A DNA stretch of 57,222 bases from Candidatus Nealsoniibacteriota bacterium (GTDB lineage Bacteria > Patescibacteriota > Minisyncoccia > Minisyncoccales > GWA2-38-27), in the NCBI GenBank assembly GCA_030617105.1, contig JAUWWC010000003.1:1-57222 (forward strand). Reading direction: 5' to 3'. Under the pieces are notes generated by a model. The model ran no database searches and was not told the origin of the DNA. It worked only from the letters and a program-made list of their open reading frames with translations. The stretch's first letter is position 1, and each line of letters starts with the position of its first letter. The translations under genes were made by a program, and so were the position numbers. Shown here one piece after another: positions 1 to 57,222 of this stretch.

Positions 1-53
1 CCAAAACCACGTTAAAGCAAATTGATTTATTAAATTAAAGAGAGATGCATCCA

Positions 54-764
54 TTAAATTAAATTCTTAAGCAGACAGGCGACGGTCATGGGACCAACGC
101 CGCCAGGGACTGGCGTAATATAGCTTGCTTTTTTGGAAACGGTTTTGAAATCAACATCTGCCCCAACATCAATCACTATTACTCCCTTTTTAACCATTTC
201 TCCTTTGATAAGATTTGGCTTGCCCACGCCAGAAATCACAATGTCAGCTTTTTTAATCTTATCAATATTTGAAAACTTTATCTTTTGCTTGTTTAACCAG
301 ATAGATAAAGGACGGCCAACTAATCTTCCTTTTCCAATTAAAACAATCTTTTTATGTTTTATAGATATCTTGTATTCTTTTAATAGACGCTCTACTGCGC
401 AAACAACTGGCGAAGAAATTTCAGCATTTTTTTCTGCAGGAATAAGATTTAGAATTTCTTCAGTATTAAATTTCTTGGGAAGAGGAAGTTGAATTACAAT
501 TCCTGAATTATTTGGATCTTGAGCAATTTTTATAATTTCTTTTTTAAGCTTAGCAGCGTTGATTGTTGAAGCAAACTTAAACAACTCAAAATCAATCCCT
601 ACTTTCTCACAGGCTTTCTGTTTCTGACGGATAAAAATTTCAGAGACCAGGTCTCTGCCAACCAAAACAATAGCTAATTTTAATCTCAGCTGCTTGTTTT
701 TTATTTCTTTCTTAAGACTGTTCAGAATCTTGTTAGATAACTTTTTCCCATCAAGAATTCTCAT
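54..764 (-). CDS. folD: Bifunctional methylenetetrahydrofolate dehydrogenase / methenyl-THF cyclohydrolase
   Basis: FolD interconverts 5,10-methylene-, methenyl- and 10-formyl-THF in the cytosol. The 236-aa product has the family's order: an N-terminal catalytic half with the Lys-containing segment RQKQKAC, the conserved VIQLPLPKKF, then the Rossmann half with GKGRLVGRPLSIWL and the C-terminal TPVPGGVGPMT. It is shorter than the usual ~280 aa. Its ATG overlaps the stop of glyA (4 nt), so the two one-carbon genes are probably translationally coupled: SHMT makes the methylene-THF that FolD uses. The usual GDDPAS segment reads GRDLVS here because a 17-bp palindrome (641-657) occupies that stretch. 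Confidence 0.96.
   Translation of the reverse strand: MRILDGKKLSNKILNSLKKEIKNKQLRLKLAIVLVGRDLVSEIFIRQKQKACEKVGIDFELFKFASTINAAKLKKEIIKIAQDPNNSGIVIQLPLPKKFNTEEILNLIPAEKNAEISSPVVCAVERLLKEYKISIKHKKIVLIGKGRLVGRPLSIWLNKQKIKFSNIDKIKKADIVISGVGKPNLIKGEMVKKGVIVIDVGADVDFKTVSKKASYITPVPGGVGPMTVACLLKNLI
641..657. repeat. 17-bp perfect palindrome CAGAGACCAGGTCTCTG inside folD
   Basis: Eight-base arms around a single central base. The same palindrome with G as the centre lies at 32199-32215 inside another coding gene. In both places it is read as R-D-x-V-S on the coding strand. Confidence 0.75.
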
Positions 765-2002
765 GGTAATGGAAATTTTTGGCAGAGTTTCTTAATCTCT
801 TGCCTGATTTCTGAACAAGGTTTTGAATTAGAAATTACTTCACTAACCCATGAAGCAATTTTCCGCATTTCTTTTTCTTTCATTCCCCGAGTTGTTATAG
901 CTGGCGTGCCTAAACGTATTCCTGAAGGATTAAAAGGAGGATTTGGGTCATAAGGAATCGTGTTCTTGTTAACAGTAATGCCAGCTTTCTCAAGACGATT
1001 CTGAGCCTCTTTTCCTGAAATTCCTTTATTCCTTAAATCAATCAAAATTAAATGATTATCTGTTCCTTTAGTAACTAAATCAAAACCATGCTTCAAAAGT
1101 TCAGAAGCTAATGTCTTGCAATTTTTCACAATCTGCCTTCCATATTTTTTAAACCCTGAGCTAGATGCTTCTTTTAAACAAACAGCGATAGCAGCAATAT
1201 TATTTTCATGAGGACCGCCCTGAAGACCAGGAAAAACTGCTTTATCAATTTTCTGAGCAAGCTCTGAATCCTTTTTCAATCCTTTTCTAGTTACCATTAT
1301 GATTCCACCACGAGGACCTCTTAAGGTCTTATGAGTAGTAGTCGTAACAATATGAACATGAGGAACTGGGCTGGGATGGACGCCAGCAACTATTAAGCCA
1401 GCGATATGAGCAATATCTGAAGCCAGATAAGCATTGACTGAATCTGCAATCTTGGTAAACTTTTTCCAGTCAAAAATCCGAGGATAAGCAGTGGCTCCAA
1501 CCCAAATAAGTTTTGGCTTTGCCTTTTTAGCTATTTTTTCTACTTTGTCATAATTAATTAAACTTGTCTTTTTATCAACTCCATACTGAACAGATTTAAA
1601 ATACTTGCCAGAAAAACTTACTTTCCATCCATGAGTTAAATGCCCGCCCTGAGGCAAAGACATTCCCATTATAGTATCTCCTGGCTTGCAAAGGGCGAAA
1701 TAAACTGCCTGGTTTGCTGGTGAACCAGAATAGGGCTGAACATTAACATGTGCAACTTTAAATAATTTCTTTGCTCTTTGCCTGCATATATCCTCAATCT
1801 TGTCATAATATTCCAAACCAGCATAATATCTTTTTTTAGGATATCCCTCAGCATATTTATCAGTTAAAACCGAACCCAAGGCCTCTCTCACAGCAGAAGA
1901 GGTATGATTTTCCGAAGGAATCATCTCAAGAGATGTCTTCTGTCTTTCTATCTCTTTGTCAATCAATTTTGCGATTTGTTCATCAACTTTTTTAAGCTTC
2001 AT
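761..2002 (-). CDS. glyA: Serine hydroxymethyltransferase
   Basis: PLP enzyme converting serine + THF to glycine + methylene-THF. At 413 aa it is full length. Visible are the N-terminal EMIPSENHTS, the substrate-side YAEGYPKKRYYAG, and the PLP-lysine motif TTTTHKTLRGPRGG. The start is set by a promoter whose -10 box ends 6 nt before the ATG, so the message is predicted to be leaderless. It is first gene of a two-gene operon with folD, separated from the upstream small gene by a terminator. Confidence 0.97.
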   Translation of the reverse strand: MKLKKVDEQIAKLIDKEIERQKTSLEMIPSENHTSSAVREALGSVLTDKYAEGYPKKRYYAGLEYYDKIEDICRQRAKKLFKVAHVNVQPYSGSPANQAVYFALCKPGDTIMGMSLPQGGHLTHGWKVSFSGKYFKSVQYGVDKKTSLINYDKVEKIAKKAKPKLIWVGATAYPRIFDWKKFTKIADSVNAYLASDIAHIAGLIVAGVHPSPVPHVHIVTTTTHKTLRGPRGGIIMVTRKGLKKDSELAQKIDKAVFPGLQGGPHENNIAAIAVCLKEASSSGFKKYGRQIVKNCKTLASELLKHGFDLVTKGTDNHLILIDLRNKGISGKEAQNRLEKAGITVNKNTIPYDPNPPFNPSGIRLGTPAITTRGMKEKEMRKIASWVSEVISNSKPCSEIRQEIKKLCQKFPLP

Positions 2003-2008
2003 TATTTT

Positions 2009-2037
2009 ATTCTATTCCATTTTCCGCATTTGGTCAA
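2009..2037 (-). promoter_or_regulatory. glyA promoter, predicted leaderless
   Basis: TTGACC (2032-2037), 17-bp spacer, TAGAAT (2009-2014). Only 6 nt separate the -10 box from the glyA ATG at 2002, so +1 should fall on the start codon. Confidence 0.65.
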
Positions 2038-2038
2038 A

Positions 2039-2068
2039 ATAAAAAAGCCTGCGAATGCCTTGCAGGCT
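2039..2068 (-). terminator. Intrinsic terminator of the zinc-ribbon gene
   Basis: AGCCTGC / GCAGGCT stem (2046-2052 with 2062-2068) followed on the minus strand by a T-run. It overlaps the last codon of the upstream gene and ends just before the glyA promoter. Confidence 0.8.
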
Positions 2069-2336
2069 ATGTTGAAATTAGAAGTCCTATGGCTCGTGAA
2101 GGAGGTCCTTCATGTTTTTTATGCCGACAAACAATTACATGAGACGCCTTTAAGTGAAAGAGGCTATGTACTAAGGGCCGCTCTGGAACAATTATTTGTT
2201 CCCATTCAGTATTGCAATGACGGCACTTTCGGAATGTTCCATCCATTACCATACGTATGCTCTGTTTTGGCGAAGGATGAGGCCTAGTGATTCTTCCACA
2301 TATCCTACACTCAATAACGAACGGTGTAAATATCAT
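2067..2336 (-). CDS. Small zinc-ribbon-like protein, unknown function
   Basis: An 89-aa product not assigned to a named family. Two cysteine pairs, CRICG near residue 10 and CRHC near residue 38, with a further Cys/His-rich stretch (VCRHKKH) toward the C-terminus, suggest a zinc-binding fold. The gene has its own TTGACA promoter, a clear AGGAG Shine-Dalgarno 6 nt before the ATG, and its own terminator, so it is a monocistronic unit slotted between the Sua5 fusion and glyA. An open frame on the opposite strand covers part of it but lacks such signals. Confidence 0.7.
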   Translation of the reverse strand: MIFTPFVIECRICGRITRPHPSPKQSIRMVMDGTFRKCRHCNTEWEQIIVPERPLVHSLFHLKASHVIVCRHKKHEGPPSRAIGLLIST

Positions 2337-2376
2337 ATCAGTCTCCTATTTATATAAATGTAAATGTGCACCTATC

Positions 2377-2404
2377 TTTATATCACATCTCTTTTTATTG
2401 TCAA
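2377..2404 (-). promoter_or_regulatory. Promoter of the zinc-ribbon gene
   Basis: TTGACA (2399-2404), 16-bp spacer, TATAAA (2377-2382), with a ~35-nt leader. The -35 box overlaps the TGA stop of the upstream fusion gene. Confidence 0.65.
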
Positions 2405-3771
2405 GGTCTTAAGATTTCTGGTTTCTTTTTGGTGAGGTTAATTACAAGTGAAGGAGTGCTTTTCGGCAAGTTGCCAGCATTCAGAATTAAATCTGGTTTA
2501 GTTTCGTGTTCCTCAAACTGCTCTAAAATTTCCTGAATTTTGAGCAAAGGGCCTTTACCAGCAATATTAGCTGAAGTACTTGTTAATGGCTTTTTTATTT
2601 TCTTAATTATTTCATTAACCAACTTATAATCTGGAATTCTCAAACCAATTGTCTCTTCCCTGCCAAATAATATTTTTGATAAACCGCACCTCTCCTTTCT
2701 TTTTAAAACCACTGTTATTTTCCCTGGCCAAACTTCTCGTAAAAAGTGTTCCTGTTTTTCATCTATTATTGCTAACTTCTTTGCCATTTCAATGTCTTTG
2801 ACAAAAATAGGGATTGGTTTTTTCTTATCTCTTCCTTTTATTGCAAAAATCTTCTCTATTGCTTTATCATTAGCAGCATCAGCTAAGAGACCATAGACAG
2901 TGTCTGTGGGGGAAACTATGACCTGTCCCCTTTCAAGATATTCTACTGATTTCTTAACCACATCTCTTGCCCGATAAGACATAAGCTCAAAATGCCTGTG
3001 CTGCCAGAAAAGCTTTTTAAACTTTTTAAAAGACCTTAAAAAATAAGAGACCTTTATTATATCTGCTGGATTGCCAAAATCAAGCCAAAAATCTTGAATC
3101 TTCTGAATTTTCATCTTCTTTTCTCTGGCTAAAAGGTTTATAGCATCAGTAATTTCATATTCACCTCTGGGAGATTTGGTAATTTTGCTAATCTTTCCAA
3201 AAACATCAGAAGTAAATTTGTAAAGTCCAGCATTAACTATATTTCCAATAAACTCTTTTGGCTTCTCAACAACTTTCTTTAAAAGTCCGTTATCTTCAAC
3301 AAGAACGCCGTACTTTTCAGGATTTTTGTGATAAATCCCAGCAACATAGCTGTATTTCCCTTTAATATTTATTGCTTTCAAATCTCTTACTGAATAAAGA
3401 TTATCTCCGCAAAGATAAAGAAATTGGCTTTTTCCAACAATATCTTTTACGCATTTTAAAGGACAGGCCGTGCCATACATTTTATCCTTAGGACCTAAAA
3501 TCTCATACTGGCTCACCATCTTTATTTTATACTGGCTTTTCCTCAAACTCTTCAGAGGCGGATTATATGTTTTTAAAAATTCCTCTACTAACTCTTCTTT
3601 AAAACCAGTCACTAAAATTAAATCTCTATAACCTGCTAAAAAAAGATTATCTAACAAATATGCTAAAAAGGGTCTTTTCTTGACCCTAATAAGGTGCTTG
3701 GATTTTTCTTTAGTAAGATGAAGCATACGGGTCCCTTGACCCGCTGCTGCAATAACTACTTTTTTAACCAT
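2401..3771 (-). CDS. Sugar-nucleotidyltransferase / Sua5-YrdC (threonylcarbamoyl-AMP synthase) fusion
   Basis: A 456-aa two-domain protein. Residues 1 to about 250 are a GlmU/RmlA-type NTP transferase: VVIAAAGQGTRM signature loop, LCGDNLY metal motif, VEKPKE and NAGLYKF. Residues from about 264 are a Sua5/YrdC domain (VSPTDTVYGLLADA, KGRDKKKPIPIFV, TSTSANIAG), which makes threonylcarbamoyl-AMP for t6A37 of ANN-decoding tRNAs. An internal Met at 264 has no Shine-Dalgarno, so one polypeptide is likely. It overlaps iorB by 8 nt. The Sua5 function seems safe; the sugar or polyol substrate of the first domain is unknown. Confidence 0.88.
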   Translation of the reverse strand: MVKKVVIAAAGQGTRMLHLTKEKSKHLIRVKKRPFLAYLLDNLFLAGYRDLILVTGFKEELVEEFLKTYNPPLKSLRKSQYKIKMVSQYEILGPKDKMYGTACPLKCVKDIVGKSQFLYLCGDNLYSVRDLKAINIKGKYSYVAGIYHKNPEKYGVLVEDNGLLKKVVEKPKEFIGNIVNAGLYKFTSDVFGKISKITKSPRGEYEITDAINLLAREKKMKIQKIQDFWLDFGNPADIIKVSYFLRSFKKFKKLFWQHRHFELMSYRARDVVKKSVEYLERGQVIVSPTDTVYGLLADAANDKAIEKIFAIKGRDKKKPIPIFVKDIEMAKKLAIIDEKQEHFLREVWPGKITVVLKRKERCGLSKILFGREETIGLRIPDYKLVNEIIKKIKKPLTSTSANIAGKGPLLKIQEILEQFEEHETKPDLILNAGNLPKSTPSLVINLTKKKPEILRP

Positions 3772-4348
3772 GTTTAAAGCCAGGCTTTGCTGCTAATTCA
3801 AAGGCTTTTTTGTTTAAGTCAAGGTATTTTTCAGGGACAATTTTAGTAATGGCTTTTAAAATTGAATTGGGCTTCAGAGGAATTAATTTTTTATGAACTG
3901 CGTAACTTAAAAGATAAATTCCTGAAACCACTTCTTTGCCTAATTCTTTCTGGCAAATTTCAGAAGCAGGAATTATTTTAGGGTTTTTTGTTATGGTTTT
4001 CAATTTTCTTAAAATCTCTTTTTCTTTAGGACTACCAGGAAAAGAAAGCGTAAATTTATTAACTAAAAAGATAGTCTTTGAATTAGCATAAAAGAACGCT
4101 CTTAAACTCTCCAAAGTTTCCAAGCCCAAAATTAAATCAGCTGAACCCAAAGCAACTAATGGAGAATATACCTTTTCCCCAAACCTTATATGGGTCTCCA
4201 CTTCACCTCCTCGTTGAGATAATCCGTGCAATTCGGACGTCTTTATATCATACACCTCAATTAAAGCTGCCTCAGCTATAATCTGGGTTAATGTAATCAA
4301 TCCTTGTCCTCCAGTTCCTGAAATAATTATATTAAAAGTTTCTGGCAT
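3764..4348 (-). CDS. iorB: Indolepyruvate ferredoxin oxidoreductase, beta subunit
   Basis: A 194-aa gamma-type domain of the 2-oxoacid:ferredoxin oxidoreductase family: N-terminal ISGTGGQGLITLTQ nucleotide loop and the conserved SELHGLSQRGGEVETH. With IorA it oxidatively decarboxylates aryl pyruvates (from Trp, Phe, Tyr transamination) to aryl-acetyl-CoA, reducing ferredoxin. It follows iorA by a single base and overlaps the next gene, so it sits in one operon with leuS upstream. Confidence 0.93.
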   Translation of the reverse strand: MPETFNIIISGTGGQGLITLTQIIAEAALIEVYDIKTSELHGLSQRGGEVETHIRFGEKVYSPLVALGSADLILGLETLESLRAFFYANSKTIFLVNKFTLSFPGSPKEKEILRKLKTITKNPKIIPASEICQKELGKEVVSGIYLLSYAVHKKLIPLKPNSILKAITKIVPEKYLDLNKKAFELAAKPGFKHG

Positions 4349-4349
4349 A

Positions 4350-5966
4350 TTACTTCTTGCGTTTTAATCTTTTTGCCCAATAAGCGCACATTCTCCGAGC
4401 AACAATTACTGAAACCTCTTTTTTGTTTAAAAATTCTTTAATTGTATTTTGAAGCTCTTTAATGTTTATTGGATCAATAACCTTTATATTCTTAACCCCG
4501 CAAGCTTTGGCAACCTCATCAATCTTTATTTCCTCAGTGGGCTCGCCCATTCCAGTCTGTCCAACGCCTGGATGAGTTTGATGACCAGTCATTGCTGTAA
4601 TCCGATTATCCATCACAATAATCAAAGGGTTTGATTTATTAAAAACAGTATTGATTAAAGCAGGAATTCCAGCATGAAAAAAGGTTGAGTCGCCAATCAA
4701 AGTAATCAACTTCTGACCGCTCCCCTTTTTAATACCGTGGGCTATGCCAATAGAAGAACCCATGCAAGAAAGATAATCCTGAAGATTATGAGGAGGGAAA
4801 CCAGCTAACATATAACAGCCAATGTCGCCGCCAAAGATTGTTCCCTTAGGAGCTGCTTTTTTAATAGCGGAAAATACAAACCAATAAGAACAATTAGGGC
4901 AGAGTCTGGGAAATCTCTTAGGAACATTCAAAGAAGAAGATTTTGGAATTCTGTATTGCTTGCCAGATAATTTTGCTACAGCTAAGCCAACTTTCTCTGT
5001 ATTTAATTCTCTAACTTCAGGCAAAACATCTTTTCCTAAAATCTGAAGTTTTGGATTATTTTCCTTGGCTAAGGCCTTAATCTCTTTTTCTAAAAATGGC
5101 TCCAGTTCTTCCACAATCAAGACTTTCTTAAGTCCTTTGATAAAGTTTTTAATCTTTTTCTCTGGCAAAGGATAGAAAAAAGCAAGCTTTAAAACCGGGA
5201 TATTCATTTTAAACTCTTTAAGAACTTCCATCACATACAAATAAGAAATCCCCGAGGTTATAATCCCAAGCTTATCCGAGGCCCGTCCTTGGATAATTCC
5301 AGTTTTTTCAGCGAATTCTCTAATTCTCTCTATCTTGTCCAAAAGTTCCTCTTTCATTTCCAAAACCCTAGGCGGCATAGTAACGAATCTATTAACATCT
5401 TTAACAAATCTTCCTGTAGTTTTAGACCTCTTTATTTTACCTATTTCCACCGGCATTTTCTGATGAGCTATCCTGGTAGTTGTCCTAACTATCACTGGAA
5501 TATTGAACTTCTCTGAAACCTTAAAACCTAATTTTACAAACTCCTTTGCTTCTTGAGCATCTGATGGCTCTAATATTGGGATATGAGCTAAATAAGCAAA
5601 AGCCCTACTGTTTTCTTCTGATTGGCCAGAGCTCCAACAAGAAGGATCATCAGCTACTATTATTACTGTAGGTCCTTTAGTGCCGGTATAAACGAAAGGG
5701 AGCAAAGCATCTGAAGCCACGTTCAAGCCAAAGTTCTTCATAGCTACCAAGCATTTCAATCCAGAAAAACTGGCTCCAACAGCAGCTTCCAAGGCCACTT
5801 TCTCATTTGTTGAAAACTCAAAGTAAATACCGTGCTTTTTAGCTATCTTGCCAAAAATAATACCGATTTCTGAACTAGGCGTACCAGGATAAGCTGATAC
5901 AAAATCCACCCCTGCTTCCAGAGCCCCCTGCACAATCGCCTCATTGCCTAATAGTATTTTTTTCAT
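4350..5966 (-). CDS. iorA: Indolepyruvate ferredoxin oxidoreductase, alpha subunit, without ferredoxin domain
   Basis: The 538-aa catalytic subunit. The N-terminal pyrimidine-binding domain (GNEAIVQGALEAGVDFVSAYPG) is followed by the middle domain and a TPP domain with GDSTFFHAG and the downstream Asn (MDNRITAMTG). The subunit normally runs past 600 aa and ends in two [4Fe-4S] clusters. Here the protein stops soon after VIVARRMCAYW with no CxxCxxC motif, so electrons must leave another way or the Fe-S part is a separate protein. Its ATG overlaps the leuS stop (ATGA). Confidence 0.92.
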   Translation of the reverse strand: MKKILLGNEAIVQGALEAGVDFVSAYPGTPSSEIGIIFGKIAKKHGIYFEFSTNEKVALEAAVGASFSGLKCLVAMKNFGLNVASDALLPFVYTGTKGPTVIIVADDPSCWSSGQSEENSRAFAYLAHIPILEPSDAQEAKEFVKLGFKVSEKFNIPVIVRTTTRIAHQKMPVEIGKIKRSKTTGRFVKDVNRFVTMPPRVLEMKEELLDKIERIREFAEKTGIIQGRASDKLGIITSGISYLYVMEVLKEFKMNIPVLKLAFFYPLPEKKIKNFIKGLKKVLIVEELEPFLEKEIKALAKENNPKLQILGKDVLPEVRELNTEKVGLAVAKLSGKQYRIPKSSSLNVPKRFPRLCPNCSYWFVFSAIKKAAPKGTIFGGDIGCYMLAGFPPHNLQDYLSCMGSSIGIAHGIKKGSGQKLITLIGDSTFFHAGIPALINTVFNKSNPLIIVMDNRITAMTGHQTHPGVGQTGMGEPTEEIKIDEVAKACGVKNIKVIDPINIKELQNTIKEFLNKKEVSVIVARRMCAYWAKRLKRKK

Positions 5967-8362
5967 ATAACAAAGTTTATTAGTTTGCCAGAGATAAATA
6001 TTGTTTTTTTAATCTCTTTGCCTCTTGTATATTTTAGCACTTTGTCTCGCGATAAAGCAATTTTCTTAGCTTCTTTTTCTGAAATATCAGCTTCAACTTC
6101 TATTTTATCACGAACCTTGCCATTAATCTGAATAACTAAAGTAATCTTTTTTTCTTTAACCAATTTTGAATCATATTTTGGCCATTTCTGCTCACAGCAC
6201 ATTCCTTTAAATCCTGCTCTCTCCCAAAGCTCCTCTGTTATATGCGGAGCAAAAGGACTTAATAGAATTAAGAATAATGAATAATCTTTTTCAGAAATCT
6301 CTTTTTGCTTTTCTAATCCATTAGCTAAAATCATTAAAGCAGAAACAGCAGTATTAAACTTCAGATTCTCAATATCTTCTGAAACTTTTTTAATTGTCTT
6401 GTGAATTAATTTTGGATTTTGGATTTTGGCATTTGGGTTTTGGATTTTTTCAGAAAGTTGCCAAACTTTCTGGAGGAATCTTCTAACTCCCTTGACTCCT
6501 TTAGTGTCCCAGGGAATCATCTGTTCAAAAGGACCCATAAACATTTCATAAATTCTCATAGCATCAGCTCCATGTTCTTTTATAACTTGTTCAGGATTAA
6601 TGACATTACCTTTTGACTTAGACATCTTAATTCCTCCCTCACCAAGAACTATTCCATGAGAAGTCCTTTTTTTATATGGTTCTGGCCCAACTCCTCTTGG
6701 TACAGCTCCAATATCCCATAAGAATTTATAAATAAATCGAGAATACAATAAATGCAAAGTAGTATGTTCCATCCCTCCATTATACCAATCCACTGGCATC
6801 CATTTTTCAAGGAGCTTAGCTCCTGCTAACTTCTTATCATTTTGAGAATCGCAATAACGAAGATAGTACCAATTAGAACCAGCCCAGTTTGGCATCACAT
6901 CTGTTTCCCGACGGCCGGCATTGCCGCACTCAGGACAAGCTACTTTTATCCAAGTTTTAACTTTTGCTAAAGGCGACTCACCGCTCTTGGTTGGTTTGTA
7001 TCCCTTAACCTTTGGCAATTCCACTGGCAAATCTTTTTCAGGAACTGGCTGCCAGCCGCACTTCTCGCATTTTATCATTGGTATTGGCTCGCCCCAATAC
7101 CTCTGTCTGGAAAAAATCCAATCCCTCAACCTATAATGAACCGCTGTCTTAGCAGAACCTTTTCTAGTCAACCATTCAGTTATCCTTTGTTTGGCTTGTT
7201 CTGACTTCATTCCAGTAAATCTGCCAGAATTAATTAAAATGCCTTCTCCTTCATAAGCTTGTTTTGAGGGATCATATTTAGAATCTTTTGGCTTGATAAC
7301 TTCAATAATAGGAAGATTATATCTTTTAGCAAAATCAAAATCACGCTGATCATGACCTGGCACAGCCATTATAGCGCCTGTGCCATAATGCATTAAAACA
7401 TAATCAGCTATAAAAATAGGGATTTTTCTGTTATTAACCGGGTTTGTGGCTTTAATGCCTTTTAATTCTATACCTGTTTTTTCTTTATCTTCTGCAATTC
7501 TTTCTTTCTCTATCTTCTTTTTTGATTTTTCAATATAATCTTTAACTTGTTTATAATTTCTAATTTTATGTTTAAGCTTTTCAATCAATGGATGCTCTGG
7601 AGCTAATACTAAATATGTACAGCCAAACAAAGTATCAGGCCTGGTAGTAAACACGGGAATTGGAAACTTTATCTCAGCTCCCTCGCTTCTTCCTATCCAT
7701 TCTTTTTGAGAAATCTTAACTCTTTCTGGATAATCAACCTTATCTAAGTCCTGAATTAACCTGTCAGCATATTTTGTAATCTTCAAGAACCATTGTTCTC
7801 TTTCTTTTCTTGTTGCCTTTTTCCCGCAGCGCTCGCATTTCCCGTCAATAACCTCTTCATTTGCTAAACCAATTTTGCAGGATGGACACCAATTAATCGG
7901 CATTTTAGCTTTGTAGGCCAGACCTTTTTTAAATAATTGAATAAATATCCATTGAGTCCATTTATAATATAATGGGTCAGTGGTATTAATCTCTCTTTTC
8001 CAATCAAAAGAAAGACCCAGATTTTTCTGCTGACGTTTGAAATTAGTTGTATTTTTCTTAGTGGCAATTGCTGGATGAATACCGGTTTTAATAGCATAGT
8101 TTTCAGTAGGCAGACCAAAAGCATCCCAGCCCATTGGAAACAAAACATTAAAACCCTGCATTCTTCTTTTCCGAGCTAAAATGTCTAAACCAATATAGCT
8201 TCTACAATGGCCAACATGAAGTCCTTCACCAGAAGGATAAGGAAACTCCACCAAAACATAATATTTTGGCTTTTTTGATTTATCTAAAGCTCTAAAAACA
8301 TCCATCTCCTCCCATATTTTCTGCCACTTTTTCTCAATTTTCTCTGGTCTATACTTTTCCAT
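5963..8362 (-). CDS. leuS: Leucyl-tRNA synthetase
   Basis: Class Ia synthetase of 799 aa. HIGH appears as HVGH within PYPSGEGLHVGHCRSY, the editing domain carries TRPDTLFGCTY, a Cys-rich zinc element (CPSC...CERC) precedes it, and KMSKS is intact (GIKMSKSKGNVINP). Near residue 640 a short stretch of heptamer repeats encodes the low-complexity QNPNAKIQNPK (6410-6450). A TATGAT box 12 nt before the ATG suggests a very short leader. The iorA start overlaps the stop. Confidence 0.97.
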   Translation of the reverse strand: MEKYRPEKIEKKWQKIWEEMDVFRALDKSKKPKYYVLVEFPYPSGEGLHVGHCRSYIGLDILARKRRMQGFNVLFPMGWDAFGLPTENYAIKTGIHPAIATKKNTTNFKRQQKNLGLSFDWKREINTTDPLYYKWTQWIFIQLFKKGLAYKAKMPINWCPSCKIGLANEEVIDGKCERCGKKATRKEREQWFLKITKYADRLIQDLDKVDYPERVKISQKEWIGRSEGAEIKFPIPVFTTRPDTLFGCTYLVLAPEHPLIEKLKHKIRNYKQVKDYIEKSKKKIEKERIAEDKEKTGIELKGIKATNPVNNRKIPIFIADYVLMHYGTGAIMAVPGHDQRDFDFAKRYNLPIIEVIKPKDSKYDPSKQAYEGEGILINSGRFTGMKSEQAKQRITEWLTRKGSAKTAVHYRLRDWIFSRQRYWGEPIPMIKCEKCGWQPVPEKDLPVELPKVKGYKPTKSGESPLAKVKTWIKVACPECGNAGRRETDVMPNWAGSNWYYLRYCDSQNDKKLAGAKLLEKWMPVDWYNGGMEHTTLHLLYSRFIYKFLWDIGAVPRGVGPEPYKKRTSHGIVLGEGGIKMSKSKGNVINPEQVIKEHGADAMRIYEMFMGPFEQMIPWDTKGVKGVRRFLQKVWQLSEKIQNPNAKIQNPKLIHKTIKKVSEDIENLKFNTAVSALMILANGLEKQKEISEKDYSLFLILLSPFAPHITEELWERAGFKGMCCEQKWPKYDSKLVKEKKITLVIQINGKVRDKIEVEADISEKEAKKIALSRDKVLKYTRGKEIKKTIFISGKLINFVI
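6410..6450. repeat. Heptanucleotide tandem repeat inside leuS
   Basis: Four to five imperfect copies of a 7-bp unit (AAAATCC on the coding strand). Three units equal seven codons, so the frame is kept and the product reads KIQNP repeatedly. Confidence 0.75.
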
Positions 8363-8391
8363 GCTTAATTCTTAATCATACCATAAATTTT

Positions 8392-9138
8392 TTAAATTCT
8401 GAATAAATTTCTGGCGTTTTGGGAGGTAGTTTGAGCGACTTTTTGAAAATCTATATCCTTTATCTTAGCAATGTCCTGGACAATGTATTTTATAAAAACT
8501 GGTTCGTTGCGCTCAACTCCTGCTTGCAAGGGCGTAAGATAAGGACAATCGGTTTCTATTAGAATTTTATCCAAAGGAGTTTTCTTAATCACCTCTTTCA
8601 AATCAAACTTATACATTATTCCATTGATTCCTAAATAAAACCTCATATCTAAATATTCCTTTGCCTGTTTCCAAGTTCCAGTGAAACAGTGAATTACTCC
8701 TGAAGTCTGATTTTCTCTCAAAATCTCCAACAAATCATTATGGGCTTTTCGGCAATGAAAAATCACTGGCAAGTTTAATTCTTTAGCCAAATTTAATTGT
8801 TGTAAAAAAACTTCTTTTTGCTTTTCTTTAAATAATCCATAATCTTTAAAATAATCAAGTCCAATCTCGCCTATTGCAACTATTTTATCAGATTGGCATA
8901 AACTTCTATACTTTGAAGCATTAAAGTTTTCATCTTTTACATGAATAGGATGAAGACCAATTGCTGCATAAATTCCCTTCTCATATCTCTCTGCAATTTC
9001 TACTGCTTTTTTGCTTGTCTCATAGTTTGAACCAACATTTATTATCCAAACATCCTCAGCCAAAGAACGTTTGATAACTTCATCAAAGTCGCTCCTAAAA
9101 TCATTAAAATTAAGATGCGCGTGAGTATCAATTAGCAT
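8392..9138 (-). CDS. tatD: TatD-family metal-dependent hydrolase/DNase
   Basis: A 248-aa amidohydrolase-fold protein. Metal ligands are in DTHAHLNF at the N-terminus, in AIGEIGLDYF, in PVIFHCRKAH, in GVIHCFTGT and in LIETDCPYLTP. TatD proteins are 3'-5' exonucleases implicated in DNA repair and RNA quality control. The -10 box TAAGAT lies 6 nt from the ATG, so a leaderless mRNA is predicted; leuS follows after a short gap with its own -10. Confidence 0.94.
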   Translation of the reverse strand: MLIDTHAHLNFNDFRSDFDEVIKRSLAEDVWIINVGSNYETSKKAVEIAERYEKGIYAAIGLHPIHVKDENFNASKYRSLCQSDKIVAIGEIGLDYFKDYGLFKEKQKEVFLQQLNLAKELNLPVIFHCRKAHNDLLEILRENQTSGVIHCFTGTWKQAKEYLDMRFYLGINGIMYKFDLKEVIKKTPLDKILIETDCPYLTPLQAGVERNEPVFIKYIVQDIAKIKDIDFQKVAQTTSQNARNLFRI

Positions 9139-9144
9139 AATACT

Positions 9145-9174
9145 ATCTTACCTCTTTTTTTGTTTCAATTTCAA
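9145..9174 (-). promoter_or_regulatory. tatD promoter, predicted leaderless
   Basis: TTGAAA (9169-9174), 18-bp spacer, TAAGAT (9145-9150), with 6 nt to the ATG. Confidence 0.5.
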
Positions 9175-9178
9175 GTAT

Positions 9179-9206
9179 TAAAAAAGGGATGGCATTAAAC
9201 CACCCC
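9179..9206 (-). terminator. Terminator after the nucleotidyltransferase-like gene
   Basis: GGGGTGG / CCATCCC stem with a T-run on the minus strand. It includes the final codons of the upstream gene. Confidence 0.65.
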
Positions 9207-9857
9207 TAACAAGTTTTGAGTTCTTTGGAACAAATTAATTGCCTGATTTTTACTAAATTCTCTGTCTGATTTAACGACTCTTAAAAATTCCATAACTTCT
9301 TTAAGCAGGGGCTCTCCCTTCTCCACCAATAAATGAGCAAAAGTAATTGGAAGAAATTCAGGGTTGCTTTGGTAATAGTTAGCGAATTCATGATAACTAC
9401 AAGCAAAGGAAAGATGAATTAAGGCAGAAGATAAATTGCGCTTATTTCCCTTTTGGTCATAAATTTCCAGACGGTTGAAGGCATTTTTTAATCTTTGCTG
9501 GGCTTTTTGCTGAAGAAACTGAATTGCTTCTGCTGATACTGGTAAAAACAATATAGTGTTACTTCTTAGTTCGCTAAATTCTACTTTTTTTGTTTTATCA
9601 TCTGACAATAATAAACCAGTTATAATAGGGTCAGTGATTATGGGGTCAAACAGTTTCCGTCTTCTTTCAAATTCGCCCTTACCAATCATCAAAATATCTA
9701 ATCTTGACGGCTCATAAAGACGAGCTTTGGTTTCTCTTTCTAATACAGCCAATAAATCAATGTCATCACCTAGCCAATCGCCATATCGTATCAGAAACTT
9801 AATATCTTTTGGATTGATTTTTCCATTTACTCTCTGAATAATCTCTCTTTTATTCAT
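9195..9857 (-). CDS. Nucleotidyltransferase-like protein
   Basis: A 220-aa protein. The N-terminal third has RYGDWLGDDIDLLAVLE, resembling the G-x-D-x-D core of MNT/kanamycin-type nucleotidyltransferases, although the usual GS is replaced by GD. The C-terminal half is helical and could be a HEPN-like or substrate domain. The unit is monocistronic: a consensus promoter (9919-9947), GGAGATAATAAG before the ATG and a terminator overlapping its 3' end. No toxin or antitoxin partner gene is adjacent. The function is not known, and the domain call is an inference from one motif. Confidence 0.6.
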   Translation of the reverse strand: MNKREIIQRVNGKINPKDIKFLIRYGDWLGDDIDLLAVLERETKARLYEPSRLDILMIGKGEFERRRKLFDPIITDPIITGLLLSDDKTKKVEFSELRSNTILFLPVSAEAIQFLQQKAQQRLKNAFNRLEIYDQKGNKRNLSSALIHLSFACSYHEFANYYQSNPEFLPITFAHLLVEKGEPLLKEVMEFLRVVKSDREFSKNQAINLFQRTQNLLGVV

Positions 9858-9918
9858 CTTATTATCTCCTTGTTATTTGTCCAATTATACAATTTTAAAG
9901 AAACTGTTCTTCTAACAT

Positions 9919-9947
9919 ACTTTACCAAACTCATAAACTTCTGTCAA
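9919..9947 (-). promoter_or_regulatory. Promoter of the nucleotidyltransferase-like gene
   Basis: TTGACA (9942-9947), 17-bp spacer, TAAAGT (9919-9924). It begins directly after the terminator of the preceding small gene. Confidence 0.7.
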
Positions 9948-9948
9948 G

Positions 9949-9979
9949 AAAAAAAGCGCCTCACAAAAAATGAAGCGCA
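9949..9979 (-). terminator. Terminator of the 43-aa gene
   Basis: GCGCTTCA / TGAGGCGC stem with one mismatch, followed on the minus strand by seven T. Confidence 0.8.
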
Positions 9980-9991
9980 TTTCAATGATTT

Positions 9992-10123
9992 CTATTTTTT
10001 TAACTTCCGTCTTCTCAGCTTCCCTCGACCGCAAACCATACATCTGCCCCTTTGACTAGTTAAAGTTTTCTTTCCCCCGCATTGCATACTATGACAAGGC
10101 GTTCTCTTGTTCTTACGTCCCAT
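9992..10123 (-). CDS. 43-aa basic zinc-finger-like protein
   Basis: A short reading frame starting MGRKNKRTPCHSMQC and ending in a Lys/Arg run. Four cysteines (Cys10, Cys15, then CMVC near residue 28) fit a small zinc ribbon, and the high basic content suggests RNA or ribosome binding. GAAAGGG precedes the ATG and a strong terminator follows the stop. I do not recognise it as a standard ribosomal protein. The start could not be confirmed by homology. Confidence 0.6.
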   Translation of the reverse strand: MGRKNKRTPCHSMQCGGKKTLTSQRGRCMVCGRGKLRRRKLKK

Positions 10124-10212
10124 CTAAAGGCCCTTTCAATAATATTTGTTAAACAAATTGAATTTTAAAAAAACAATAATTTTAATTTAATGCAAATTAG
10201 AATTTTTGTCAA

Positions 10213-11736
10213 TTAAATTTTGGGGAATAATAGCTTTTCTTTTTTGATTCTTGTTCCAGATTTAATATTAGTCCAGCTGTCTTTGTAATTTGGGTTTTTA
10301 CCCAATAATTTCTCAATTTTTAAAGATTTGGCAATTTCTAAAGCAGTATCAGGTATAAAAATATAAACTTGCCAAGCAAGTTGATGAAGAGCATCTAATA
10401 GACCATATAATACCCAATTTAATTCTTCCTTTTTTCCTTCTTTGGCCAGTTGCCAAGGTTTATTTTTCTCAATATATTTATCAGCTTCACTAATAAATTT
10501 CCAGATAGAAGACAAAGCTTCATTGAACTGATAATTATTCAAATATTTATCTAAATCCTGCCAGGCCTTTTTCCAATTATAAATTTTCTCATCAACTCTT
10601 AAAGCATGGCTGTCTGGATTCTTATCTATTTTTGGAACCTTACTATCACAATATTTCTCAGCCATTGTTAAAACCCTTGCTACTAAATTCCCAATTCCTG
10701 ATGCTAAATCAGAATTATATCTTTGCTCAAACTTTTCATAGGTAAAATCACCATCCTCAGTTGAGGGGATCTCCCGTAAAAGAAAATACCTAACAGCATC
10801 TGTTCCATATTTTTTAACAAGCTCAAAGGGATCAATCACATTGCCCAATGACTTAGACATCTTCTGCCCATCAACAGTTATAAAGCCGTGAGCAAAAATC
10901 TTCTTTGGCAAAGGCAGTCCTAAAGACAATAATAAACTCCCCCAAATTACACTATGGTGCCAAAGTATGTCTTTTCCAATAACATGAACATCTGCTGGCC
11001 AAAATTTTCTAAATTTATCATTTGGATAACTAATGGTTGTTAAGTAATTTATTAAAGCGTCCACCCAAACGGACAATGTCAATTTCTTATCAAACGGAAG
11101 TGGAACTCCCCACTCAACTGTTTTTCTAGAAATACTTAAATCCCGCAAGGGTTCTTTCAATCGGTTTAAAATCTCACTTCTTCTGCTTTCTGGAATAACG
11201 AAATTTTTGTTCTCTTGAATATACTTCAAAAGTTGTCTCTGATATTTACTCATCCTGAAAAAGTAAGTCTCTTCTTCAATCGTTTCCAGGGCTTTACGAT
11301 GTACAGGGCATTTATTATCCACTAAATCTTTTGGCAAATAAAAACTTTCGCAATCTACACAATATAAACCTTTATATTTCCCTTTGTAGATACCACCTTT
11401 TTTGTATATCTTTTTGATAAGCTCTTGAACAACTTTTATATGTCTTTTTTCTGTAGTTCTAATAAAATCATCGTTGGAAATATTCAATACTTTACATAAA
11501 TCTCTAAAGTACTTACTTGTTTCATCTACAAATTCCTGAGGTTTTTTGTTCGCTTTTTGCGCATATCTCTGAATTTTTTGGCCATGCTCGTCCAGCCCGG
11601 TGCTGAAATGCACATCAAAACCCTGCAATCTTTTATATCGCGCTAAAACATCAGCCTGAACTTTCTCCAAGGCATGGCCGAGATGCGGCTTCTCCGAGGG
11701 ATAATCTATGGCCGTAGAAATATAAAACTTTTTCAT
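10213..11736 (-). CDS. metG: Methionyl-tRNA synthetase
   Basis: A 507-aa class Ia synthetase. HIGH reads HLGH in DYPSEKPHLGHALEKVQ. The CP insertion has a knuckle CVDC...CPVH that would bind one zinc, and KMSKS is intact (DGQKMSKSLGNVIDPFEL). There is no C-terminal EMAP/Trbp111-like domain, consistent with the compact bacterial form. A hairpin carrying a GGAGG in one arm precedes the start (11743-11766), while no Shine-Dalgarno lies at normal spacing. Confidence 0.97.
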   Translation of the reverse strand: MKKFYISTAIDYPSEKPHLGHALEKVQADVLARYKRLQGFDVHFSTGLDEHGQKIQRYAQKANKKPQEFVDETSKYFRDLCKVLNISNDDFIRTTEKRHIKVVQELIKKIYKKGGIYKGKYKGLYCVDCESFYLPKDLVDNKCPVHRKALETIEEETYFFRMSKYQRQLLKYIQENKNFVIPESRRSEILNRLKEPLRDLSISRKTVEWGVPLPFDKKLTLSVWVDALINYLTTISYPNDKFRKFWPADVHVIGKDILWHHSVIWGSLLLSLGLPLPKKIFAHGFITVDGQKMSKSLGNVIDPFELVKKYGTDAVRYFLLREIPSTEDGDFTYEKFEQRYNSDLASGIGNLVARVLTMAEKYCDSKVPKIDKNPDSHALRVDEKIYNWKKAWQDLDKYLNNYQFNEALSSIWKFISEADKYIEKNKPWQLAKEGKKEELNWVLYGLLDALHQLAWQVYIFIPDTALEIAKSLKIEKLLGKNPNYKDSWTNIKSGTRIKKEKLLFPKI

Positions 11737-11742
11737 AATCTT

Positions 11743-11766
11743 AAAAGGAGGTTCTAGCCTCCTTTT
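11743..11766 (-). promoter_or_regulatory. Hairpin with AAAAGGAGG in its 5' arm ahead of metG
   Basis: Perfect 9-bp stem AAAAGGAGG / CCTCCTTTT with a 6-nt loop, ending 6 nt before the metG ATG. It may be a weak terminator for the upstream permease gene or a leader structure of metG. Confidence 0.45.
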
Positions 11767-11793
11767 AGTTTTACCATAATTTTAATATAAAAT

Positions 11794-12822
11794 CTACACT
11801 GTTACTGCTTTTCCATCTCTTCTTCTTTGCAAAAACTCTTTCAGGAATTCAAATAATATGCCAAATAAAGGAATGGCTAAAACTGCTCCAAGCAATCCCC
11901 AAAGATTTGCTCCAACAACCAAAGAAATTAAAACCAAAGCAGGAGGCAGGCCAACAAATTTCTTCATTAATATAGGAGAAAGAATGCTGTTCTCAATTTG
12001 CTGAATTAAGGCAAAGGTAATCAGAACAAAAATTGCCTTGAACATCTCTGTTGGGAAAATAATCAAAAATAGAACAATTCCTGTCAGAAGTGGTCCTACA
12101 TAAGGAATAAAATTAAACACACCAGCGAATAAAGCCAAAGTAAAAGGATATTTTACATTAAAAAGCGAAAAGGCAACATAAGAGGCTAAACCAACAAATA
12201 AACAAGCTAAAACCCGCGCGCCAAACCAACCAGCTACTTTCTTTTGACATCGTGCCCAAACATTCAATACCTGAGCTTCATATCTTTTAGGAAACAAGAG
12301 AATTAAAGTTCTCTCAATTGATTTCTCTTCCATAGAAAGAAAGATAGCAGTAATAATAACAAATAAAGTTGTGAAAACACCGCCAAAGATAGTAAATAAA
12401 ACACTAAAAATATTCTCTGCCATTCCTTCCAAAGTTTCTCCCAGAGCTTTCAAAAAACTCTCAATATTCTCAAATGCCTGAAAACCAAGTCCTTTTAATG
12501 GAGGAGAGATTTTCTCAAAATATTCAGGAAAGGACTCTAAAAATGCCTGAATCTCAGAGATAAACAAAGGAATGACTAAAAAAATTAATAAACTTAGCAT
12601 TCCAAAAGTGCCAACATAAATAAGCACAACACTAAGAATGCGGGGAATTCTTCTCTTCTGTAAAAAATTAACAGCTGGATTAAATAATACAGAAATTGTC
12701 AAAGCAAAAATAAACCAAATCAGAATATCTCTAATTGAGTAAAGAATATAGAAACAGGCAACAGCAATAGAAATCTTTACAATTGTTCTCCAAGATATAT
12801 CTAATACTTTTTCTCCATTCAT
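11794..12822 (-). CDS. AI-2E family transporter (PerM/YdiK-like permease)
   Basis: A 342-aa integral membrane protein with about seven to eight hydrophobic segments and the family's C-terminal signature: FNFIPYVGPLLTGI, then QQIENSILSPILMKKFVGLPPALVLISLVVGA, shown here only in part. Members export small molecules such as autoinducer-2 or couple to sodium. The substrate cannot be inferred. Its ATG overlaps the stop of the M16 peptidase gene by 4 nt. Confidence 0.9.
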   Translation of the reverse strand: MNGEKVLDISWRTIVKISIAVACFYILYSIRDILIWFIFALTISVLFNPAVNFLQKRRIPRILSVVLIYVGTFGMLSLLIFLVIPLFISEIQAFLESFPEYFEKISPPLKGLGFQAFENIESFLKALGETLEGMAENIFSVLFTIFGGVFTTLFVIITAIFLSMEEKSIERTLILLFPKRYEAQVLNVWARCQKKVAGWFGARVLACLFVGLASYVAFSLFNVKYPFTLALFAGVFNFIPYVGPLLTGIVLFLIIFPTEMFKAIFVLITFALIQQIENSILSPILMKKFVGLPPALVLISLVVGANLWGLLGAVLAIPLFGILFEFLKEFLQRRRDGKAVTV

Positions 12823-14081
12823 AATCTTAATAATTTTTGAAATTTACCTTTGTCTTTAAATGGGCCTATTAAAGCTAAATTCAACTTCTTAGGCTGAAAA
12901 ATATCTTTACTAACCTTTAAAATATCATTAACACTTACTTTATTAATTTTAGCATAAATTTCTTTTGAAGTTAAAATTCTATTCTCAAGAAGCTCTTGGC
13001 CTCCATAAAAAGATGCCTGAGCATCAGAAGCTTCCAATTGCAAACTCATTTTTCCTTTAATATAATCTTTGGCTTTTTTAAGTTCTTGAGCTGGGATTTT
13101 TTTCTGAGAAATCTTTTTATACTCTTTCAAAATAGTTGAAATTGCTTTCTCAACATTTTTATTATCAACACCTACCTGAGTAATTAAAAATCCAGTATCT
13201 GGATCAGCTGAAACCTCCGTGCTAATATAATAAGCCAATCCAAGTTTTTCTCTAACCTCAATAAATAATCTTGAACTCATCATCCCTCCTAAAATAATTC
13301 CCAAAATTTGCTGAGCATATCTTAGAGCGTGAGAAAGGCTATAAGCTCTTGCGCCAAGACAAAGATGGGTCTGGTCAGTTCTTCTTTCTTTTAAAAGACA
13401 TTCTGGTCCTGTCTGTCGCTCAATAACCTTTACTTTTCCAGGGGGCTTAGTAGTTTTTATTTTTGAAAAAGCATGCTTGATTTTCTTAATTACCTGATTT
13501 TCTAATTTCCCGGCTAAACAAACAATAGTGTTTGAGGCAACATATTGATTCTTTAGATAATCTCCAAGTTTTTGCTGAGAGATTCCCAATACAGTCTCTT
13601 TTGTTCCAGCAATATTCCATCCAGCTGGCTGGTCACCATATAAAAGTTCTCTCCATAGAATTTGGACATAAGACATTGGGTTGTCAAAAAGCATATTAAT
13701 CTCTTCAAGAATGACTCCTTTTTCTCTTTTAATCTGTTGAGCATTAAGCTTTGAGTTTAAAAAAATATCAGAAACCCAATCTAAAGCTAAATCAAAATGA
13801 TTAGCATCAACTTTGGCAAAAAATCCAGTGTATTCTTCCCCAGTAAAAGCATTGTAGATTCCTCCCACCTTATCTAAGGTTTCAGCAATAGCCGTAGTAT
13901 TGGGTCGCTTCTTGGTTCCCTTAAAAAGCATGTGTTCTAAAAAATGAGAGATGCCCTTTATTTGTTTCTTCTCGTACTTAGAGCCAGTGCCAACCAATAC
14001 TAAAACCGTTACTGCTTGAGTCCCCTTTTGCGGAACAGTAATAATCCTTAATCCATTTTCTAAAGTTGTTTTCTTAAACAT
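12819..14081 (-). CDS. M16-family (pitrilysin/MPP-like) zinc peptidase
   Basis: A 420-aa protein with the inverted zinc motif HFLEH (HxxEH) at about residue 45 and the distal Glu in EKGVILEEINM, so it should be catalytically active. The C-terminal half is the inactive M16 partner domain, with the GLAYYIS segment. In bacteria such proteins degrade or process peptides. It overlaps glyS by 22 nt and the permease by 4 nt. Confidence 0.93.
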   Translation of the reverse strand: MFKKTTLENGLRIITVPQKGTQAVTVLVLVGTGSKYEKKQIKGISHFLEHMLFKGTKKRPNTTAIAETLDKVGGIYNAFTGEEYTGFFAKVDANHFDLALDWVSDIFLNSKLNAQQIKREKGVILEEINMLFDNPMSYVQILWRELLYGDQPAGWNIAGTKETVLGISQQKLGDYLKNQYVASNTIVCLAGKLENQVIKKIKHAFSKIKTTKPPGKVKVIERQTGPECLLKERRTDQTHLCLGARAYSLSHALRYAQQILGIILGGMMSSRLFIEVREKLGLAYYISTEVSADPDTGFLITQVGVDNKNVEKAISTILKEYKKISQKKIPAQELKKAKDYIKGKMSLQLEASDAQASFYGGQELLENRILTSKEIYAKINKVSVNDILKVSKDIFQPKKLNLALIGPFKDKGKFQKLLRL

Positions 14082-15367
14082 TCTATTAAATCTTTAATCT
14101 TAACTCTCTTCTGTTTCATTGTGTTTCTATCTCTCACAGTAACATCATCATTTTTCAAACTATCAAAATCAATGGTTATTGCAAAAACACATCCAATTTC
14201 ATCTAATCTTCTGTATCTTCTTCCGATTGAGCCGACTTCATCGTATTGAGTCATAAAATGAGGTTTGAGTATCTGATAAACCTGTTTTGCTTTTTTAACT
14301 ATTTCTGCCTTGTTTTTTACTAAAGGCAGAACTGCTGCTTTGATTGGGGCTAAGGATTTATCAAGCTTAAGTAAAACTTCAAGCTCTTTTGCTGACTTAG
14401 TAGTTTTTGTTCTTCCTCCTTTTACTTCAGTATAAGCATCACAAAGAAAGGCAAATAAACTCCTATCAACACCAACTGATGTCTCAATAATATATGGGAA
14501 ATATCCTTCATATTTTAAATCCTCTCCACTATGCTTTGAATGATTAGATAAATCCCAATCCCCCCTATTATGAATTCCTTCTATCTCCTGCCATCCAAAA
14601 GGAAACCTATACTCAATATCAATTGCTCTTTTAGCATAATGAGGAAGTTCGTTTTTAGGAACTTCTTTTGCTCTTAAATTCTTTTTACTAATCCCTAAAT
14701 TCAAATACCAATTTATTCTTTGTTTTTTCCAATAATCAAAGAGCTTTGGACCTGTTTTTGGTTCACAAAACCACTGCATTTCCATTTGCTCAAATTCACG
14801 AGTTCTATAAATAAAATCTTTAGGAGTAATTTCGTTTCTAAATGCCTTGCCAATCTGAGCTATGCCAAATGGAATCTTCATTCTCATTGATTGCAAAACA
14901 TTCTTGAAATTAGTATAGATTCCCTGACAAGTTTCAGCTCTTAAATAAGTTGCTGCTGCTTCATCTTCAACAGGTCCAACAAATGTCTTCATCATTAGAT
15001 TAAACTTCTTTGGCTTTGTTAATGCTCCCCCGCAATCGGGACACCCTGATGGTTTTTTGATTTCGTCTAAACGAAATCGCTTATGGCATTTCTTACATTC
15101 CACTAATTCATCAGCAAAACCAGCTGTTAAATGACCAGAGGCCTTCCAAACTTTAGGACTCATTAAGATAGCTGCATCAAAGCCAACAATATCATTTTGC
15201 TTTTTGAGCATCTCATCCCACCAGACCTTTTTAATATTATTCTTCATTTCTACACCCAAAGGACCAAAATCATAACAAGAGCCAAATCCTCCATAAATCT
15301 CAGACGAAGGAAAAACAAAACCTCTTCTTTTGCTTAAAGATACAATTTTTTCCATTAAATCCGCCAT
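14060..15367 (-). CDS. glyS: Glycyl-tRNA synthetase, alpha2 (class II homodimer) type
   Basis: A 435-aa class II enzyme of the archaeal/eukaryotic/Gram-positive alpha2 type rather than the alpha2beta2 type. Visible are a zinc ribbon (CKKCHKRF...CPDCGG), motif 2 (FRNEITPKDFIYRTREFEQME) and motif 3 (VGVDRSLFAFL), plus the C-terminal anticodon-binding domain. The -10 box TAGAAT (15374-15379) is 6 nt from the ATG at 15367, which predicts a leaderless mRNA and supports this start over the nearby second ATG. Confidence 0.97.
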   Translation of the reverse strand: MADLMEKIVSLSKRRGFVFPSSEIYGGFGSCYDFGPLGVEMKNNIKKVWWDEMLKKQNDIVGFDAAILMSPKVWKASGHLTAGFADELVECKKCHKRFRLDEIKKPSGCPDCGGALTKPKKFNLMMKTFVGPVEDEAAATYLRAETCQGIYTNFKNVLQSMRMKIPFGIAQIGKAFRNEITPKDFIYRTREFEQMEMQWFCEPKTGPKLFDYWKKQRINWYLNLGISKKNLRAKEVPKNELPHYAKRAIDIEYRFPFGWQEIEGIHNRGDWDLSNHSKHSGEDLKYEGYFPYIIETSVGVDRSLFAFLCDAYTEVKGGRTKTTKSAKELEVLLKLDKSLAPIKAAVLPLVKNKAEIVKKAKQVYQILKPHFMTQYDEVGSIGRRYRRLDEIGCVFAITIDFDSLKNDDVTVRDRNTMKQKRVKIKDLIECLRKQL

Positions 15368-15395
15368 TAGTTTATTCTAACTTATTTTCCCAAAA

Positions 15396-15424
15396 ACAAA
15401 AAGGGCTGGATTATTTCCCAGCCC
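15396..15424 (-). terminator. Terminator of the 70-aa gene
   Basis: GGGCTGG / CCAGCCC stem followed by TTTTTG on the minus strand, just upstream of glyS. Confidence 0.8.
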
Positions 15425-15623
15425 TATTAAAAGATTCCTCCTTGAAGGCTCGCAACTTTTCCCCAGCTTTCTTGAGAAGTCCTCTATAGTTGTCATCCGG
15501 AAGCTTTCTTTCAACCCAGCGCGTAATTCTATAGCCGGCAAAACCATAAACATAAAGTAGTACCTTTCGTTCATCAGTAGAAAGATCGGGACACTGCTCT
15601 ATTATCTCTTTTGTAGTTTCCAT
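15411..15623 (-). CDS. 70-aa hypothetical protein
   Basis: Not recognised. A mostly helical, charged 70-aa product that starts METTKEIIEQCPDLSTDERK. The start is well supported: GGAGG lies 7 nt before the ATG and is embedded in the last codons of the upstream membrane-protein gene, whose TGA is one base away. The two genes are therefore one transcript, ending at the terminator just after this gene. An overlapping frame in the same region has no ribosome-binding site. Confidence 0.6.
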   Translation of the reverse strand: METTKEIIEQCPDLSTDERKVLLYVYGFAGYRITRWVERKLPDDNYRGLLKKAGEKLRAFKEESFNRAGK

Positions 15624-15624
15624 T

Positions 15625-16227
15625 TCAAAAACCTCCTTTCGGTTTTCTTAAAGACCAAATTCCAACTACAAAATGTAGTAAAAAACAATTAATTGGATAA
15701 AACAACATATAAGCGCCTTTCCATTCGAGAAATACAGCAATCAGATGAAATATATAAGCTGCGCTAAAGATAAACCAAGGCAATGGGTTTTGCTCGTTTT
15801 CGGGATTCTTCCATAATCCACGGTAAGTGGGTATAAAAGAAATCGCAATACTGGGTTGCAAAATCAAATTAGCATAAATAGCGCCAGTCCTAGTAAAACG
15901 ATACCGCCACCAAACAAGAAGAGCGATAATGCCTAAAACTAAAGCAATATCATCCCAAAAATCTAATTTAGAGAAATTGCCCCTAAATAAACATCGGAAA
16001 AACACTAGAATACAAGCAATAGTGCTAACAGTAGGCAATATTGCTAAAGGCCAATGCTCGCCCATTATAAAATAGCTGACACAGTTTGAGCTAGAGATAA
16101 AAACCCATAACAACCAAGTAGCTTTTCTAGGACAAGAAATACCAAGAACTGCCTGTTTGTTATATCTGTAAAATGCTACAACATGCATTAAGCCAGCAGT
16201 AACTCCTAATATCACTTCGATAGTCAT
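15625..16227 (-). CDS. Multispanning membrane protein, possibly PQ-loop-like
   Basis: A 200-aa protein with about six to seven hydrophobic segments. The start at 16227 is chosen because GGAGGTGCTTT lies directly before this ATG; longer in-frame starts would put the promoter inside the gene. The segment QPSIAISFIPTYRGLW followed by NPLPWFI resembles the PQ-loop of MtN3/SWEET-type carriers, and CPRKATWLLW could be the matching first loop, but this is inference. It has its own TTGACT promoter and shares a transcript with the 70-aa gene. Confidence 0.65.
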   Translation of the reverse strand: MTIEVILGVTAGLMHVVAFYRYNKQAVLGISCPRKATWLLWVFISSSNCVSYFIMGEHWPLAILPTVSTIACILVFFRCLFRGNFSKLDFWDDIALVLGIIALLVWWRYRFTRTGAIYANLILQPSIAISFIPTYRGLWKNPENEQNPLPWFIFSAAYIFHLIAVFLEWKGAYMLFYPINCFLLHFVVGIWSLRKPKGGF

Positions 16228-16276
16228 AAAGCACCTCCATTTCTGTTTTAAAAGAGCCAATCTTTTTTGATAAGTT

Positions 16277-16305
16277 ATTATATTTTCTAAAAAACAAAAA
16301 GTCAA
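16277..16305 (-). promoter_or_regulatory. Promoter of the membrane-protein/70-aa operon
   Basis: TTGACT (16300-16305), 17-bp spacer, TATAAT (16277-16282), ~45-nt leader to the ATG at 16227. Confidence 0.75.
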
Positions 16306-16343
16306 GAAAAAAGTCCTGTTCAGAAAATCCTGACTCAGGACTT
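16306..16343 (-). terminator. Terminator after the cysteine-rich gene
   Basis: AAGTCCTG / CAGGACTT stem with a T-run on the minus strand, directly followed by the next promoter. Confidence 0.75.
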
Positions 16344-16344
16344 A

Positions 16345-16581
16345 TTACAATAATCCAAACCTCTCTTTTTTTCTAACAATGAATGGCTTAAGTTTTTTTC
16401 TATCTTCAAAATGAACACAATGTACAAAATCAGCAAAACAGAATCTCTCAGACCATTTTTTCTGATGAATCTTGCATCCAGTAATTCTTTTTAGATCTCT
16501 AATCTTTTCTTCAATAATATATGTTGCGCAAAATTTAAAAAACAGACATGCTCCACACTCTTTTTCTATATCTTCTTTCAT
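16345..16581 (-). CDS. 78-aa cysteine-rich protein
   Basis: Not recognised. The product has seven cysteines: ECGACLFFKFC near the N-terminus, TGC in the middle and CFADFVHC toward the C-terminus, each close to His or aromatic residues. This could bind a metal or an Fe-S cluster. The start at 16581 is chosen for the AGAGGTGGG before the ATG; a longer frame extends upstream without a ribosome-binding site and overlaps the preceding gene. A terminator follows. Confidence 0.6.
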   Translation of the reverse strand: MKEDIEKECGACLFFKFCATYIIEEKIRDLKRITGCKIHQKKWSERFCFADFVHCVHFEDRKKLKPFIVRKKERFGLL

Positions 16582-16610
16582 AATCCCACCTCTTTTCTTT
16601 TTTAAAGAAC

Positions 16611-18167
16611 TTATTTTGCAAGCTTTGAAGCTTCGCCTTGAATAAATGATTCTGTCCACTGATCTTCTCCAGTAATTACTGCTTCATTAATAATTGTCTG
16701 GCCAGATGCTAAAGAAACTTGAAAAGAAATGCTCGGTGCTTCATTAAGAATACCTGTTCCTGCTTCCATATCTCCAATCATCCAGACAATTTCTCTGCTT
16801 CCGCTGTCATAAGCAAACTTTGACGATTCGCTTTCAGGGAAAATATTACCAAATAAGTTTACTTCTGAAGGCAAAATTGCTTTTACTTTAACATTTTTAA
16901 CATCGTTGAGATAATTCTTAGCCTGCCAGGTTATAGTATAAATATCACCTTGTTGAGAAGCTTGTTGAGAAATCTCTAATTTTGAATTTACTTTTGTTTC
17001 AAACTCTTCTTTTACCTGAGAAATCAAAATTGTATTCTTTAAAAGAGCATTTCTTTCTTCAAGGCTGCTAATTGCCCAGTCATCTTTGAGATTAATCCAA
17101 AACTCAACTTTTCCTTCTTTGCCCTGGTCTAAAAACTTAAGCTTTGGAACATCTCTCCAATCCCAGATTACAGAATTGTCTCCTGTTTGAAATTGGCCTG
17201 ATTCACTTTTTATTGTATCAAAATCAAATCCATCTCCATCAAGAGTTGCTACTAAAAACAAATCCTTGAATGGCTCTTCGCTAATATTCCTAAAGAAAAC
17301 TTCATAATGAAGCAAATCGCCAGGACTGGCAGTATAATTACTTTGTCCATTTATATGCTGAAAAATAGAAAGCTGGGGCCTGGTAATCTCTACCCCTCTT
17401 GTTATTTCTTTTAAAATAATAAATTCATCATCCTGCCAAACACCAATAGCAGCTTTAAACATTTTCTGTTCTTTAAGTTCTCCAGAAAGATTGCCGCTGA
17501 TTTCAATTCTTCCTCCTTCAGCTTTATTTAAAAGAGAAATCTCCCATTCTGTCTTATCCAAACCCTTAGGGTCACTTGTTAAAAACTCAAAGCCATCAGG
17601 ATACTCAATTCTTATACCTAAATTAGTAAGTGGGTAGTCCAAGCTTGAGAAATAATTTAAAGAAAACTTGAAATCCCTGCCTGCTTCTATTCTTGAGGCA
17701 AGGTCAAAATCAAAAGTCAAAGGAACTGCATCAATTACAGTATTTAATGTAGTGGTTGATTCATAACGTGCTTGTAGGTTTTTCACGCGATAACTCAACC
17801 AGGCCTTAGCTGTCTTCACTTCCCCGTCTCTTCCTAAAAGCCGTCCCTTAAATTGGAAGGTTTTTTCTTCTCCAGGATAAATATCTCCTAATTCCTCAGT
17901 CCCTATTTCTATTCTTCTTGAAACACCCTGTTCTAATAAAGTATATTCTGGGAATTCAAAAATAAGGCGGGGCTCTTCTAATCTAACATCCCCATTATTC
18001 TTATACTTCACTGTATATTCAATTTCCCGTGCAACTGATGCATTTCCAGGACCTAAGATTTCCAATTTCAGAATCTCTTTTGAATAAGGATTTCTCTGCC
18101 AATACCAATAACCAGCTATTCCAAGAATTGCAGCTAAAGCTATAACTAAAATGATAACTTTTCTCAT
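16611..18167 (-). CDS. Membrane-anchored protein with repeated Ig-like (DUF11/CARDB-type) domains
   Basis: A 518-aa product. A single N-terminal membrane segment (VIILVIALAAILGIAGYWYW) is followed by a large extracytoplasmic part with about four beta-rich modules. Each has phrases such as VEYTVKYKNNGD, LLHYEVFFRNISEE and YTITWQAKNYLNDV, typical of surface Ig-like repeats. No enzyme motif is visible. It is probably a cell-surface or envelope protein. It follows recO by 3 nt and likely shares its transcript. Confidence 0.75.
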   Translation of the reverse strand: MRKVIILVIALAAILGIAGYWYWQRNPYSKEILKLEILGPGNASVAREIEYTVKYKNNGDVRLEEPRLIFEFPEYTLLEQGVSRRIEIGTEELGDIYPGEEKTFQFKGRLLGRDGEVKTAKAWLSYRVKNLQARYESTTTLNTVIDAVPLTFDFDLASRIEAGRDFKFSLNYFSSLDYPLTNLGIRIEYPDGFEFLTSDPKGLDKTEWEISLLNKAEGGRIEISGNLSGELKEQKMFKAAIGVWQDDEFIILKEITRGVEITRPQLSIFQHINGQSNYTASPGDLLHYEVFFRNISEEPFKDLFLVATLDGDGFDFDTIKSESGQFQTGDNSVIWDWRDVPKLKFLDQGKEGKVEFWINLKDDWAISSLEERNALLKNTILISQVKEEFETKVNSKLEISQQASQQGDIYTITWQAKNYLNDVKNVKVKAILPSEVNLFGNIFPESESSKFAYDSGSREIVWMIGDMEAGTGILNEAPSISFQVSLASGQTIINEAVITGEDQWTESFIQGEASKLAK

Positions 18168-18170
18168 GCT

Positions 18171-18869
18171 TTAATCATATCTAAGCTCTTTCAAAAAATC
18201 AAGAGAGATTGTCTCTAATGCTTTTTTATGAGAATCTTGTATTTTCAATCTTAATAAAATGTTCCAGTCCTTTTTAAGAAAAAGACGTAGAATCTTAATA
18301 ACCTCTGGGCATATCTCTTTATCAACTGAACCCTCAAAACAAACAGAGCAGACTATTGCTCCTTCTTCTGGATTAAAATATAGTTTTCCAGGACCAAGTT
18401 TTTTCTGGCAACCAATACAATGATATAAATCAATTTGGTATCCTAAGATTGATAATAAGTTCCAGAGAAAATAATAGTAGATCAAAGAATAATTATTTAT
18501 TTTGTCAAAAACCTCTCTTAATAAATTCCAAATATCTTCATCTTTTTCTTCTCCCTTAATTAACTCATCAGCGTTTTCAGCAATTTGACTAGCGGTCTCT
18601 AATTTGTCTAAATCCTCCCTTATATTCTTAAACTTTTCAATTGCCATTGCATCAGTTAAGGTCTTATGATTCTTTCCTTGTATAAATTCAATTTCTGATA
18701 AATAAAAAAGCTCTACTCCAGCTCTAAGTTTTGATTTAATTTTTCTAATTGCTTTACCTAAAATCTTTAGTTTGCCAAAGTCCTTAGTATAAATAGTAAA
18801 AACCTGATCTGCCTCTCGCAAATCAGTTTTCTTTAATATAAAAGCTTGAGTTCTGTAATGAATCGCCAT
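18171..18869 (-). CDS. recO: DNA repair protein RecO
   Basis: A 232-aa protein with the N-terminal OB-fold (RTQAFILKKTDLREADQVFTIYT) and the C-terminal zinc finger CIGC...CSVC. RecO anneals SSB-coated single strands and loads RecA in the RecFOR pathway; ssb and recA are also in this window. Its start overlaps the stop of the upstream 98-aa gene by one base. Confidence 0.93.
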   Translation of the reverse strand: MAIHYRTQAFILKKTDLREADQVFTIYTKDFGKLKILGKAIRKIKSKLRAGVELFYLSEIEFIQGKNHKTLTDAMAIEKFKNIREDLDKLETASQIAENADELIKGEEKDEDIWNLLREVFDKINNYSLIYYYFLWNLLSILGYQIDLYHCIGCQKKLGPGKLYFNPEEGAIVCSVCFEGSVDKEICPEVIKILRLFLKKDWNILLRLKIQDSHKKALETISLDFLKELRYD

Positions 18870-19165
18870 TATAGATTTTTTCCTCCAAGTTCCTTCAAGT
18901 ATCTAATTTTTCTGTCTACAGCTGCCTTCTCCCTAGGAGTTTTTACATTTCTTTTGCTAGTCTGCAGGTCCCGAATAGCCCTTCTGTATTCATGTTTATC
19001 AATCTGACTTCCATATTTTGGCCCAAATACTTCTCTTGTCATACTGCTCCTTTGCCTATGATAATACTTCTTACCACCAGTTCCTGGTATTCTTCCGTGA
19101 TGCTTTCTAAGGGTTGTGCCTAATTCCCTTCTTGAAATAGATTTTCTTTTATTGTAAATACCCAT
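18869..19165 (-). CDS. 98-aa basic hypothetical protein
   Basis: Not recognised. Very basic and rich in Arg, Lys and Gly (KHHGRIPGTGGKKYYHRQR), with no hydrophobic segment, suggesting nucleic-acid binding. It is tightly packed between ileS (4-nt gap) and recO (1-nt overlap), so it is a real operon member. The codon pattern looks like that of its neighbours. No start evidence beyond operon position. Confidence 0.7.
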   Translation of the reverse strand: MGIYNKRKSISRRELGTTLRKHHGRIPGTGGKKYYHRQRSSMTREVFGPKYGSQIDKHEYRRAIRDLQTSKRNVKTPREKAAVDRKIRYLKELGGKNL

Positions 19166-19169
19166 ATTT

Positions 19170-21926
19170 TTATTTTTTAATTTTAATATAATGTTTTTGT
19201 TTTGCTATTTTTATTTCTTTGCCAGATACTTTTTTCTTAACATTAAACTCCTTAGCTCCTACTTGTTTTTTGAAATCTTCCAAATTAGCTGGTTCAAAAG
19301 TAGATTCAATTATAATTTTATCTTTTGGTTTTAGGCCAGCTTTTTTTCTCATTTGTTGAATGTGCCTAATAACTTCTCTGGCAATTCCTTCTTTCCTCAA
19401 TTCTTTACTGATTTTAGTATCTAATTTAATTCCCTTGCCAAAAGTAATTTTCTTAACATTAACTTCATCTTTTATCAGCTCAAGCAATTCTTTCTCGTTT
19501 CTTAATTCTTTATTCTTAATTCTTAATTCCGCAAGAGGTTGTCGGACTTTAATTCCTTTTTCAGCTCTTTGAGCTAAAGCCAAAGTAACGATATCTCTAA
19601 CCTGAATCATTTTCTCTTCAAGTTTATCATTTATTTTTCCTGGCTTAGGCCAATCGCATAAATGCACTGATTCAGGCATATTGTTTGTTTTCAAGTTGCT
19701 ATACATTTCTTCTGCAAAAAACGGCATTACTGGAGCAATAAGTTTTAATAAATTTAAAAGCACATAATACAAAGTTGAAATTGCCTGCTCTCTTTTTTCA
19801 GCTCCTTGCTTGAATCTTTTTCTTGATCTCCTGACATACCAGAGAGATAAATCCTGAATAAAGAAATCTTCTATTGTTAAAACAGCAGAAGTAGCATTGT
19901 GCTTGTCTAAGTTTTTTGTAGCTCTTTTAATTACATTATTCAATCTTGAAATAATCCATTCATCTAATATGTTATTTGATTTTAGTTCTTTTTTAGGAAA
20001 GTCTTTTTTATCTACATAAGTATTTAAAAATGTAAATACATTAAACAGGGTTAGTAGTTTTCTCTTTATTTCTTCAGCACCTTTATATCCAAACCTCAAA
20101 TCATAAACAGGATTTTGCCTTGAATACATCCATCGCATAGGATCTGCTCCAATCTTTTCAACTGCATCATCAAACCAAATAGCATTTGCTTTTGATTTAT
20201 GCATTTCTTCTCCATGCTCATCTTTTACAGAAGCATGCCCAAAAACTGTTTTCATTGGATTAGTGCCTTCTAAAACAGTGCTCATTACAATTAATGCGTA
20301 AAACCAGTTCTTGAATTGTCCTGGAAATGATTCACAAATCAAATCAGCTGGAAACCAATCTTTTTCCATTGTAGAAAAAGGAACTATTCCAGCATCAAGC
20401 CAGGGATTTCCAACATCAGGAATCCGAGAAATCTCTTGTTTGCATTTAGAGCATTTAATTTTTACATTATCAACCCATGGACGATGAGGAGAATGTGGTT
20501 CAAACTTATCCCATCCAGAAACAGCTCTTTTTTTTAATTCTTGCTTTGAGCCGATTACCTCAAAATTATTGCATTTACATTCATAAATCGGGAGAGCCAA
20601 ACCCCAATAACGTTTCTTAGAAATCAACCAATCCTGCATATTCTTCAACCAGTCCAATTCCCTATCCAAGCCAAAAGAGGGAATCCAATCTACTTTCTTA
20701 GCAACTTCTTTTAACTGCTTTCTTAATTTATCCATTGAAATATACCACTCATCAACTACTCTAAAAATCAGTTCTGTTTTGCATCGCCAGCAAGTTGGAT
20801 AACGGTGCGTATAATCTTCAATTTTATATACTCTTCCCTTTTTTTCTAAATCTTTGAAAATCAAATCTCTAACTTGTTCAGAACCAACAAACTTGCCTGT
20901 TAGTTTCCCAAAGCCCTGCCTATAATTGCTTTCATCATCACTCAAATCAATTACTGGCAGATTTAATTCTTTGCTTAATTGATAATCTTCTGCACCGCAT
21001 CCAGGAGCAATATGAACAATTCCTGTTCCTTCTTCTTGGGTTACATCTTTCCATAAAATAACTTTATGTTTTTCTTTGTCAAACAAACCTTCATACTGCA
21101 GCCCTTGTAATTTCTTGCCTTTGAATGTTTCAATAACCTTACCCGCTTCAATCAAATCTGCTTTTTCTTTAAGCAAAATATACATGATATTTTTGCTTTT
21201 TACTCTTGCATACTCTAAATCAGAATGAACAGCTAAAGCAGTATTGCCTGGTAATGTCCATGGAGTTGTTGTCCAAACAAGAAAGAAAGTATTTTTTCTA
21301 CCAATAACTGACAGCTTTACAAAAATTGACTTATGAGTAATCTCCTTATATTCTTCAGTCAAAATCTCGTGTTGGGAAATTGCCGTACCACACCTTGGAC
21401 ACCAAGGAACACTATCGCGGCCTTTGTATAATAATCCTTTTTTCCAGCAAATCTTAAGAAAGTTCCAAATAGTATAATTATTCTTGTCAGACATTGTATA
21501 ATACGAATTATCCCAATCCATCCACTGGCCCAATCTAATTGACTGTTCTGTTTGAATCTTTGAATATTTTAAAACTCTTTGCTTGCAGGCATTAACAAAC
21601 TTATCAATGCCAAACTTTTCAATATCTTTTTTATTCCTAAATCCTTTTTCTTTCTCAACTTCAACTTCAACCCAAAGGCCCTGACAGTCAAAACCATTCT
21701 GAAACCTTTGCTCAAATCCCTGCATTGCCTTATATCTTTGAAACAAATCTTTATATGTTCTTCCCCAGGCATGATGAACGCCCATAGGATTATTAGCTGT
21801 AATAGGACCATCTAAAAACGACCAGTGCTTTTTGCCTTGGTTTTTCTTCTTTAGTTTGCTGAAAATCTTCTTCTGTTTCCAGAATTTCAATATCTTTTGT
21901 TCCAATTTCGGAAAATCAATACTCAT
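19170..21926 (-). CDS. ileS: Isoleucyl-tRNA synthetase, divergent type
   Basis: A 918-aa class Ia synthetase. The HIGH region reads MGVHHAWGRTYKD and the KMSKS region reads MHKSKANAIW, so both signatures deviate from the textbook forms, as in the eukaryal/archaeal-like IleS group. The editing domain has VWTTTPWTLPGNTAL. The start at 21926 is chosen because its ATG overlaps the TGA of the phosphatase gene (ATGA); an upstream in-frame ATG would overlap more and has no signal. A heptamer-repeat stretch near residue 805 encodes LRIKNKELRNE. Confidence 0.95.
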   Translation of the reverse strand: MSIDFPKLEQKILKFWKQKKIFSKLKKKNQGKKHWSFLDGPITANNPMGVHHAWGRTYKDLFQRYKAMQGFEQRFQNGFDCQGLWVEVEVEKEKGFRNKKDIEKFGIDKFVNACKQRVLKYSKIQTEQSIRLGQWMDWDNSYYTMSDKNNYTIWNFLKICWKKGLLYKGRDSVPWCPRCGTAISQHEILTEEYKEITHKSIFVKLSVIGRKNTFFLVWTTTPWTLPGNTALAVHSDLEYARVKSKNIMYILLKEKADLIEAGKVIETFKGKKLQGLQYEGLFDKEKHKVILWKDVTQEEGTGIVHIAPGCGAEDYQLSKELNLPVIDLSDDESNYRQGFGKLTGKFVGSEQVRDLIFKDLEKKGRVYKIEDYTHRYPTCWRCKTELIFRVVDEWYISMDKLRKQLKEVAKKVDWIPSFGLDRELDWLKNMQDWLISKKRYWGLALPIYECKCNNFEVIGSKQELKKRAVSGWDKFEPHSPHRPWVDNVKIKCSKCKQEISRIPDVGNPWLDAGIVPFSTMEKDWFPADLICESFPGQFKNWFYALIVMSTVLEGTNPMKTVFGHASVKDEHGEEMHKSKANAIWFDDAVEKIGADPMRWMYSRQNPVYDLRFGYKGAEEIKRKLLTLFNVFTFLNTYVDKKDFPKKELKSNNILDEWIISRLNNVIKRATKNLDKHNATSAVLTIEDFFIQDLSLWYVRRSRKRFKQGAEKREQAISTLYYVLLNLLKLIAPVMPFFAEEMYSNLKTNNMPESVHLCDWPKPGKINDKLEEKMIQVRDIVTLALAQRAEKGIKVRQPLAELRIKNKELRNEKELLELIKDEVNVKKITFGKGIKLDTKISKELRKEGIAREVIRHIQQMRKKAGLKPKDKIIIESTFEPANLEDFKKQVGAKEFNVKKKVSGKEIKIAKQKHYIKIKK
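19499..19530. repeat. Heptanucleotide repeat inside ileS
   Basis: About four imperfect copies of GAATTAA on the coding strand, encoding LRIKNKELRN in the C-terminal domain. Confidence 0.65.
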
Positions 21927-22495
21927 GGTTCTATGTATTGGCCAACATTTGGCCAAAGATCTCCCATCTTTCTTCTTTCTAAAAGCTCATCTTCGCTTAG
22001 ACCTTTTAAATAACCCACCAAAAGCCATACAGGATCAGCATGACTTACAATTAAAATTGTCTTGTTATTATGTTCTTTCTCAATGTCTTTTATAACAGCA
22101 ATTGCTCTTTTTCCAACATCTCTCCAGTTTTCTCCTTTAGCAGGCCTTTTGAAAAATCTTTGCTTTTTATTAGAAAAAAATTGACGATACCTCTCTCCTG
22201 GCTTTCCGTGGAAAACTCCGAAATTTGTATCTCTTAATCTTTTATCAAATTTAATCTTTTCTAACCCAAGTTCTTTAGCAACAATTTTTGCTGTTTGTTT
22301 GGTTCTGAAATAATCTGAAGAATAAATCAAACCAATTCCTTTGCCATTAAGTCTTTTTGCTACAATCTTGATTTGTTCTTTTGCATTTTTAGTTATAGAG
22401 AGAATAAATTGATCAGATTTACGATAAAGAACATCCATTTTCTTTGCCTGATACCTTGTCTCCCCATGCCTTAATAATATATATTTGTTTTTCAT
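21923..22495 (-). CDS. Histidine phosphatase (phosphoglycerate mutase-like) family protein
   Basis: A 190-aa protein starting with the catalytic RHG motif (LLRHGETRYQ), with a second conserved arginine in SDYFRTKQTA and the late histidine in IVSHADPVW. It belongs to the broad branch of cofactor-dependent mutase-like phosphatases. Its substrate may be a sugar phosphate or nucleotide and cannot be assigned. It follows argS by 1 nt and overlaps ileS, so it is part of an argS-phosphatase-ileS operon. Confidence 0.88.
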   Translation of the reverse strand: MKNKYILLRHGETRYQAKKMDVLYRKSDQFILSITKNAKEQIKIVAKRLNGKGIGLIYSSDYFRTKQTAKIVAKELGLEKIKFDKRLRDTNFGVFHGKPGERYRQFFSNKKQRFFKRPAKGENWRDVGKRAIAVIKDIEKEHNNKTILIVSHADPVWLLVGYLKGLSEDELLERRKMGDLWPNVGQYIEP

Positions 22496-22496
22496 A

Positions 22497-24004
22497 TTAC
22501 ATCTTTTCTGGGCTGGAAAGACCCATTAAATCTAAAGTATTTTTAAGAATGCTTTGAGTTGCCAAAATCAAAGATAATCTGGCTTGGCTTAATTCTTTAT
22601 CTTCAGTAAGAACTCTGCAGTTTTTATAAAACTTATGAAAACTCTCAGCTAAATCAATAGCATATTGCGGTATTCTCTGAACCTGATAATCTTTTGCAGT
22701 GTCTTCAATAATTTCTGGAAACCTAATCAACTGCTTAATCAAATCTAATTCGCTTGAATGATTTAGCAATTTTGAATTTTGAATTTTGAATTTTGAATTT
22801 GTTTGTAATTTGGAATTTGTTATTTGGGATTTCTTAAGTATGTTGCATATTCTTGCATAAGCGTACTGTACATAATAAACAGGGTTTTTCTGTGACTTTT
22901 CTTTAGCTAAACTTAAATCAAAATTCAAATGACTCCCCGAATTTCTTGTTAAAAAGAAAAACCGAGCAACATCCAATCCAACTTCATCAATTAATTCTTC
23001 CAGGGTTATATAAGTACCTGTTCTTTTGGACATCCTGACCTGCTTGCCTTTTTCAAAAAGCCGAACCATTTGCATAATAATAAAATCTACCTGTTCTTTC
23101 TTATAACCCAAAGCTTTAACCACGGCTTTCATTCTTCCTATATATCCATAATGATCAGCTCCCCAAAAGAAAACTAACTTGTCAAAACCTCTTTTAAATT
23201 TATTCTTTAAATAAGCAATATCAGAAGAAAAATAAGTTTTCTCGCCATCTGCTTTTACTAATACCCTATCCTTATCATCTCCAAACTTGCTTGATTTAAA
23301 CCACAAAGCCCCTTCTTTTTCATAAGCTAATTTTTTCTTTTTCAGCCAATTCAAGATTTTATCAACTTCCTTGCTTTTATACAAACTATTTTCAGAAAAC
23401 CAAACATCAAACTTAATTTTTAGTTTTTTTGTAATTATTTTTTGGTTTTCTTTTTGAATTTGCAAAGCTGTTCTCTTCTCGCCTTTGTAAAGGCCTTTTT
23501 TCAAATCTTCTACTTGTTTACCACGATCGTTAACATAAAACTCGCGAAATACATTATATCCTGCTTTTTCTAAAACATTTGACAAAACATCTCCGCAAAA
23601 CCCTCCACGTCCATTTCCCAAAGTCAAAGGACCAGTAGGATTTGCTGAAATAAATTCAACATTTATTTTTTGCCTTTCCCTATTTTCAAATCTCCAAACT
23701 TCTCTTTTTCTTTCAAAATGTTCCCTACTTGCTTTTGCAAATACTTTCTTGAAACAAAAAAATTAATAAAACCCGGCTTAACAACTTCGACTTTGTCGAG
23801 GAATTTCGAATTTCGAATTTCGAATTTCGAATTTATTAAATTGGCTATCTTCATTGGATCTTCTTTTCCAATTACCATCGCCACATTCGTGGCATAATCC
23901 CCGTGTGTTTTTTCTCTTGGTTCCTCAACCAAAACTCCAGAAACCTTAAATCCAAGTTCCTTTATCGCTTTTTCTACTAATTTTCTAATATCATCCCTAA
24001 TCAT
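22497..24004 (-). CDS. argS: Arginyl-tRNA synthetase, split by a -1 frameshift
   Basis: The N-terminal ~113 aa (RNA-binding additional domain, EEPREKTHGDYATNVAM) end at a TAA (23663-23665) after GGC AAA AAA. Moving back one base gives KINVEFISANPTGPLTLGNG, the normal ArgS HIGH region, and the rest follows to the stop at 22497 with KMSKS as RMSKRTG. The break is a run of six A (23666-23671 on the plus strand); seven would restore the frame. The total is ~500 aa, short for ArgS. The start at 24004 is preferred because a TTGAAT/TAAGAT promoter ends 7 nt before it. A sequencing error, slippage or true mutation are all possible. Confidence 0.88.
22769..22831. repeat. Heptanucleotide repeat in the 3' half of argS
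   Basis: Copies of AAATTCA (coding strand), first regular and then imperfect. The product reads LQTNSKFKIQNSKL just before the anticodon-binding domain. Confidence 0.75.
23800..23834. repeat. Heptanucleotide repeat in the 5' part of argS
   Basis: Four to five near-perfect copies of AAATTCG (coding strand), encoding SKFEIRNSKF in the N-terminal domain. Confidence 0.8.
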
Positions 24005-24011
24005 TATTTCC

Positions 24012-24040
24012 ATCTTACCCTATTTTCTTCAAAAATTCAA
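24012..24040 (-). promoter_or_regulatory. argS promoter, predicted leaderless
   Basis: TTGAAT (24035-24040), 17-bp spacer, TAAGAT (24012-24017); the second ATG at 24004 is 7 nt downstream. Confidence 0.6.
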
Positions 24041-24067
24041 AAAACAGAGGCCCGTCCTCCGCAAAAG

Positions 24068-24144
24068 CTTGACAGATTTGAGAATATGCGATAAACTGTA
24101 AATATCGTGAAAAACTAAAATAGCAACTTAAAAATTTGAAAGGA
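24068..24144 (+). repeat. Promoter-leader repeat, copy 1
   Basis: A 77-bp segment differing at about one position from 25022-25098. It contains TTGACA (24069-24074), a 17-bp spacer, TAAACT (24092-24097) and a ~45-nt leader ending in the first bases of the Shine-Dalgarno. It drives the 90-aa gene. Confidence 0.9.
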
Positions 24145-24155
24145 GGTGCTTTACA

Positions 24156-24428
24156 ATGAATATTGTTCTTTATATCATCGCATTCGTTGTTATCCTTATC
24201 GTTTCTGTTTTGATAAATTCATGGGAGTACGGAAGTACGCGCAACCGACTTCTTGAACAAATCAAAAATAGTTACCAAGAATATAATGTCACTTCCGAAA
24301 CTTTCCATAATAACGACTATGTCTATGGTACTCGGTTTATCGCCACCTTAGTGAAAAAAAATGACCCAAATTGCAGAATTAATGTTGTCAACAGCAACGA
24401 TACAGGAATAAAGGAAATTTCTTTGTGA
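24156..24428 (+). CDS. 90-aa single-span membrane protein
   Basis: Not recognised. An N-terminal membrane segment (VLYIIAFVVILIVSVLI) is followed by ~65 polar residues. The unit is complete: a repeated promoter-leader, GGAGGTGCTTTACA before the ATG, and a strong hairpin terminator 6 nt past the stop. It lies convergent with the HicBA module and may be part of the same accessory patch. Confidence 0.7.
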   Translation: MNIVLYIIAFVVILIVSVLINSWEYGSTRNRLLEQIKNSYQEYNVTSETFHNNDYVYGTRFIATLVKKNDPNCRINVVNSNDTGIKEISL

Positions 24429-24434
24429 AATAAA

Positions 24435-24530
24435 GTGCCGAGAACAGTTCTCGGCACATTTTTTATTGCAGAAAATACTACGAGAACTGTTCTCGTAGTG
24501 ATTAAAATGGAAGAGAACTGTCCTCTTCCA
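24435..24530. terminator. Cluster of three related hairpins between convergent genes
   Basis: Three consecutive palindromes centred on GAGAAC-N-GTTCTC: 24435-24457 (perfect, followed by a T-run, terminator for the plus-strand gene), 24477-24499 (perfect) and 24509-24529 (one mismatch). The last lies just beyond the hicA stop and may terminate the minus-strand operon. Confidence 0.8.
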
Positions 24531-24531
24531 A

Positions 24532-24750
24532 TTATTTTTTCTTAAAATCTTCTTCTGTTAATTGTGCCTGATGTAAAATAGATTTAAAAGTTCCATAAGG
24601 AATCTCTTTCTTGTTAGCAGGAACTATAACTGTTAAAATCTTCTTTCCAAATTTACGAAATTTTACATGACTGCCTTTTTGAGATATATAAACAAAGCCC
24701 TTCTTTTGAAGGACTTTAATAATTTCAGTAGATGAATAAAGCTTAGGCAT
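24532..24750 (-). CDS. hicA: HicA-family mRNA interferase toxin
   Basis: A 72-aa double-stranded-RNA-binding-fold toxin that cleaves mRNA. The pattern STEIIKVLQKKGFVYISQKGSHVKF has the catalytic His after GS, followed by the basic strand and PYGTFKSILHQA. It overlaps the upstream antitoxin gene by 8 nt, the usual coupling in toxin-antitoxin pairs with the antitoxin first. The three-hairpin cluster lies right after its stop. Confidence 0.9.
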   Translation of the reverse strand: MPKLYSSTEIIKVLQKKGFVYISQKGSHVKFRKFGKKILTVIVPANKKEIPYGTFKSILHQAQLTEEDFKKK

Positions 24751-24961
24751 GATTGAGAGATAAAGTAACTAATTCTGGTCTCTCAACTTTAGGCAAATGA
24801 ACTATTTTCTCATTTTCAAAGTATAATTCCAAAGCTTCATCCAAATTATCTAAAGCTTCTTTTTTGGTCTTGCCGAAACTAGATACATCAACATTAAGAC
24901 ATTGGGCAACATAATACTTGCCTTCTTTCCAAACTACATTTTTTAAGTTTATTTTACGCAT
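24743..24961 (-). CDS. hicB: HicB-family antitoxin
   Basis: A 72-aa partial RNase-H-fold antitoxin: WKEGKYYVAQCLNVDVSSFGKTKKEALDNLDEAL matches the HicB core, given here only as its key residues. It neutralises HicA. No C-terminal HTH or RHH domain is visible, so DNA binding is uncertain. The promoter (TTGACT-17-TAAAAT, 24987-25015) lies back to back with the second promoter-leader repeat. The leader has no Shine-Dalgarno. Confidence 0.88.
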   Translation of the reverse strand: MRKINLKNVVWKEGKYYVAQCLNVDVSSFGKTKKEALDNLDEALELYFENEKIVHLPKVERPELVTLSLNHA

Positions 24962-24986
24962 ATATTATTTATTACTAACTATTTTA

Positions 24987-25015
24987 ATTTTATCAAAACC
25001 CAAGAAATAAGTCAA
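24987..25015 (-). promoter_or_regulatory. hicBA promoter
   Basis: TTGACT (25010-25015), 17-bp spacer, TAAAAT (24987-24992). Its -35 box is 7 bp from the -35 box of the divergent promoter at 25023. Confidence 0.65.
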
Positions 25016-25021
25016 TAAAAA

Positions 25022-25098
25022 CTTGACAGATTTGAGAATATGCGATAAACTGTAAATATCGTGAAAAACTAAAATAGCAACTTTAAAATTTGAAAGGA
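25022..25098 (+). repeat. Promoter-leader repeat, copy 2
   Basis: Near-identical to 24068-24144. TTGACA (25023-25028), 17-bp spacer, TAAACT (25046-25051). It drives the 79-aa gene. Confidence 0.9.
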
Positions 25099-25103
25099 AA
25101 GAA

Positions 25104-25343
25104 ATGATGATTGAAGAACTTTACAAAATATCAAAAGTATTGTTTATGGGTTCATTCCCTACCGCGCTTGGGAGGATTGGGGTTGTTTGGCTTCTTTCCT
25201 GCTGGATTGTATGGATTATTGTATCAATAAGATACAAAAATCTAACGATTTCTACTACTGTGGGTCTGATTGGTGTCATAGGTTTTATCTCAGCAGTGCT
25301 AATATCTGTGTATATCAATCAGCCATTTACGTGGAAAACCTAA
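25104..25343 (+). CDS. 79-aa two-span membrane protein
   Basis: Not recognised. Two hydrophobic segments (IGVVWLLSCWIVWIIVSI and TVGLIGVIGFISAVLISVYI) separated by a short basic loop. Two adjacent ATGs follow AAAGGAAAGAA. The cargo is unrelated to the 90-aa protein although the promoter and leader are copies. A strong terminator closes the unit. Confidence 0.65.
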   Translation: MMIEELYKISKVLFMGSFPTALGRIGVVWLLSCWIVWIIVSIRYKNLTISTTVGLIGVIGFISAVLISVYINQPFTWKT

Positions 25344-25367
25344 ATTGAAAATCAGGAACAAATCTTC

Positions 25368-25398
25368 GAAGGCATCAAAATTGATGCCTTCTTTTTTT
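25368..25398 (+). terminator. Terminator after the 79-aa gene
   Basis: GAAGGCATCAA / TTGATGCCTTC stem followed by seven T. Confidence 0.9.
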
Positions 25399-25422
25399 AT
25401 TGAATTATGATAATATAAAGTA

Positions 25423-25872
25423 ATGAAAATCTTAGCTGAAAATAGAAAAGCGAGGTTTGATTATGAAATCCTGGAAAGGTTTGAAGCAGGCATGGTTTTG
25501 ATTGGCCAAGAAGTCAAATCAATAAAATCAGGAAGAATGAGTTTAAAAGGCTCTTATGTGACGCTAAGAGGAGAAGAGCCGTATTTAGTCGGAGCTAATA
25601 TCCCTGCTTATCAGCCAAAGAACATTTCTCCGGATTATGAGCCAGAGAAACCAAGAAAGCTTCTTCTGAATAAATCAGAAATTAAGCATTTAATCGGTAA
25701 AACAAAGGAAAAGGGCTTGACTTTAGTGCCCTTAAAAGTGTATACTAAGAAAGGAAAAATAAAGCTTGGGTTTGGAATAGGAAAAGGAAGAAAGAAAGCT
25801 GATAAAAGAGAATTAATTAAAAAAAGAGAAACAGAAAGAGAAATAGACAGAGAATTAAAATCACGGGGATGA
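25423..25872 (+). CDS. smpB: SsrA-binding protein SmpB
   Basis: The 149-aa partner of tmRNA in trans-translation. Typical motifs: NRKARFDYEI, GQEVKSIKSGRMSLKGSYV, LLLNKSEI and the C-terminal basic tail (ADKRELIKKRE). A TAATAT box 6 nt before the ATG suggests a leaderless transcript. The last 8 nt, including the TGA, are also the predicted 5' end of tmRNA. Confidence 0.97.
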   Translation: MKILAENRKARFDYEILERFEAGMVLIGQEVKSIKSGRMSLKGSYVTLRGEEPYLVGANIPAYQPKNISPDYEPEKPRKLLLNKSEIKHLIGKTKEKGLTLVPLKVYTKKGKIKLGFGIGKGRKKADKRELIKKRETEREIDRELKSRG

Positions 25873-26185
25873 ATAGTTTCGACAGAAGTTTTTTGTCAAA
25901 ATAGAGCAGGTAAAATATTCTCAAATAAGTGCCAACTTGTTTAAGAAACCCGCGTTAGCTTTTGCTTAACGCCGTCAAGATTACCGATTCTCGCTAAGTA
26001 ATCTTTGGCGTGATAATAGCGAGATAGATAGTTCTTTTTGTCTCAGAAAAACTATCAAAACAAACGAGACTAAGGTGTTGGAATTTTGTCTGTTTCCAAT
26101 TTAACACTCTAAAACTAAAACAGACTAAACCTGTAGAACTATTTTGATAAAACTTTTGGATGCGAGTTCGCCCTCGCCATCTCCA
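25865..26185 (+). ncRNA. ssrA: tmRNA
   Basis: Starts GGGGATGAATAGTTTCGAC and ends with the TTCG T-arm and CATCTCC, which pairs with the first seven bases; discriminator A at 26185, CCA not encoded. The likely tag frame runs from CAG at 25907 to TAA at 25967-25969 and ends KKPALAFA, a hydrophobic degradation tail. It overlaps smpB by 8 nt and its 3' end is 2 nt from the infC start, so both messenger parts must be released by processing. Confidence 0.95.
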
Positions 26186-26187
26186 CA

Positions 26188-26697
26188 GTGCAAAGAAAAC
26201 CATTGGTCAACAATCGAATAAGAGCTAGAGAAGTAAGACTAATTGATGAAACTGGAAAGCAATTAGGAGTTTTGGCGTTAGAAAAAGCGCTCCAAATAAC
26301 CAGGGAGCGCGATTTGGATTTAATTCAGGTTACTGAAAAAGTTGAGCCGCCTGTTTGCAAAATAATGGATTATGGAAAATATCTTTACCAGTTAAAAAAG
26401 AAAGAAAGATCAGCTAAACATCATAAAGGCGGTGAACTCAAAGGAATAAGATTGACTTTTGGGATTTCTGAACATGACTTAGAAACAAGGACAAAGCAAG
26501 CAGAAAAGTTTCTAAAAACAGGAAATAGGGTAAGAATAGAGATGAAATTAAGAGGCAGGCAAAAAGCGCTTCAGGGATTTGCTAGAGAAAAGATAAGGAA
26601 ATTCCTGGAAATCTTGGAAAAAACAATCCCAATAAAAATAGAAAGGGAATTAAAAAGACAACCAAGAGGATTAACAATGATTATATCTAAAAAGTAA
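26188..26697 (+). CDS. infC: Translation initiation factor IF-3
   Basis: A 169-aa protein with the IF-3 signatures RIRAREVRLIDETG, the VCKIMDYGKY linker start, and the C-terminal domain GISEHDLETR / VRIEMKLRGRQ. IF-3 selects initiator tRNA and start codons on the 30S subunit. The start is GTG at 26188, only 2 nt past the tmRNA 3' end, so no Shine-Dalgarno can exist outside tmRNA. First of infC-rpmI-rplT. Confidence 0.95.
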   Translation: MQRKPLVNNRIRAREVRLIDETGKQLGVLALEKALQITRERDLDLIQVTEKVEPPVCKIMDYGKYLYQLKKKERSAKHHKGGELKGIRLTFGISEHDLETRTKQAEKFLKTGNRVRIEMKLRGRQKALQGFAREKIRKFLEILEKTIPIKIERELKRQPRGLTMIISKK

Positions 26698-26698
26698 T

Positions 26699-26881
26699 AT
26701 GAAAACAAGAAAATCAATCAAAAAACGCTTCAAAATAACTAAAACTGGCAAGGTTCTTAGAAGAGCAACTGGTCAGGACCACTTTCGGGCAAAGAAATCA
26801 GGGAAAAAAATAAGAAAGACCCGAAAATGGGTTAAGCTTTCCAAGCCATTGGCTAAGAAGATTAAAAAACTATTAAGGTAA
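26699..26881 (+). CDS. rpmI: Ribosomal protein bL35
   Basis: A 60-aa basic protein of the usual length, with [17 protein letters not shown] and the conserved [12 protein letters not shown]. One base separates it from infC and one from rplT. Confidence 0.95.
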
Positions 26882-26882
26882 T

Positions 26883-27230
26883 ATGGTTAGAGTAAAAAGA
26901 GGAAAAACTGCTCATAAGCGCAGGAAAAAAGTATTGAAATATACCAAGGGTTTTCGCTGGGGAAGAAAATCAAAATACAAAGCAGCAAAAGAAGCATTGC
27001 TTCATGCCAGGTCTTATGCTTACCGAGACAGAAGAACCAAGAAAAGAGAATTTAGAAAACTCTGGTAAATCCGAATCAATGCTGCCTGCAGAAAACAGGG
27101 TTTGACTTACAGCCGATTTATTTACGGATTAAAAGAAAAAAAGATTGAACTTGACAGAAAAGTATTATCTGAATTAGTAAAAGATAATGGCAAGATATTT
27201 GAAAAGATTGTAGAGAAAGTAAAGGAATAA
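26883..27230 (+). CDS. rplT: Ribosomal protein bL20, interrupted by an in-frame TAA
   Basis: The first 61 codons encode a normal bL20 N-terminal arm up to KKREFRKLW. Codon 62 is TAA (27066-27068). The same frame continues without shift as IRINAAC...[11 protein letters not shown] to a second TAA at 27228-27230, giving 115 codons, exactly the expected length. Homologues have Ile, Val or Leu where the stop lies; TTA to TAA needs one substitution. bL20 is essential, so sequence error, readthrough or a real lesion must be considered. Confidence 0.9.
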
Positions 27231-27257
27231 AAAACCCCGTCAAGACGACGGGGTTTT
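27231..27257. terminator. Bidirectional terminator between rplT and the PurF-like gene
   Basis: ACCCCGTC / GACGGGGT stem with A-run before and T-run after, between convergent genes. Confidence 0.9.
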
Positions 27258-27268
27258 GCTTTCAGAAA

Positions 27269-28714
27269 TTATTTTATTTCCGAAACACAACGAAGACAAA
27301 GTTCCTCTCGAGCACGACCAAGTATACAAATCAAATCATTCACAGTATTGTACTTTAAACTATCAACTCCTAAATACTCTATCCTATCTTTAATCATAGG
27401 ATGTAAATGAGCCAAAACTTCTCCTCTTCTGGTTGTCTTACCGCAAGAACAATAAGAAAGAAGCGGCGGGAAAGAAGCTCGTATATGAATTTCTGCTTTG
27501 ATGTTAATGCCATTTATTTCTTTCTCGAATATCATTCTTATTTTAGGAGCTAATTTTGACTTAATCTGAACACCTCTAACTACTGAATCCTCGCAAACAA
27601 CGATTATTATACGGCCGTTTGACAAGATATCTTGTGATATTATAGTCAAACCTGCATTTTCTAACATCCGCAGGAAATCCTCAATTGTCTCTGCTGTAAT
27701 CACAATCTTATAATGAGCTGTTTCTCTTCTATCTTCTGGGGTCGGACGCAAAAAACTTCTTGCAAAACCATATTTAAACAAACACTTCTTGCGAAATGGA
27801 ACTCTATCTATCTTGCCCAACATAATCTGTCGGTCAAACTCTGCTTTATAACCATCTGCATGAACTTCGCCAGAATCGGGAACACCTATAACTACATGGG
27901 GAATAAAACCTTCTTCAATGTCCTTACGGGCCAAGCAAGCCCCTAATTGTTCTCTTATCAAAGTAACAGGGACTCCATGCACTATAGCAGCTGCCGAGGA
28001 GGTGTAAACACTGTAAAAACTACACTCTTCTACCCTCGCTTTTTTAACAACACGGTTTACTAGCCTCCAGGATCCATCTTTCAATAATACAATCTCCCCT
28101 GGTTTAATATCGTAGTAAGGCCTAAATCCAAGATTATCAAATCCTCCACATTCTGAAGAAACAATTACAGCAGAATCAGTTGTTCCAATAACTAAAGGCC
28201 ACTGACCAGAAGAATTACGCACAGCGTAAATTCCTTCTTTTGAAAGAAGAAGAAGCGAATAAGCTCCTTTCACTTTTTCACTCATCTTCTTAATGCCGTG
28301 GACAATATTAACTCCTTGAACTATAAGCTTGGCTATTACCTCGATATCATCCCCCTCTTCAAAAATATGACCAATTTTATCAAACTCGTCTACTAATTCC
28401 CGACGATTAGTAATGTTGCCGGTGAAACAAATACTGAATGGACCGAATTTCGATTTCTTTACATGAAAAGGCTCTCTCTCTGACCCGCAATATCCTAATC
28501 CTTCAGTACCAACAAACTGATCTATTATGCTCCTAAAATTAGCTGGGAAAAGACCTGGTTTGCTTTTACTTGTAATCACTCCTCCATTAATAGCTGCTAA
28601 ACCAGTATGTTCTTCGCCAAGGTGCCTGTTGTAAAAAGTTCCCCAAAAAAGTGTTTTTCTGAAAAATGAACTACTTACACTACTATCAACGCTAATTCCA
28701 AATAATCCTGCCAT
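27269..28714 (-). CDS. PurF-like amidophosphoribosyltransferase homologue without catalytic Cys
   Basis: A 481-aa protein with an Ntn-type glutaminase domain and a phosphoribosyltransferase domain. PurF normally starts MCGI; this starts MAGLFGIS, so the nucleophile is Ala. GHxRYST is replaced by GLGYCGSE, while FTGNITN is kept. The PRTase half retains VPDSGEVHADGY and CEDSVVRG but has ~50 extra residues before the latter. The C-terminus has cysteine pairs CSCG and CLRC. It may act with free ammonia, or have another role. A GGAG site precedes the start. Confidence 0.75.
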   Translation of the reverse strand: MAGLFGISVDSSVSSSFFRKTLFWGTFYNRHLGEEHTGLAAINGGVITSKSKPGLFPANFRSIIDQFVGTEGLGYCGSEREPFHVKKSKFGPFSICFTGNITNRRELVDEFDKIGHIFEEGDDIEVIAKLIVQGVNIVHGIKKMSEKVKGAYSLLLLSKEGIYAVRNSSGQWPLVIGTTDSAVIVSSECGGFDNLGFRPYYDIKPGEIVLLKDGSWRLVNRVVKKARVEECSFYSVYTSSAAAIVHGVPVTLIREQLGACLARKDIEEGFIPHVVIGVPDSGEVHADGYKAEFDRQIMLGKIDRVPFRKKCLFKYGFARSFLRPTPEDRRETAHYKIVITAETIEDFLRMLENAGLTIISQDILSNGRIIIVVCEDSVVRGVQIKSKLAPKIRMIFEKEINGINIKAEIHIRASFPPLLSYCSCGKTTRRGEVLAHLHPMIKDRIEYLGVDSLKYNTVNDLICILGRAREELCLRCVSEIK

Positions 28715-28821
28715 TTTCTTTCTCCTTTTTTAAAATTCCATTCTTTTAGTTTTCAGTTTTCAACGAACATCTCTGATATTTTTTACTACCATATCTTAAA
28801 AACAAAAACAAGCTAAAATTA

Positions 28822-30534
28822 CTAAAAATAGTTTAATAGTTTGGATAGAGGTTGAGTGTTGATAATATCTTTTTTTTCTGCCCAGCCGCGGCGGGCTTGG
28901 GCAATGCCAAATTTAATAAGCTCTAATTGTTCTATACGATGGGCATCAGTATTAATTATCATTTTCACTCCTATTTTTTTTGCTTTTCTAATATTGATAT
29001 CTTTTAAATCTAATCTATCAGGAAATGAGTCAATTTCAAGAATTGTATTTGTCTCTTTTGCTGTTTTTAAAATCTTATCAAAATCAATTTGATATTCATC
29101 TCTGCGTTTAAGTATTCTTCCAGTTGGATGAGAAATAATATCAACATTAGGATTTTTCATTGCTGTAATTATTCTTTCAGTCATTCTTTTTTTATCCATT
29201 TTCATGCTGGAATGAACTCCAGCAATGACAAAATCTAGCTTAGCTAAAGCTTCATCTTTAATATCAATCGAACCATCATTCATAATATTAGATTCGCAAC
29301 CTTGGAGAATTCTAATTTTAGAACCAAACTTCTTATTTAATTTATCAATCTCTTTTCTCTGTTTTGCTAATTGCTTCTCATTTAATCCATGCTCTATTCT
29401 TAAAAACTTGGTATGGTCTGCAATTCCAATATATTTATATCCCATATTGATGCCTGCTTTTGCTATTTTTTCAATTGAATTTACTCCGCCATCCCAATTG
29501 GAATGACAATGCAAGTCGCCTTTAATATCATTATATTCAATAATCTTAGGCAATTTCTTTTTCCGAGCAAGTTCTATCTCTCCTTGATTTTCTCTCATTT
29601 CCGGAGCAATTAAATCAAGCCCTATTGCATTATATACTTCTTTTTCTGTTTTCCCGGCAATCATGTGTCTACCTTTGAAAACTCCGTATTCATTTAATTT
29701 CAATCCTTTACTTATGGCAAGCCGGCGAGTAGCAATGTTATGTTCTTTAGAGCCAGTAAAATACTGTAAAGCAGAACCATAACTTTTTAAAGGAACAACT
29801 CTCAAATCCATATCAAACTTGCCCTTGGTTCTAACAGAAGAACGAGTAGAACCCTTGCTCCAAACTTTGACTACTTCAGGCATAGAAACAAAAAAAGCCA
29901 TTACTTTCTCTGGCTTTTTTGAAACTACTAAAATATCAACATCTCCTATTGTTTCTTTTACTCTTCTGACAGAACCTGCAATGCTTATCTTTTCAACTTC
30001 TTTTAGTTTACTTAATCTTTCTAAAACTTTATCTACAAGCGGCATTATCTCTCCTAAAAGAAATCTTCCTTTGCTTCTTTTTAAAAAAGCAATTCCTTGT
30101 AAAATATTCTTTTCTGTTTTTTCTCCAAACCCTTCTAAAGGAGCTATTTTATGAGCTTTAGCTGCTTTTTCTAAATCTTTTAAATTTTTAATCTTTAATT
30201 TTTGGTAAAGAAGTTTTACTTTTTTCACTCCCATCCCTTCAACTGCAATCAATTCTCCTAAATTTATTGGTGTTTCCTTTTTTAATCTTTCATAAGTTCT
30301 AACCCTGCCTGTTTTTAAATATTCTTCAATCTTTAAAGCAATGTTTTTTCCTACTCCAGGAATCTCTTTTAATGTCTTTAACCCTCCTTGCTTGTAAACA
30401 TCTTCAATGTCTTGTTCCAAGCTTTCTAAAACAATTGCAACTTTTTTATAAGCGTAAGCTCTGAAAGAACCATTATCCATTTCAAGATAATTCGCCATGT
30501 CGTAAAATATCTTGGCTATTTCTTGATTTTTCAT
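28822..30534 (-). CDS. polX: DNA polymerase X with C-terminal PHP domain
   Basis: A 570-aa repair polymerase. The N-terminal part has two HhH elements (LKEIPGVGKNIALKIEEYL and VEGMGVKKVKLLY). The palm has GSVRRVKETIGDVDILV with the metal Asp pair and FTGSKEHNIATR. The PHP domain has DLHCHSNWDGG, IADHTKF and IINTDAHR. PolX fills short gaps and its PHP domain supplies 3'-5' exonuclease or AP-site activity. It follows the MFS gene by 3 nt. Confidence 0.96.
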   Translation of the reverse strand: MKNQEIAKIFYDMANYLEMDNGSFRAYAYKKVAIVLESLEQDIEDVYKQGGLKTLKEIPGVGKNIALKIEEYLKTGRVRTYERLKKETPINLGELIAVEGMGVKKVKLLYQKLKIKNLKDLEKAAKAHKIAPLEGFGEKTEKNILQGIAFLKRSKGRFLLGEIMPLVDKVLERLSKLKEVEKISIAGSVRRVKETIGDVDILVVSKKPEKVMAFFVSMPEVVKVWSKGSTRSSVRTKGKFDMDLRVVPLKSYGSALQYFTGSKEHNIATRRLAISKGLKLNEYGVFKGRHMIAGKTEKEVYNAIGLDLIAPEMRENQGEIELARKKKLPKIIEYNDIKGDLHCHSNWDGGVNSIEKIAKAGINMGYKYIGIADHTKFLRIEHGLNEKQLAKQRKEIDKLNKKFGSKIRILQGCESNIMNDGSIDIKDEALAKLDFVIAGVHSSMKMDKKRMTERIITAMKNPNVDIISHPTGRILKRRDEYQIDFDKILKTAKETNTILEIDSFPDRLDLKDINIRKAKKIGVKMIINTDAHRIEQLELIKFGIAQARRGWAEKKDIINTQPLSKLLNYF

Positions 30535-30537
30535 ACA

Positions 30538-31179
30538 TTATGTCTTTGGCAAAAGGAATACTCTTTGCCGCGATGTTTTTGGAAGAATGTCTTTCATAAT
30601 AAATAAAAATAAAAGGGCAGCTATTACATTAAAAACGCTTACTCCAATAAAAAGAGGTATAAAACCAAAAGATTGAGCTACTGTTCCTCCTATGATTCCG
30701 GTTATTCCTGCTCCAAGCCCAAGCGCAGAACTGTCCAAACTCCAGCAGAATGCTTCTCTTCTTTTTTCAATATGACGGGTAAATATTGCTGACCAGGAAG
30801 GAATAGCCATTGCCATTCCCAAAGCATGGATTACTTGAGCAATATATATATGCCAAGATATGGTAGCGAATATAAAGATGATGGGCGTGATAGCAGTTAA
30901 AAGAGTACCGATAAATAAAGCGTAATAATCATCTTTTTCTCCATGATTTAAATCCAAATAATGAGCTATAGGTATTTGAAGAACAGATTTTACAAGCAAA
31001 TAAATTCCAACAGCTATTCCAACAACTCTGGCATTTCCTCCTTGAATATTATTAACAATAAAAATAGCTAAAATCGGACCAATCAAGCCCCAGCCAGAAT
31101 TCAAAAACAAATCAGAGAAAACCATTATCTTCACAACTTTATTTATCCCCTTTCTTTTTTTCTTTTTTTTCTTTACCAT
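30538..31179 (-). CDS. Half-size MFS-type transporter
   Basis: A 213-aa protein with a Lys-rich N-terminus and six membrane segments, corresponding to one half of a 12-span MFS carrier (FLNSGWGLIGPILAIFIVNN, and GMAMAIPSWSAIFTRHIEKRR at the loop 4-5 position). The stop is clean, with no second half downstream, so it is either a natural six-span dimeric form or a truncated gene. The TAGAAT box is 9 nt from the ATG. Confidence 0.75.
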   Translation of the reverse strand: MVKKKKKKRKGINKVVKIMVFSDLFLNSGWGLIGPILAIFIVNNIQGGNARVVGIAVGIYLLVKSVLQIPIAHYLDLNHGEKDDYYALFIGTLLTAITPIIFIFATISWHIYIAQVIHALGMAMAIPSWSAIFTRHIEKRREAFCWSLDSSALGLGAGITGIIGGTVAQSFGFIPLFIGVSVFNVIAALLFLFIMKDILPKTSRQRVFLLPKT

Positions 31180-31188
31180 AATTATTTT

Positions 31189-31217
31189 ATTCTACCAAAC
31201 CTTAATTTTTAAATCAA
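31189..31217 (-). promoter_or_regulatory. Promoter of the MFS-polX operon
   Basis: TTGATT, 17-bp spacer, TAGAAT (31189-31194), 9 nt before the ATG at 31179. Confidence 0.55.
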
Positions 31218-31218
31218 A

Positions 31219-31245
31219 TAAAAAGGCTGGTTGTTTAACCAGCCC
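31219..31245 (-). terminator. Terminator after the Gam-like gene
   Basis: GGCTGGTT / AACCAGCC stem with TTTTTATTT on the minus strand. Confidence 0.85.
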
Positions 31246-31264
31246 TGTTTTCATTGCCCCGCGA

Positions 31265-31810
31265 CTACTTCTTTGGCAGAACTTTCTTAAGTTTTTTTGT
31301 ATCCCTGACAATCTCAACTACTTCAGCGGGTTTAACTACAAATTGTTCTTTTTGCCCAATCCTTACTCCCTTAATCCTGCTAGCCATTTCAGGTTCTTTT
31401 AGCATTGCTTCTTTATCCAGCTCTTCTTTAACCCTGATGAAACGTTTGAGTCTGTGACGTTTACATAGTGCTATAACTTTTTTAACATTCCGAAGCGAAA
31501 CAGCAGGTGGATTCAATTGCCAAAAAATACTTCCGGTTAAAAGATCGACTCTTTTTCTCTTACCTCCGTCCGTCAGCATACTACGATGAGCTCGGGCAAA
31601 GACATATATTGATTTAAAAAGTTCATCTATCGTCTCCTGGAGAGGCAAACTTATTTGTACCGCTCGAGTTTTAATTTGTTCTATATCTTCATTAATCCTT
31701 GTCTGAATCTGCTCAAGCTTCCTTTGACACTTTCCTATTTCACTAACAAATAATGAAACTTCTTCAATTGATTTGGGAACTACTATTGGTCTCTTTTTTT
31801 CCTTAGCCAT
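31265..31810 (-). CDS. Mu Gam-like (host-nuclease inhibitor) DNA-end-binding protein
   Basis: A 181-aa protein. An N-terminal coiled coil (KCQRKLEQIQTRINEDIEQI) is followed by the Gam core: MLTDGGKRKRVDLLTGSIFWQ, then PPAVSLRN, KRFIRVKEELDKEAMLKEP and IGQKEQFVVKPAE. Gam of phage Mu is a Ku-like protein that binds double-strand ends and blocks exonucleases. No phage genes surround it; it has its own promoter (TTGCTT-17-TATAAC), GGAG and terminator. A domesticated end-protection or repair role is an inference. Confidence 0.88.
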   Translation of the reverse strand: MAKEKKRPIVVPKSIEEVSLFVSEIGKCQRKLEQIQTRINEDIEQIKTRAVQISLPLQETIDELFKSIYVFARAHRSMLTDGGKRKRVDLLTGSIFWQLNPPAVSLRNVKKVIALCKRHRLKRFIRVKEELDKEAMLKEPEMASRIKGVRIGQKEQFVVKPAEVVEIVRDTKKLKKVLPKK

Positions 31811-31878
31811 CTTTTTCTCCTTTTAAAAGTGCAACATTTTCTCAATTTTACTCAATGTTTGGTTATACCCTAAATCAT

Positions 31879-32607
31879 TTAAAAAAGCAAGTTCTGTAAG
31901 GTTTTTGCGTTTTCAACTGCGTGGCCAAGGGCGTCGTTATTGAAGTATACAAAAACGTCTCTATTTTGTTTTTGCCATTTTTTTATCTTTTTGGCAAGAG
32001 TTTCTAATTCTTTTTTAGTATATTTTGAAGAGAATAAAACTTTAGAGCCATGCATTCTAATATAGACAAAATCAGCAGTCAGTTCCTCGGCTTTAGGATA
32101 AGAAGGAGAATCAGCAATTACCCAGGCAGCATTGTATTTTTTTAATAAATTATAAATCTTTTGCTTGCACCAAGTCTCATGCCTGAATTCAAAAGCAACA
32201 GAGACCGGGTCTCTGATAAACTTTAAAAACTTTTCTAATCTTTTAATATTCTCATCACTTGCTTTAAAATTCGGAGGAAACTGAAATAAAATTGGACCAA
32301 GTTTTTCTTTAAGATTTAAAGCGTTCTTAATAAATACTTTCCAGGCAGCATTAACACCCTTTAATCTTTTAATATGAGTAATAAAACGGCTGGCTTTGAC
32401 AGAGAATAAAAAATCCCCAGGAGTCTGGGAATACCAATCCTTATAAATAGCTGGTTTTGGCAAACGATAAAAAGAATAGTTTACTTCAGTAGTTTTAAAA
32501 TGCTGAGAAAAGTATTTTAATTTATATTTAGAACTTAAGCTTTTAGGATAAAAAACTTGTTCCCAATGAGGATAAACCCAACCAGATGTACCAATATATA
32601 TTGCCAT
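31879..32607 (-). CDS. DUF72 (YecE-like) TIM-barrel protein
   Basis: A 242-aa protein starting AIYIGTSGWVYPHWEQVFYP, with EVNYSFYRLP, FSVKASRFITH, LFQFPPNF, AFEFRHETW and YVYFNND-type C-terminal segments typical of DUF72. The biochemical role of the family is unknown. It follows the HD-domain gene by 5 nt. The second copy of the 17-bp palindrome lies inside it (32199-32215). Confidence 0.92.
   Translation of the reverse strand: MAIYIGTSGWVYPHWEQVFYPKSLSSKYKLKYFSQHFKTTEVNYSFYRLPKPAIYKDWYSQTPGDFLFSVKASRFITHIKRLKGVNAAWKVFIKNALNLKEKLGPILFQFPPNFKASDENIKRLEKFLKFIRDPVSVAFEFRHETWCKQKIYNLLKKYNAAWVIADSPSYPKAEELTADFVYIRMHGSKVLFSSKYTKKELETLAKKIKKWQKQNRDVFVYFNNDALGHAVENAKTLQNLLF
32199..32215. repeat. 17-bp palindrome CAGAGACCGGGTCTCTG inside the DUF72 gene
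   Basis: Same arms as 641-657 with a different central base; encodes IRDPVSV here. Confidence 0.75.
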
Positions 32608-32612
32608 GGTTT

Positions 32613-33251
32613 CTAAATCCTAGGCTTTTTGTGTTTGTGAAACTTATTATCCATTTCTCTAATGACTTCAAGTAAAACCGGATCATCAAAATGTTCTCTT
32701 GCCCACAACCACCACGGTCCTTGAGGGGGTTTTTTATACTTTTTCCAGTATTCCATAGATTGCAGAAAATCCTCTAATCTATCCATCTGACGGAAAAATC
32801 TTCCCTCAATGGTCAATCCCTTTTCGTAATCCAACCAAAGATTTTTTATCTCTTTTCTTAAGCTGGGGGGAAGACCTGACGTAAGTTTTTCTATTCCATT
32901 CTTTTCTTTTCTATATTTTTCCCGAGCTATTCTCTTTTTTTCAGAATTTGAAAATCTTGGCCAGGTCTTCATTAATTCTGCTCTTTTCTTTTTAGTTCTT
33001 GGAAGAACTGAATCGTAGGGAGTTGTGTCGCCAGCATATATTTCACATAAATCATGGATTAAAGCTATTTTAAGAACTTTTTCAATATTAAGTCCTTTTT
33101 TCTTCCTGCCCAAAATCCAAGCCATTATTGCTGCTCGAAAAGTATGTTCAGCAATACTCTCTGGATTCTTTATATCATTTATTATCCATCCCCTCCTGGG
33201 TTTACCTTTCAATTTTCCTATTTCATGGAAAAAATTAACTAATTCTTTCAT
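32613..33251 (-). CDS. HD-domain protein, YfbR/HDDC2-like nucleotidase family
   Basis: A 212-aa metal-dependent phosphohydrolase. HD ligands are in SIAEHTFRAA, IHDLCEIYAGD and the later QMDRLEDFLQ. Relatives are 5'-deoxynucleotidases. The TATAGT box (33258-33263) lies 6 nt before the ATG with a TTGTTT -35 at 17 bp, predicting a leaderless message that also carries the DUF72 gene. Confidence 0.88.
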   Translation of the reverse strand: MKELVNFFHEIGKLKGKPRRGWIINDIKNPESIAEHTFRAAIMAWILGRKKKGLNIEKVLKIALIHDLCEIYAGDTTPYDSVLPRTKKKRAELMKTWPRFSNSEKKRIAREKYRKEKNGIEKLTSGLPPSLRKEIKNLWLDYEKGLTIEGRFFRQMDRLEDFLQSMEYWKKYKKPPQGPWWLWAREHFDDPVLLEVIREMDNKFHKHKKPRI

Positions 33252-33275
33252 GTTTATACTATAACTATTATTATT

Positions 33276-33307
33276 TAAAAAAACAACCCCACCAAGGCGG
33301 AGCTGTT
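33276..33307 (-). terminator. greA terminator
   Basis: ACAGCTCC / GGGGTTGT stem with G-U pairs and seven T on the minus strand; the following HD-gene promoter uses the same T-rich DNA. Confidence 0.65.
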
Positions 33308-33325
33308 TTAATCACTAACTAATAA

Positions 33326-33796
33326 TTAGCTATATTTTATCTTCTTAATCTTATAAACTGTTTTTATTGGAGAGGAAACAACAACTTCATCTCCAGTTTT
33401 GTGGCCTAAAAGAGCTACTCCAACTGGCGACTCATTGCTAATCCTGCCTAACGAGGGATTAGCTTCAAGCGTCCCTACAATTGTGAATTCGTCTCTCTCT
33501 CCATCTACTTTTACTTTAACTGTTGCTCCTAAATTAATCATTTTTGATTCTTTTTTAGAAGGGGGCTTAATCAGAAAAGCATTTTTTAAAATATTTTCAA
33601 GCTCAGCTATCCTTGTTTCAAGAAAACTCAAATCTTCTTGAAAAGAAAGATACTCAGGATTTAAATCCTCTGATTCCCATATCTTTGGAGCCTCCCCTTT
33701 AGTCTTAGCAGCTCTAAGATTCTTCAGGGTTTGGTGCTCTTTTTTGAAGTTCTCTAATCCTTTTTTTGTTAAATAGAATTTTTTTCTTTCTGTCAT
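33326..33796 (-). CDS. greA: Transcription elongation factor GreA/GreB
   Basis: A 156-aa protein with the N-terminal coiled coil (YLTKKGLENFKKEHQTL to FLETRIAELENIL) and the C-terminal FKBP-like domain (TIVGTLEANPSLGRISNESPVGVALLGHKTGDEV, only key parts relevant). The acidic tip (ESEDLNPEY) needed for transcript cleavage is present. Two promoters precede it, and GGAGG lies 7 nt before the ATG. Confidence 0.94.
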   Translation of the reverse strand: MTERKKFYLTKKGLENFKKEHQTLKNLRAAKTKGEAPKIWESEDLNPEYLSFQEDLSFLETRIAELENILKNAFLIKPPSKKESKMINLGATVKVKVDGERDEFTIVGTLEANPSLGRISNESPVGVALLGHKTGDEVVVSSPIKTVYKIKKIKYS

Positions 33797-33816
33797 ATTT
33801 TTGCCTCCTTTATTTC

Positions 33817-33844
33817 ATTTTAGTTTTTTTAAATAATGTGTCAA
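33817..33844 (-). promoter_or_regulatory. greA promoter P2
   Basis: TTGACA (33839-33844), 16-bp spacer, TAAAAT (33817-33822). Confidence 0.65.
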
Positions 33845-33895
33845 TAGCTGTTTAATAAAACTAACTAATATAGGTTTTTTAGTTTACTTTTTAAA

Positions 33896-33964
33896 GTTTT
33901 CCACAAGTATATATTATTGTATTCCAGCCAACTGTTTTGTCAAGAGCCAAGCACTGTGGAAAAC
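33896..33964. promoter_or_regulatory. greA promoter P1 flanked by inverted DnaA-box-like sites
   Basis: TTGACA (33938-33943), 16-bp spacer, TACAAT (33916-33921). A perfect inverted pair of GTTTTCCACA (33896-33905 and 33955-33964) brackets it; TTTTCCACA fits the DnaA box consensus TTWTNCACA. Confidence 0.55.
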
Positions 33965-33975
33965 TCATGCAAAAC

Positions 33976-34000
33976 AAAAACTTAGCCGGGCTAAGTTTTT
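33976..34000 (-). terminator. Terminator after the PRTase-Lrp fusion gene
   Basis: Perfect palindrome AAAAACTTAGCC / GGCTAAGTTTTT, ending in T-run in both directions. Confidence 0.85.
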
Positions 34001-34019
34001 CAGTTATATATATTATCTA

Positions 34020-34964
34020 TTAAAGAAAGTACTCGCACTCATTACATCTTTCCTCGCAAATACACTTTTTAGATTTACCAAAAATAGATAATAAGTGTCC
34101 TTTTGGTATAATTGGCAATTCCCCTATATCAGCCTCAATGTTTCTTATTCCTGACTCAGACCTTAATTGTTTTGCTATAAGGTTATTTATTCTTTTCAAA
34201 CTTGGAGAAACTATGCCTATGATTAAATTTTGGTGATGACCAGAAGGAAATCTTACTAAGTTATAAACTAAGGGGCAATTTTCAAATTTCTTTGTTAGTT
34301 TAGAAATAACCTTGGAAGGAGCTTCAACCCCAATAGTAGCACTTACTGAATAAAATTTCTCAATATTTAATAATCCCTGAATTATTAACATATCATTCTC
34401 AATTAATTTCTCAACCCTTTTTTTAACGCCAACTGAGGTTAATCCTGTCTTTTTAGCAATATCTACAAAGCTTTTTCTTCCATCCTGAGACAGGGCTTTA
34501 ATTATCTCAAAGTCAATCTCATCTAAAGCTGCTAAACTCCAAGAACTAGGAGCAGGGTAATCTTCAACTGAGAAATCAGCTACTTTCATCCTATCACACA
34601 AAACAGCAAACTTTATATCTTTTATCTTTAACTTCTCTTTCTTTTCTCGCATAAGCCCCATAACTATCCTATAGGCCTTGCCAGTAACAATATCGTTGTC
34701 AACTAATAAAACCTTTCTTCCTTTGACTTTGTCTTGTTCCAATCCTTTTCCATAATCATCCATTGTAAAAAAAGTGATATCTTTCTTTTTCTGAGATAAC
34801 CACTTATAAAGACCTTCTCCATAAAAAACGCCATCGTCTTCCAAGCCAATGACACATGCTTTATCCTTTCCAAAATACCTCTCTACATTTTTCCCTATCC
34901 CATTAATAAACTTCTTGATTGGCTTAAGAGTTAAAAGAGTATTTTTCTGCATATTTTTTAACAT
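34020..34964 (-). CDS. Phosphoribosyltransferase / Lrp-AsnC regulator fusion
   Basis: A 314-aa protein. Residues 1 to ~145 look like a type I PRTase, with the PRPP loop VLLVDNDIVTGKAYR. Residues ~150-205 are an Lrp-type winged helix (LDEIDFEIIKALSQDGRKSF, AKKTGLTSVGVKKRVEKLIE), followed by an AsnC ligand-sensor-like domain. The tail has a tight cysteine cluster, CICEERCNEC, that could hold Zn or Fe-S. It overlaps the upstream phosphatase-like gene by 41 nt. A PRPP- or nucleotide-responsive regulator is an inference; start could be the ATG at 34952. Confidence 0.8.
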   Translation of the reverse strand: MLKNMQKNTLLTLKPIKKFINGIGKNVERYFGKDKACVIGLEDDGVFYGEGLYKWLSQKKKDITFFTMDDYGKGLEQDKVKGRKVLLVDNDIVTGKAYRIVMGLMREKKEKLKIKDIKFAVLCDRMKVADFSVEDYPAPSSWSLAALDEIDFEIIKALSQDGRKSFVDIAKKTGLTSVGVKKRVEKLIENDMLIIQGLLNIEKFYSVSATIGVEAPSKVISKLTKKFENCPLVYNLVRFPSGHHQNLIIGIVSPSLKRINNLIAKQLRSESGIRNIEADIGELPIIPKGHLLSIFGKSKKCICEERCNECEYFL

Positions 34965-35808
34965 AATGTTTTATTAACTTATCACGTAGTTCAGGAGTTG
35001 AAGTAGCAATTAGTAAATCTACCTTGGCATGCTGTCTGCCAGGAATAAATTGGTAATCCTGGTAACTGCCATCTGAATCAACACTAACGACCTGGCAACC
35101 AGCTTTCTTAGCAATTGGAAAACCGGGGTCTATTTCTGAACGAGGTTCATTAAACATTACATAGGCATCAATTAGGCCTGAAGCAAGAAAAGCATAGATA
35201 TATGAACCGCCATGGGGATAGAAAAGCCCTTTAGGATGCATATTTCTTACTAAATCCCCGAAAATATCAAGAAACTTTGCAGAATATTGAGAACTCATTA
35301 TGTAACTGGATAAAACAATAGGTTCTGTTAGTTTTTTCCTGACACCAGGTTTAACTTTCTTTTTGTGCTCTCCATTCATTGAAACTAAATAATTTCCATC
35401 TTCTTCAGTGATATAATATTTATCATTAACAATATCAGCGATACCGCAGCATAAAGGGTTTCTCTTTTTGTCAAAGAAACTTAGGGCTGTATACCAATTA
35501 TGTTCAAATCCCCGAAGGTAAAGCATTGAACCATCAAAAGGATCAACTGAACCGTAAATTTCTCCTCCGTTTTTAATATCTCTATCTTCTGGCTCAGAAA
35601 AAATAGTTGCTTTTACTTTATGCTCTTTTAGAAGCTTTTCTAAAATATCTTCTCCTACTCTGTCAATCCCAATTTCAAGGTCTTCTGGCCTGTTTATTGT
35701 TTCACCCAAAACCTGCCTGCCTTTGTCTTGGTTAGCCATTTTTTTCACTTCTTGAGTCGTCTCAACTAAATACTCAACTAACAACTTTTTTAAATCTTGC
35801 CTTTGCAT
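34924..35808 (-). CDS. Inositol monophosphatase/FBPase-superfamily phosphatase
   Basis: A 294-aa protein with the metal motif GSVDPFDGSMLYLRG (DPxDGT form), an upstream acidic motif in FSEPED, and the late Asp in EIDPGFPIAKKAGC. These are the three signatures of the Li-sensitive phosphatase superfamily; the substrate could be inositol phosphate, PAP or fructose bisphosphate. A TTGGCA-17-TAAAAT promoter precedes it, with a ~20-nt leader lacking a Shine-Dalgarno. Long overlap with the following fusion gene implies coupled expression. Confidence 0.85.
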   Translation of the reverse strand: MQRQDLKKLLVEYLVETTQEVKKMANQDKGRQVLGETINRPEDLEIGIDRVGEDILEKLLKEHKVKATIFSEPEDRDIKNGGEIYGSVDPFDGSMLYLRGFEHNWYTALSFFDKKRNPLCCGIADIVNDKYYITEEDGNYLVSMNGEHKKKVKPGVRKKLTEPIVLSSYIMSSQYSAKFLDIFGDLVRNMHPKGLFYPHGGSYIYAFLASGLIDAYVMFNEPRSEIDPGFPIAKKAGCQVVSVDSDGSYQDYQFIPGRQHAKVDLLIATSTPELRDKLIKHYVKKYAEKYSFNS

Positions 35809-35862
35809 ATATAAAAAGGTCTTTGATTGATTTTAACATAACCAAATTTATATGCCAATTGA

Positions 35863-37482
<1,620 letters not shown>

Positions 37483-37489
37483 TTATAAA

Positions 37490-37777
37490 TTACTCAATAA
37501 TTGCTAATATATCTTCTTCTTTAGCAATCAAATATTCTTTATCGCCGACCTTTATTTCATTTGGACCATATTTGGTAAATAAAACTTTGTCTCCTGGTTT
37601 TACTTCCAAAGGAATAACTTTTCCAGCTCTTTTTTGACCTGGGCCAACAGCAATCACCCGGCCTTGTTCAGGTCTTTCTTTCTCAGCTGTGTCTGGAAGC
37701 AAAATCCCAGCTTTTGTTTTTTCCTCCTCTTTTATCGGCTCAATTAATATATGATCAGATAATGGTTTAATGTTCAT
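37490..37777 (-). CDS. groS: Co-chaperonin GroES
   Basis: A 95-aa protein with IKPLSDHILIEP, the mobile loop EEKTKAGILLPDTA and GDKVLFTKYG. No Shine-Dalgarno is visible. No CIRCE (TTAGCACTC inverted repeat) is present upstream; the ~120-nt leader carries the ATTCG-rich repeat instead. Confidence 0.97.
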   Translation of the reverse strand: MNIKPLSDHILIEPIKEEEKTKAGILLPDTAEKERPEQGRVIAVGPGQKRAGKVIPLEVKPGDKVLFTKYGPNEIKVGDKEYLIAKEEDILAIIE

Positions 37778-37785
37778 AAAATTAT

Positions 37786-37867
37786 AATGCGAATCTACGA
37801 ATGATATACGAATGTTGCGAATAATTTATTCGCGGCATTCGCATTTAATTCGCGTCATTCGGATTAT
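37786..37867. repeat. ATTCG/CGAAT-rich inverted repeat in the groES leader
   Basis: Eight or more GAAT/ATTC-with-CG units. On the minus strand two 16-nt arms beginning CGAATG and ending CATTCG pair with only two mismatches, making a large hairpin in the 5' UTR. Confidence 0.65.
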
Positions 37868-37889
37868 GTTATATTTTTTAATATCTATC

Positions 37890-37917
37890 ATTTTACCCAC
37901 CCAAAGATATTTGTCAA
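37890..37917 (-). promoter_or_regulatory. groESL promoter
   Basis: TTGACA (37912-37917), 16-bp spacer, TAAAAT (37890-37895). A second TTGACA lies 11 bp further upstream. Confidence 0.6.
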
Positions 37918-37936
37918 GTCTTTGTCAAGCCCTATC

Positions 37937-37979
37937 AAAAAAACAGCCCCGAAATCAATTTATTTGATAACGGGGCCGC
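37937..37979 (-). terminator. Cassette 1 terminator
   Basis: GCCCCGTTATCA / TGATTTCGGGGC stem and seven T on the minus strand. About 33 nt are shared with the terminator at 39077-39118. Confidence 0.85.
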
Positions 37980-37987
37980 GTTCCTAT

Positions 37988-38293
37988 TTAAACAAGGCTT
38001 AAAAATAAAGCTCGCTCAAACTCTTCTAGGCTGCAATTGATCTTTACTTCCACTGGATCCGATATGTGAGAATCTATCGAGACTGAATTCTCTTGGTAAT
38101 CAATGGTAATAGTTATTTTTTCTTCTCCTAATTCATAAACAACTTCCTCTTTTTTGTTTGTTAAAACGTCCTTAAGCGCCAGTTTTGGGATGCTCCTGAA
38201 TTTTGTTTCGATACCCATGACGCAAAACCTAAAACGAATCATAGAGTCTATGTCAACACGTCGAGTTCCATTTTGTTGATCTCTTACTATCAT
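37988..38293 (-). CDS. 101-aa hypothetical protein (cassette 1 cargo)
   Basis: Not recognised. Soluble, beta-rich product starting MIVRDQQNGTRRVDIDSM, with a strand-like ITITIDYQENSVSIDS. The start at 38293 is chosen for AAAAGGAGATCAGAA before the ATG; a longer frame runs into the leader repeat. It is enclosed by a promoter-leader and terminator matching those of the cupin gene at 39132-39689, although the proteins are unrelated. Confidence 0.65.
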   Translation of the reverse strand: MIVRDQQNGTRRVDIDSMIRFRFCVMGIETKFRSIPKLALKDVLTNKKEEVVYELGEEKITITIDYQENSVSIDSHISDPVEVKINCSLEEFERALFLSLV

Positions 38294-38300
38294 TTCTGAT

Positions 38301-38391
38301 CTCCTTTTATTAAATTTTGAAATTACATTACATACAGCAACGCACTGCAATGTTTATACACTATCACACATCCCTGCTCCTGTCAAGCCCA
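38301..38391 (-). repeat. Promoter-leader repeat, cassette 1
   Basis: 91 bp matching 39697-39787 at about 83 positions. TTGACA, 17-bp spacer ending GTGTGA, -10 TAGTGT; the leader has an imperfect dyad GCAGTGCGTTGC and ends before AAAAGGAG. Its promoter half overlaps the 3' end of the protease gene. Confidence 0.9.
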
Positions 38392-38801
38392 GTTTGATTT
38401 TCGGGAGTAATTTCGATAGTACCTTTAGAATGTATAAATTTAACTCTAAACAAATTAAAAAATCCTTTTTGTCCTAAAATCCCAAATCCATGAGGGCTAA
38501 TCTCGTAAGAAAAACCAGCCATAATATTATAGCGCCAGCCACCAATCTCAAGGGTTAAATTATGAAGATAAACTTCAAACGGCTCTCCAGCTATCCCGCT
38601 GAATTCCATTTTCTTCCCAGAACGAATATCAATACCAAAAAGCTCTCCAATTTCCGCATTAAAGATATTAAAATCAGCTCCTGAATCAATTAATGCCTCA
38701 TATTTAATTATTCTTCCATTATATAAAAGCCCAATCGGAATGATTGGCTTTAATAATTCTGTGCCATCAGCTAATCTAAATTTCTTATAGCCAAAACGCA
38801 T
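38364..38801 (-). CDS. Retropepsin-like aspartyl protease
   Basis: A 145-aa clan AA protein with the active-site ALIDSGADFNIF, a flap-like region and the late hydrophobic-Gly element FGILGQKGFF. Such single-domain proteases probably work as dimers. The last residues (TGLDRSRDV and stop) are encoded by the promoter of cassette 1, so the native end may have been replaced. It follows the DUF5678 gene by 6 nt; this pairing suggests a shared function. Confidence 0.85.
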   Translation of the reverse strand: MRFGYKKFRLADGTELLKPIIPIGLLYNGRIIKYEALIDSGADFNIFNAEIGELFGIDIRSGKKMEFSGIAGEPFEVYLHNLTLEIGGWRYNIMAGFSYEISPHGFGILGQKGFFNLFRVKFIHSKGTIEITPENQTGLDRSRDV

Positions 38802-38807
38802 ATCAAT

Positions 38808-39020
38808 TTAAGAAATAAAAGAATTTCCCCCTACATAGGGTAAAACAGTAATGGGAACTTTAAAAAGAATTGGGCATTTATATCCTTCTTTTTTGGCCTT
38901 CTCTAAAGTTTCCTTGGCAGAGTCATCAAAAGAAATTACCTTTTTTTCGTCCTCACTAAGGGCCACCCATTTCCCTTTATATTTTTTAGCAATTTCTGTA
39001 AAATCAAGTATTTGTTCCAT
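38808..39020 (-). CDS. DUF5678-like small protein
   Basis: A 70-aa protein with YKGKWVALSEDEKKVISF and AKKEGYKCPILFKVP, the pattern of the DUF5678 family often found next to aspartyl proteases. Function unknown. A TTGACT-18-TAAAAT promoter lies just past cassette 2's terminator. Confidence 0.8.
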   Translation of the reverse strand: MEQILDFTEIAKKYKGKWVALSEDEKKVISFDDSAKETLEKAKKEGYKCPILFKVPITVLPYVGGNSFIS

Positions 39021-39076
39021 AATTTTATTTCATTTTAATTTTAACAAATATTAGAAGACAAAGTCAAGTACTATTC

Positions 39077-39118
39077 AAAAAAACAGCCCCGAAATCAATT
39101 TGTCTGATTTGAGGGCTT
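39077..39118 (-). terminator. Cassette 2 terminator
   Basis: AGCCCTCAAATCA / TGATTTCGGGGCT stem and seven T on the minus strand; shares its 3' arm and tail with 37937-37979. Confidence 0.85.
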
Positions 39119-39131
39119 ATTGCTTTTTAAG

Positions 39132-39689
39132 CTATTTAATCTTTAGCAATCCTCGCAATTCTGGGATAGACATTTTGTTATAGCCAGCTCTTAAAACAAA
39201 ACTCTGTCTTTCTACGTCAAGTTCCTCTCTTTCTTTTTTGCTCATTGATTCTTCAAATCCTAGGTCGCATCGGAAAAGTCCCTCTCTTATCAATTCACAT
39301 TTTTCTGTACACGCTGAGTAACCGGCCACAAGTTTATCCGTTTCATCTAAAACAATTTCATCTTCTTTCGACCAAGCAGGTATGCAAAAAACTAAAATTT
39401 TAGTTACCTCTCTTGGAATAAAATAATGAGCTGTATTGGGTGGAATAAGTATTAATGTTCCAGCTTTTATTTCATAAACGTTGGCTCCTATAACCAACTT
39501 CCCCTTGCCTTCAATGATAAAATAAAACTCAGTTGTAATTTTATGGTAATGAGAAACACCGGGAGCACTCATTGTAACTAAGGCTGTGCTTGCTTTGTCA
39601 AAATCTTGTTTTGAGCTTAATACTCTAATCTCCCCACAAATATCTTTTATTGGCTGAACTTTCTCAACAGATATCACAATCTCTTCCAT
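39132..39689 (-). CDS. Cupin-domain protein (cassette 2 cargo)
   Basis: A 185-aa protein. Residues ~35-110 form a cupin: GVSHYHKITTEFYFIIEG gives the His/Glu metal set and GTLILIPPNTAHYF the last His. The ~75 residues after it hold two cysteines (CTEKCE) and are unassigned. The substrate is unknown. AAGGAGATAAATA precedes the ATG. Promoter-leader and terminator match cassette 1. Confidence 0.8.
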   Translation of the reverse strand: MEEIVISVEKVQPIKDICGEIRVLSSKQDFDKASTALVTMSAPGVSHYHKITTEFYFIIEGKGKLVIGANVYEIKAGTLILIPPNTAHYFIPREVTKILVFCIPAWSKEDEIVLDETDKLVAGYSACTEKCELIREGLFRCDLGFEESMSKKEREELDVERQSFVLRAGYNKMSIPELRGLLKIK

Positions 39690-39696
39690 TATTTAT

Positions 39697-39787
39697 CTCC
39701 TTTTATTAAATTTTAAATTTACATTACATACAGCAACGCACTGCAATGTTTATATCCTATCACACATCCCCAGCCCTGTCAAGCCCA
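39697..39787 (-). repeat. Promoter-leader repeat, cassette 2
   Basis: 91 bp matching 38301-38391. TTGACA, 17-bp spacer, -10 TAGGAT; same leader dyad and AAAATTTAATAAAAGGAG end. Confidence 0.9.
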
Positions 39788-39801
39788 AGAAGCTAAGCTC
39801 T

Positions 39802-42483
39802 TTAGTTTTTAAAAAATCTTTTTCTTAAAAATTTGCCAGTGTATGATTTGGGATTTTTAGCTATTTCATATGGTGTTCCTTCGGCCACGATATATCCTCC
39901 TTTATCCCCTCCTTCAGGTCCGAGATCTATACACCAATCCGCGTTTTTAATAACATCTCCGTTGTGTTCCGAGCTTAAAATAGTATTTCCTTTATTAACT
40001 AACTCTCTTAAAACTTTAACCAATTTCTTAATATCATCTGGGTGAAGACCAGTTGTTGGCTCATCTAAAATGTATAATGTTTTGCCAAAGGATTTCCTGG
40101 AAAGCTCAGTTGCTAATTTTACTCTTTGGGCTTCACCTCCAGACAAAGAAGGAGCTGGCTGACCAAGCTGGATATATGATAAGCCAACTTGATTTAATGT
40201 TTTTAATTTAGAGTAAAGTCCAGGAATATTCTTGAAGAAATCCAATGCCTCTTCATTTGTCATTTCTAAAACTTCAGCAATATTTTTACCTTTATACTCA
40301 ATTTCAAGCGCCTCTTTATTATATCTCTTGCCTTTGCATTCCTTGCACTCAACATAAACATTTGGAAGAAAATACATTTCAACTTTAATCTGACCCTGAC
40401 CCTCACAGGCCTCGCATCTTCCTCCCTTAACATTGAAACTGAACTGACCAGGTAAATAACCTCTAACTCTAGCTTCCCTGGTTTTTGAAAAAAGCTCCCT
40501 TATATATGAAAAAGCGCCAGTGTAGGTTGCAGGATTAGAACGAGGAGTTCTGCCAATCGGTGACTGGTCAACTAAAACAACCTTGTTTAAGGATTCAATG
40601 CCTAAAATCTTCTTATGCTTTCCTGGTTCTTGTTTTGCATGATAAAACTTCTTAAGCAATGCCCTGGCTAAAATATCATTCATTAAAGAACTCTTGCCAG
40701 AACCAGAAACTCCAGTTATACAAACAAATTTACCCAAGGGAATTTTAACATCAATATTTTTAAGATTGTGCTCGGCTGCTCCTTTGATAGCTAAATAATT
40801 AGTCTTGGGTTTTTGGTCTGAACGGCCAATTTCTACTTTCTTCTTTCCAGATAAATATTGACCTGTTAAAGTTTTTGACTTGAGCAGCTGTTTAGGTGTC
40901 CCTTGAAAAATAACTCGGCCTCCATCTTTTCCGGCTCCGGGACCGATATCAATAATCATGTCAGATGAAATAATTATTTCGTACTCGTGCTCCACTATAA
41001 TTAGTGAGTTACCTAACTCCCTTAATTTTTTCAAACTTTCAATTAATCTTCCTTGGTCCCTGGGATGAAGACCAATTGAAGGTTCATCTAAAATGTATAA
41101 AACTCCTGTTAGTTTTGAACCAATTTGAGTAGCTAATCTTATCCTCTGTTCTTCTCCTCCAGCTAAAGTAGCAGCTTTCCTATCCAAAGTTAAATAATCA
41201 AGCCCAACATCAATAAGGAACTGGAGGCGAATAAGAATTTCTTTAACTATTGGCTGAGCAATTTTAGAAAACTCTTTCTCAAATAAAAGCCTTGTTTGAT
41301 TAATTGGCATCTCTACTATTTCATCAATTGACTTGCCCTCTACTTTCACTGCTAAAACTTCTGGTTTTAATCTTTTGCCCAAACATTTAGGGCATTGTCT
41401 TTTTACCATATACTGTTCAATCTCCTGACGAGTCCAGTCAGAATTAGTTTCATGATACTTTGTTTCAAGATTAGATATTACACCCTCAAAACTATTATCT
41501 CCATAAAGAACAATATTCAATATCTTTTTTGGTAAACTCTCAATCGGCTCATCTAAAGAAAAATCATATCTATCTGCCAAACCAGAGAGCTGATGTAAAG
41601 AACGAAAAGACATAATTGCTCCTTCAGCAATAGTTAGCTTTGGGTTTGGAATAAGCAATTCTGGATCAATTCTTAATTTCTCGCCCAAACCAGTACAAAC
41701 AGGACAAGCACCATAAGGACTATTGAAAGAGAAAAGACGTGGCTCTAATTCAGGAATAGAAATGTTGCATTTCTCGCAAGTAAAATTAGTGCTGAAAACT
41801 GAATCGTTGACAACAACGCTACCTTTGCCTATTTTTAAACCTATTTCCAAAGAATCTTTTAATCGCGATTTATCCAAATCTTTATTAATTATCAAACTAT
41901 CTATCACTACTTCAATATTATGATATGTCTTCGGCACCTCTCCAATAGCACAAATTACCCTATCGGTTCTGACTCTGACAAATCCTTTTCTTTTAATCTG
42001 TTCTAAAGAATAATTTGTTGGCGCTGAAATAATAATTTCTGTTTTCTTAACAAATTTCAGAATTTGTTCAACTATTTGATTAACCGTTTGTTGTGAAATT
42101 GGCTTTCCACACTTTGGACAATGTGGCTTTCCAGCCCTTGCAAATAAAAGACGGAGATAATCATAAATCTCCGTTATAGTGCCAACTGTAGAACGAGGGT
42201 TATGCCCTGCTTTTCTCTGGTCAATAGAAATAGCTGGACTAATTCTTTCAATCTTTTCAACATTTGGCTTATCCATTACTCCCAAGAACTGCCTGGCATA
42301 AGTAGATAAACTTTCAACATATCTTCTCTGACCCTCAGCGTATAGAGTATCAAAAGCCAAAGAACTCTTGCCAGAACCTGAAATTCCGGTAATCACTACT
42401 AATTTATTCCTGGGAATATCAACATCAACATTCTTCAAATTATGCACTCTTGCCCCCCGAATTTTAATAACATCCTTTCCCAT
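39802..42483 (-). CDS. uvrA: Excinuclease ABC subunit A
   Basis: An 893-aa dimeric ABC ATPase that detects DNA lesions. It has two Walker A motifs ([15 protein letters not shown] and [13 protein letters not shown]), signature motifs [12 protein letters not shown] and [12 protein letters not shown], and zinc modules CPKC, CEKC and CEACEGQG. The start at 42483 is preferred to an ATG 23 codons upstream because a TTGAAT/TATAAT promoter lies inside that extension, 9 nt before the chosen ATG. Confidence 0.97.
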
Positions 42484-42492
42484 AAGTAATCC

Positions 42493-42521
42493 ATTATACA
42501 TCAAAGCAGGAAAGAATTCAA
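42493..42521 (-). promoter_or_regulatory. uvrA promoter
   Basis: TTGAAT (42516-42521), 17-bp spacer, TATAAT (42493-42498); 9 nt to the ATG. Confidence 0.65.
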
Positions 42522-42558
42522 TATTGACTCTTTTAGGAAATTCTGATAACATATATTA

Positions 42559-42930
42559 ATGCACATAGGAAAACTCCTCTTTCATATTGTTTCTGGGATT
42601 TTAGGACTTTTTTTGGCTGCTAAGTTTGTGCCAGGAGTAGAATTTATGGGCAGTTACAAAATGTTAATAATAATTGGAGGAGTTTTAGGAATAATCAATT
42701 TCTTTATTAAACCAATCTTAAAAGCAATCTCTCTGCCTATCAGAATATTAACTTTTGGTCTTTTTAGTTTAGTGATAAATATGGCAATGATCTGGCTAAT
42801 AGAGATTCTTTTCCCAAAAGAAATAGAAATCACTGGCCTCTGGCCCCTTTTCTTAACTACTCTCATTATCTGGGCTCTAAATTTCTTTTTTGGAGTACGT
42901 AATAAAGAGCTTAGACGGACTAAGTTTTAA
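42559..42930 (+). CDS. Phage holin family 4-like membrane protein
   Basis: A 123-aa protein with four membrane segments and the family core IIIGGVLGIINFFIKPILKAISLPIRILTFG. Despite the family name these proteins are widespread in bacterial chromosomes and no lysis role is implied. First of a plus-strand run with secG (3-nt gap). Confidence 0.85.
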   Translation: MHIGKLLFHIVSGILGLFLAAKFVPGVEFMGSYKMLIIIGGVLGIINFFIKPILKAISLPIRILTFGLFSLVINMAMIWLIEILFPKEIEITGLWPLFLTTLIIWALNFFFGVRNKELRRTKF

Positions 42931-42933
42931 TTT

Positions 42934-43152
42934 ATGGAAAAAATTCTACCAATTGCTCAAAGCATAGTTGCTATTCTTTTAATTGTCTTTGTGCTTGTCC
43001 AGCAAAGAGGAACTGCTTTAGGTTCTGCTTTTGGAGGTGAAGGAGGTGGTTTTTATGCTACTCGTCGGGGCATCCAGAAAAAGATATTCTGGGCAACTAT
43101 AGTCTGCGGAGCCTTATTTATTATTTTGGCTTTACTAAATCTTATTATTTAA
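42934..43152 (+). CDS. secG: Preprotein translocase subunit SecG
   Basis: A 72-aa protein with two membrane segments around the conserved GGEGGGFYATRRG loop; SecG assists SecYEG. The stop shares one base with the next start. Confidence 0.92.
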   Translation: MEKILPIAQSIVAILLIVFVLVQQRGTALGSAFGGEGGGFYATRRGIQKKIFWATIVCGALFIILALLNLII

Positions 43153-45044
43153 TGTCTAAAAAATGGCCCGATAGGAAACAATGGAGACAATTTTTTAAAG
43201 TTCTAAGCAAAAAAGAAAAAATTGCTTTTCTTTGTTTTTTTCTTTTATTTCTCTTTTCCTTTAGCTTTCTCCTGCTCAATTTCTATTTCAAAAACACTGA
43301 AAAAGTTCCAGCCAAAGGAGGAACTCATATTGAAGGAGTAGTTGGCCAGCCAAGATTTATTAATCCTGTGTATGCCAATTCTGATGTAGATAGGGACTTA
43401 GTTCAGCTTATCTTTTCTGGCTTGATGAAGTATGATGAAAACCTAAACATAGTTCCTGATTTAACTGAAAGATATGAAATTGAACAAGAAGGTAAGGTAT
43501 ATAAGTTCTATTTAAAAGATGACCTGCTCTGGCAGGACAAAACACCTCTTACTGCTGATGATGTAATCTTTACAATCAAAACAATCCAAAACCCGGATTT
43601 CAAAAGCCCGCTTCAGGCAAATTGGGTAGGAGTAGAAGTGGAGAAAATTGATGAATTAGGAATTAAATTTACTTTAAAGAAACCATATGCTGCTTTTATA
43701 GAAAACTGCACTTTGGGTATTTTGCCAAAACATATCTGGCAAAGCGTGTCTTCAGAAAGTTTCGCTTTTGAATCTCACAACTTAGAACCAATTGGTTCAG
43801 GCCCTTACAAATTAAATAAGATAAAACAAACTAATTCCAACCAGGTAAAATACTTAACTTTAGTTCAGAATTCTCTTTATTACGCTAAAAAGCCAAACAT
43901 CTCTAAAATTGAATTCCTATTCTTTACTAATGAACAAGAACTAATCAAAGCAGCCAGAAAAAGAAAAATCAAAGGATTATCTTTAATTTCCTCTGCTGAC
44001 CTCGGAAAGAAATGGCAAAACTATTCTTTTTTATTGCCAAGATATTTTGCTGTATTCTTCAACCAGGAGGAATCAAAGGTCTTAGCTGAAAAAGAAGTTC
44101 GTTTAGCTCTAAACTATGGAACCAATAAAACAGAAATTAGTCAAAAAATTGTCAATTCCCCTATTCTGCCAGAAATTTATGGATTTGAACAACCGTCGGA
44201 AATCTATGAATTTGATATTGAAAAAGCTAAAAACATCTTAGAACAAGCTGGGTTTAAAGATGAAGATGGAGACGGCTTAAGAGAAAAGGTTATTACAAAA
44301 GAACCTGCTTTTAAATTCAAAAATTATTTAGCAAAAGGCTCAAAAGGCAAGGAGGTAACAGAATTGCAAAAATGTTTAGAGGGTGAAGTAACCGGATATT
44401 TTGGGCCTCAGACAGAACAGCTGGTAATTGAATTCCAAAAAGAATATATTGGAGAGGTCACAGGAACCGTAGGCCCAAAAACCCGAGCTAAATTAAATGA
44501 AATCTGTTTTGAAGAACCAGACGAAATTCTGCCTCTTAAGTTTTCATTAGTAACAGTTGACCAGGCCCAAATGCTTGAAAATGCTGAACTCTTAAAAGAA
44601 CAATGGGGAGTTCTGGGAGCTGAAGTTGAAATTGAAAAATACCCTCTTTTCCAATTAGAACAGGATTTTATTAAACCAAGGAATTACGAGAGCTTGCTCT
44701 TTGGAGAAGTCTTAGGAGCAATTCCTGACCCTTTTCCTTTCTGGCATTCTTCTCAGAAAAGAGATCCTGGATTAAATCTGGCTTTGTATGAAAACAATAA
44801 AGCGGATAAACTTTTAGAAGAAAACAGAAAAGCATCAGACCCAGAAATCAGAGCTGAAAAATTAGTTCTTTTCCAGAACGTCTTAATTGAAGACGCTCCT
44901 TGCCTTTTCCTTTACAGCCCTGATTTTGTTTATGCAGTTTCAAAAGAAATAAAAGGGATAGAAATTAAAAAAATCACTGATCCATCAAAACGCTTTGTAG
45001 GAATTGAAAATTGGTACATCGAAACAAAAAGAGTATGGAAATAG
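43152..45044 (+). CDS. Family 5 peptide-binding protein with an internal peptidoglycan-binding domain
   Basis: A 630-aa protein. One N-terminal membrane segment (IAFLCFFLLFLFSFSFLLL) anchors an SBP_bac_5 fold: GQPRFINPVYANSDVDRDL, LKDDLLWQDKTPLTADDV and the calcium-like DEDGDGLREK. At about residues 392-455 a PG_binding_1 domain is inserted (LAKGSKGKEVTELQKCL, GYFGPQTEQLVIEFQ, GTVGPKTRAKL), after which the SBP fold resumes. No ABC permease or ATPase genes are adjacent. Confidence 0.9.
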   Translation: MSKKWPDRKQWRQFFKVLSKKEKIAFLCFFLLFLFSFSFLLLNFYFKNTEKVPAKGGTHIEGVVGQPRFINPVYANSDVDRDLVQLIFSGLMKYDENLNIVPDLTERYEIEQEGKVYKFYLKDDLLWQDKTPLTADDVIFTIKTIQNPDFKSPLQANWVGVEVEKIDELGIKFTLKKPYAAFIENCTLGILPKHIWQSVSSESFAFESHNLEPIGSGPYKLNKIKQTNSNQVKYLTLVQNSLYYAKKPNISKIEFLFFTNEQELIKAARKRKIKGLSLISSADLGKKWQNYSFLLPRYFAVFFNQEESKVLAEKEVRLALNYGTNKTEISQKIVNSPILPEIYGFEQPSEIYEFDIEKAKNILEQAGFKDEDGDGLREKVITKEPAFKFKNYLAKGSKGKEVTELQKCLEGEVTGYFGPQTEQLVIEFQKEYIGEVTGTVGPKTRAKLNEICFEEPDEILPLKFSLVTVDQAQMLENAELLKEQWGVLGAEVEIEKYPLFQLEQDFIKPRNYESLLFGEVLGAIPDPFPFWHSSQKRDPGLNLALYENNKADKLLEENRKASDPEIRAEKLVLFQNVLIEDAPCLFLYSPDFVYAVSKEIKGIEIKKITDPSKRFVGIENWYIETKRVWK

Positions 45045-45619
45045 ATTTAAAAGACAAAACACCAGACATCCGTTATCTATATGATATGAAGGATGTTATA
45101 TATGATAAAGAATGGTTAAAAACAGCCCCTAATCTTGAACTTTATTATATGTATAGGGGCTTGAAAAAGAAAGGAGAGCTGAGATATGATATTACTATTA
45201 TTCCAGCAAGAATGTTGGGTAAAGAATTTACCAAAACTAAAGGCCACGAGCATATTGGAAAATATGGAGAAGTATATATTGTTCTTGAAGGCAAAGCTAT
45301 ATACTTCATGCAAAAACAAAAACAAGATATTATTGAAGATGTTTTTGCAATAAAAGCAAAAAAGGGTGATGTTGCTGTTATTCCTCCTGACTATGCCCAT
45401 GTCACTATTAATCCCTCAGACAAAGATTTAAAAATGGCAAACTGGATGGCATCAAAAGCTAAAAGCGATTACACTCCTATTCAGAAAATGCAAGGCGCTT
45501 GCTATTTCTATACTACAGATGGGTGGATTAAGAATAAAAACTATAAACAAGTTCCCAAACTCCGCTTTGAAAAACCGAAAAAATCAATACCAGAAGATTT
45601 AAGCTTTCTGAAAGGATAA
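45035..45619 (+). CDS. Cupin-type glucose-6-phosphate isomerase
   Basis: A 194-aa PGI of the archaeal cupin family, interconverting glucose-6-P and fructose-6-P. Key motif TKGHEHIGKYGEVYIVLEG supplies the metal His, His and Glu, with the later His in PPDYAHVTINP. It differs from the classic ~550-aa PGI. The start at 45035 overlaps the preceding stop by 10 nt; an earlier ATG (45011) is possible. tRNA-Leu follows the stop directly. Confidence 0.9.
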   Translation: MEIDLKDKTPDIRYLYDMKDVIYDKEWLKTAPNLELYYMYRGLKKKGELRYDITIIPARMLGKEFTKTKGHEHIGKYGEVYIVLEGKAIYFMQKQKQDIIEDVFAIKAKKGDVAVIPPDYAHVTINPSDKDLKMANWMASKAKSDYTPIQKMQGACYFYTTDGWIKNKNYKQVPKLRFEKPKKSIPEDLSFLKG

Positions 45620-45704
45620 GCCGAGGTGGTGAAATTGGCTAGACACGTAGCGTTCAGAGCGCTATGGAGGAAACTCCATGTGGGTTCGACTCCCACCCTC
45701 GGCA
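45620..45704 (+). tRNA. tRNA-Leu (CAG)
   Basis: Acceptor GCCGAGG/CCTCGGC, anticodon loop TTCAGAG, long class II variable arm (TGGAGGAAACTCCA), T-arm GTGGGTTCGACTCCCAC, discriminator A, CCA not encoded. It lies 1 nt from the next start codon. Confidence 0.97.
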
Positions 45705-45705
45705 C

Positions 45706-47388
45706 ATGCAAAAAACACAATCAAAAAAGCTCAGAATAATTCCTCTTGGAGGATGCGAAGAAGTCGGTAGAAATATGACTGTTTTTGAGTATGGAAAAGA
45801 TATTGTGATTTTAGATATGGGTATTCAATTCCCTGAAGAAGACATGCCAGGAATTAATTATGTTATTCCTAACACTAAATATCTAAGAGGCAAGGAAAAA
45901 AACATCCGGGCTGTTATCTTTACTCACGGCCATATGGACCATATTGGCGCTGCTCCCATACTTTTAGACAAAATAGGAAATCCTCCAATTATTGGCAGAC
46001 CATTTACCATAGAATTGATTAAATACCGGCAAGAAGATTACTCCAAGGGCAGCTCTAAAAGACTTAAGCCAATTTACGTAAAAAAACTTGAGGAAAAGAT
46101 TAAACTAGGTGCTTTTGATATAGGTTTTTTTCCGGTTGATCACGCTATAATAGATGCCATAGGAGTAATTATTAAAACCCCTGCAGCAACTGTTATTCAT
46201 CCTGGAGACTGGATGATTGAACATAAACCAGTTGGCAGGAAGAAAATAAAATATAATCATTTGGCTAAGCTGCCAAGACCAACAGTTTTAATGCTTGAAA
46301 GTATAGGCGCGACTCAGACTAAGAAGCCTGTAACTGAAAAACAGATGCTTGATAACTTAAAAAGATTAATTAAAGACGCGCCTGGCAGAATTATTATTGC
46401 TACTTTTTCCTCGCAGGTTCAAAGAATTAAGCAGATTATAGAATATGCTTCTGAAGTTGATAAAAAGATTGCCTTGGATGGATTCTCTATAAAAATCAGC
46501 GTAGAGATTGCTAAAAAACTAGGCTATATTAAAACCGAAAAAGGCACTATTGTAACTATAGATAAAATAAGTGATTATCCAGATAAAAGAGTTGTTATCC
46601 TCTGCACTGGTGCCCAAGGAGAAGAAAAAGCAGTTCTGCCAAGAATAGTTAATAACGACCACCGCTTTATTAAGATTAAAAAGAATGACACAGTTATCTT
46701 CTCTTCCTCAGTTGTCCCTGGCCATGAACGTACTGTTCAACGTCTTAAAGATAATCTCTACCGTTTATCTGATAATGTTATCCACAGCGATGTTATGGAT
46801 GTTCATACCTCCGGACACAGCAATGTCCAAGACATCCAAGAGATTATAAGGCAGATTAAACCAGACTATTTTATTCCTGTTTATGCCAATCACTTTATGC
46901 TTAGAGAAGCTGCTAGAATAGCGCATAAAATAGGCGTGCCAGAAAGTAGGATTGTTGTTCCAGACAATGGCTCTGTTATAGAGGTTAGTAAAGAAAGTAT
47001 TGAAACAGGAAAAAAGAAAGTTCCTACTAACTATGTATTTGTTGATGGATTAGGCATTGGGGACGTTGGAGAAATCGTGTTGAGAGATCGCCAAATGCTG
47101 GCTCAAGATGGAATGTTTGTTATTGTGGCAGTTGTGGATAAAAGAACTGGTCAAGTTAAGGGTTCTCCTGATATAATATCAAGAGGATTCATATATTTAA
47201 GAGAATCAAAGGATTTGCTTGCTCAAACAAGAAAAAAGGTAATTAATATTGTCAATAAAACAGCTGCGAGCGGAGGCGCAGTTAACTGGATCCATGTTAA
47301 AAATGAACTCAGGAAAAAGATTGGCCAGTTCCTGTTTTCTAAAACCAAAAGAAGACCCATCATATTACCAGTAGTCATAGAAGTTTAA
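45706..47388 (+). CDS. rnj: Ribonuclease J
   Basis: A 560-aa metallo-beta-lactamase/beta-CASP nuclease: HGHMDHIGAAP metal motif, FFPVDHAIIDAIG, HPGDW, the beta-CASP GTQGE-like CTGAQGEEKA, and SGHSNVQDIQ. It has 5'-3' exo- and endonuclease activity in RNA decay and maturation. The start is set at 45706; a longer frame would run into the tRNA. With only 1 nt after the tRNA, its own mRNA should be leaderless after tRNA processing. Confidence 0.95.
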   Translation: MQKTQSKKLRIIPLGGCEEVGRNMTVFEYGKDIVILDMGIQFPEEDMPGINYVIPNTKYLRGKEKNIRAVIFTHGHMDHIGAAPILLDKIGNPPIIGRPFTIELIKYRQEDYSKGSSKRLKPIYVKKLEEKIKLGAFDIGFFPVDHAIIDAIGVIIKTPAATVIHPGDWMIEHKPVGRKKIKYNHLAKLPRPTVLMLESIGATQTKKPVTEKQMLDNLKRLIKDAPGRIIIATFSSQVQRIKQIIEYASEVDKKIALDGFSIKISVEIAKKLGYIKTEKGTIVTIDKISDYPDKRVVILCTGAQGEEKAVLPRIVNNDHRFIKIKKNDTVIFSSSVVPGHERTVQRLKDNLYRLSDNVIHSDVMDVHTSGHSNVQDIQEIIRQIKPDYFIPVYANHFMLREAARIAHKIGVPESRIVVPDNGSVIEVSKESIETGKKKVPTNYVFVDGLGIGDVGEIVLRDRQMLAQDGMFVIVAVVDKRTGQVKGSPDIISRGFIYLRESKDLLAQTRKKVINIVNKTAASGGAVNWIHVKNELRKKIGQFLFSKTKRRPIILPVVIEV

Positions 47389-47390
47389 TT

Positions 47391-48368
47391 ATGAAAATAT
47401 TAAGTGGCATCCAACCAACAGGTTCAATACATATAGGGAATTACTTAGGCGCTATTAAGCAATGGGTTGAGCTCCAAGAAAAAAATGAATGCATTTTTTT
47501 CATTGCTGATTTGCATTCTCTAACTATTCCCTACAAACCAGAAGAACTGGCAAAAAATATCATTGAAGCGGCTATTGCCCACTTAGCAGCTGGCATTGAT
47601 CCTCAAAAGAGCATTTTCTTTGTCCAATCAGATATTAAAGAACATACAGAACTTTGTTGGCTTTTAAATACTGTGTGTCCAGTTGGTGAGCTTCAAAGAA
47701 TGACCCAGTATAAAGAAAAGACAAAGCAGTTTAAGAAAAACATTAATGCTGGCCTTTTAGTTTATCCTGTTTTGCAGGCAGCTGATATTTTACTTTACAA
47801 AGCAGAAGGAGTGCCAGTGGGCAAAGACCAGGTCCAGCATATTGAGCTAGCAAGAACAATTGCCAGAAAATTCAATCAGAGATTTGGCAAAGTATTTCCA
47901 GAACCCAAAGCTCTGCTTCCTAAAATAGGAGCTAAAATAATGGCTTTAGACAATCCAAAGCAAAAGATGTCAAAATCATTAGGCCCGCAAAGCTATATTT
48001 CTCTTTTTGAAGATTCAAAAGAAATCAAGAAAAAAATAATGTCAGCTGTTACTGACACTGGCAAAGTAATAAAATACAATCCTAATAGAAAACCAGGAAT
48101 CTCTAATCTTTTAACAATTTACAGTTTGTTCAGTGAAAAACCAATAAAAGAATTAGAAAAGAAATTCAAAGACAAGGGTTATGCTTATTTCAAAAAATCC
48201 CTAACTCAACTCTTAATTGACTCTTTAGAACCTTTTCGCAAGAAAAGAAAAGAACTCCTCTCAAGAGAAGTCTTTGTTAAAGAAACTCTTAAAGTAGGAG
48301 CAAAGCGAGCCCAACCAATTGCCGAATCCACCATTCACGAAACCCGCGCCAAAATGGGCCTCGCCTAA
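47391..48368 (+). CDS. trpS: Tryptophanyl-tRNA synthetase
   Basis: A 325-aa class Ic synthetase. HIGH reads HIGN in GIQPTGSIHIGNYLGA, substrate residues lie in FIADLHSLT, and KMSKS is intact (KQKMSKSLGPQSYI). It ends HETRAKMGLA. A 22-bp stretch of its 3' end (48338-48359) is repeated at 49799-49820. A strong terminator follows. Confidence 0.96.
   Translation: MKILSGIQPTGSIHIGNYLGAIKQWVELQEKNECIFFIADLHSLTIPYKPEELAKNIIEAAIAHLAAGIDPQKSIFFVQSDIKEHTELCWLLNTVCPVGELQRMTQYKEKTKQFKKNINAGLLVYPVLQAADILLYKAEGVPVGKDQVQHIELARTIARKFNQRFGKVFPEPKALLPKIGAKIMALDNPKQKMSKSLGPQSYISLFEDSKEIKKKIMSAVTDTGKVIKYNPNRKPGISNLLTIYSLFSEKPIKELEKKFKDKGYAYFKKSLTQLLIDSLEPFRKKRKELLSREVFVKETLKVGAKRAQPIAESTIHETRAKMGLA
48338..48359. 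repeat. 22-bp direct repeat, left copy (trpS 3' end)
   Basis: Starts CGAAACCC and ends ATGGGC; identical to 49799-49820. It encodes ETRAKMG of TrpS. Confidence 0.85.
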
Positions 48369-48375
48369 TGTATCT

Positions 48376-48418
48376 AAAAAAAAGCCGCTGCGAAAAATAA
48401 CAGCGGTTTTTAATTTTT
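48376..48418 (+). terminator. trpS terminator
   Basis: AGCCGCTG / CAGCGGTT stem with A-run before and TTTT after. Confidence 0.9.
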
Positions 48419-48455
48419 ACCACCTAGCCTTACTACAAGGAACGCTATTTGCTAA

Positions 48456-48599
48456 CTAATGAAGAGCGACTCCGAAACCAACTCCAAAAAGTAAGGCAAG
48501 AAAAATTGCAAGATAAAGTGAGCCAAACTTTAATCCTATTGGAAACCCAATAACTCCAAATACCAATCCCAACATAGGACCACTATATTTATCTTTCAT
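48456..48599 (-). CDS. 47-aa hydrophobic peptide
   Basis: Not recognised. A short, Gly- and Phe-rich product starting MKDKYSGPMLGLVFGVIGF, with two hydrophobic stretches and a break at LKFGS, so it could span the membrane twice. Start support is good: GAAAGGGAAAGAA before the ATG and a consensus promoter. Its leader end matches that of the 79-aa gene at 25104. It lies downstream of the candidate RNA on the same strand. Confidence 0.6.
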   Translation of the reverse strand: MKDKYSGPMLGLVFGVIGFPIGLKFGSLYLAIFLALLFGVGFGVALH

Positions 48600-48693
48600 T
48601 TCTTTCCCTTTCAAATTTTAAAAGACCTTAAATTTCTAATTTTTCACTAAATATCACTATTTATAATTATATTCATTTACTGAATCCTGTCAA
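48600..48693 (-). promoter_or_regulatory. Promoter and leader of the 47-aa gene
   Basis: TTGACA (48688-48693), 16-bp spacer, TATAAT (48666-48671). The leader end (TTTAAAATTTGAAAGG...AAGAAATGA) matches the 25022 repeat, and GTGAAAAA is shared upstream of it. Confidence 0.7.
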
Positions 48694-48771
48694 TAACAAA
48701 AAAAAATGGTAGGTATCCCTTTATGGACAGTAATCCATTTTCTGTGTCCAATTTTCTGTTTTTTTCAAAAC

Positions 48772-48980
48772 AAAAAGCCGTTTAAATGTCTGTCTAAAAA
48801 TAAGCAGGTCAAAAGAAGAACAAACTCTTTTTTCTTACCTTGAATCTATTTTATCTCGCGAGTGGAGAAAAAAGAACCTGAGAGAATCTTCCTAAACTTT
48901 ATCCTCTTACATTAGAAACTGCCTCTCCGTGAGCATTGACTTCGCTGGTGGTAGACAGCAGAACTTACATTAAACGGCTA
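48772..48980 (-). ncRNA. Candidate structured RNA of unknown class (~205 nt)
   Basis: A TTGACT (49009-49014), 16-bp, TAAAAT (48987-48992) promoter places +1 at about 48980. The 5' end GCCGTTTAATGT (48978-48967) pairs with 48777-48789 (one bulge), and CTGTCTA (48958-48952) pairs with 48796-48790. Two inner hairpins are visible (UUUCUAA/UUAGGAA inside GAGAG/CUCUC, and UCUUUUUUCU/AGAAAAAAGA). The closing stem is followed by TTTTTGTTTT. No reading frame of note. Branched shape argues against 6S RNA; no RNase P or SRP motifs seen. Confidence 0.6.
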
Positions 48981-49054
48981 ACTTCCATTTTAAAGATTAT
49001 AAATAATTAGTCAAGTCCCTTTTATAATTGTTTTAAAATTGGTATTATAAAAGA

Positions 49055-49654
49055 ATGTGGCTGATAAATTTTGCTAAAAAAATAATGGTTTTGTTATGGA
49101 GAATCTTTCTTGTTATTGGTATTTTTTGGGCGGGTATTTCCATATTTTTGCAAACCGAAAATATCACTCTTGAAAATGGAACATTAGCAACACTTTTAGG
49201 TATTGTTCTAGCTTTCATAGCAATAATCTCTGTTCTTTGTTATAAACTAATCTGGATGCAGATAAAAGAAGATGTAGATAAAGAGAGAGAATTTTCAAAG
49301 GCAGAGATTCTTCTTACTCAAGGTTATCTTCTTTGGCGAATTTATGAAAAACATAAAGATAATAATCTACTAACAGAAGCTATAACTTATACTGAAGGAG
49401 TAATCATAATTTTAAATCCTTTTGAGAGAAAACTACAAAGAAAATACGGGAAGTTTATTTGTATAGCGAAGGGTAATTTAGCTTATTATTTGGCGGAAAG
49501 AGGAAGGACAGATGATAAGGAAAAAATTAAAGCATTGATGGGATATGTTCTAACTAAAAAAAGAAAATATCCAAGTTGTGCTAAACTTTGGACAGATGAC
49601 TGTTCAATTATATCTCAAAAATTTCCAGGACTAAATCTTTCTTGTGATTGTTAA
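49055..49654 (+). CDS. 199-aa membrane protein
   Basis: Not recognised. Two N-terminal membrane segments (IFLVIGIFWAGISIFL and TLLGIVLAFIAIISVLCY) are followed by a helical cytosolic part with TPR-like spacing (EAITYTEGVIIIL) and four cysteines near the C-terminus. An extended -10 (TGGTATTAT) ends 6 nt before the ATG, so a leaderless message is predicted. It lies within the repeat-bounded island. Confidence 0.65.
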   Translation: MWLINFAKKIMVLLWRIFLVIGIFWAGISIFLQTENITLENGTLATLLGIVLAFIAIISVLCYKLIWMQIKEDVDKEREFSKAEILLTQGYLLWRIYEKHKDNNLLTEAITYTEGVIIILNPFERKLQRKYGKFICIAKGNLAYYLAERGRTDDKEKIKALMGYVLTKKRKYPSCAKLWTDDCSIISQKFPGLNLSCDC

Positions 49655-49835
49655 CTTCCTATTGCTCCTCCTGTTGGCATAATAAACTTTAATCTTAATT
49701 TAATCTTAATTTAATTATATCATAGATTAAATAAAAAGAAAAACCTATGAAACAGGAACACCCACAAAAGAAGGCATTTTTTGACCTCCTGAGCCGTGCG
49801 AAACCCGCGCCAAAATGGGCTTAACATAATTATAA
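49655..49835. other. Intergenic remnant zone
   Basis: AT-rich tandem TTTAATCTTAA units near 49690-49720, then a decayed-looking stretch with AGGAGG and a 10-codon frame on the minus strand (49745-49777), then the right copy of the trpS repeat. No credible gene. Confidence 0.5.
49799..49820. repeat. 22-bp direct repeat, right copy
   Basis: Identical to 48338-48359. The frame continues as ETRAKMGLT and stop, so it resembles an orphaned trpS 3' end. Confidence 0.85.
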
Positions 49836-51179
49836 TTACTTTTCTTTTTCAATAAGAGCTGCGAGCTCTTTTTTCTTTTGGGAGAGTAATTTTTGTGTCT
49901 TGGCTTCAATGGTTAAACGGAGCAAGGGTTCTGTTTGAGAAGGACGAACGTTAAACCACCAATCTTTGTATTCTATAGTAACCCCGTCTAAATAATCTTG
50001 TTTTCCATCTGAATATTTTTCTTTAATTTTGCCTAACATTGCTTCCTTACCTTCAACCTCAAAATTAATCTCAGCTCCTTTAGCATAAGGAGATAATTCT
50101 CTTACAAGCTCTGAAACTTTTTTATTTGATTCTGAAATTATTTGTAATAGGATTAAAAAAGTAATGAATCCAGAATCTAAATAATAATTATCTTTAAAAA
50201 TGTAATGTCCTGATAATTCTCCTCCCATTATTCCATCCTTTTCTAACATGCCATTTCTAATCTCAACAACCCCAACAGCCGTTCGAATAGGCTTGCCTCC
50301 CCATTTTTTAATAAATTCTGGTATTGCTTTGGAGCAAATTAAATTGTAAGCAATTCCTTTTCCAGGGTTTTTCTTTAAAAGATATTTAGCTAAAAGTAAA
50401 AGAGTGATATCACCTCTAATAAAATTACCCATTTCATCTATCAAATAAATTCTATCTGCATCGCCATCAAAAATAACACCGAAATCTGCTTTTTTGTCTT
50501 TTACCGCCTTACTGATTTGATCAGTAGCTCCCTGTTCAAAAACATTTGAAGCATGGGCAGGAAAACTACCATCTAATTTAAAGTTTAGAGGAATTATTTC
50601 AATAGGCAACTTTGGAGAAATTAGAGGAATCACTTTTCCTGCCATGCCATTGCCAGCATCAATTACTACTTTAAATGGCTTTATTTTTTTAACATCAACA
50701 AAAGAAAAAATATGATTTAAATAATCCTGCCAGATATCTTTTTCTTTAATCTTGCCTTTCTTTTCAACTTTTGGAAAATCCCCTTTCTCAATTGTCTGAA
50801 TCATATCTTTTCCTCGAACCAAATCTAGGCCTTCAGCTATTCTCTTAATTAATTTAAAGCCATTATACTTTTTAGGATTATGGCTGGCAGTTACCATGAT
50901 GCCTGCATCATATTCATAATTACCAACAGTGAAATATAAGCATTCAGTAGGAACTTGGCCAATGTTATACACATCAGCTCCTTGAGCAGTAATCCCTTTG
51001 CTTAATGCTTCAAAAAGGACTGGAGAAGAAAGACGCATATCCTGACCAACTACTACTTTTTTAGCTTTTACATGTTCAGCAAAAGCCTGCCCAATCTTAA
51101 AACTCACCTCTTCGTTTAAATCTTTAGGGTAAATTCCTCTAATATCACGTGATTTAAATATAGACAAATTGACTTTCAT
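49836..51179 (-). CDS. manB: Phosphomannomutase/phosphoglucomutase
   Basis: A 447-aa alpha-D-phosphohexomutase. The phosphoserine loop is VTASHNPKKYNG, the metal loop is FDGDADRIYLID, the sugar loop is GGELSGHY and the phosphate loop is RPSQTEPLLRL. It interconverts hexose 1- and 6-phosphates, feeding nucleotide-sugar synthesis, and so connects to the cupin isomerase and nucleotidyltransferase in this window. TATAAT (51188-51193) lies 8 nt from its ATG. Confidence 0.95.
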   Translation of the reverse strand: MKVNLSIFKSRDIRGIYPKDLNEEVSFKIGQAFAEHVKAKKVVVGQDMRLSSPVLFEALSKGITAQGADVYNIGQVPTECLYFTVGNYEYDAGIMVTASHNPKKYNGFKLIKRIAEGLDLVRGKDMIQTIEKGDFPKVEKKGKIKEKDIWQDYLNHIFSFVDVKKIKPFKVVIDAGNGMAGKVIPLISPKLPIEIIPLNFKLDGSFPAHASNVFEQGATDQISKAVKDKKADFGVIFDGDADRIYLIDEMGNFIRGDITLLLLAKYLLKKNPGKGIAYNLICSKAIPEFIKKWGGKPIRTAVGVVEIRNGMLEKDGIMGGELSGHYIFKDNYYLDSGFITFLILLQIISESNKKVSELVRELSPYAKGAEINFEVEGKEAMLGKIKEKYSDGKQDYLDGVTIEYKDWWFNVRPSQTEPLLRLTIEAKTQKLLSQKKKELAALIEKEK

Positions 51180-51186
51180 ACAAATT

Positions 51187-51193
51187 TATTATA
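51187..51193. promoter_or_regulatory. Shared -10 region of manB and ychF
   Basis: TATTATA on plus, TATAATA on minus, in a 24-bp gap between divergent start codons; extended TGG precedes the minus-strand box. Confidence 0.45.
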
Positions 51194-51203
51194 CCATAGA
51201 TTT

Positions 51204-52052
51204 ATGAGTTTTTCAGTAGGTATTATTGGTCTTCCTAATGTTGGAAAATCCACTTTATTCAAGGCCTTAACTAAAAAGAAAGTTAACATTGCTGATTATC
51301 CTTTTACTACTATTGACCCTAATGTAGGAATAGTAATTGTGCCTGATAAAAGATTAAAGCAAATTGCTTCAATTATCCAGCCAGAAAAAACCATTGAAAC
51401 CGTTATCAAGTTTATAGATATTGCCGGCTTGGTAAAAGACGCTCACAAAGGAGAAGGAATGGGAAACCAATTCTTATCATATATTAGACCATGTGATGCA
51501 GTCATAGAAGTAGTTAAGGCTTTTGGAGATTCTAATCCAGAACAAGATATTGAAACAATCAAAAACGAGCTATTGATGAAAGACCGGGAAAATAATGATA
51601 ATGTTTTAGCTTCCAAACCCAAAATATATCTTTTTAATATCCGAGAGAAAATAAACTTACCAGAGATTCCTAATTCTTTTGTTATTGATTTGAAAACAGA
51701 AGAAGAGGCTTCTGAGCTATCTCCAGATGAAATAAAAGAATTAGGCATCCAATCCAAGGTTGACCAATTAATTCTCGCTTGCTACAATATTTTAGACCTA
51801 ATTACTTTCTTTACTATAACCGGAGGAAAAGAAGCCAGGGCCTGGACTCTGAAAAAAGGCTCTGATGCTATTACGGCTGCAGCCAAGGTTCATACTGATT
51901 TTGCTGAGAAATTCATCAAGGCAGAGACAATCCCCTGGCAAAAATTAATAGAAGCAGGCTCCTGGAATAAAGCAAAAGAATTAGGTGAAGTAAAAACAGC
52001 TGGAAGAGAATATATTGCGCAGGACGGAGATATAATAGAATTTAAGATTTAA
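51204..52052 (+). CDS. ychF: Redox-regulated ATPase YchF/OLA1, shortened
   Basis: An Obg-family P-loop protein that prefers ATP. G1 GLPNVGKSTL, G3 DIAGLVKDAHKGEG and the NxxE specificity motif (FNIREK) are present, and the C-terminal TGS domain (ITFFTITGGKEARAW) is intact. At 282 aa it is about 80 residues shorter than usual; most of the helical insertion in the G domain is missing. First of an operon with rpsF-ssb-rpsR. Confidence 0.93.
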   Translation: MSFSVGIIGLPNVGKSTLFKALTKKKVNIADYPFTTIDPNVGIVIVPDKRLKQIASIIQPEKTIETVIKFIDIAGLVKDAHKGEGMGNQFLSYIRPCDAVIEVVKAFGDSNPEQDIETIKNELLMKDRENNDNVLASKPKIYLFNIREKINLPEIPNSFVIDLKTEEEASELSPDEIKELGIQSKVDQLILACYNILDLITFFTITGGKEARAWTLKKGSDAITAAAKVHTDFAEKFIKAETIPWQKLIEAGSWNKAKELGEVKTAGREYIAQDGDIIEFKI

Positions 52053-52056
52053 TTAA

Positions 52057-52467
52057 ATGAAACCTTACGAATTAACTTATTTAATTTCATCAGATGTTTC
52101 TGAGCAGGAATTGAAAGATATTTCTGAGAAGATAAAAACTTTCATTCAGGAAGAAGAAGGTATTGTTAAAAAAACAACAGAACCATCTAAAACAAAACTT
52201 GGTTACTCAATAAAAGAAAAAGAAGAATGCTTTTTGGCTGTTTTGAATTTCTCTTTAAATCCTGAAAAAATAGCAAATTTAGAAAAGAAACTCAAATCTG
52301 ATACACAAATTCTCCGTTATCTAATTTTAAACAAAGAGGTTTCTGAAAAAACCCAAATAAAAAAGGTTTTACCAAAAGTTGAGGAACCTACGGCTGAAAA
52401 GCCGAAAACTGAAAAGGTCGAACTAAAAGAAATTGACAAAAAAATAGAAGAAATATTACAAGAGTAA
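52057..52467 (+). CDS. rpsF: Ribosomal protein bS6
   Basis: A 136-aa protein. Residues 1-95 are bS6 (YELTYLISSDVSEQEL, KTKLGYSIKEKEE); the ~40-residue Lys/Glu-rich tail resembles the acidic extension of many bS6. It pairs with bS18 on the platform. Confidence 0.92.
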   Translation: MKPYELTYLISSDVSEQELKDISEKIKTFIQEEEGIVKKTTEPSKTKLGYSIKEKEECFLAVLNFSLNPEKIANLEKKLKSDTQILRYLILNKEVSEKTQIKKVLPKVEEPTAEKPKTEKVELKEIDKKIEEILQE

Positions 52468-52468
52468 T

Positions 52469-52927
52469 ATGAACCTAAACAAAGTCATTCTTATTGGCCG
52501 TCTTACCAAAGATCCAGAAACAAAAACCATTCCTTCGGGTCACATGGTTTGTAGTTTTGGACTGGCAACTAACAGAACATGGACTGACCGACAAACAAAC
52601 CAAAAACAAGAAAAGGTTGAATTCCATAATATTGTTCTCTGGAGGAAATTAGCTGAAATTGCTTCCCAATATTTGCGTAAAGGAAGCTTAGTTTTAATTG
52701 AAGGAAGAATCCAAACAAGGTCCTGGGAAGACCAATCAGGGAATAGAAAATACAGAACAGAAGTTGTTGCTGAAAATATACAATTAGCGCCAAAAAGTCT
52801 TTCTCCAACAAACACTGCCCAAACCGCTTCTTTCCAGAAAGAAACGCCTCAAGAAGATATTCCAATCATTGAAGAAGAAGAAGAAAAACAAGATAAAGAG
52901 ATTGACGTAAAAGACATCCCGCTTTAA
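52469..52927 (+). CDS. ssb: Single-stranded DNA-binding protein
   Basis: A 152-aa OB-fold protein (LNKVILIGRLTKDPETK, FHNIVLWRKLAEIASQYLRKGSLV) with a flexible tail ending VKDIPL, a variant of the DDDIPF tip that recruits RecO and others. Between the two small-subunit genes as in many bacteria. Confidence 0.95.
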   Translation: MNLNKVILIGRLTKDPETKTIPSGHMVCSFGLATNRTWTDRQTNQKQEKVEFHNIVLWRKLAEIASQYLRKGSLVLIEGRIQTRSWEDQSGNRKYRTEVVAENIQLAPKSLSPTNTAQTASFQKETPQEDIPIIEEEEEKQDKEIDVKDIPL

Positions 52928-52929
52928 TT

Positions 52930-53127
52930 ATGGACTGTTATTTTTGCCAAAGAAATATCAGAGAAATTGACTTTAGAAATACAGAACTTCTTAAGAGATT
53001 CGTTTCTGGCCTGGGTAAAATCAAAGCCAGGAAAAGAACTGGAGTGTGTTCTAAACACCAGAGGCATCTAGCAAAAGCAATAAAAAGAGCCCGACATCTC
53101 GGGCTGTTATCTGCTACGACTAAATAA
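52930..53127 (+). CDS. rpsR: Ribosomal protein bS18, zinc-binding type
   Basis: A 65-aa protein with CYFC near the start and CSKHQRHLAKAIKRAR, a CxxC...CxxH set typical of the zinc-retaining form. Its stop is 1 nt from the convergent recA stop and its last codons hold a terminator hairpin for recA. Confidence 0.94.
   Translation: MDCYFCQRNIREIDFRNTELLKRFVSGLGKIKARKRTGVCSKHQRHLAKAIKRARHLGLLSATTK
53081..53105 (-). terminator. recA terminator inside rpsR
   Basis: AGCCCGA / TCGGGCT stem followed on the minus strand by CTTTTTATT. Confidence 0.7.
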
Positions 53128-53128
53128 A

Positions 53129-54115
53129 TTACGCCTGTTCTACAATAGCTTTTTTGAGCTTTTTTATTATCTCAGGATTCTCTTTTAAAAACGCTTTTGC
53201 TCCTTCCATTCCTTGTCCTAATTTCTGATTATCGTATTGATACCAGCTTCCTGATTTCTTAATAATATCCTGCTTTAATCCAACATTCAAAAGATCTGCT
53301 ATATATGATATTCCTTCATTATAATAAATATCAAACTCAGTAACTTTAAAAGGAGCAGCCACTTTATTCTTAACTATTTTTGCCTTAATTCTGCTTCCAA
53401 TAATCTCATCTCCGTGCTTTATCTGACCAACTCTTCTTAAATTAATCCTTACTGAAGAATAAAACTTAAGAGCTAACCCTCCCGGTGTAACTTCTGGATT
53501 CCCCCATTGAACTCCAATCTTCATTCTAGTTTGGTTCAAGAATATAACAGAGGTTTTGGTTTTAGCTACAATTGAAGCTAACTTTCTAAGAGCAGCAGAC
53601 ATTAATCTTGCCTGAAGCCCTATTTGAAACTCGCCTATTTCTCCAGCAATTTCTGCCTTAGGAGTCAAAGCAGCTACTGAATCAATAACAATAACATCTA
53701 CTTTGCTTGATCTAATCAAGCTCTCAACAATCTGTAATGCCTGTTCTCCTGAATCTGGCTGAGAAATTAAAAGGTCATTAGTATTAACTCCAATTCTCTT
53801 GGCATAATCAGGATCCAAAGCATGTTCTGCATCTATAAAGGCGGCTACTCCGCCTTTTTTTTGGGCTTCAGCGCAGATATGCAACGCCAACGTGCTTTTT
53901 CCTGTGGATTCAATCCCATAAATCTCAATTACTCTTCCTCTGGGGATTCCACCTATCCCTAAGGCTCTATCCAAAGAAATAGAACCAGTTGAAATAGCAT
54001 TAACATCAACACGACCTACCTCTCTAAGCTTCATAATCGCGCCTTCGCCAAAGCGCTGTTTAATCTCATCTATTGTTTCTTGCAGCTCGTTTTTTTCTTC
54101 TTTTTCTTTTGCCAT
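53129..54115 (-). CDS. recA: Recombinase A
   Basis: A 328-aa RecA with Walker [14 protein letters not shown], Walker [13 protein letters not shown], loop L1 [12 protein letters not shown] and L2 [20 protein letters not shown]. The acidic C-terminal tail of E. coli RecA is absent. It follows ftsK by 36 nt. Confidence 0.97.
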
Positions 54116-54151
54116 AATGATATTTTAGTTTAAAATATCGAAATTAAAATG

Positions 54152-56338
54152 TCAAACTTTTTCCCATTCGCCTTTGTCTTCTGGGGTTTCTGATTCGGTC
54201 TCCACGTCCCCATAGACCTCGCGTGCCCTTGCTCCTTCCCCAGGTCCAACTATTCCTCGCTCCTCTAAAATATCAATCAATCTAGCTGCTCTCGCATAAC
54301 CAACTCGCAGTCTTCTCTGAAGCAAAGAAGCAGAGGCCTTATTTGCTTCAATTACTAATCTCTTTGCTTCTCCATAAAGAGGGTCCTCTTGACCATAAGA
54401 AACCCCGGTACCTTGTTCTTGCTCTGCTGAATCTTTTTCTAATTCCTGAATTAAGTCAGTTTTCATTTCTTTTTGCGCTTTCAATTCTTCTTTTTTTGAA
54501 CCTATATGCTTAACTACTTTCTTAACTTCTTTTTCTGAAACATAAGAGCCTTGAATTCTTTTAGGCTTAACTATCTCAGCTGAAACGTAAAGCATATCTC
54601 CCAAGCCCAATAGCTTCTCAGCTCCAGCCATATCCAGAACTGTTCTGGAATCAACTTGAGAAGCAACCTGGAAAGTAATCCTAGACGTTATATTTGCTTT
54701 AATCAAACCAGTAATTACTTCTACTGACGGCCTCTGGGTAGCCACTATCAAATGAATACCAACTGCTCTTGCCATCTGGGCTAAACGAACAATCCCTGCC
54801 TCAATCTCTCTGCCCTTAGCTGCCATTAAATCAGCAAGCTCATCAATAATCAGAATAATAAAAGGTAGAGGAGCAGTTCCATTTTTTAAAGTCAGCTCAT
54901 TGAAAGAAGCAATATCTCTTGCCCCGGCTTCTGACAATAAATCAAACCTTCTTTCCATTTCTCCAGTTAGCCACTTTAACACACCGATGGTTTGCTTAGC
55001 ATTATAAATTACAGGGCATAAAAGATGCGGAAGATTATTATAAACTGGGAACTCAACTCTTTTAGGGTCAACTAAAATAAATCTCAGGGTTTCTGGACTA
55101 GCGCTTTTAAAAGAAGTGCTTGGCTGGTAAAGCAAACTCAAAATTAGAGAGTTCAAAAATATAGTTTTTCCCGTACCCGTGGAGCCGGATACCAAAAGAT
55201 GAGGCATTCTTGCCAAATCAGTATAAACTGGAACACCAGAAACATCCCTGCCCAAAGCAATTACCAGATTTGATAAAGATTTCTGGAAATTAGGACCTTC
55301 AATCAAATTTCTCAATCTGACCTGAGCACGAACCTTATTAGGAACCTCTATGCCAACTAAAGACCTGCCTGGAATAGGAGCTTCAATTCTAATTGGATGG
55401 CTAGCCAAAGCCAGAGCCAAATCATTAGACAGGCCAGTGATTTTAGACAGCTTCACTCCTTCAGCCGGCTTTAAAGTATATTGCGTAACAGTTGGACCAA
55501 TATTTATTTCTGACATTGTTACCTCAATGCTAAAGTTCTCTAAGGTCTTTTTAATAACTGCTGAATTTACTCTGGTGTCGCCGCTGGTAGGCGCGCCGCG
55601 ATCCGGCTCTAAAAGATTAAAAGGAGGGGGTTGATAAGAAAAAGTTCTATCCCCAAGCACTGGCCTTGTCTCTAATTTCATTCCGCTAAGCGGTTCATCT
55701 TGCTTTAATTCTTCTGAAGCAAGGTCAGGAATCTCTTTAACTTTAAACTTGGGCATAAAGATTCTTTTAATAATAGACGGCTTAACAGGAGCTTCTTTAT
55801 CCAGGGCTTCAGGAGATTCAGGAGCTTCTTTTTTACGAGGCCTGCCTAAAAGATGCCAGAAAATCAAACCTCCAATGGCAATTAAAGCTAAGAATATAAT
55901 TTGGGTTGCCCAAAATCCAAAATATCTTAAAAATGGCCAGGTTAAAACATAACCCAGCCAGCCTCCTTTCATAGAATCTGGATTAAAACTTCCTAAAACC
56001 CCGGTTATTCCAAAAATTAAGACCAAACCAGCCAAAATTACCGGCCAGATAAAAAACTTCTGTTCACGTTTAGCAGTCAAAAGCACAAATCCTGCTAAAA
56101 TAAAAACTAAGGGAATTAGAAAAACTGTCTCTCCGATTAAAAACCTGCTGGCTTGCATAAAATAGAGGCCTGCTTTTCCAGCTTTGTCAAAAAAACTCAA
56201 GCCAGTGATTACTGCTATTAAAACCATCAAAACCCCTAAAATCATTTGCTTTATTTCAGCAGGCAAAGCAAAACGAGCAAATCTTTTTCCCCGTTTATCA
56301 AATCTCTTTTTAAATTTTCTCTTTTTTCTCTGTGCCAT
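54152..56338 (-). CDS. ftsK: DNA translocase FtsK/SpoIIIE
   Basis: A 728-aa protein: very basic N-terminus, four membrane segments within residues 25-165, a short linker, then alpha/beta motor domains (SGSTGTGKTIFLNSL Walker A, IIDELADLM Walker B) and a C-terminal gamma winged helix (LLQRRLRVGYARAARLIDIL). It pumps chromosome DNA through the division septum. The short linker is notable compared with E. coli FtsK. Confidence 0.96.
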   Translation of the reverse strand: MAQRKKRKFKKRFDKRGKRFARFALPAEIKQMILGVLMVLIAVITGLSFFDKAGKAGLYFMQASRFLIGETVFLIPLVFILAGFVLLTAKREQKFFIWPVILAGLVLIFGITGVLGSFNPDSMKGGWLGYVLTWPFLRYFGFWATQIIFLALIAIGGLIFWHLLGRPRKKEAPESPEALDKEAPVKPSIIKRIFMPKFKVKEIPDLASEELKQDEPLSGMKLETRPVLGDRTFSYQPPPFNLLEPDRGAPTSGDTRVNSAVIKKTLENFSIEVTMSEINIGPTVTQYTLKPAEGVKLSKITGLSNDLALALASHPIRIEAPIPGRSLVGIEVPNKVRAQVRLRNLIEGPNFQKSLSNLVIALGRDVSGVPVYTDLARMPHLLVSGSTGTGKTIFLNSLILSLLYQPSTSFKSASPETLRFILVDPKRVEFPVYNNLPHLLCPVIYNAKQTIGVLKWLTGEMERRFDLLSEAGARDIASFNELTLKNGTAPLPFIILIIDELADLMAAKGREIEAGIVRLAQMARAVGIHLIVATQRPSVEVITGLIKANITSRITFQVASQVDSRTVLDMAGAEKLLGLGDMLYVSAEIVKPKRIQGSYVSEKEVKKVVKHIGSKKEELKAQKEMKTDLIQELEKDSAEQEQGTGVSYGQEDPLYGEAKRLVIEANKASASLLQRRLRVGYARAARLIDILEERGIVGPGEGARAREVYGDVETESETPEDKGEWEKV

Positions 56339-56347
56339 ATTTAAAAA

Positions 56348-57178
56348 TTACTCCTCTGCCAGCAATCCTCTCTCCCTGGCTCCTTCCACGTATAGTTTTC
56401 TAATCTGCGCTGAACTCAGGGATTGTTCGTAGATCCGGACATCGTCGATTGTGCCGCTGAAATGAGACTGGTCAGCATAATATCTTCCGATAAAAAGATT
56501 GCGGGTATTGGTAAGGTCATAATCGAGAACACTACTTCTACTACTATTCAATGACCCATCAATATACCATTTTACTTGTGAGGCATCTATAGTCAGAACA
56601 TAGTGATGCCAACCAGCGCTTATAGAACCATCTGTATAAAGACCTCCTGCATTCCCAACAGTTCTTAACTTCCCATCTGTTTCAAGTCTCCAATCTATTC
56701 CATTCCACGCACCACCATTATAAGAAGTTTTAGTGAAGAAAATTTGCTCTGATGCGGGAGTTATATCATTTGCTTTCATCCACATTTCTACGCTTACAGG
56801 GTTATTGCCCCAGTGAAATATCTCATTATCTACAACCTCCACATAATCATCCACGCCGTCAAAACTCAACGCATAACCTTTTCCACTTGGGGTATCTCCT
56901 TCTGCAGTCCAAGTAGCTCCATTAATTGTTCCGTCATTACCATAACCGCTGGCATCTGCTGTGGGGTCTGCTTGGTCGTCAAAATCCCAGATTCCTACTG
57001 CATAAGCACCTAAAGCGTGATGCACGCTGGCACTGAATTGAAGCCCTTTGGCTATTCTTGCTTTTTCTCTGGCTGATCTGGTAGCTACTAATACAATACT
57101 TGCTATAACACCAATAATAGCTATTACTACTAATAATTCAATGATGGTAAATGCCCTTTGGTTTTGAGTTTTAAACAT
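56348..57178 (-). CDS. Type IV pilin-like protein with LamG/concanavalin domain
   Basis: A 276-aa protein. RAFTIIELLVVIAIIGVIAS is a class III prepilin signal with Phe/Glu5, processed by prepilin peptidase. The rest, from about residue 60, is a LamG-like fold (GIWDFDD, LSFDGVDDYVEV, WHHYVLTIDASQVKWYIDG, GTIDDVRIYEQSLSSAQI), often carbohydrate-binding. It probably sits at the surface, perhaps at a pilus tip. It ends 9 nt before ftsK. No pilus assembly genes are in the window. Confidence 0.88.
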   Translation of the reverse strand: MFKTQNQRAFTIIELLVVIAIIGVIASIVLVATRSAREKARIAKGLQFSASVHHALGAYAVGIWDFDDQADPTADASGYGNDGTINGATWTAEGDTPSGKGYALSFDGVDDYVEVVDNEIFHWGNNPVSVEMWMKANDITPASEQIFFTKTSYNGGAWNGIDWRLETDGKLRTVGNAGGLYTDGSISAGWHHYVLTIDASQVKWYIDGSLNSSRSSVLDYDLTNTRNLFIGRYYADQSHFSGTIDDVRIYEQSLSSAQIRKLYVEGARERGLLAEE

Positions 57179-57183
57179 CTTTT

Positions 57184-57208
57184 TTGCGTTAAGCCTGGCT
57201 TAACGCAA
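57184..57208. promoter_or_regulatory. Hairpin directly upstream of the pilin start
   Basis: Perfect 11-bp stem TTGCGTTAAGC / GCTTAACGCAA with a 3-nt loop, ending 5 nt before the ATG. It has no downstream T-run on the coding strand. Confidence 0.6.
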
Positions 57209-57222
57209 TATATCATTTGTTA

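Follow-up and report, generated by a model that had tools for sequence, protein, structure and literature searches.

The interval between uvrA and groES in the 57,222-nt window analysed here raises the question of how two unrelated genes came to lie between nearly identical expression signals. The window is one contig of a 543-kb draft genome (G000; 519 genes, 96% complete). Sequence at the end of the contig (56348-57222) recurs, with 75-93% identity, at other contig ends (C2, C7 and C15), and the assembly probably broke at this point because of this multi-copy family. All features of the interval (37878..39801) are on the minus strand, as is uvrA itself (39802-42552), and in that direction the order is uvrA, leader 2, a cupin gene, terminator 2, a DUF5678 gene, a retropepsin-like protease gene, leader 1, an orphan gene of 101 aa, terminator 1, groES, and groEL.

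Leader 1 (38291..38391, minus strand) was delimited by repeat detection and alignment and comprises a predicted promoter, a 5' UTR, the ribosome binding site (RBS) AAAGGAG, and an ATG. Its predicted promoter has the -35 element TTGACA (38386-38381), a 17-nt spacer, and the TG-extended -10 element TAGTGT (38363-38358). Leader 2 (39687..39787, minus strand), found by repeat detection, has the same layout with predicted -35 and -10 elements TTGACA and TAGGAT. The preliminary description had reported a common promoter-leader of 91 bp with about 8 mismatches. Alignment confirmed this and extended it to 101 nt with 11 mismatches (90/101 identical), the 91 bp being the part without the RBS-ATG spacer. 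Mismatches fall in the two spacers (-35/-10 and RBS-ATG), the -10 element, and the AT-rich UTR. A possible hairpin, predicted at 38353-38325 in leader 1 and at 39749-39721 in leader 2 (both minus strand), is covered by a run of 36 identical nucleotides. A BLAST search of the 543-kb genome with one leader returned the other copy at E = 1e-32 and no third copy with the leader core, and the similarity of the two leaders is therefore not due to chance. Folding energies showed the leader hairpin to be no more stable than shuffled sequences, so no RNA function is claimed for it. Comparison of the leader with known RNA families gave no Rfam match.

The downstream ends are also held in common. Terminator 2 (39075..39116, minus strand) was identified by repeat and folding prediction, and terminator 1 (37935..37977, minus strand) has its 3' half in common with it. 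Positions 37935-37968 and 39075-39108 are identical at 32/34 sites, in keeping with the terminator core of about 33 bp described previously, and the match extends to 46 nt at 89% identity up to the next CTTGAC. The common part consists of the loop, the 3' arm, and the T-tract, followed by TAG..CTTGAC; the 5' arms differ, yet each pairs with the same 3' arm. Predicted folding energies are -24.7 and -17.0 kcal/mol for terminators 1 and 2, with z-scores of -5.2 and -3.3 against shuffles. As the preliminary description had stated, each unit ends beside a CTTGAC promoter of the following gene, namely the predicted DUF5678 promoter after terminator 2 (39067-39039) and the native groES promoter after terminator 1 (37890..37917, minus strand; TTGACA-16-TAAAAT), which is conserved in two relatives, G003 and G001. 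Sequence inspection further revealed a 10-bp direct repeat, GGGCTTGACA, around the orphan unit (38381-38390 and 37923-37932, minus strand), one copy forming the start of leader 1 and the downstream copy lying directly before the groES promoter. The groES 5' UTR (37774-37872) is itself a repeat of about 100 bp, found at 90% identity on the opposite strand at C5:19936-20034.

The genes between these ends are as unrelated as had been proposed, there being no protein similarity between the 101-aa orphan (37988..38293, minus strand) and the 185-aa cupin (39132..39689, minus strand). The orphan, called as an ORF, had no protein-family match above cut-off and no match in viral contigs or phages, and 147 genomes of the order lacked a homolog; its single-sequence fold was unusable (pLDDT 47). 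The cupin domain (PF07883) comprises residues 1-105 and is followed by a C-terminal module of about 60 aa. This module (39132-39315) occurs as a stand-alone ORF in another genome, G075, at 63% identity, and the cupin gene is therefore considered a fusion. Neither protein matched a defence-system family; weak matches of this kind were limited to the protease (candidate family PDC-M52B) and a 358-aa protein of G001. Between the two units lie the DUF5678 gene (38808..39020, minus strand; PF18929) and the gene for the retropepsin-like aspartyl protease (38364..38801, minus strand; PF13650), which by synteny form a recurrent two-gene unit, present together in numerous genomes across the order. The last nine residues of the protease, TGLDRSRDV, are encoded by leader-1 DNA, and the proteins of relatives end near residue 135. 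The natural 3' end of the protease gene thus appears to be replaced by leader 1, and fusion of the leader into the end of this ORF is what a join would give. The unit ends have no long inverted repeats and no transposase was found among the ORFs of the interval, so that the marks of an IS or MITE are missing, and inspection of the ORFs adjoining the units revealed no phage structural genes.

Comparison of the same junction in relatives indicates that the uvrA-groES interval is an insertion hot spot. The junction is empty in G003, G011, and G013, with an overlap in G003 between the uvrA stop codon and the groES promoter. Elsewhere it is occupied by other genes: a single gene of about 254 aa with a HExxH-like stretch recognised by eye in G005, an AAA ATPase and dockerin-like fragments in G008, and a reversed 358-aa gene in G001, with apparent transposase parts at the two contig ends. 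The units of G000 have the layout by which a moron is recognised: an extra gene with its own predicted promoter and terminator that is missing from relatives at a conserved junction. The 30-nt leader hairpin was compared with all 1.48 million positions of G001, giving a best match of 22/30 and a next best of 20/30. The best match lies inside the 1.5-kb uvrA-groES interval, as leader of its 358-aa gene, making this gene a third cargo; the match is a single 30-nt alignment found after the fact, in an interval that represents about 0.2% of the genome. CTTGACA is preserved in this alignment, as is the GTGCGTTGC core, whose two flanks carry paired changes (CAG/CTG versus CGG/CCG); the fold of the G001 match was not significant. 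In G008, the terminator core is identical at 22/22 positions (loop, 3' arm, and T-tract) about 200 bp upstream of groES, behind a probable fourth cargo. Related ends thus seem to accompany other genes at this junction in at least one, and probably two, further species.

Searches for the leader beyond this junction were negative. When 247 genomes of the order were searched by DNA similarity, matches were limited to the AT-rich RBS tail. Exact patterns found nothing in other species, viral contigs, or phages, and a pattern search detected no common hairpin motif across relatives. A single widespread leader-terminator pair that would define a cassette family is not supported, as DNA searches place the leader in one genome only. 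Likewise, the boundary module TTAGAGGG...CCCTCTTTT plus TTGAC, abundant in G000, had 0 matches outside its own genome among 84,980 species genomes. As judged from these searches, the end sequences are each genome's own, and they also differ between clusters.

To describe the sharing of ends genome-wide, the 130-nt upstream regions of all genes were compared in G000, in G001 (same genus), and in three quarters of G003. Promoter-leader pairs had a -35-like motif in both members and the same register to the start codon, palindromic matches were excluded, and all genome-wide counts rest on ORFs from a simple calling script. G000 contained 78 in-register pairs across 46/519 genes. There were 99 pairs across 58 genes in G001, where part of the upstream similarity may represent intergenic repeats and not promoters, and 11 pairs across 17 genes in the G003 portion. 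Shuffled controls yielded 0-1 pairs even under looser criteria, and 300 kb of E. coli yielded 0. Nearly all pairs join non-paralogous genes, so that G000 shows one mark of mobile promoters, highly similar predicted promoter regions before non-homologous genes in one genome. End-sharing genes of G000 are small (median 117 aa versus 204). Pairs within 5 kb numbered 19/78 against 1.4 expected, all on the same strand, and the other 59/78 were distant.

Most end-sharing pairs have the upstream region alone in common. Both ends are common around different genes in the uvrA-groES pair, a four-gene array on contig C11, the pair C4 12552/13145, and, in G003, the adjacent 77- and 79-aa genes at C6:159892/160284. 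Within the window, an 82-bp leader repeat (24063..24144, plus strand) precedes a 90-aa gene (24156-24428) and is 97.6% identical to a copy (25017..25098, plus strand) before an unrelated 79-aa gene (25104-25343). As at uvrA-groES, an unrelated two-gene unit separates these units, here a HicA toxin gene and its partner on the other strand. The C11 array (L131, 1200-4000) consists of small unrelated genes of 63, 116, 71, and 132 aa separated by intergenic repeats of about 200 bp that are 84-95% identical; its layout resembles an integron array, but with predicted promoters and terminators. A boundary module, TTAGAGGGTTAATAGCCCTCTTTT plus TTGACA...GGGTGTATAATGTAGG, recurs in small-gene clusters on contigs C10 (L130/L140, 21400-25462) and C17 (L137, 3200-5500), and was in none of the other species genomes searched. 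The repeated module of C10 and C17 is a terminator plus the next promoter.

The small end-sharing genes are also sparsely represented in relatives. A homolog in G001 was present for 7/40 of them, compared to 40/81 of small genes with their own promoter and an unshared leader (p = 7e-4), and the corresponding values for the G003 part were 4/40 and 36/81 (p = 2e-4). The contrast grows when the promoter control is dropped. By this comparison of gene content, the end-sharing cargo is accessory. A 2.3-kb block on contig C17 (5748-8037, L137) is 99.8% identical to the end of G001 contig C24, which is anomalous because the two genomes are otherwise about 85% identical; it possibly reflects recent transfer or a binning error. 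The block runs to a contig end, and the gene identical in C17 and C24 was consequently dropped as evidence.

No dedicated capture machinery was found in G000. At 96% completeness, the genome encodes one tyrosine recombinase (PF00589), of Xer type, and most of the family likewise has one Xer-type enzyme per genome. The G000 enzyme scored 71.8 bits against the integron-integrase model TIGR02249, for which the cut-off is 265, and no integron integrase was detected in G000. Inspection by eye revealed no common core in the boundary repeats, which differ between clusters. Nor do the units resemble the mostly promoterless cassettes of integrons, read from a common promoter, as each has a TTGACA promoter-like sequence. 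Given the single Xer-type recombinase and end sequences that differ between clusters and genomes, general recombination on locally available ends fits better than a site-specific system.

We assign a probability of roughly 55% to recombinational reuse of expression ends around accessory single-gene units. At uvrA-groES, two accessory units and the DUF5678-protease unit between them would have been inserted just upstream of the groES promoter. In this lineage, a promoter-leader, and sometimes a terminator as well, would repeatedly have been joined to different small accessory genes, mostly between neighbours. The end sequences would be acted on by a general process, probably ordinary homologous recombination or gene conversion, and not by a site-specific integrase. 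Either a unit would be duplicated locally or incoming DNA would be anchored by matching ends, and in both routes the gene between the ends would then be replaced; the ends would presumably give newcomers immediate, insulated expression. The route, and its direction, are inferred: cargo may be exchanged between ends, which is favoured by pairs with both ends in common, the excess of neighbours, and the accessory nature of the cargo, or ends may be copied to new cargo, which is favoured by upstream-only sharing at a distance, and both processes may act. A broader proposal, that this small-genome lineage swaps accessory genes as complete expression cassettes whose own leaders and terminators serve as homology anchors for general recombination, is tentative, with odds well below even. 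The cassette-capture system suggested in the preliminary description is retained in part: matching ends around unrelated cargo, a third and a probable fourth cargo in relatives, empty sites, and many end-sharing, mostly unrelated small genes agree with it, while a single widespread leader-terminator pair is not supported and no dedicated machinery was found.

Several other explanations bear on the same observations. Promoter-leaders may have been copied around the genome while the cargo remained static, the terminator half having travelled with the next boundary module of terminator plus promoter. Such promoter mobility would account for the upstream-only sharing of most pairs, the predominance of distant pairs in G000, and the composition of the C10/C17 module; as a general cause it is possible if doubtful, given that both ends enclose one gene in the uvrA-groES pair, the C11 array, and the G003 pair, that neighbours on one strand are in strong excess, and that the cargo is accessory and no random draw of genes. 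A phage- or plasmid-like donor with moron-like genes, in which the end-sharing was done by the donor and not the host, seems rather unlikely. The leader has no match in viral contigs, the 101-aa protein lacks viral and phage matches, and phage structural genes do not adjoin the units, against which stand a DUF3307 membrane protein elsewhere that matches a PHROG termed moron/auxiliary, a repeat protein elsewhere that matches phage families, and archaeal viruses in which unrelated small genes have regulatory sequences in common (PMC11065993).

A single, unsystematic event, in which one unit was duplicated locally and the gene of one copy was later replaced, had been offered as the alternative to cassette capture. 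It agrees with a leader that the genome has only here, as two copies on one strand separated by 1.4 kb, but it is improbable, as relatives have related ends at this site with a third and probably a fourth cargo, and as the pattern recurs at many places elsewhere. An integron-like, site-specific system with an unrecognised recombination site would suit the C11 array of small unrelated genes between conserved intergenic repeats and the direct repeat on both sides of the orphan unit; the low-scoring Xer-type enzyme as sole tyrosine recombinase, the promoter-like sequence of each unit, and the variation of repeats between clusters and genomes make it very unlikely. Least credible of all is an assembly artefact or convergence of regulatory sites. 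Although the assembly is a draft, of which the window forms a single contig, the leader copies differ at 11/101 positions, so that reads can tell them apart, and the 89% identity spans the promoter spacer and UTR, beyond binding sites.

Recombinational reuse of ends would be of consequence for streamlined bacteria, which keep few genes and still need new ones. Imported genes would immediately receive a working promoter, ribosome site, and terminator from reused ends, and the match between ends would ease the next exchange. If expression signals are indeed exchanged in this manner, the outcome would be integron-like with neither integrase nor attC, the expression signals themselves being the exchange sites. 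The literature searched, coverage of which was incomplete, contained no description of variable genes in such a genome that have both promoter-leader and terminator in common.

Among known systems, mobile promoters, or promoter propagation in prokaryotes, were described by Matus-Garcia, Nijveen and van Passel in 2012, a study cited in PMC8049555, which reportedly concerned promoters alone. As here, near-identical promoter regions lie upstream of non-homologous genes in one genome; unlike mobile promoters, the present cases in several instances share 3' ends as well, the copies are locally clustered, and the cargo is accessory. Phage morons are single accessory genes with their own promoter and terminator between conserved genes, a layout that the uvrA-groES units have in common, whereas here the setting is a housekeeping junction (uvrA / groES-groEL) of a bacterial chromosome, and different units have the same ends. 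In integrons, conserved repeats separate the small variable genes of a cassette array, a layout also seen in C11, but here there is no integron integrase, the units have predicted promoters, and no common recombination site was recognised. In the archaeal rudivirus SIRV2, small unrelated early/anti-defence genes are clustered, each behind a highly similar regulatory sequence (PMC11065993), and the clusters of G000 resemble these; the differences are the virus genomes, the archaeal promoters, and shared terminators, which the section consulted does not describe. Anti-defence genes in archaeal viruses were listed via such shared ends (PMC11065993), and shared ends would similarly make it practical to catalogue the variable small genes of genomes such as this one.

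Follow-up and report, generated by a model that had tools for sequence, protein, structure and literature searches.

Small RNAs and Islands of Comparable Kind

Bacterial genomic islands and prophages carry orphan small RNAs, which form a general kind and no family. The candidate RNA considered here has in common with them a short intergenic unit with its own promoter, a position in strain-specific inserted DNA and an absence of outside homologues. It differs from them in that its transcription is predicted, in that it has no target complementarity above that of shuffled sequences, and in that no local hairpin terminator forms its 3' end. Another RNA of similar outline is 6S RNA (Rfam family RF00013), with its long closing stem, a promoter just upstream and a length of about 200 nt. 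In contrast to 6S RNA, the candidate has no RF00013 match and lacks the core, GGGA...ACCCACYUGGAU, that characterizes the 6S-like RNAs of its order, and the 6S-like copy of the genome lies elsewhere. The DNA around the candidate can be compared with islands that are flanked by direct repeats at the 3' ends of genes. It has perfect 22-bp repeats, the 3' end of the host gene is kept, and a genus-mate has other cargo; however, this insertion is only 1.46 kb long and has no integrase inside.

The candidate was examined in a window of 57,222 nucleotides (the whole stretch of DNA that was analysed, to which plain coordinates refer). The source genome (G000), scanned throughout, comprises 542,946 bases in 17 contigs. 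With a probability of roughly 0.4, the candidate is an island-borne, strain-specific short transcript with a putative function. This reading is closely rivalled by one in which there is no RNA gene at all; the other explanations considered below are less likely than either.

Layout of the Candidate Locus

An earlier note on this DNA proposed a candidate free-standing structured RNA, in which a consensus promoter points to a start at the base of a closing helix of 12 bp plus 7 bp whose 3' strand runs into a U-tract, with no reading frame inside. Much of this layout was recovered (Table 1). The predicted start, near 48980 on the minus strand, is indeed at the base of the closing helix and adjoins its 5' arm. 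The 3' arm does run into UUUUU, and the ORF list has no entry of at least 60 aa in the candidate, including the ~180 nt between the helix arms. The promoter is present and well spaced to the helix base, but it matches at 10 of 12 positions and is not a full consensus, and promoter-like sites show no excess over shuffles across the 1.2 kb around it (3 vs 4.4).

Table 1. Features of the candidate locus and of the insertion that contains it.
Feature	Position in window	Strand	Remarks and basis
Candidate RNA	48772..48980	minus	~209 nt (~205-210), GC 38%, no ORF of at least 60 aa
Sigma-70-like promoter, TTGACT-16 nt-TAAAAT	48987..49014 (read 49014-48987)	minus	10/12; promoter scan
Closing helix, 5' arm, AGCCGTTTAA + TGT	48967..48979	minus	Inverted-repeat scan, pair probabilities
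Closing helix, 3' arm, ACATTTAAACGGCT	48776..48789	minus	Sequence, inverted-repeat scan, pair probabilities
U5 tract (UUUUU), directly after 3' arm of closing helix	48776-48772	minus	Sequence
Marginal inner helix, 5' arm, CTGTCT (CUGUCU)	48953..48958	minus	Pair probability 0.08
Marginal inner helix, 3' arm, AGACAG	48790..48795	minus	Pair probability 0.08
47-aa hydrophobic ORF	48456..48599	minus	Own perfect promoter 48693-48666; start 172 nt past U-tract
Orphan 199-aa ORF, hydrophobic N-terminal part	49055..49654	plus	Divergent from candidate RNA
Left 22-bp perfect direct repeat	48338..48359	plus	Inside trpS 3' end
Right 22-bp perfect direct repeat	49799..49820	plus	Directly before convergent pmm

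The closing helix consists of 10 bp, a 1-nt bulge and 3 bp and is firm at its base. Nine pairs were examined: the probabilities are at least 0.96 for the first seven and fall inward to 0.35 at the ninth. The inner part of the proposed helix did not hold up as well: it amounts to 6 bp with a minus-strand pairing probability of 0.08, although a fold that is forced to include it costs only 1.6 kcal/mol. The stem encloses a 184-nt loop and so differs from a standard intrinsic terminator. The GC content of the candidate (38.4%) can be set beside that of its flanks (23.6 and 18.7%) and the genome-wide value (31.3%); it is near those of the 6S-like RNA (39.9%) and the tmRNA (37.0%) of the same genome.

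Fold and Chance Expectation

On the minus strand the folding energy is not below that of dinucleotide shuffles (z 0.34 for 48772-49014 and -0.81 for 48772-48981), and an independent shuffle gave z -0.91, again no better than shuffles. What is left of the free-standing structured RNA is a modestly supported transcript, for which promoter placement and GC content speak, but minus-strand structure is unsupported beyond the closing helix.

Co-occurrence of the parts was assessed in a genome-wide scan for inverted repeats of at least 12 bp with a loop of 100-300, followed by U5, with 120 Markov genomes as the null. The helix and U5 alone are at chance level (5 real places, null mean 4.7). Once a promoter of at least 10/12 at the correct spacing is also demanded, the candidate is the one real place, compared to a null mean of 0.008, and 1 of the 120 null genomes had such a place; with the promoter threshold lowered to 9/12, the null mean for the combination is 0.17. 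Local shuffles of the upstream 50 or 75 nt put a promoter of at least 10/12 in the right position in 1.2 and 1.9% of cases, respectively. The thresholds for the combination of helix, U5 and promoter were chosen after the candidate had been seen, and its rarity is therefore a modest sign and no proof.

The nearest rival of the island-borne transcript takes the locus for a chance inverted repeat plus a promoter-like site, in DNA that is fast-changing, non-coding, horizontally acquired and possibly decayed cargo. The chance-level count of helix and U5 speaks for this reading, together with a minus-strand z of about -0.8, and it is also consistent with the lack of a homologue in 247 genomes and in the searched genus-mate sequence, and with relatives that have neither the 199-aa neighbour nor the RNA. 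It fits less well with the co-occurrence of the helix and a well-placed 10/12 promoter, rare in the nulls, or with a GC content far above that of both flanks. A chance repeat is a serious contender.

The opposite strand behaves differently. The plus-strand fold beats shuffles over the same two stretches (z -2.8 to -3.1), and over two other stretches it has z -2.1 and -1.1. The structure could accordingly be that of a folded, cis-acting 5' leader of the 199-aa ORF, in which the inner helix would be included. Such a leader is improbable. The scan has no plus-strand promoter-like site at 48300-48772, and the sole plus site (49021-49048) would give the 199-aa ORF a near-leaderless start, with its mRNA beginning about at the ATG. 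The plus side also has no U-tract, and part of the difference between strands may be caused by G-U pairing in the shuffles.

Searches for Homologues

The Rfam scan that the earlier note had named as a check gave nothing over the candidate. At the gathering score of Rfam 15 no family covers it (the matches in the window are the tmRNA and one tRNA only), and a permissive local scan with E up to 10 returned chance-level matches, the best of which had E 1.2 or worse and were far under gathering scores. A blastn search of 60 relatives with the candidate returned no sequence but its own. The same is true for 247 genomes of the order, apart from six matches of 23-48 nt and 37-41 bits that are all in an A/U-rich stretch of the query (128-179) and are judged to be chance. 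A covariance model built from the candidate sequence alone (R2) likewise found only the candidate, both in the 60 relatives (matches in 5 other genomes scored 11.6-16.1 bits) and in the whole source genome plus 584 kb of the genus-mate G001 (nine others at 10.6-16.9 bits). Phage and plasmid collections gave no real match; a 16-mer of the candidate occurs in four IMG/VR contigs, which share 17 nt only.

The trpS proteins of the source genome and the genus-mate are 89-90% identical, and the 584 kb of G001 that were searched hold no copy of the candidate, so that a housekeeping role is excluded in practice. Since no relative carries it, nothing beyond an orphan transcript can be demonstrated for the candidate.

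Copy number also bears on an origin from a transposon or a MITE-like element, which would be the 204-bp unit at 48776-48979, bounded by imperfect terminal inverted repeats. The ends of this unit do coincide with the inverted repeats, and the site is in a variable spot. However, the unit is single copy: no second site in the source genome or in 584 kb of G001 matches its 19-nt left end with <4 mismatches, blastn in 60 relatives found no further copy, and the flanks are without a clear target-site duplication. A mobile-element remnant is highly improbable.

6S-like RNA and Other Structured RNAs

The Rfam 6S model, RF00013, has no match in the source genome. Of 247 genomes of the order, it matches 8 with E no higher than 0.05 and none at the cut-off. 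Eight weak 6S matches, from seven of those eight genomes and from G003, were aligned (A1; a partial match in G143, L091, was omitted), and a lineage covariance model (R1) was built from the alignment. With R1, a 6S-like RNA is detected in 23 of 30 relatives, the source genome counted and one of them, G003, belonging to the training set. The genome's own 6S-like RNA is at G000:C13:8020-8157 (L119; 76 bits), and that of the genus-mate is on G001:C4 (86 bits). The 6S-like RNAs of the order combine the core mentioned above with an apical stem. In an alignment of 30 members (A3), 14 of the 15 apical-stem pairs predicted have changes on both sides; A3 was fitted to the model, and each of its 30 source loci had already been selected as a match. 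In the literature searched for 6S RNA with Patescibacteria or the candidate phyla radiation, no report of such an RNA was listed; the one paper found for Patescibacteria, PMC8321541, concerns the SRP in mitochondria, and none was found for the candidate phyla radiation.

R1, unlike the model of the candidate, retrieves a real housekeeping RNA from most of these relatives. This result means that the real housekeeping RNAs of the lineage are recoverable, and the candidate's want of homologues is informative for that reason. In the window R1 reaches at most 16.4 bits (E 0.94 or worse), with no match over 48772-48980. A 6S identity for the candidate was rejected, with R1 placing the 6S-like RNA of the genome on contig C13. 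RNase P was rejected as well: the RNase P RNA (RF00010) is at C14:2406-2696, with 93.7 bits, slightly below the cut-off, and has no match over the candidate. The tmRNA (RF00023) is in the window at 25865-26188, with 113 bits by Rfam; ARAGORN missed it.

The candidate had been described as showing no 6S, RNase P, tmRNA or SRP signature. For the first three this is upheld because those RNAs are found elsewhere in the genome. For SRP it is upheld in part: no SRP match is present in the candidate stretch, but an SRP RNA was not located elsewhere. No Rfam match to SRP RNA at gathering score was obtained across all 17 contigs of the genome, which is rated 96% complete, and simple SRP core motif strings had no match in it. 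A diverged copy of one of these housekeeping RNAs would account for the general look of the candidate, with its closing helix, promoter and U-tract. Against this, the 6S-like RNA, RNase P RNA and tmRNA are all elsewhere, the permissive Rfam scan shows no such match and the genus-mate has nothing similar, so that the chance of a disguised housekeeping RNA is close to nil.

Two other structured RNAs were observed in the source genome. A group I intron match (84 bits) is at G000:C5:43696-43882 (L155:3896-4082), and two tRNA matches follow some 1 kb beyond it. LOOT RNA, a described Rfam family (RF03000), is at G000:C8:25082-25194 (L158:5182-5294; 83.9 bits).

The Insertion at trpS and Its Cargo

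The 22-bp repeat is present in two copies only in the entire genome, and these bound a 1.46-kb insertion at the trpS 3' end that contains the 47-aa hydrophobic ORF, the candidate RNA and the 199-aa ORF. In ten other loci, a complete trpS was available together with a pmm relative on the same stretch. The two genes are within 100 bp of each other in six of the ten (G003, G004, G007, G009, G060 and G096) and are separated by ~0.98-1.83 kb in the other four (G001, G006, G011 and G057). Direct repeats on the one hand and an uninterrupted trpS-pmm junction in relatives on the other are as expected of a site-specific integrative element at trpS, but the insertion has no integrase of its own; the single match to PF00589 (tyrosine recombinase) in the genome is on contig C8. 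An excised element with the 22-bp core (21 nt used as query) was not found in IMG/VR, and the GTDB contigs returned were those of the genus-mate and of four unrelated bacteria.

In the genus-mate an insertion at the same spot (G001:C17:12537-14311, L069) is closed by a duplicated 41-codon trpS 3' end. Its cargo consists of a 79-aa small ORF, a SocA/Panacea-domain gene (PF13274, E 2.5e-20) and a 139-aa ORF. The two cargos are linked solely by the promoter and leader of the small ORF (window 48597-48700 vs G001:C17:12854-12956), 96% identical over 104 nt, which exceeds the 85% of neighbouring trpS-region DNA; the small proteins differ. The 199-aa ORF has one 13-bit match in 19 other relatives and nothing beyond, no relative in GTDB genomes or IMG/VR, and no family above the cut-off. 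As a separate observation, a ribosome-binding leader motif of approximately TTTTAAAATTTGAAAGGGAAAGA precedes three unrelated genes (window 25082-25106, window 48597-48622 and G000:C6:1937-1963).

The small-ORF leader is relevant to an attenuator-like function, in which transcripts would stop at 48772 if the closing helix forms and would otherwise continue into the 47-aa membrane ORF. In favour of this, that ORF is on the same strand, in the same direction and 172 nt beyond the U-tract. It has, however, a perfect promoter of its own, which is kept together with the leader in the RNA-less G001, and no alternative antiterminator fold was seen. An attenuator, too, is improbable.

A more elaborate proposal, drawn by analogy, treats the insertion as a cargo cassette that is small and exchangeable in Patescibacteria and that carries a new two-part module, in which a divergent structured RNA would control or guide an orphan 199-aa membrane protein. 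The G001 cassette at the same site, with a gene like SocA/Panacea antitoxins and a partner ORF, offers a parallel to such a module. The proposal is nevertheless very improbable.

Proposed Role of the Transcript

In the preferred reading, that of an island-borne transcript, a strain-specific transcription unit of ~205-210 nt on the minus strand would ride as cargo in the trpS insertion of a Nealsonbacteria-type genome (Patescibacteria). An AT-rich region of 75 bp with back-to-back promoters (49014-48987 / 49021-49048) would direct the RNA one way and the 199-aa ORF the other way. The base helix would pair the two ends of the transcript and may protect both, and the U-tract would be its 3' end. 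Transcription, 3' end and any function are predictions from this arrangement. The likeliest role would be regulation internal to the island, with either the 199-aa ORF or the 47-aa membrane ORF as its target, the latter by read-through or in trans.

Complementarity to the neighbouring mRNAs does not exceed that of shuffles. For the duplexes of the candidate with the mRNAs of the 47-aa and 199-aa ORFs, 32 and 54% of shuffles, respectively, are as good, and the candidate therefore does not present itself as a type I antitoxin or antisense RNA. The lowest shuffle fraction among the complementarity tests, 5%, was for the trpS 3' mRNA.

Meaning for the Lineage

If it is a real transcript, the candidate would be a further strain-specific small RNA, from an uncultured lineage. 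The covarying 6S-like RNA of the order, which is below the Rfam cut-off, is worth more than the candidate RNA. The setting, a trpS 3' end at which small cargo accumulates in a family with tiny genomes, also matters more than the candidate RNA does.
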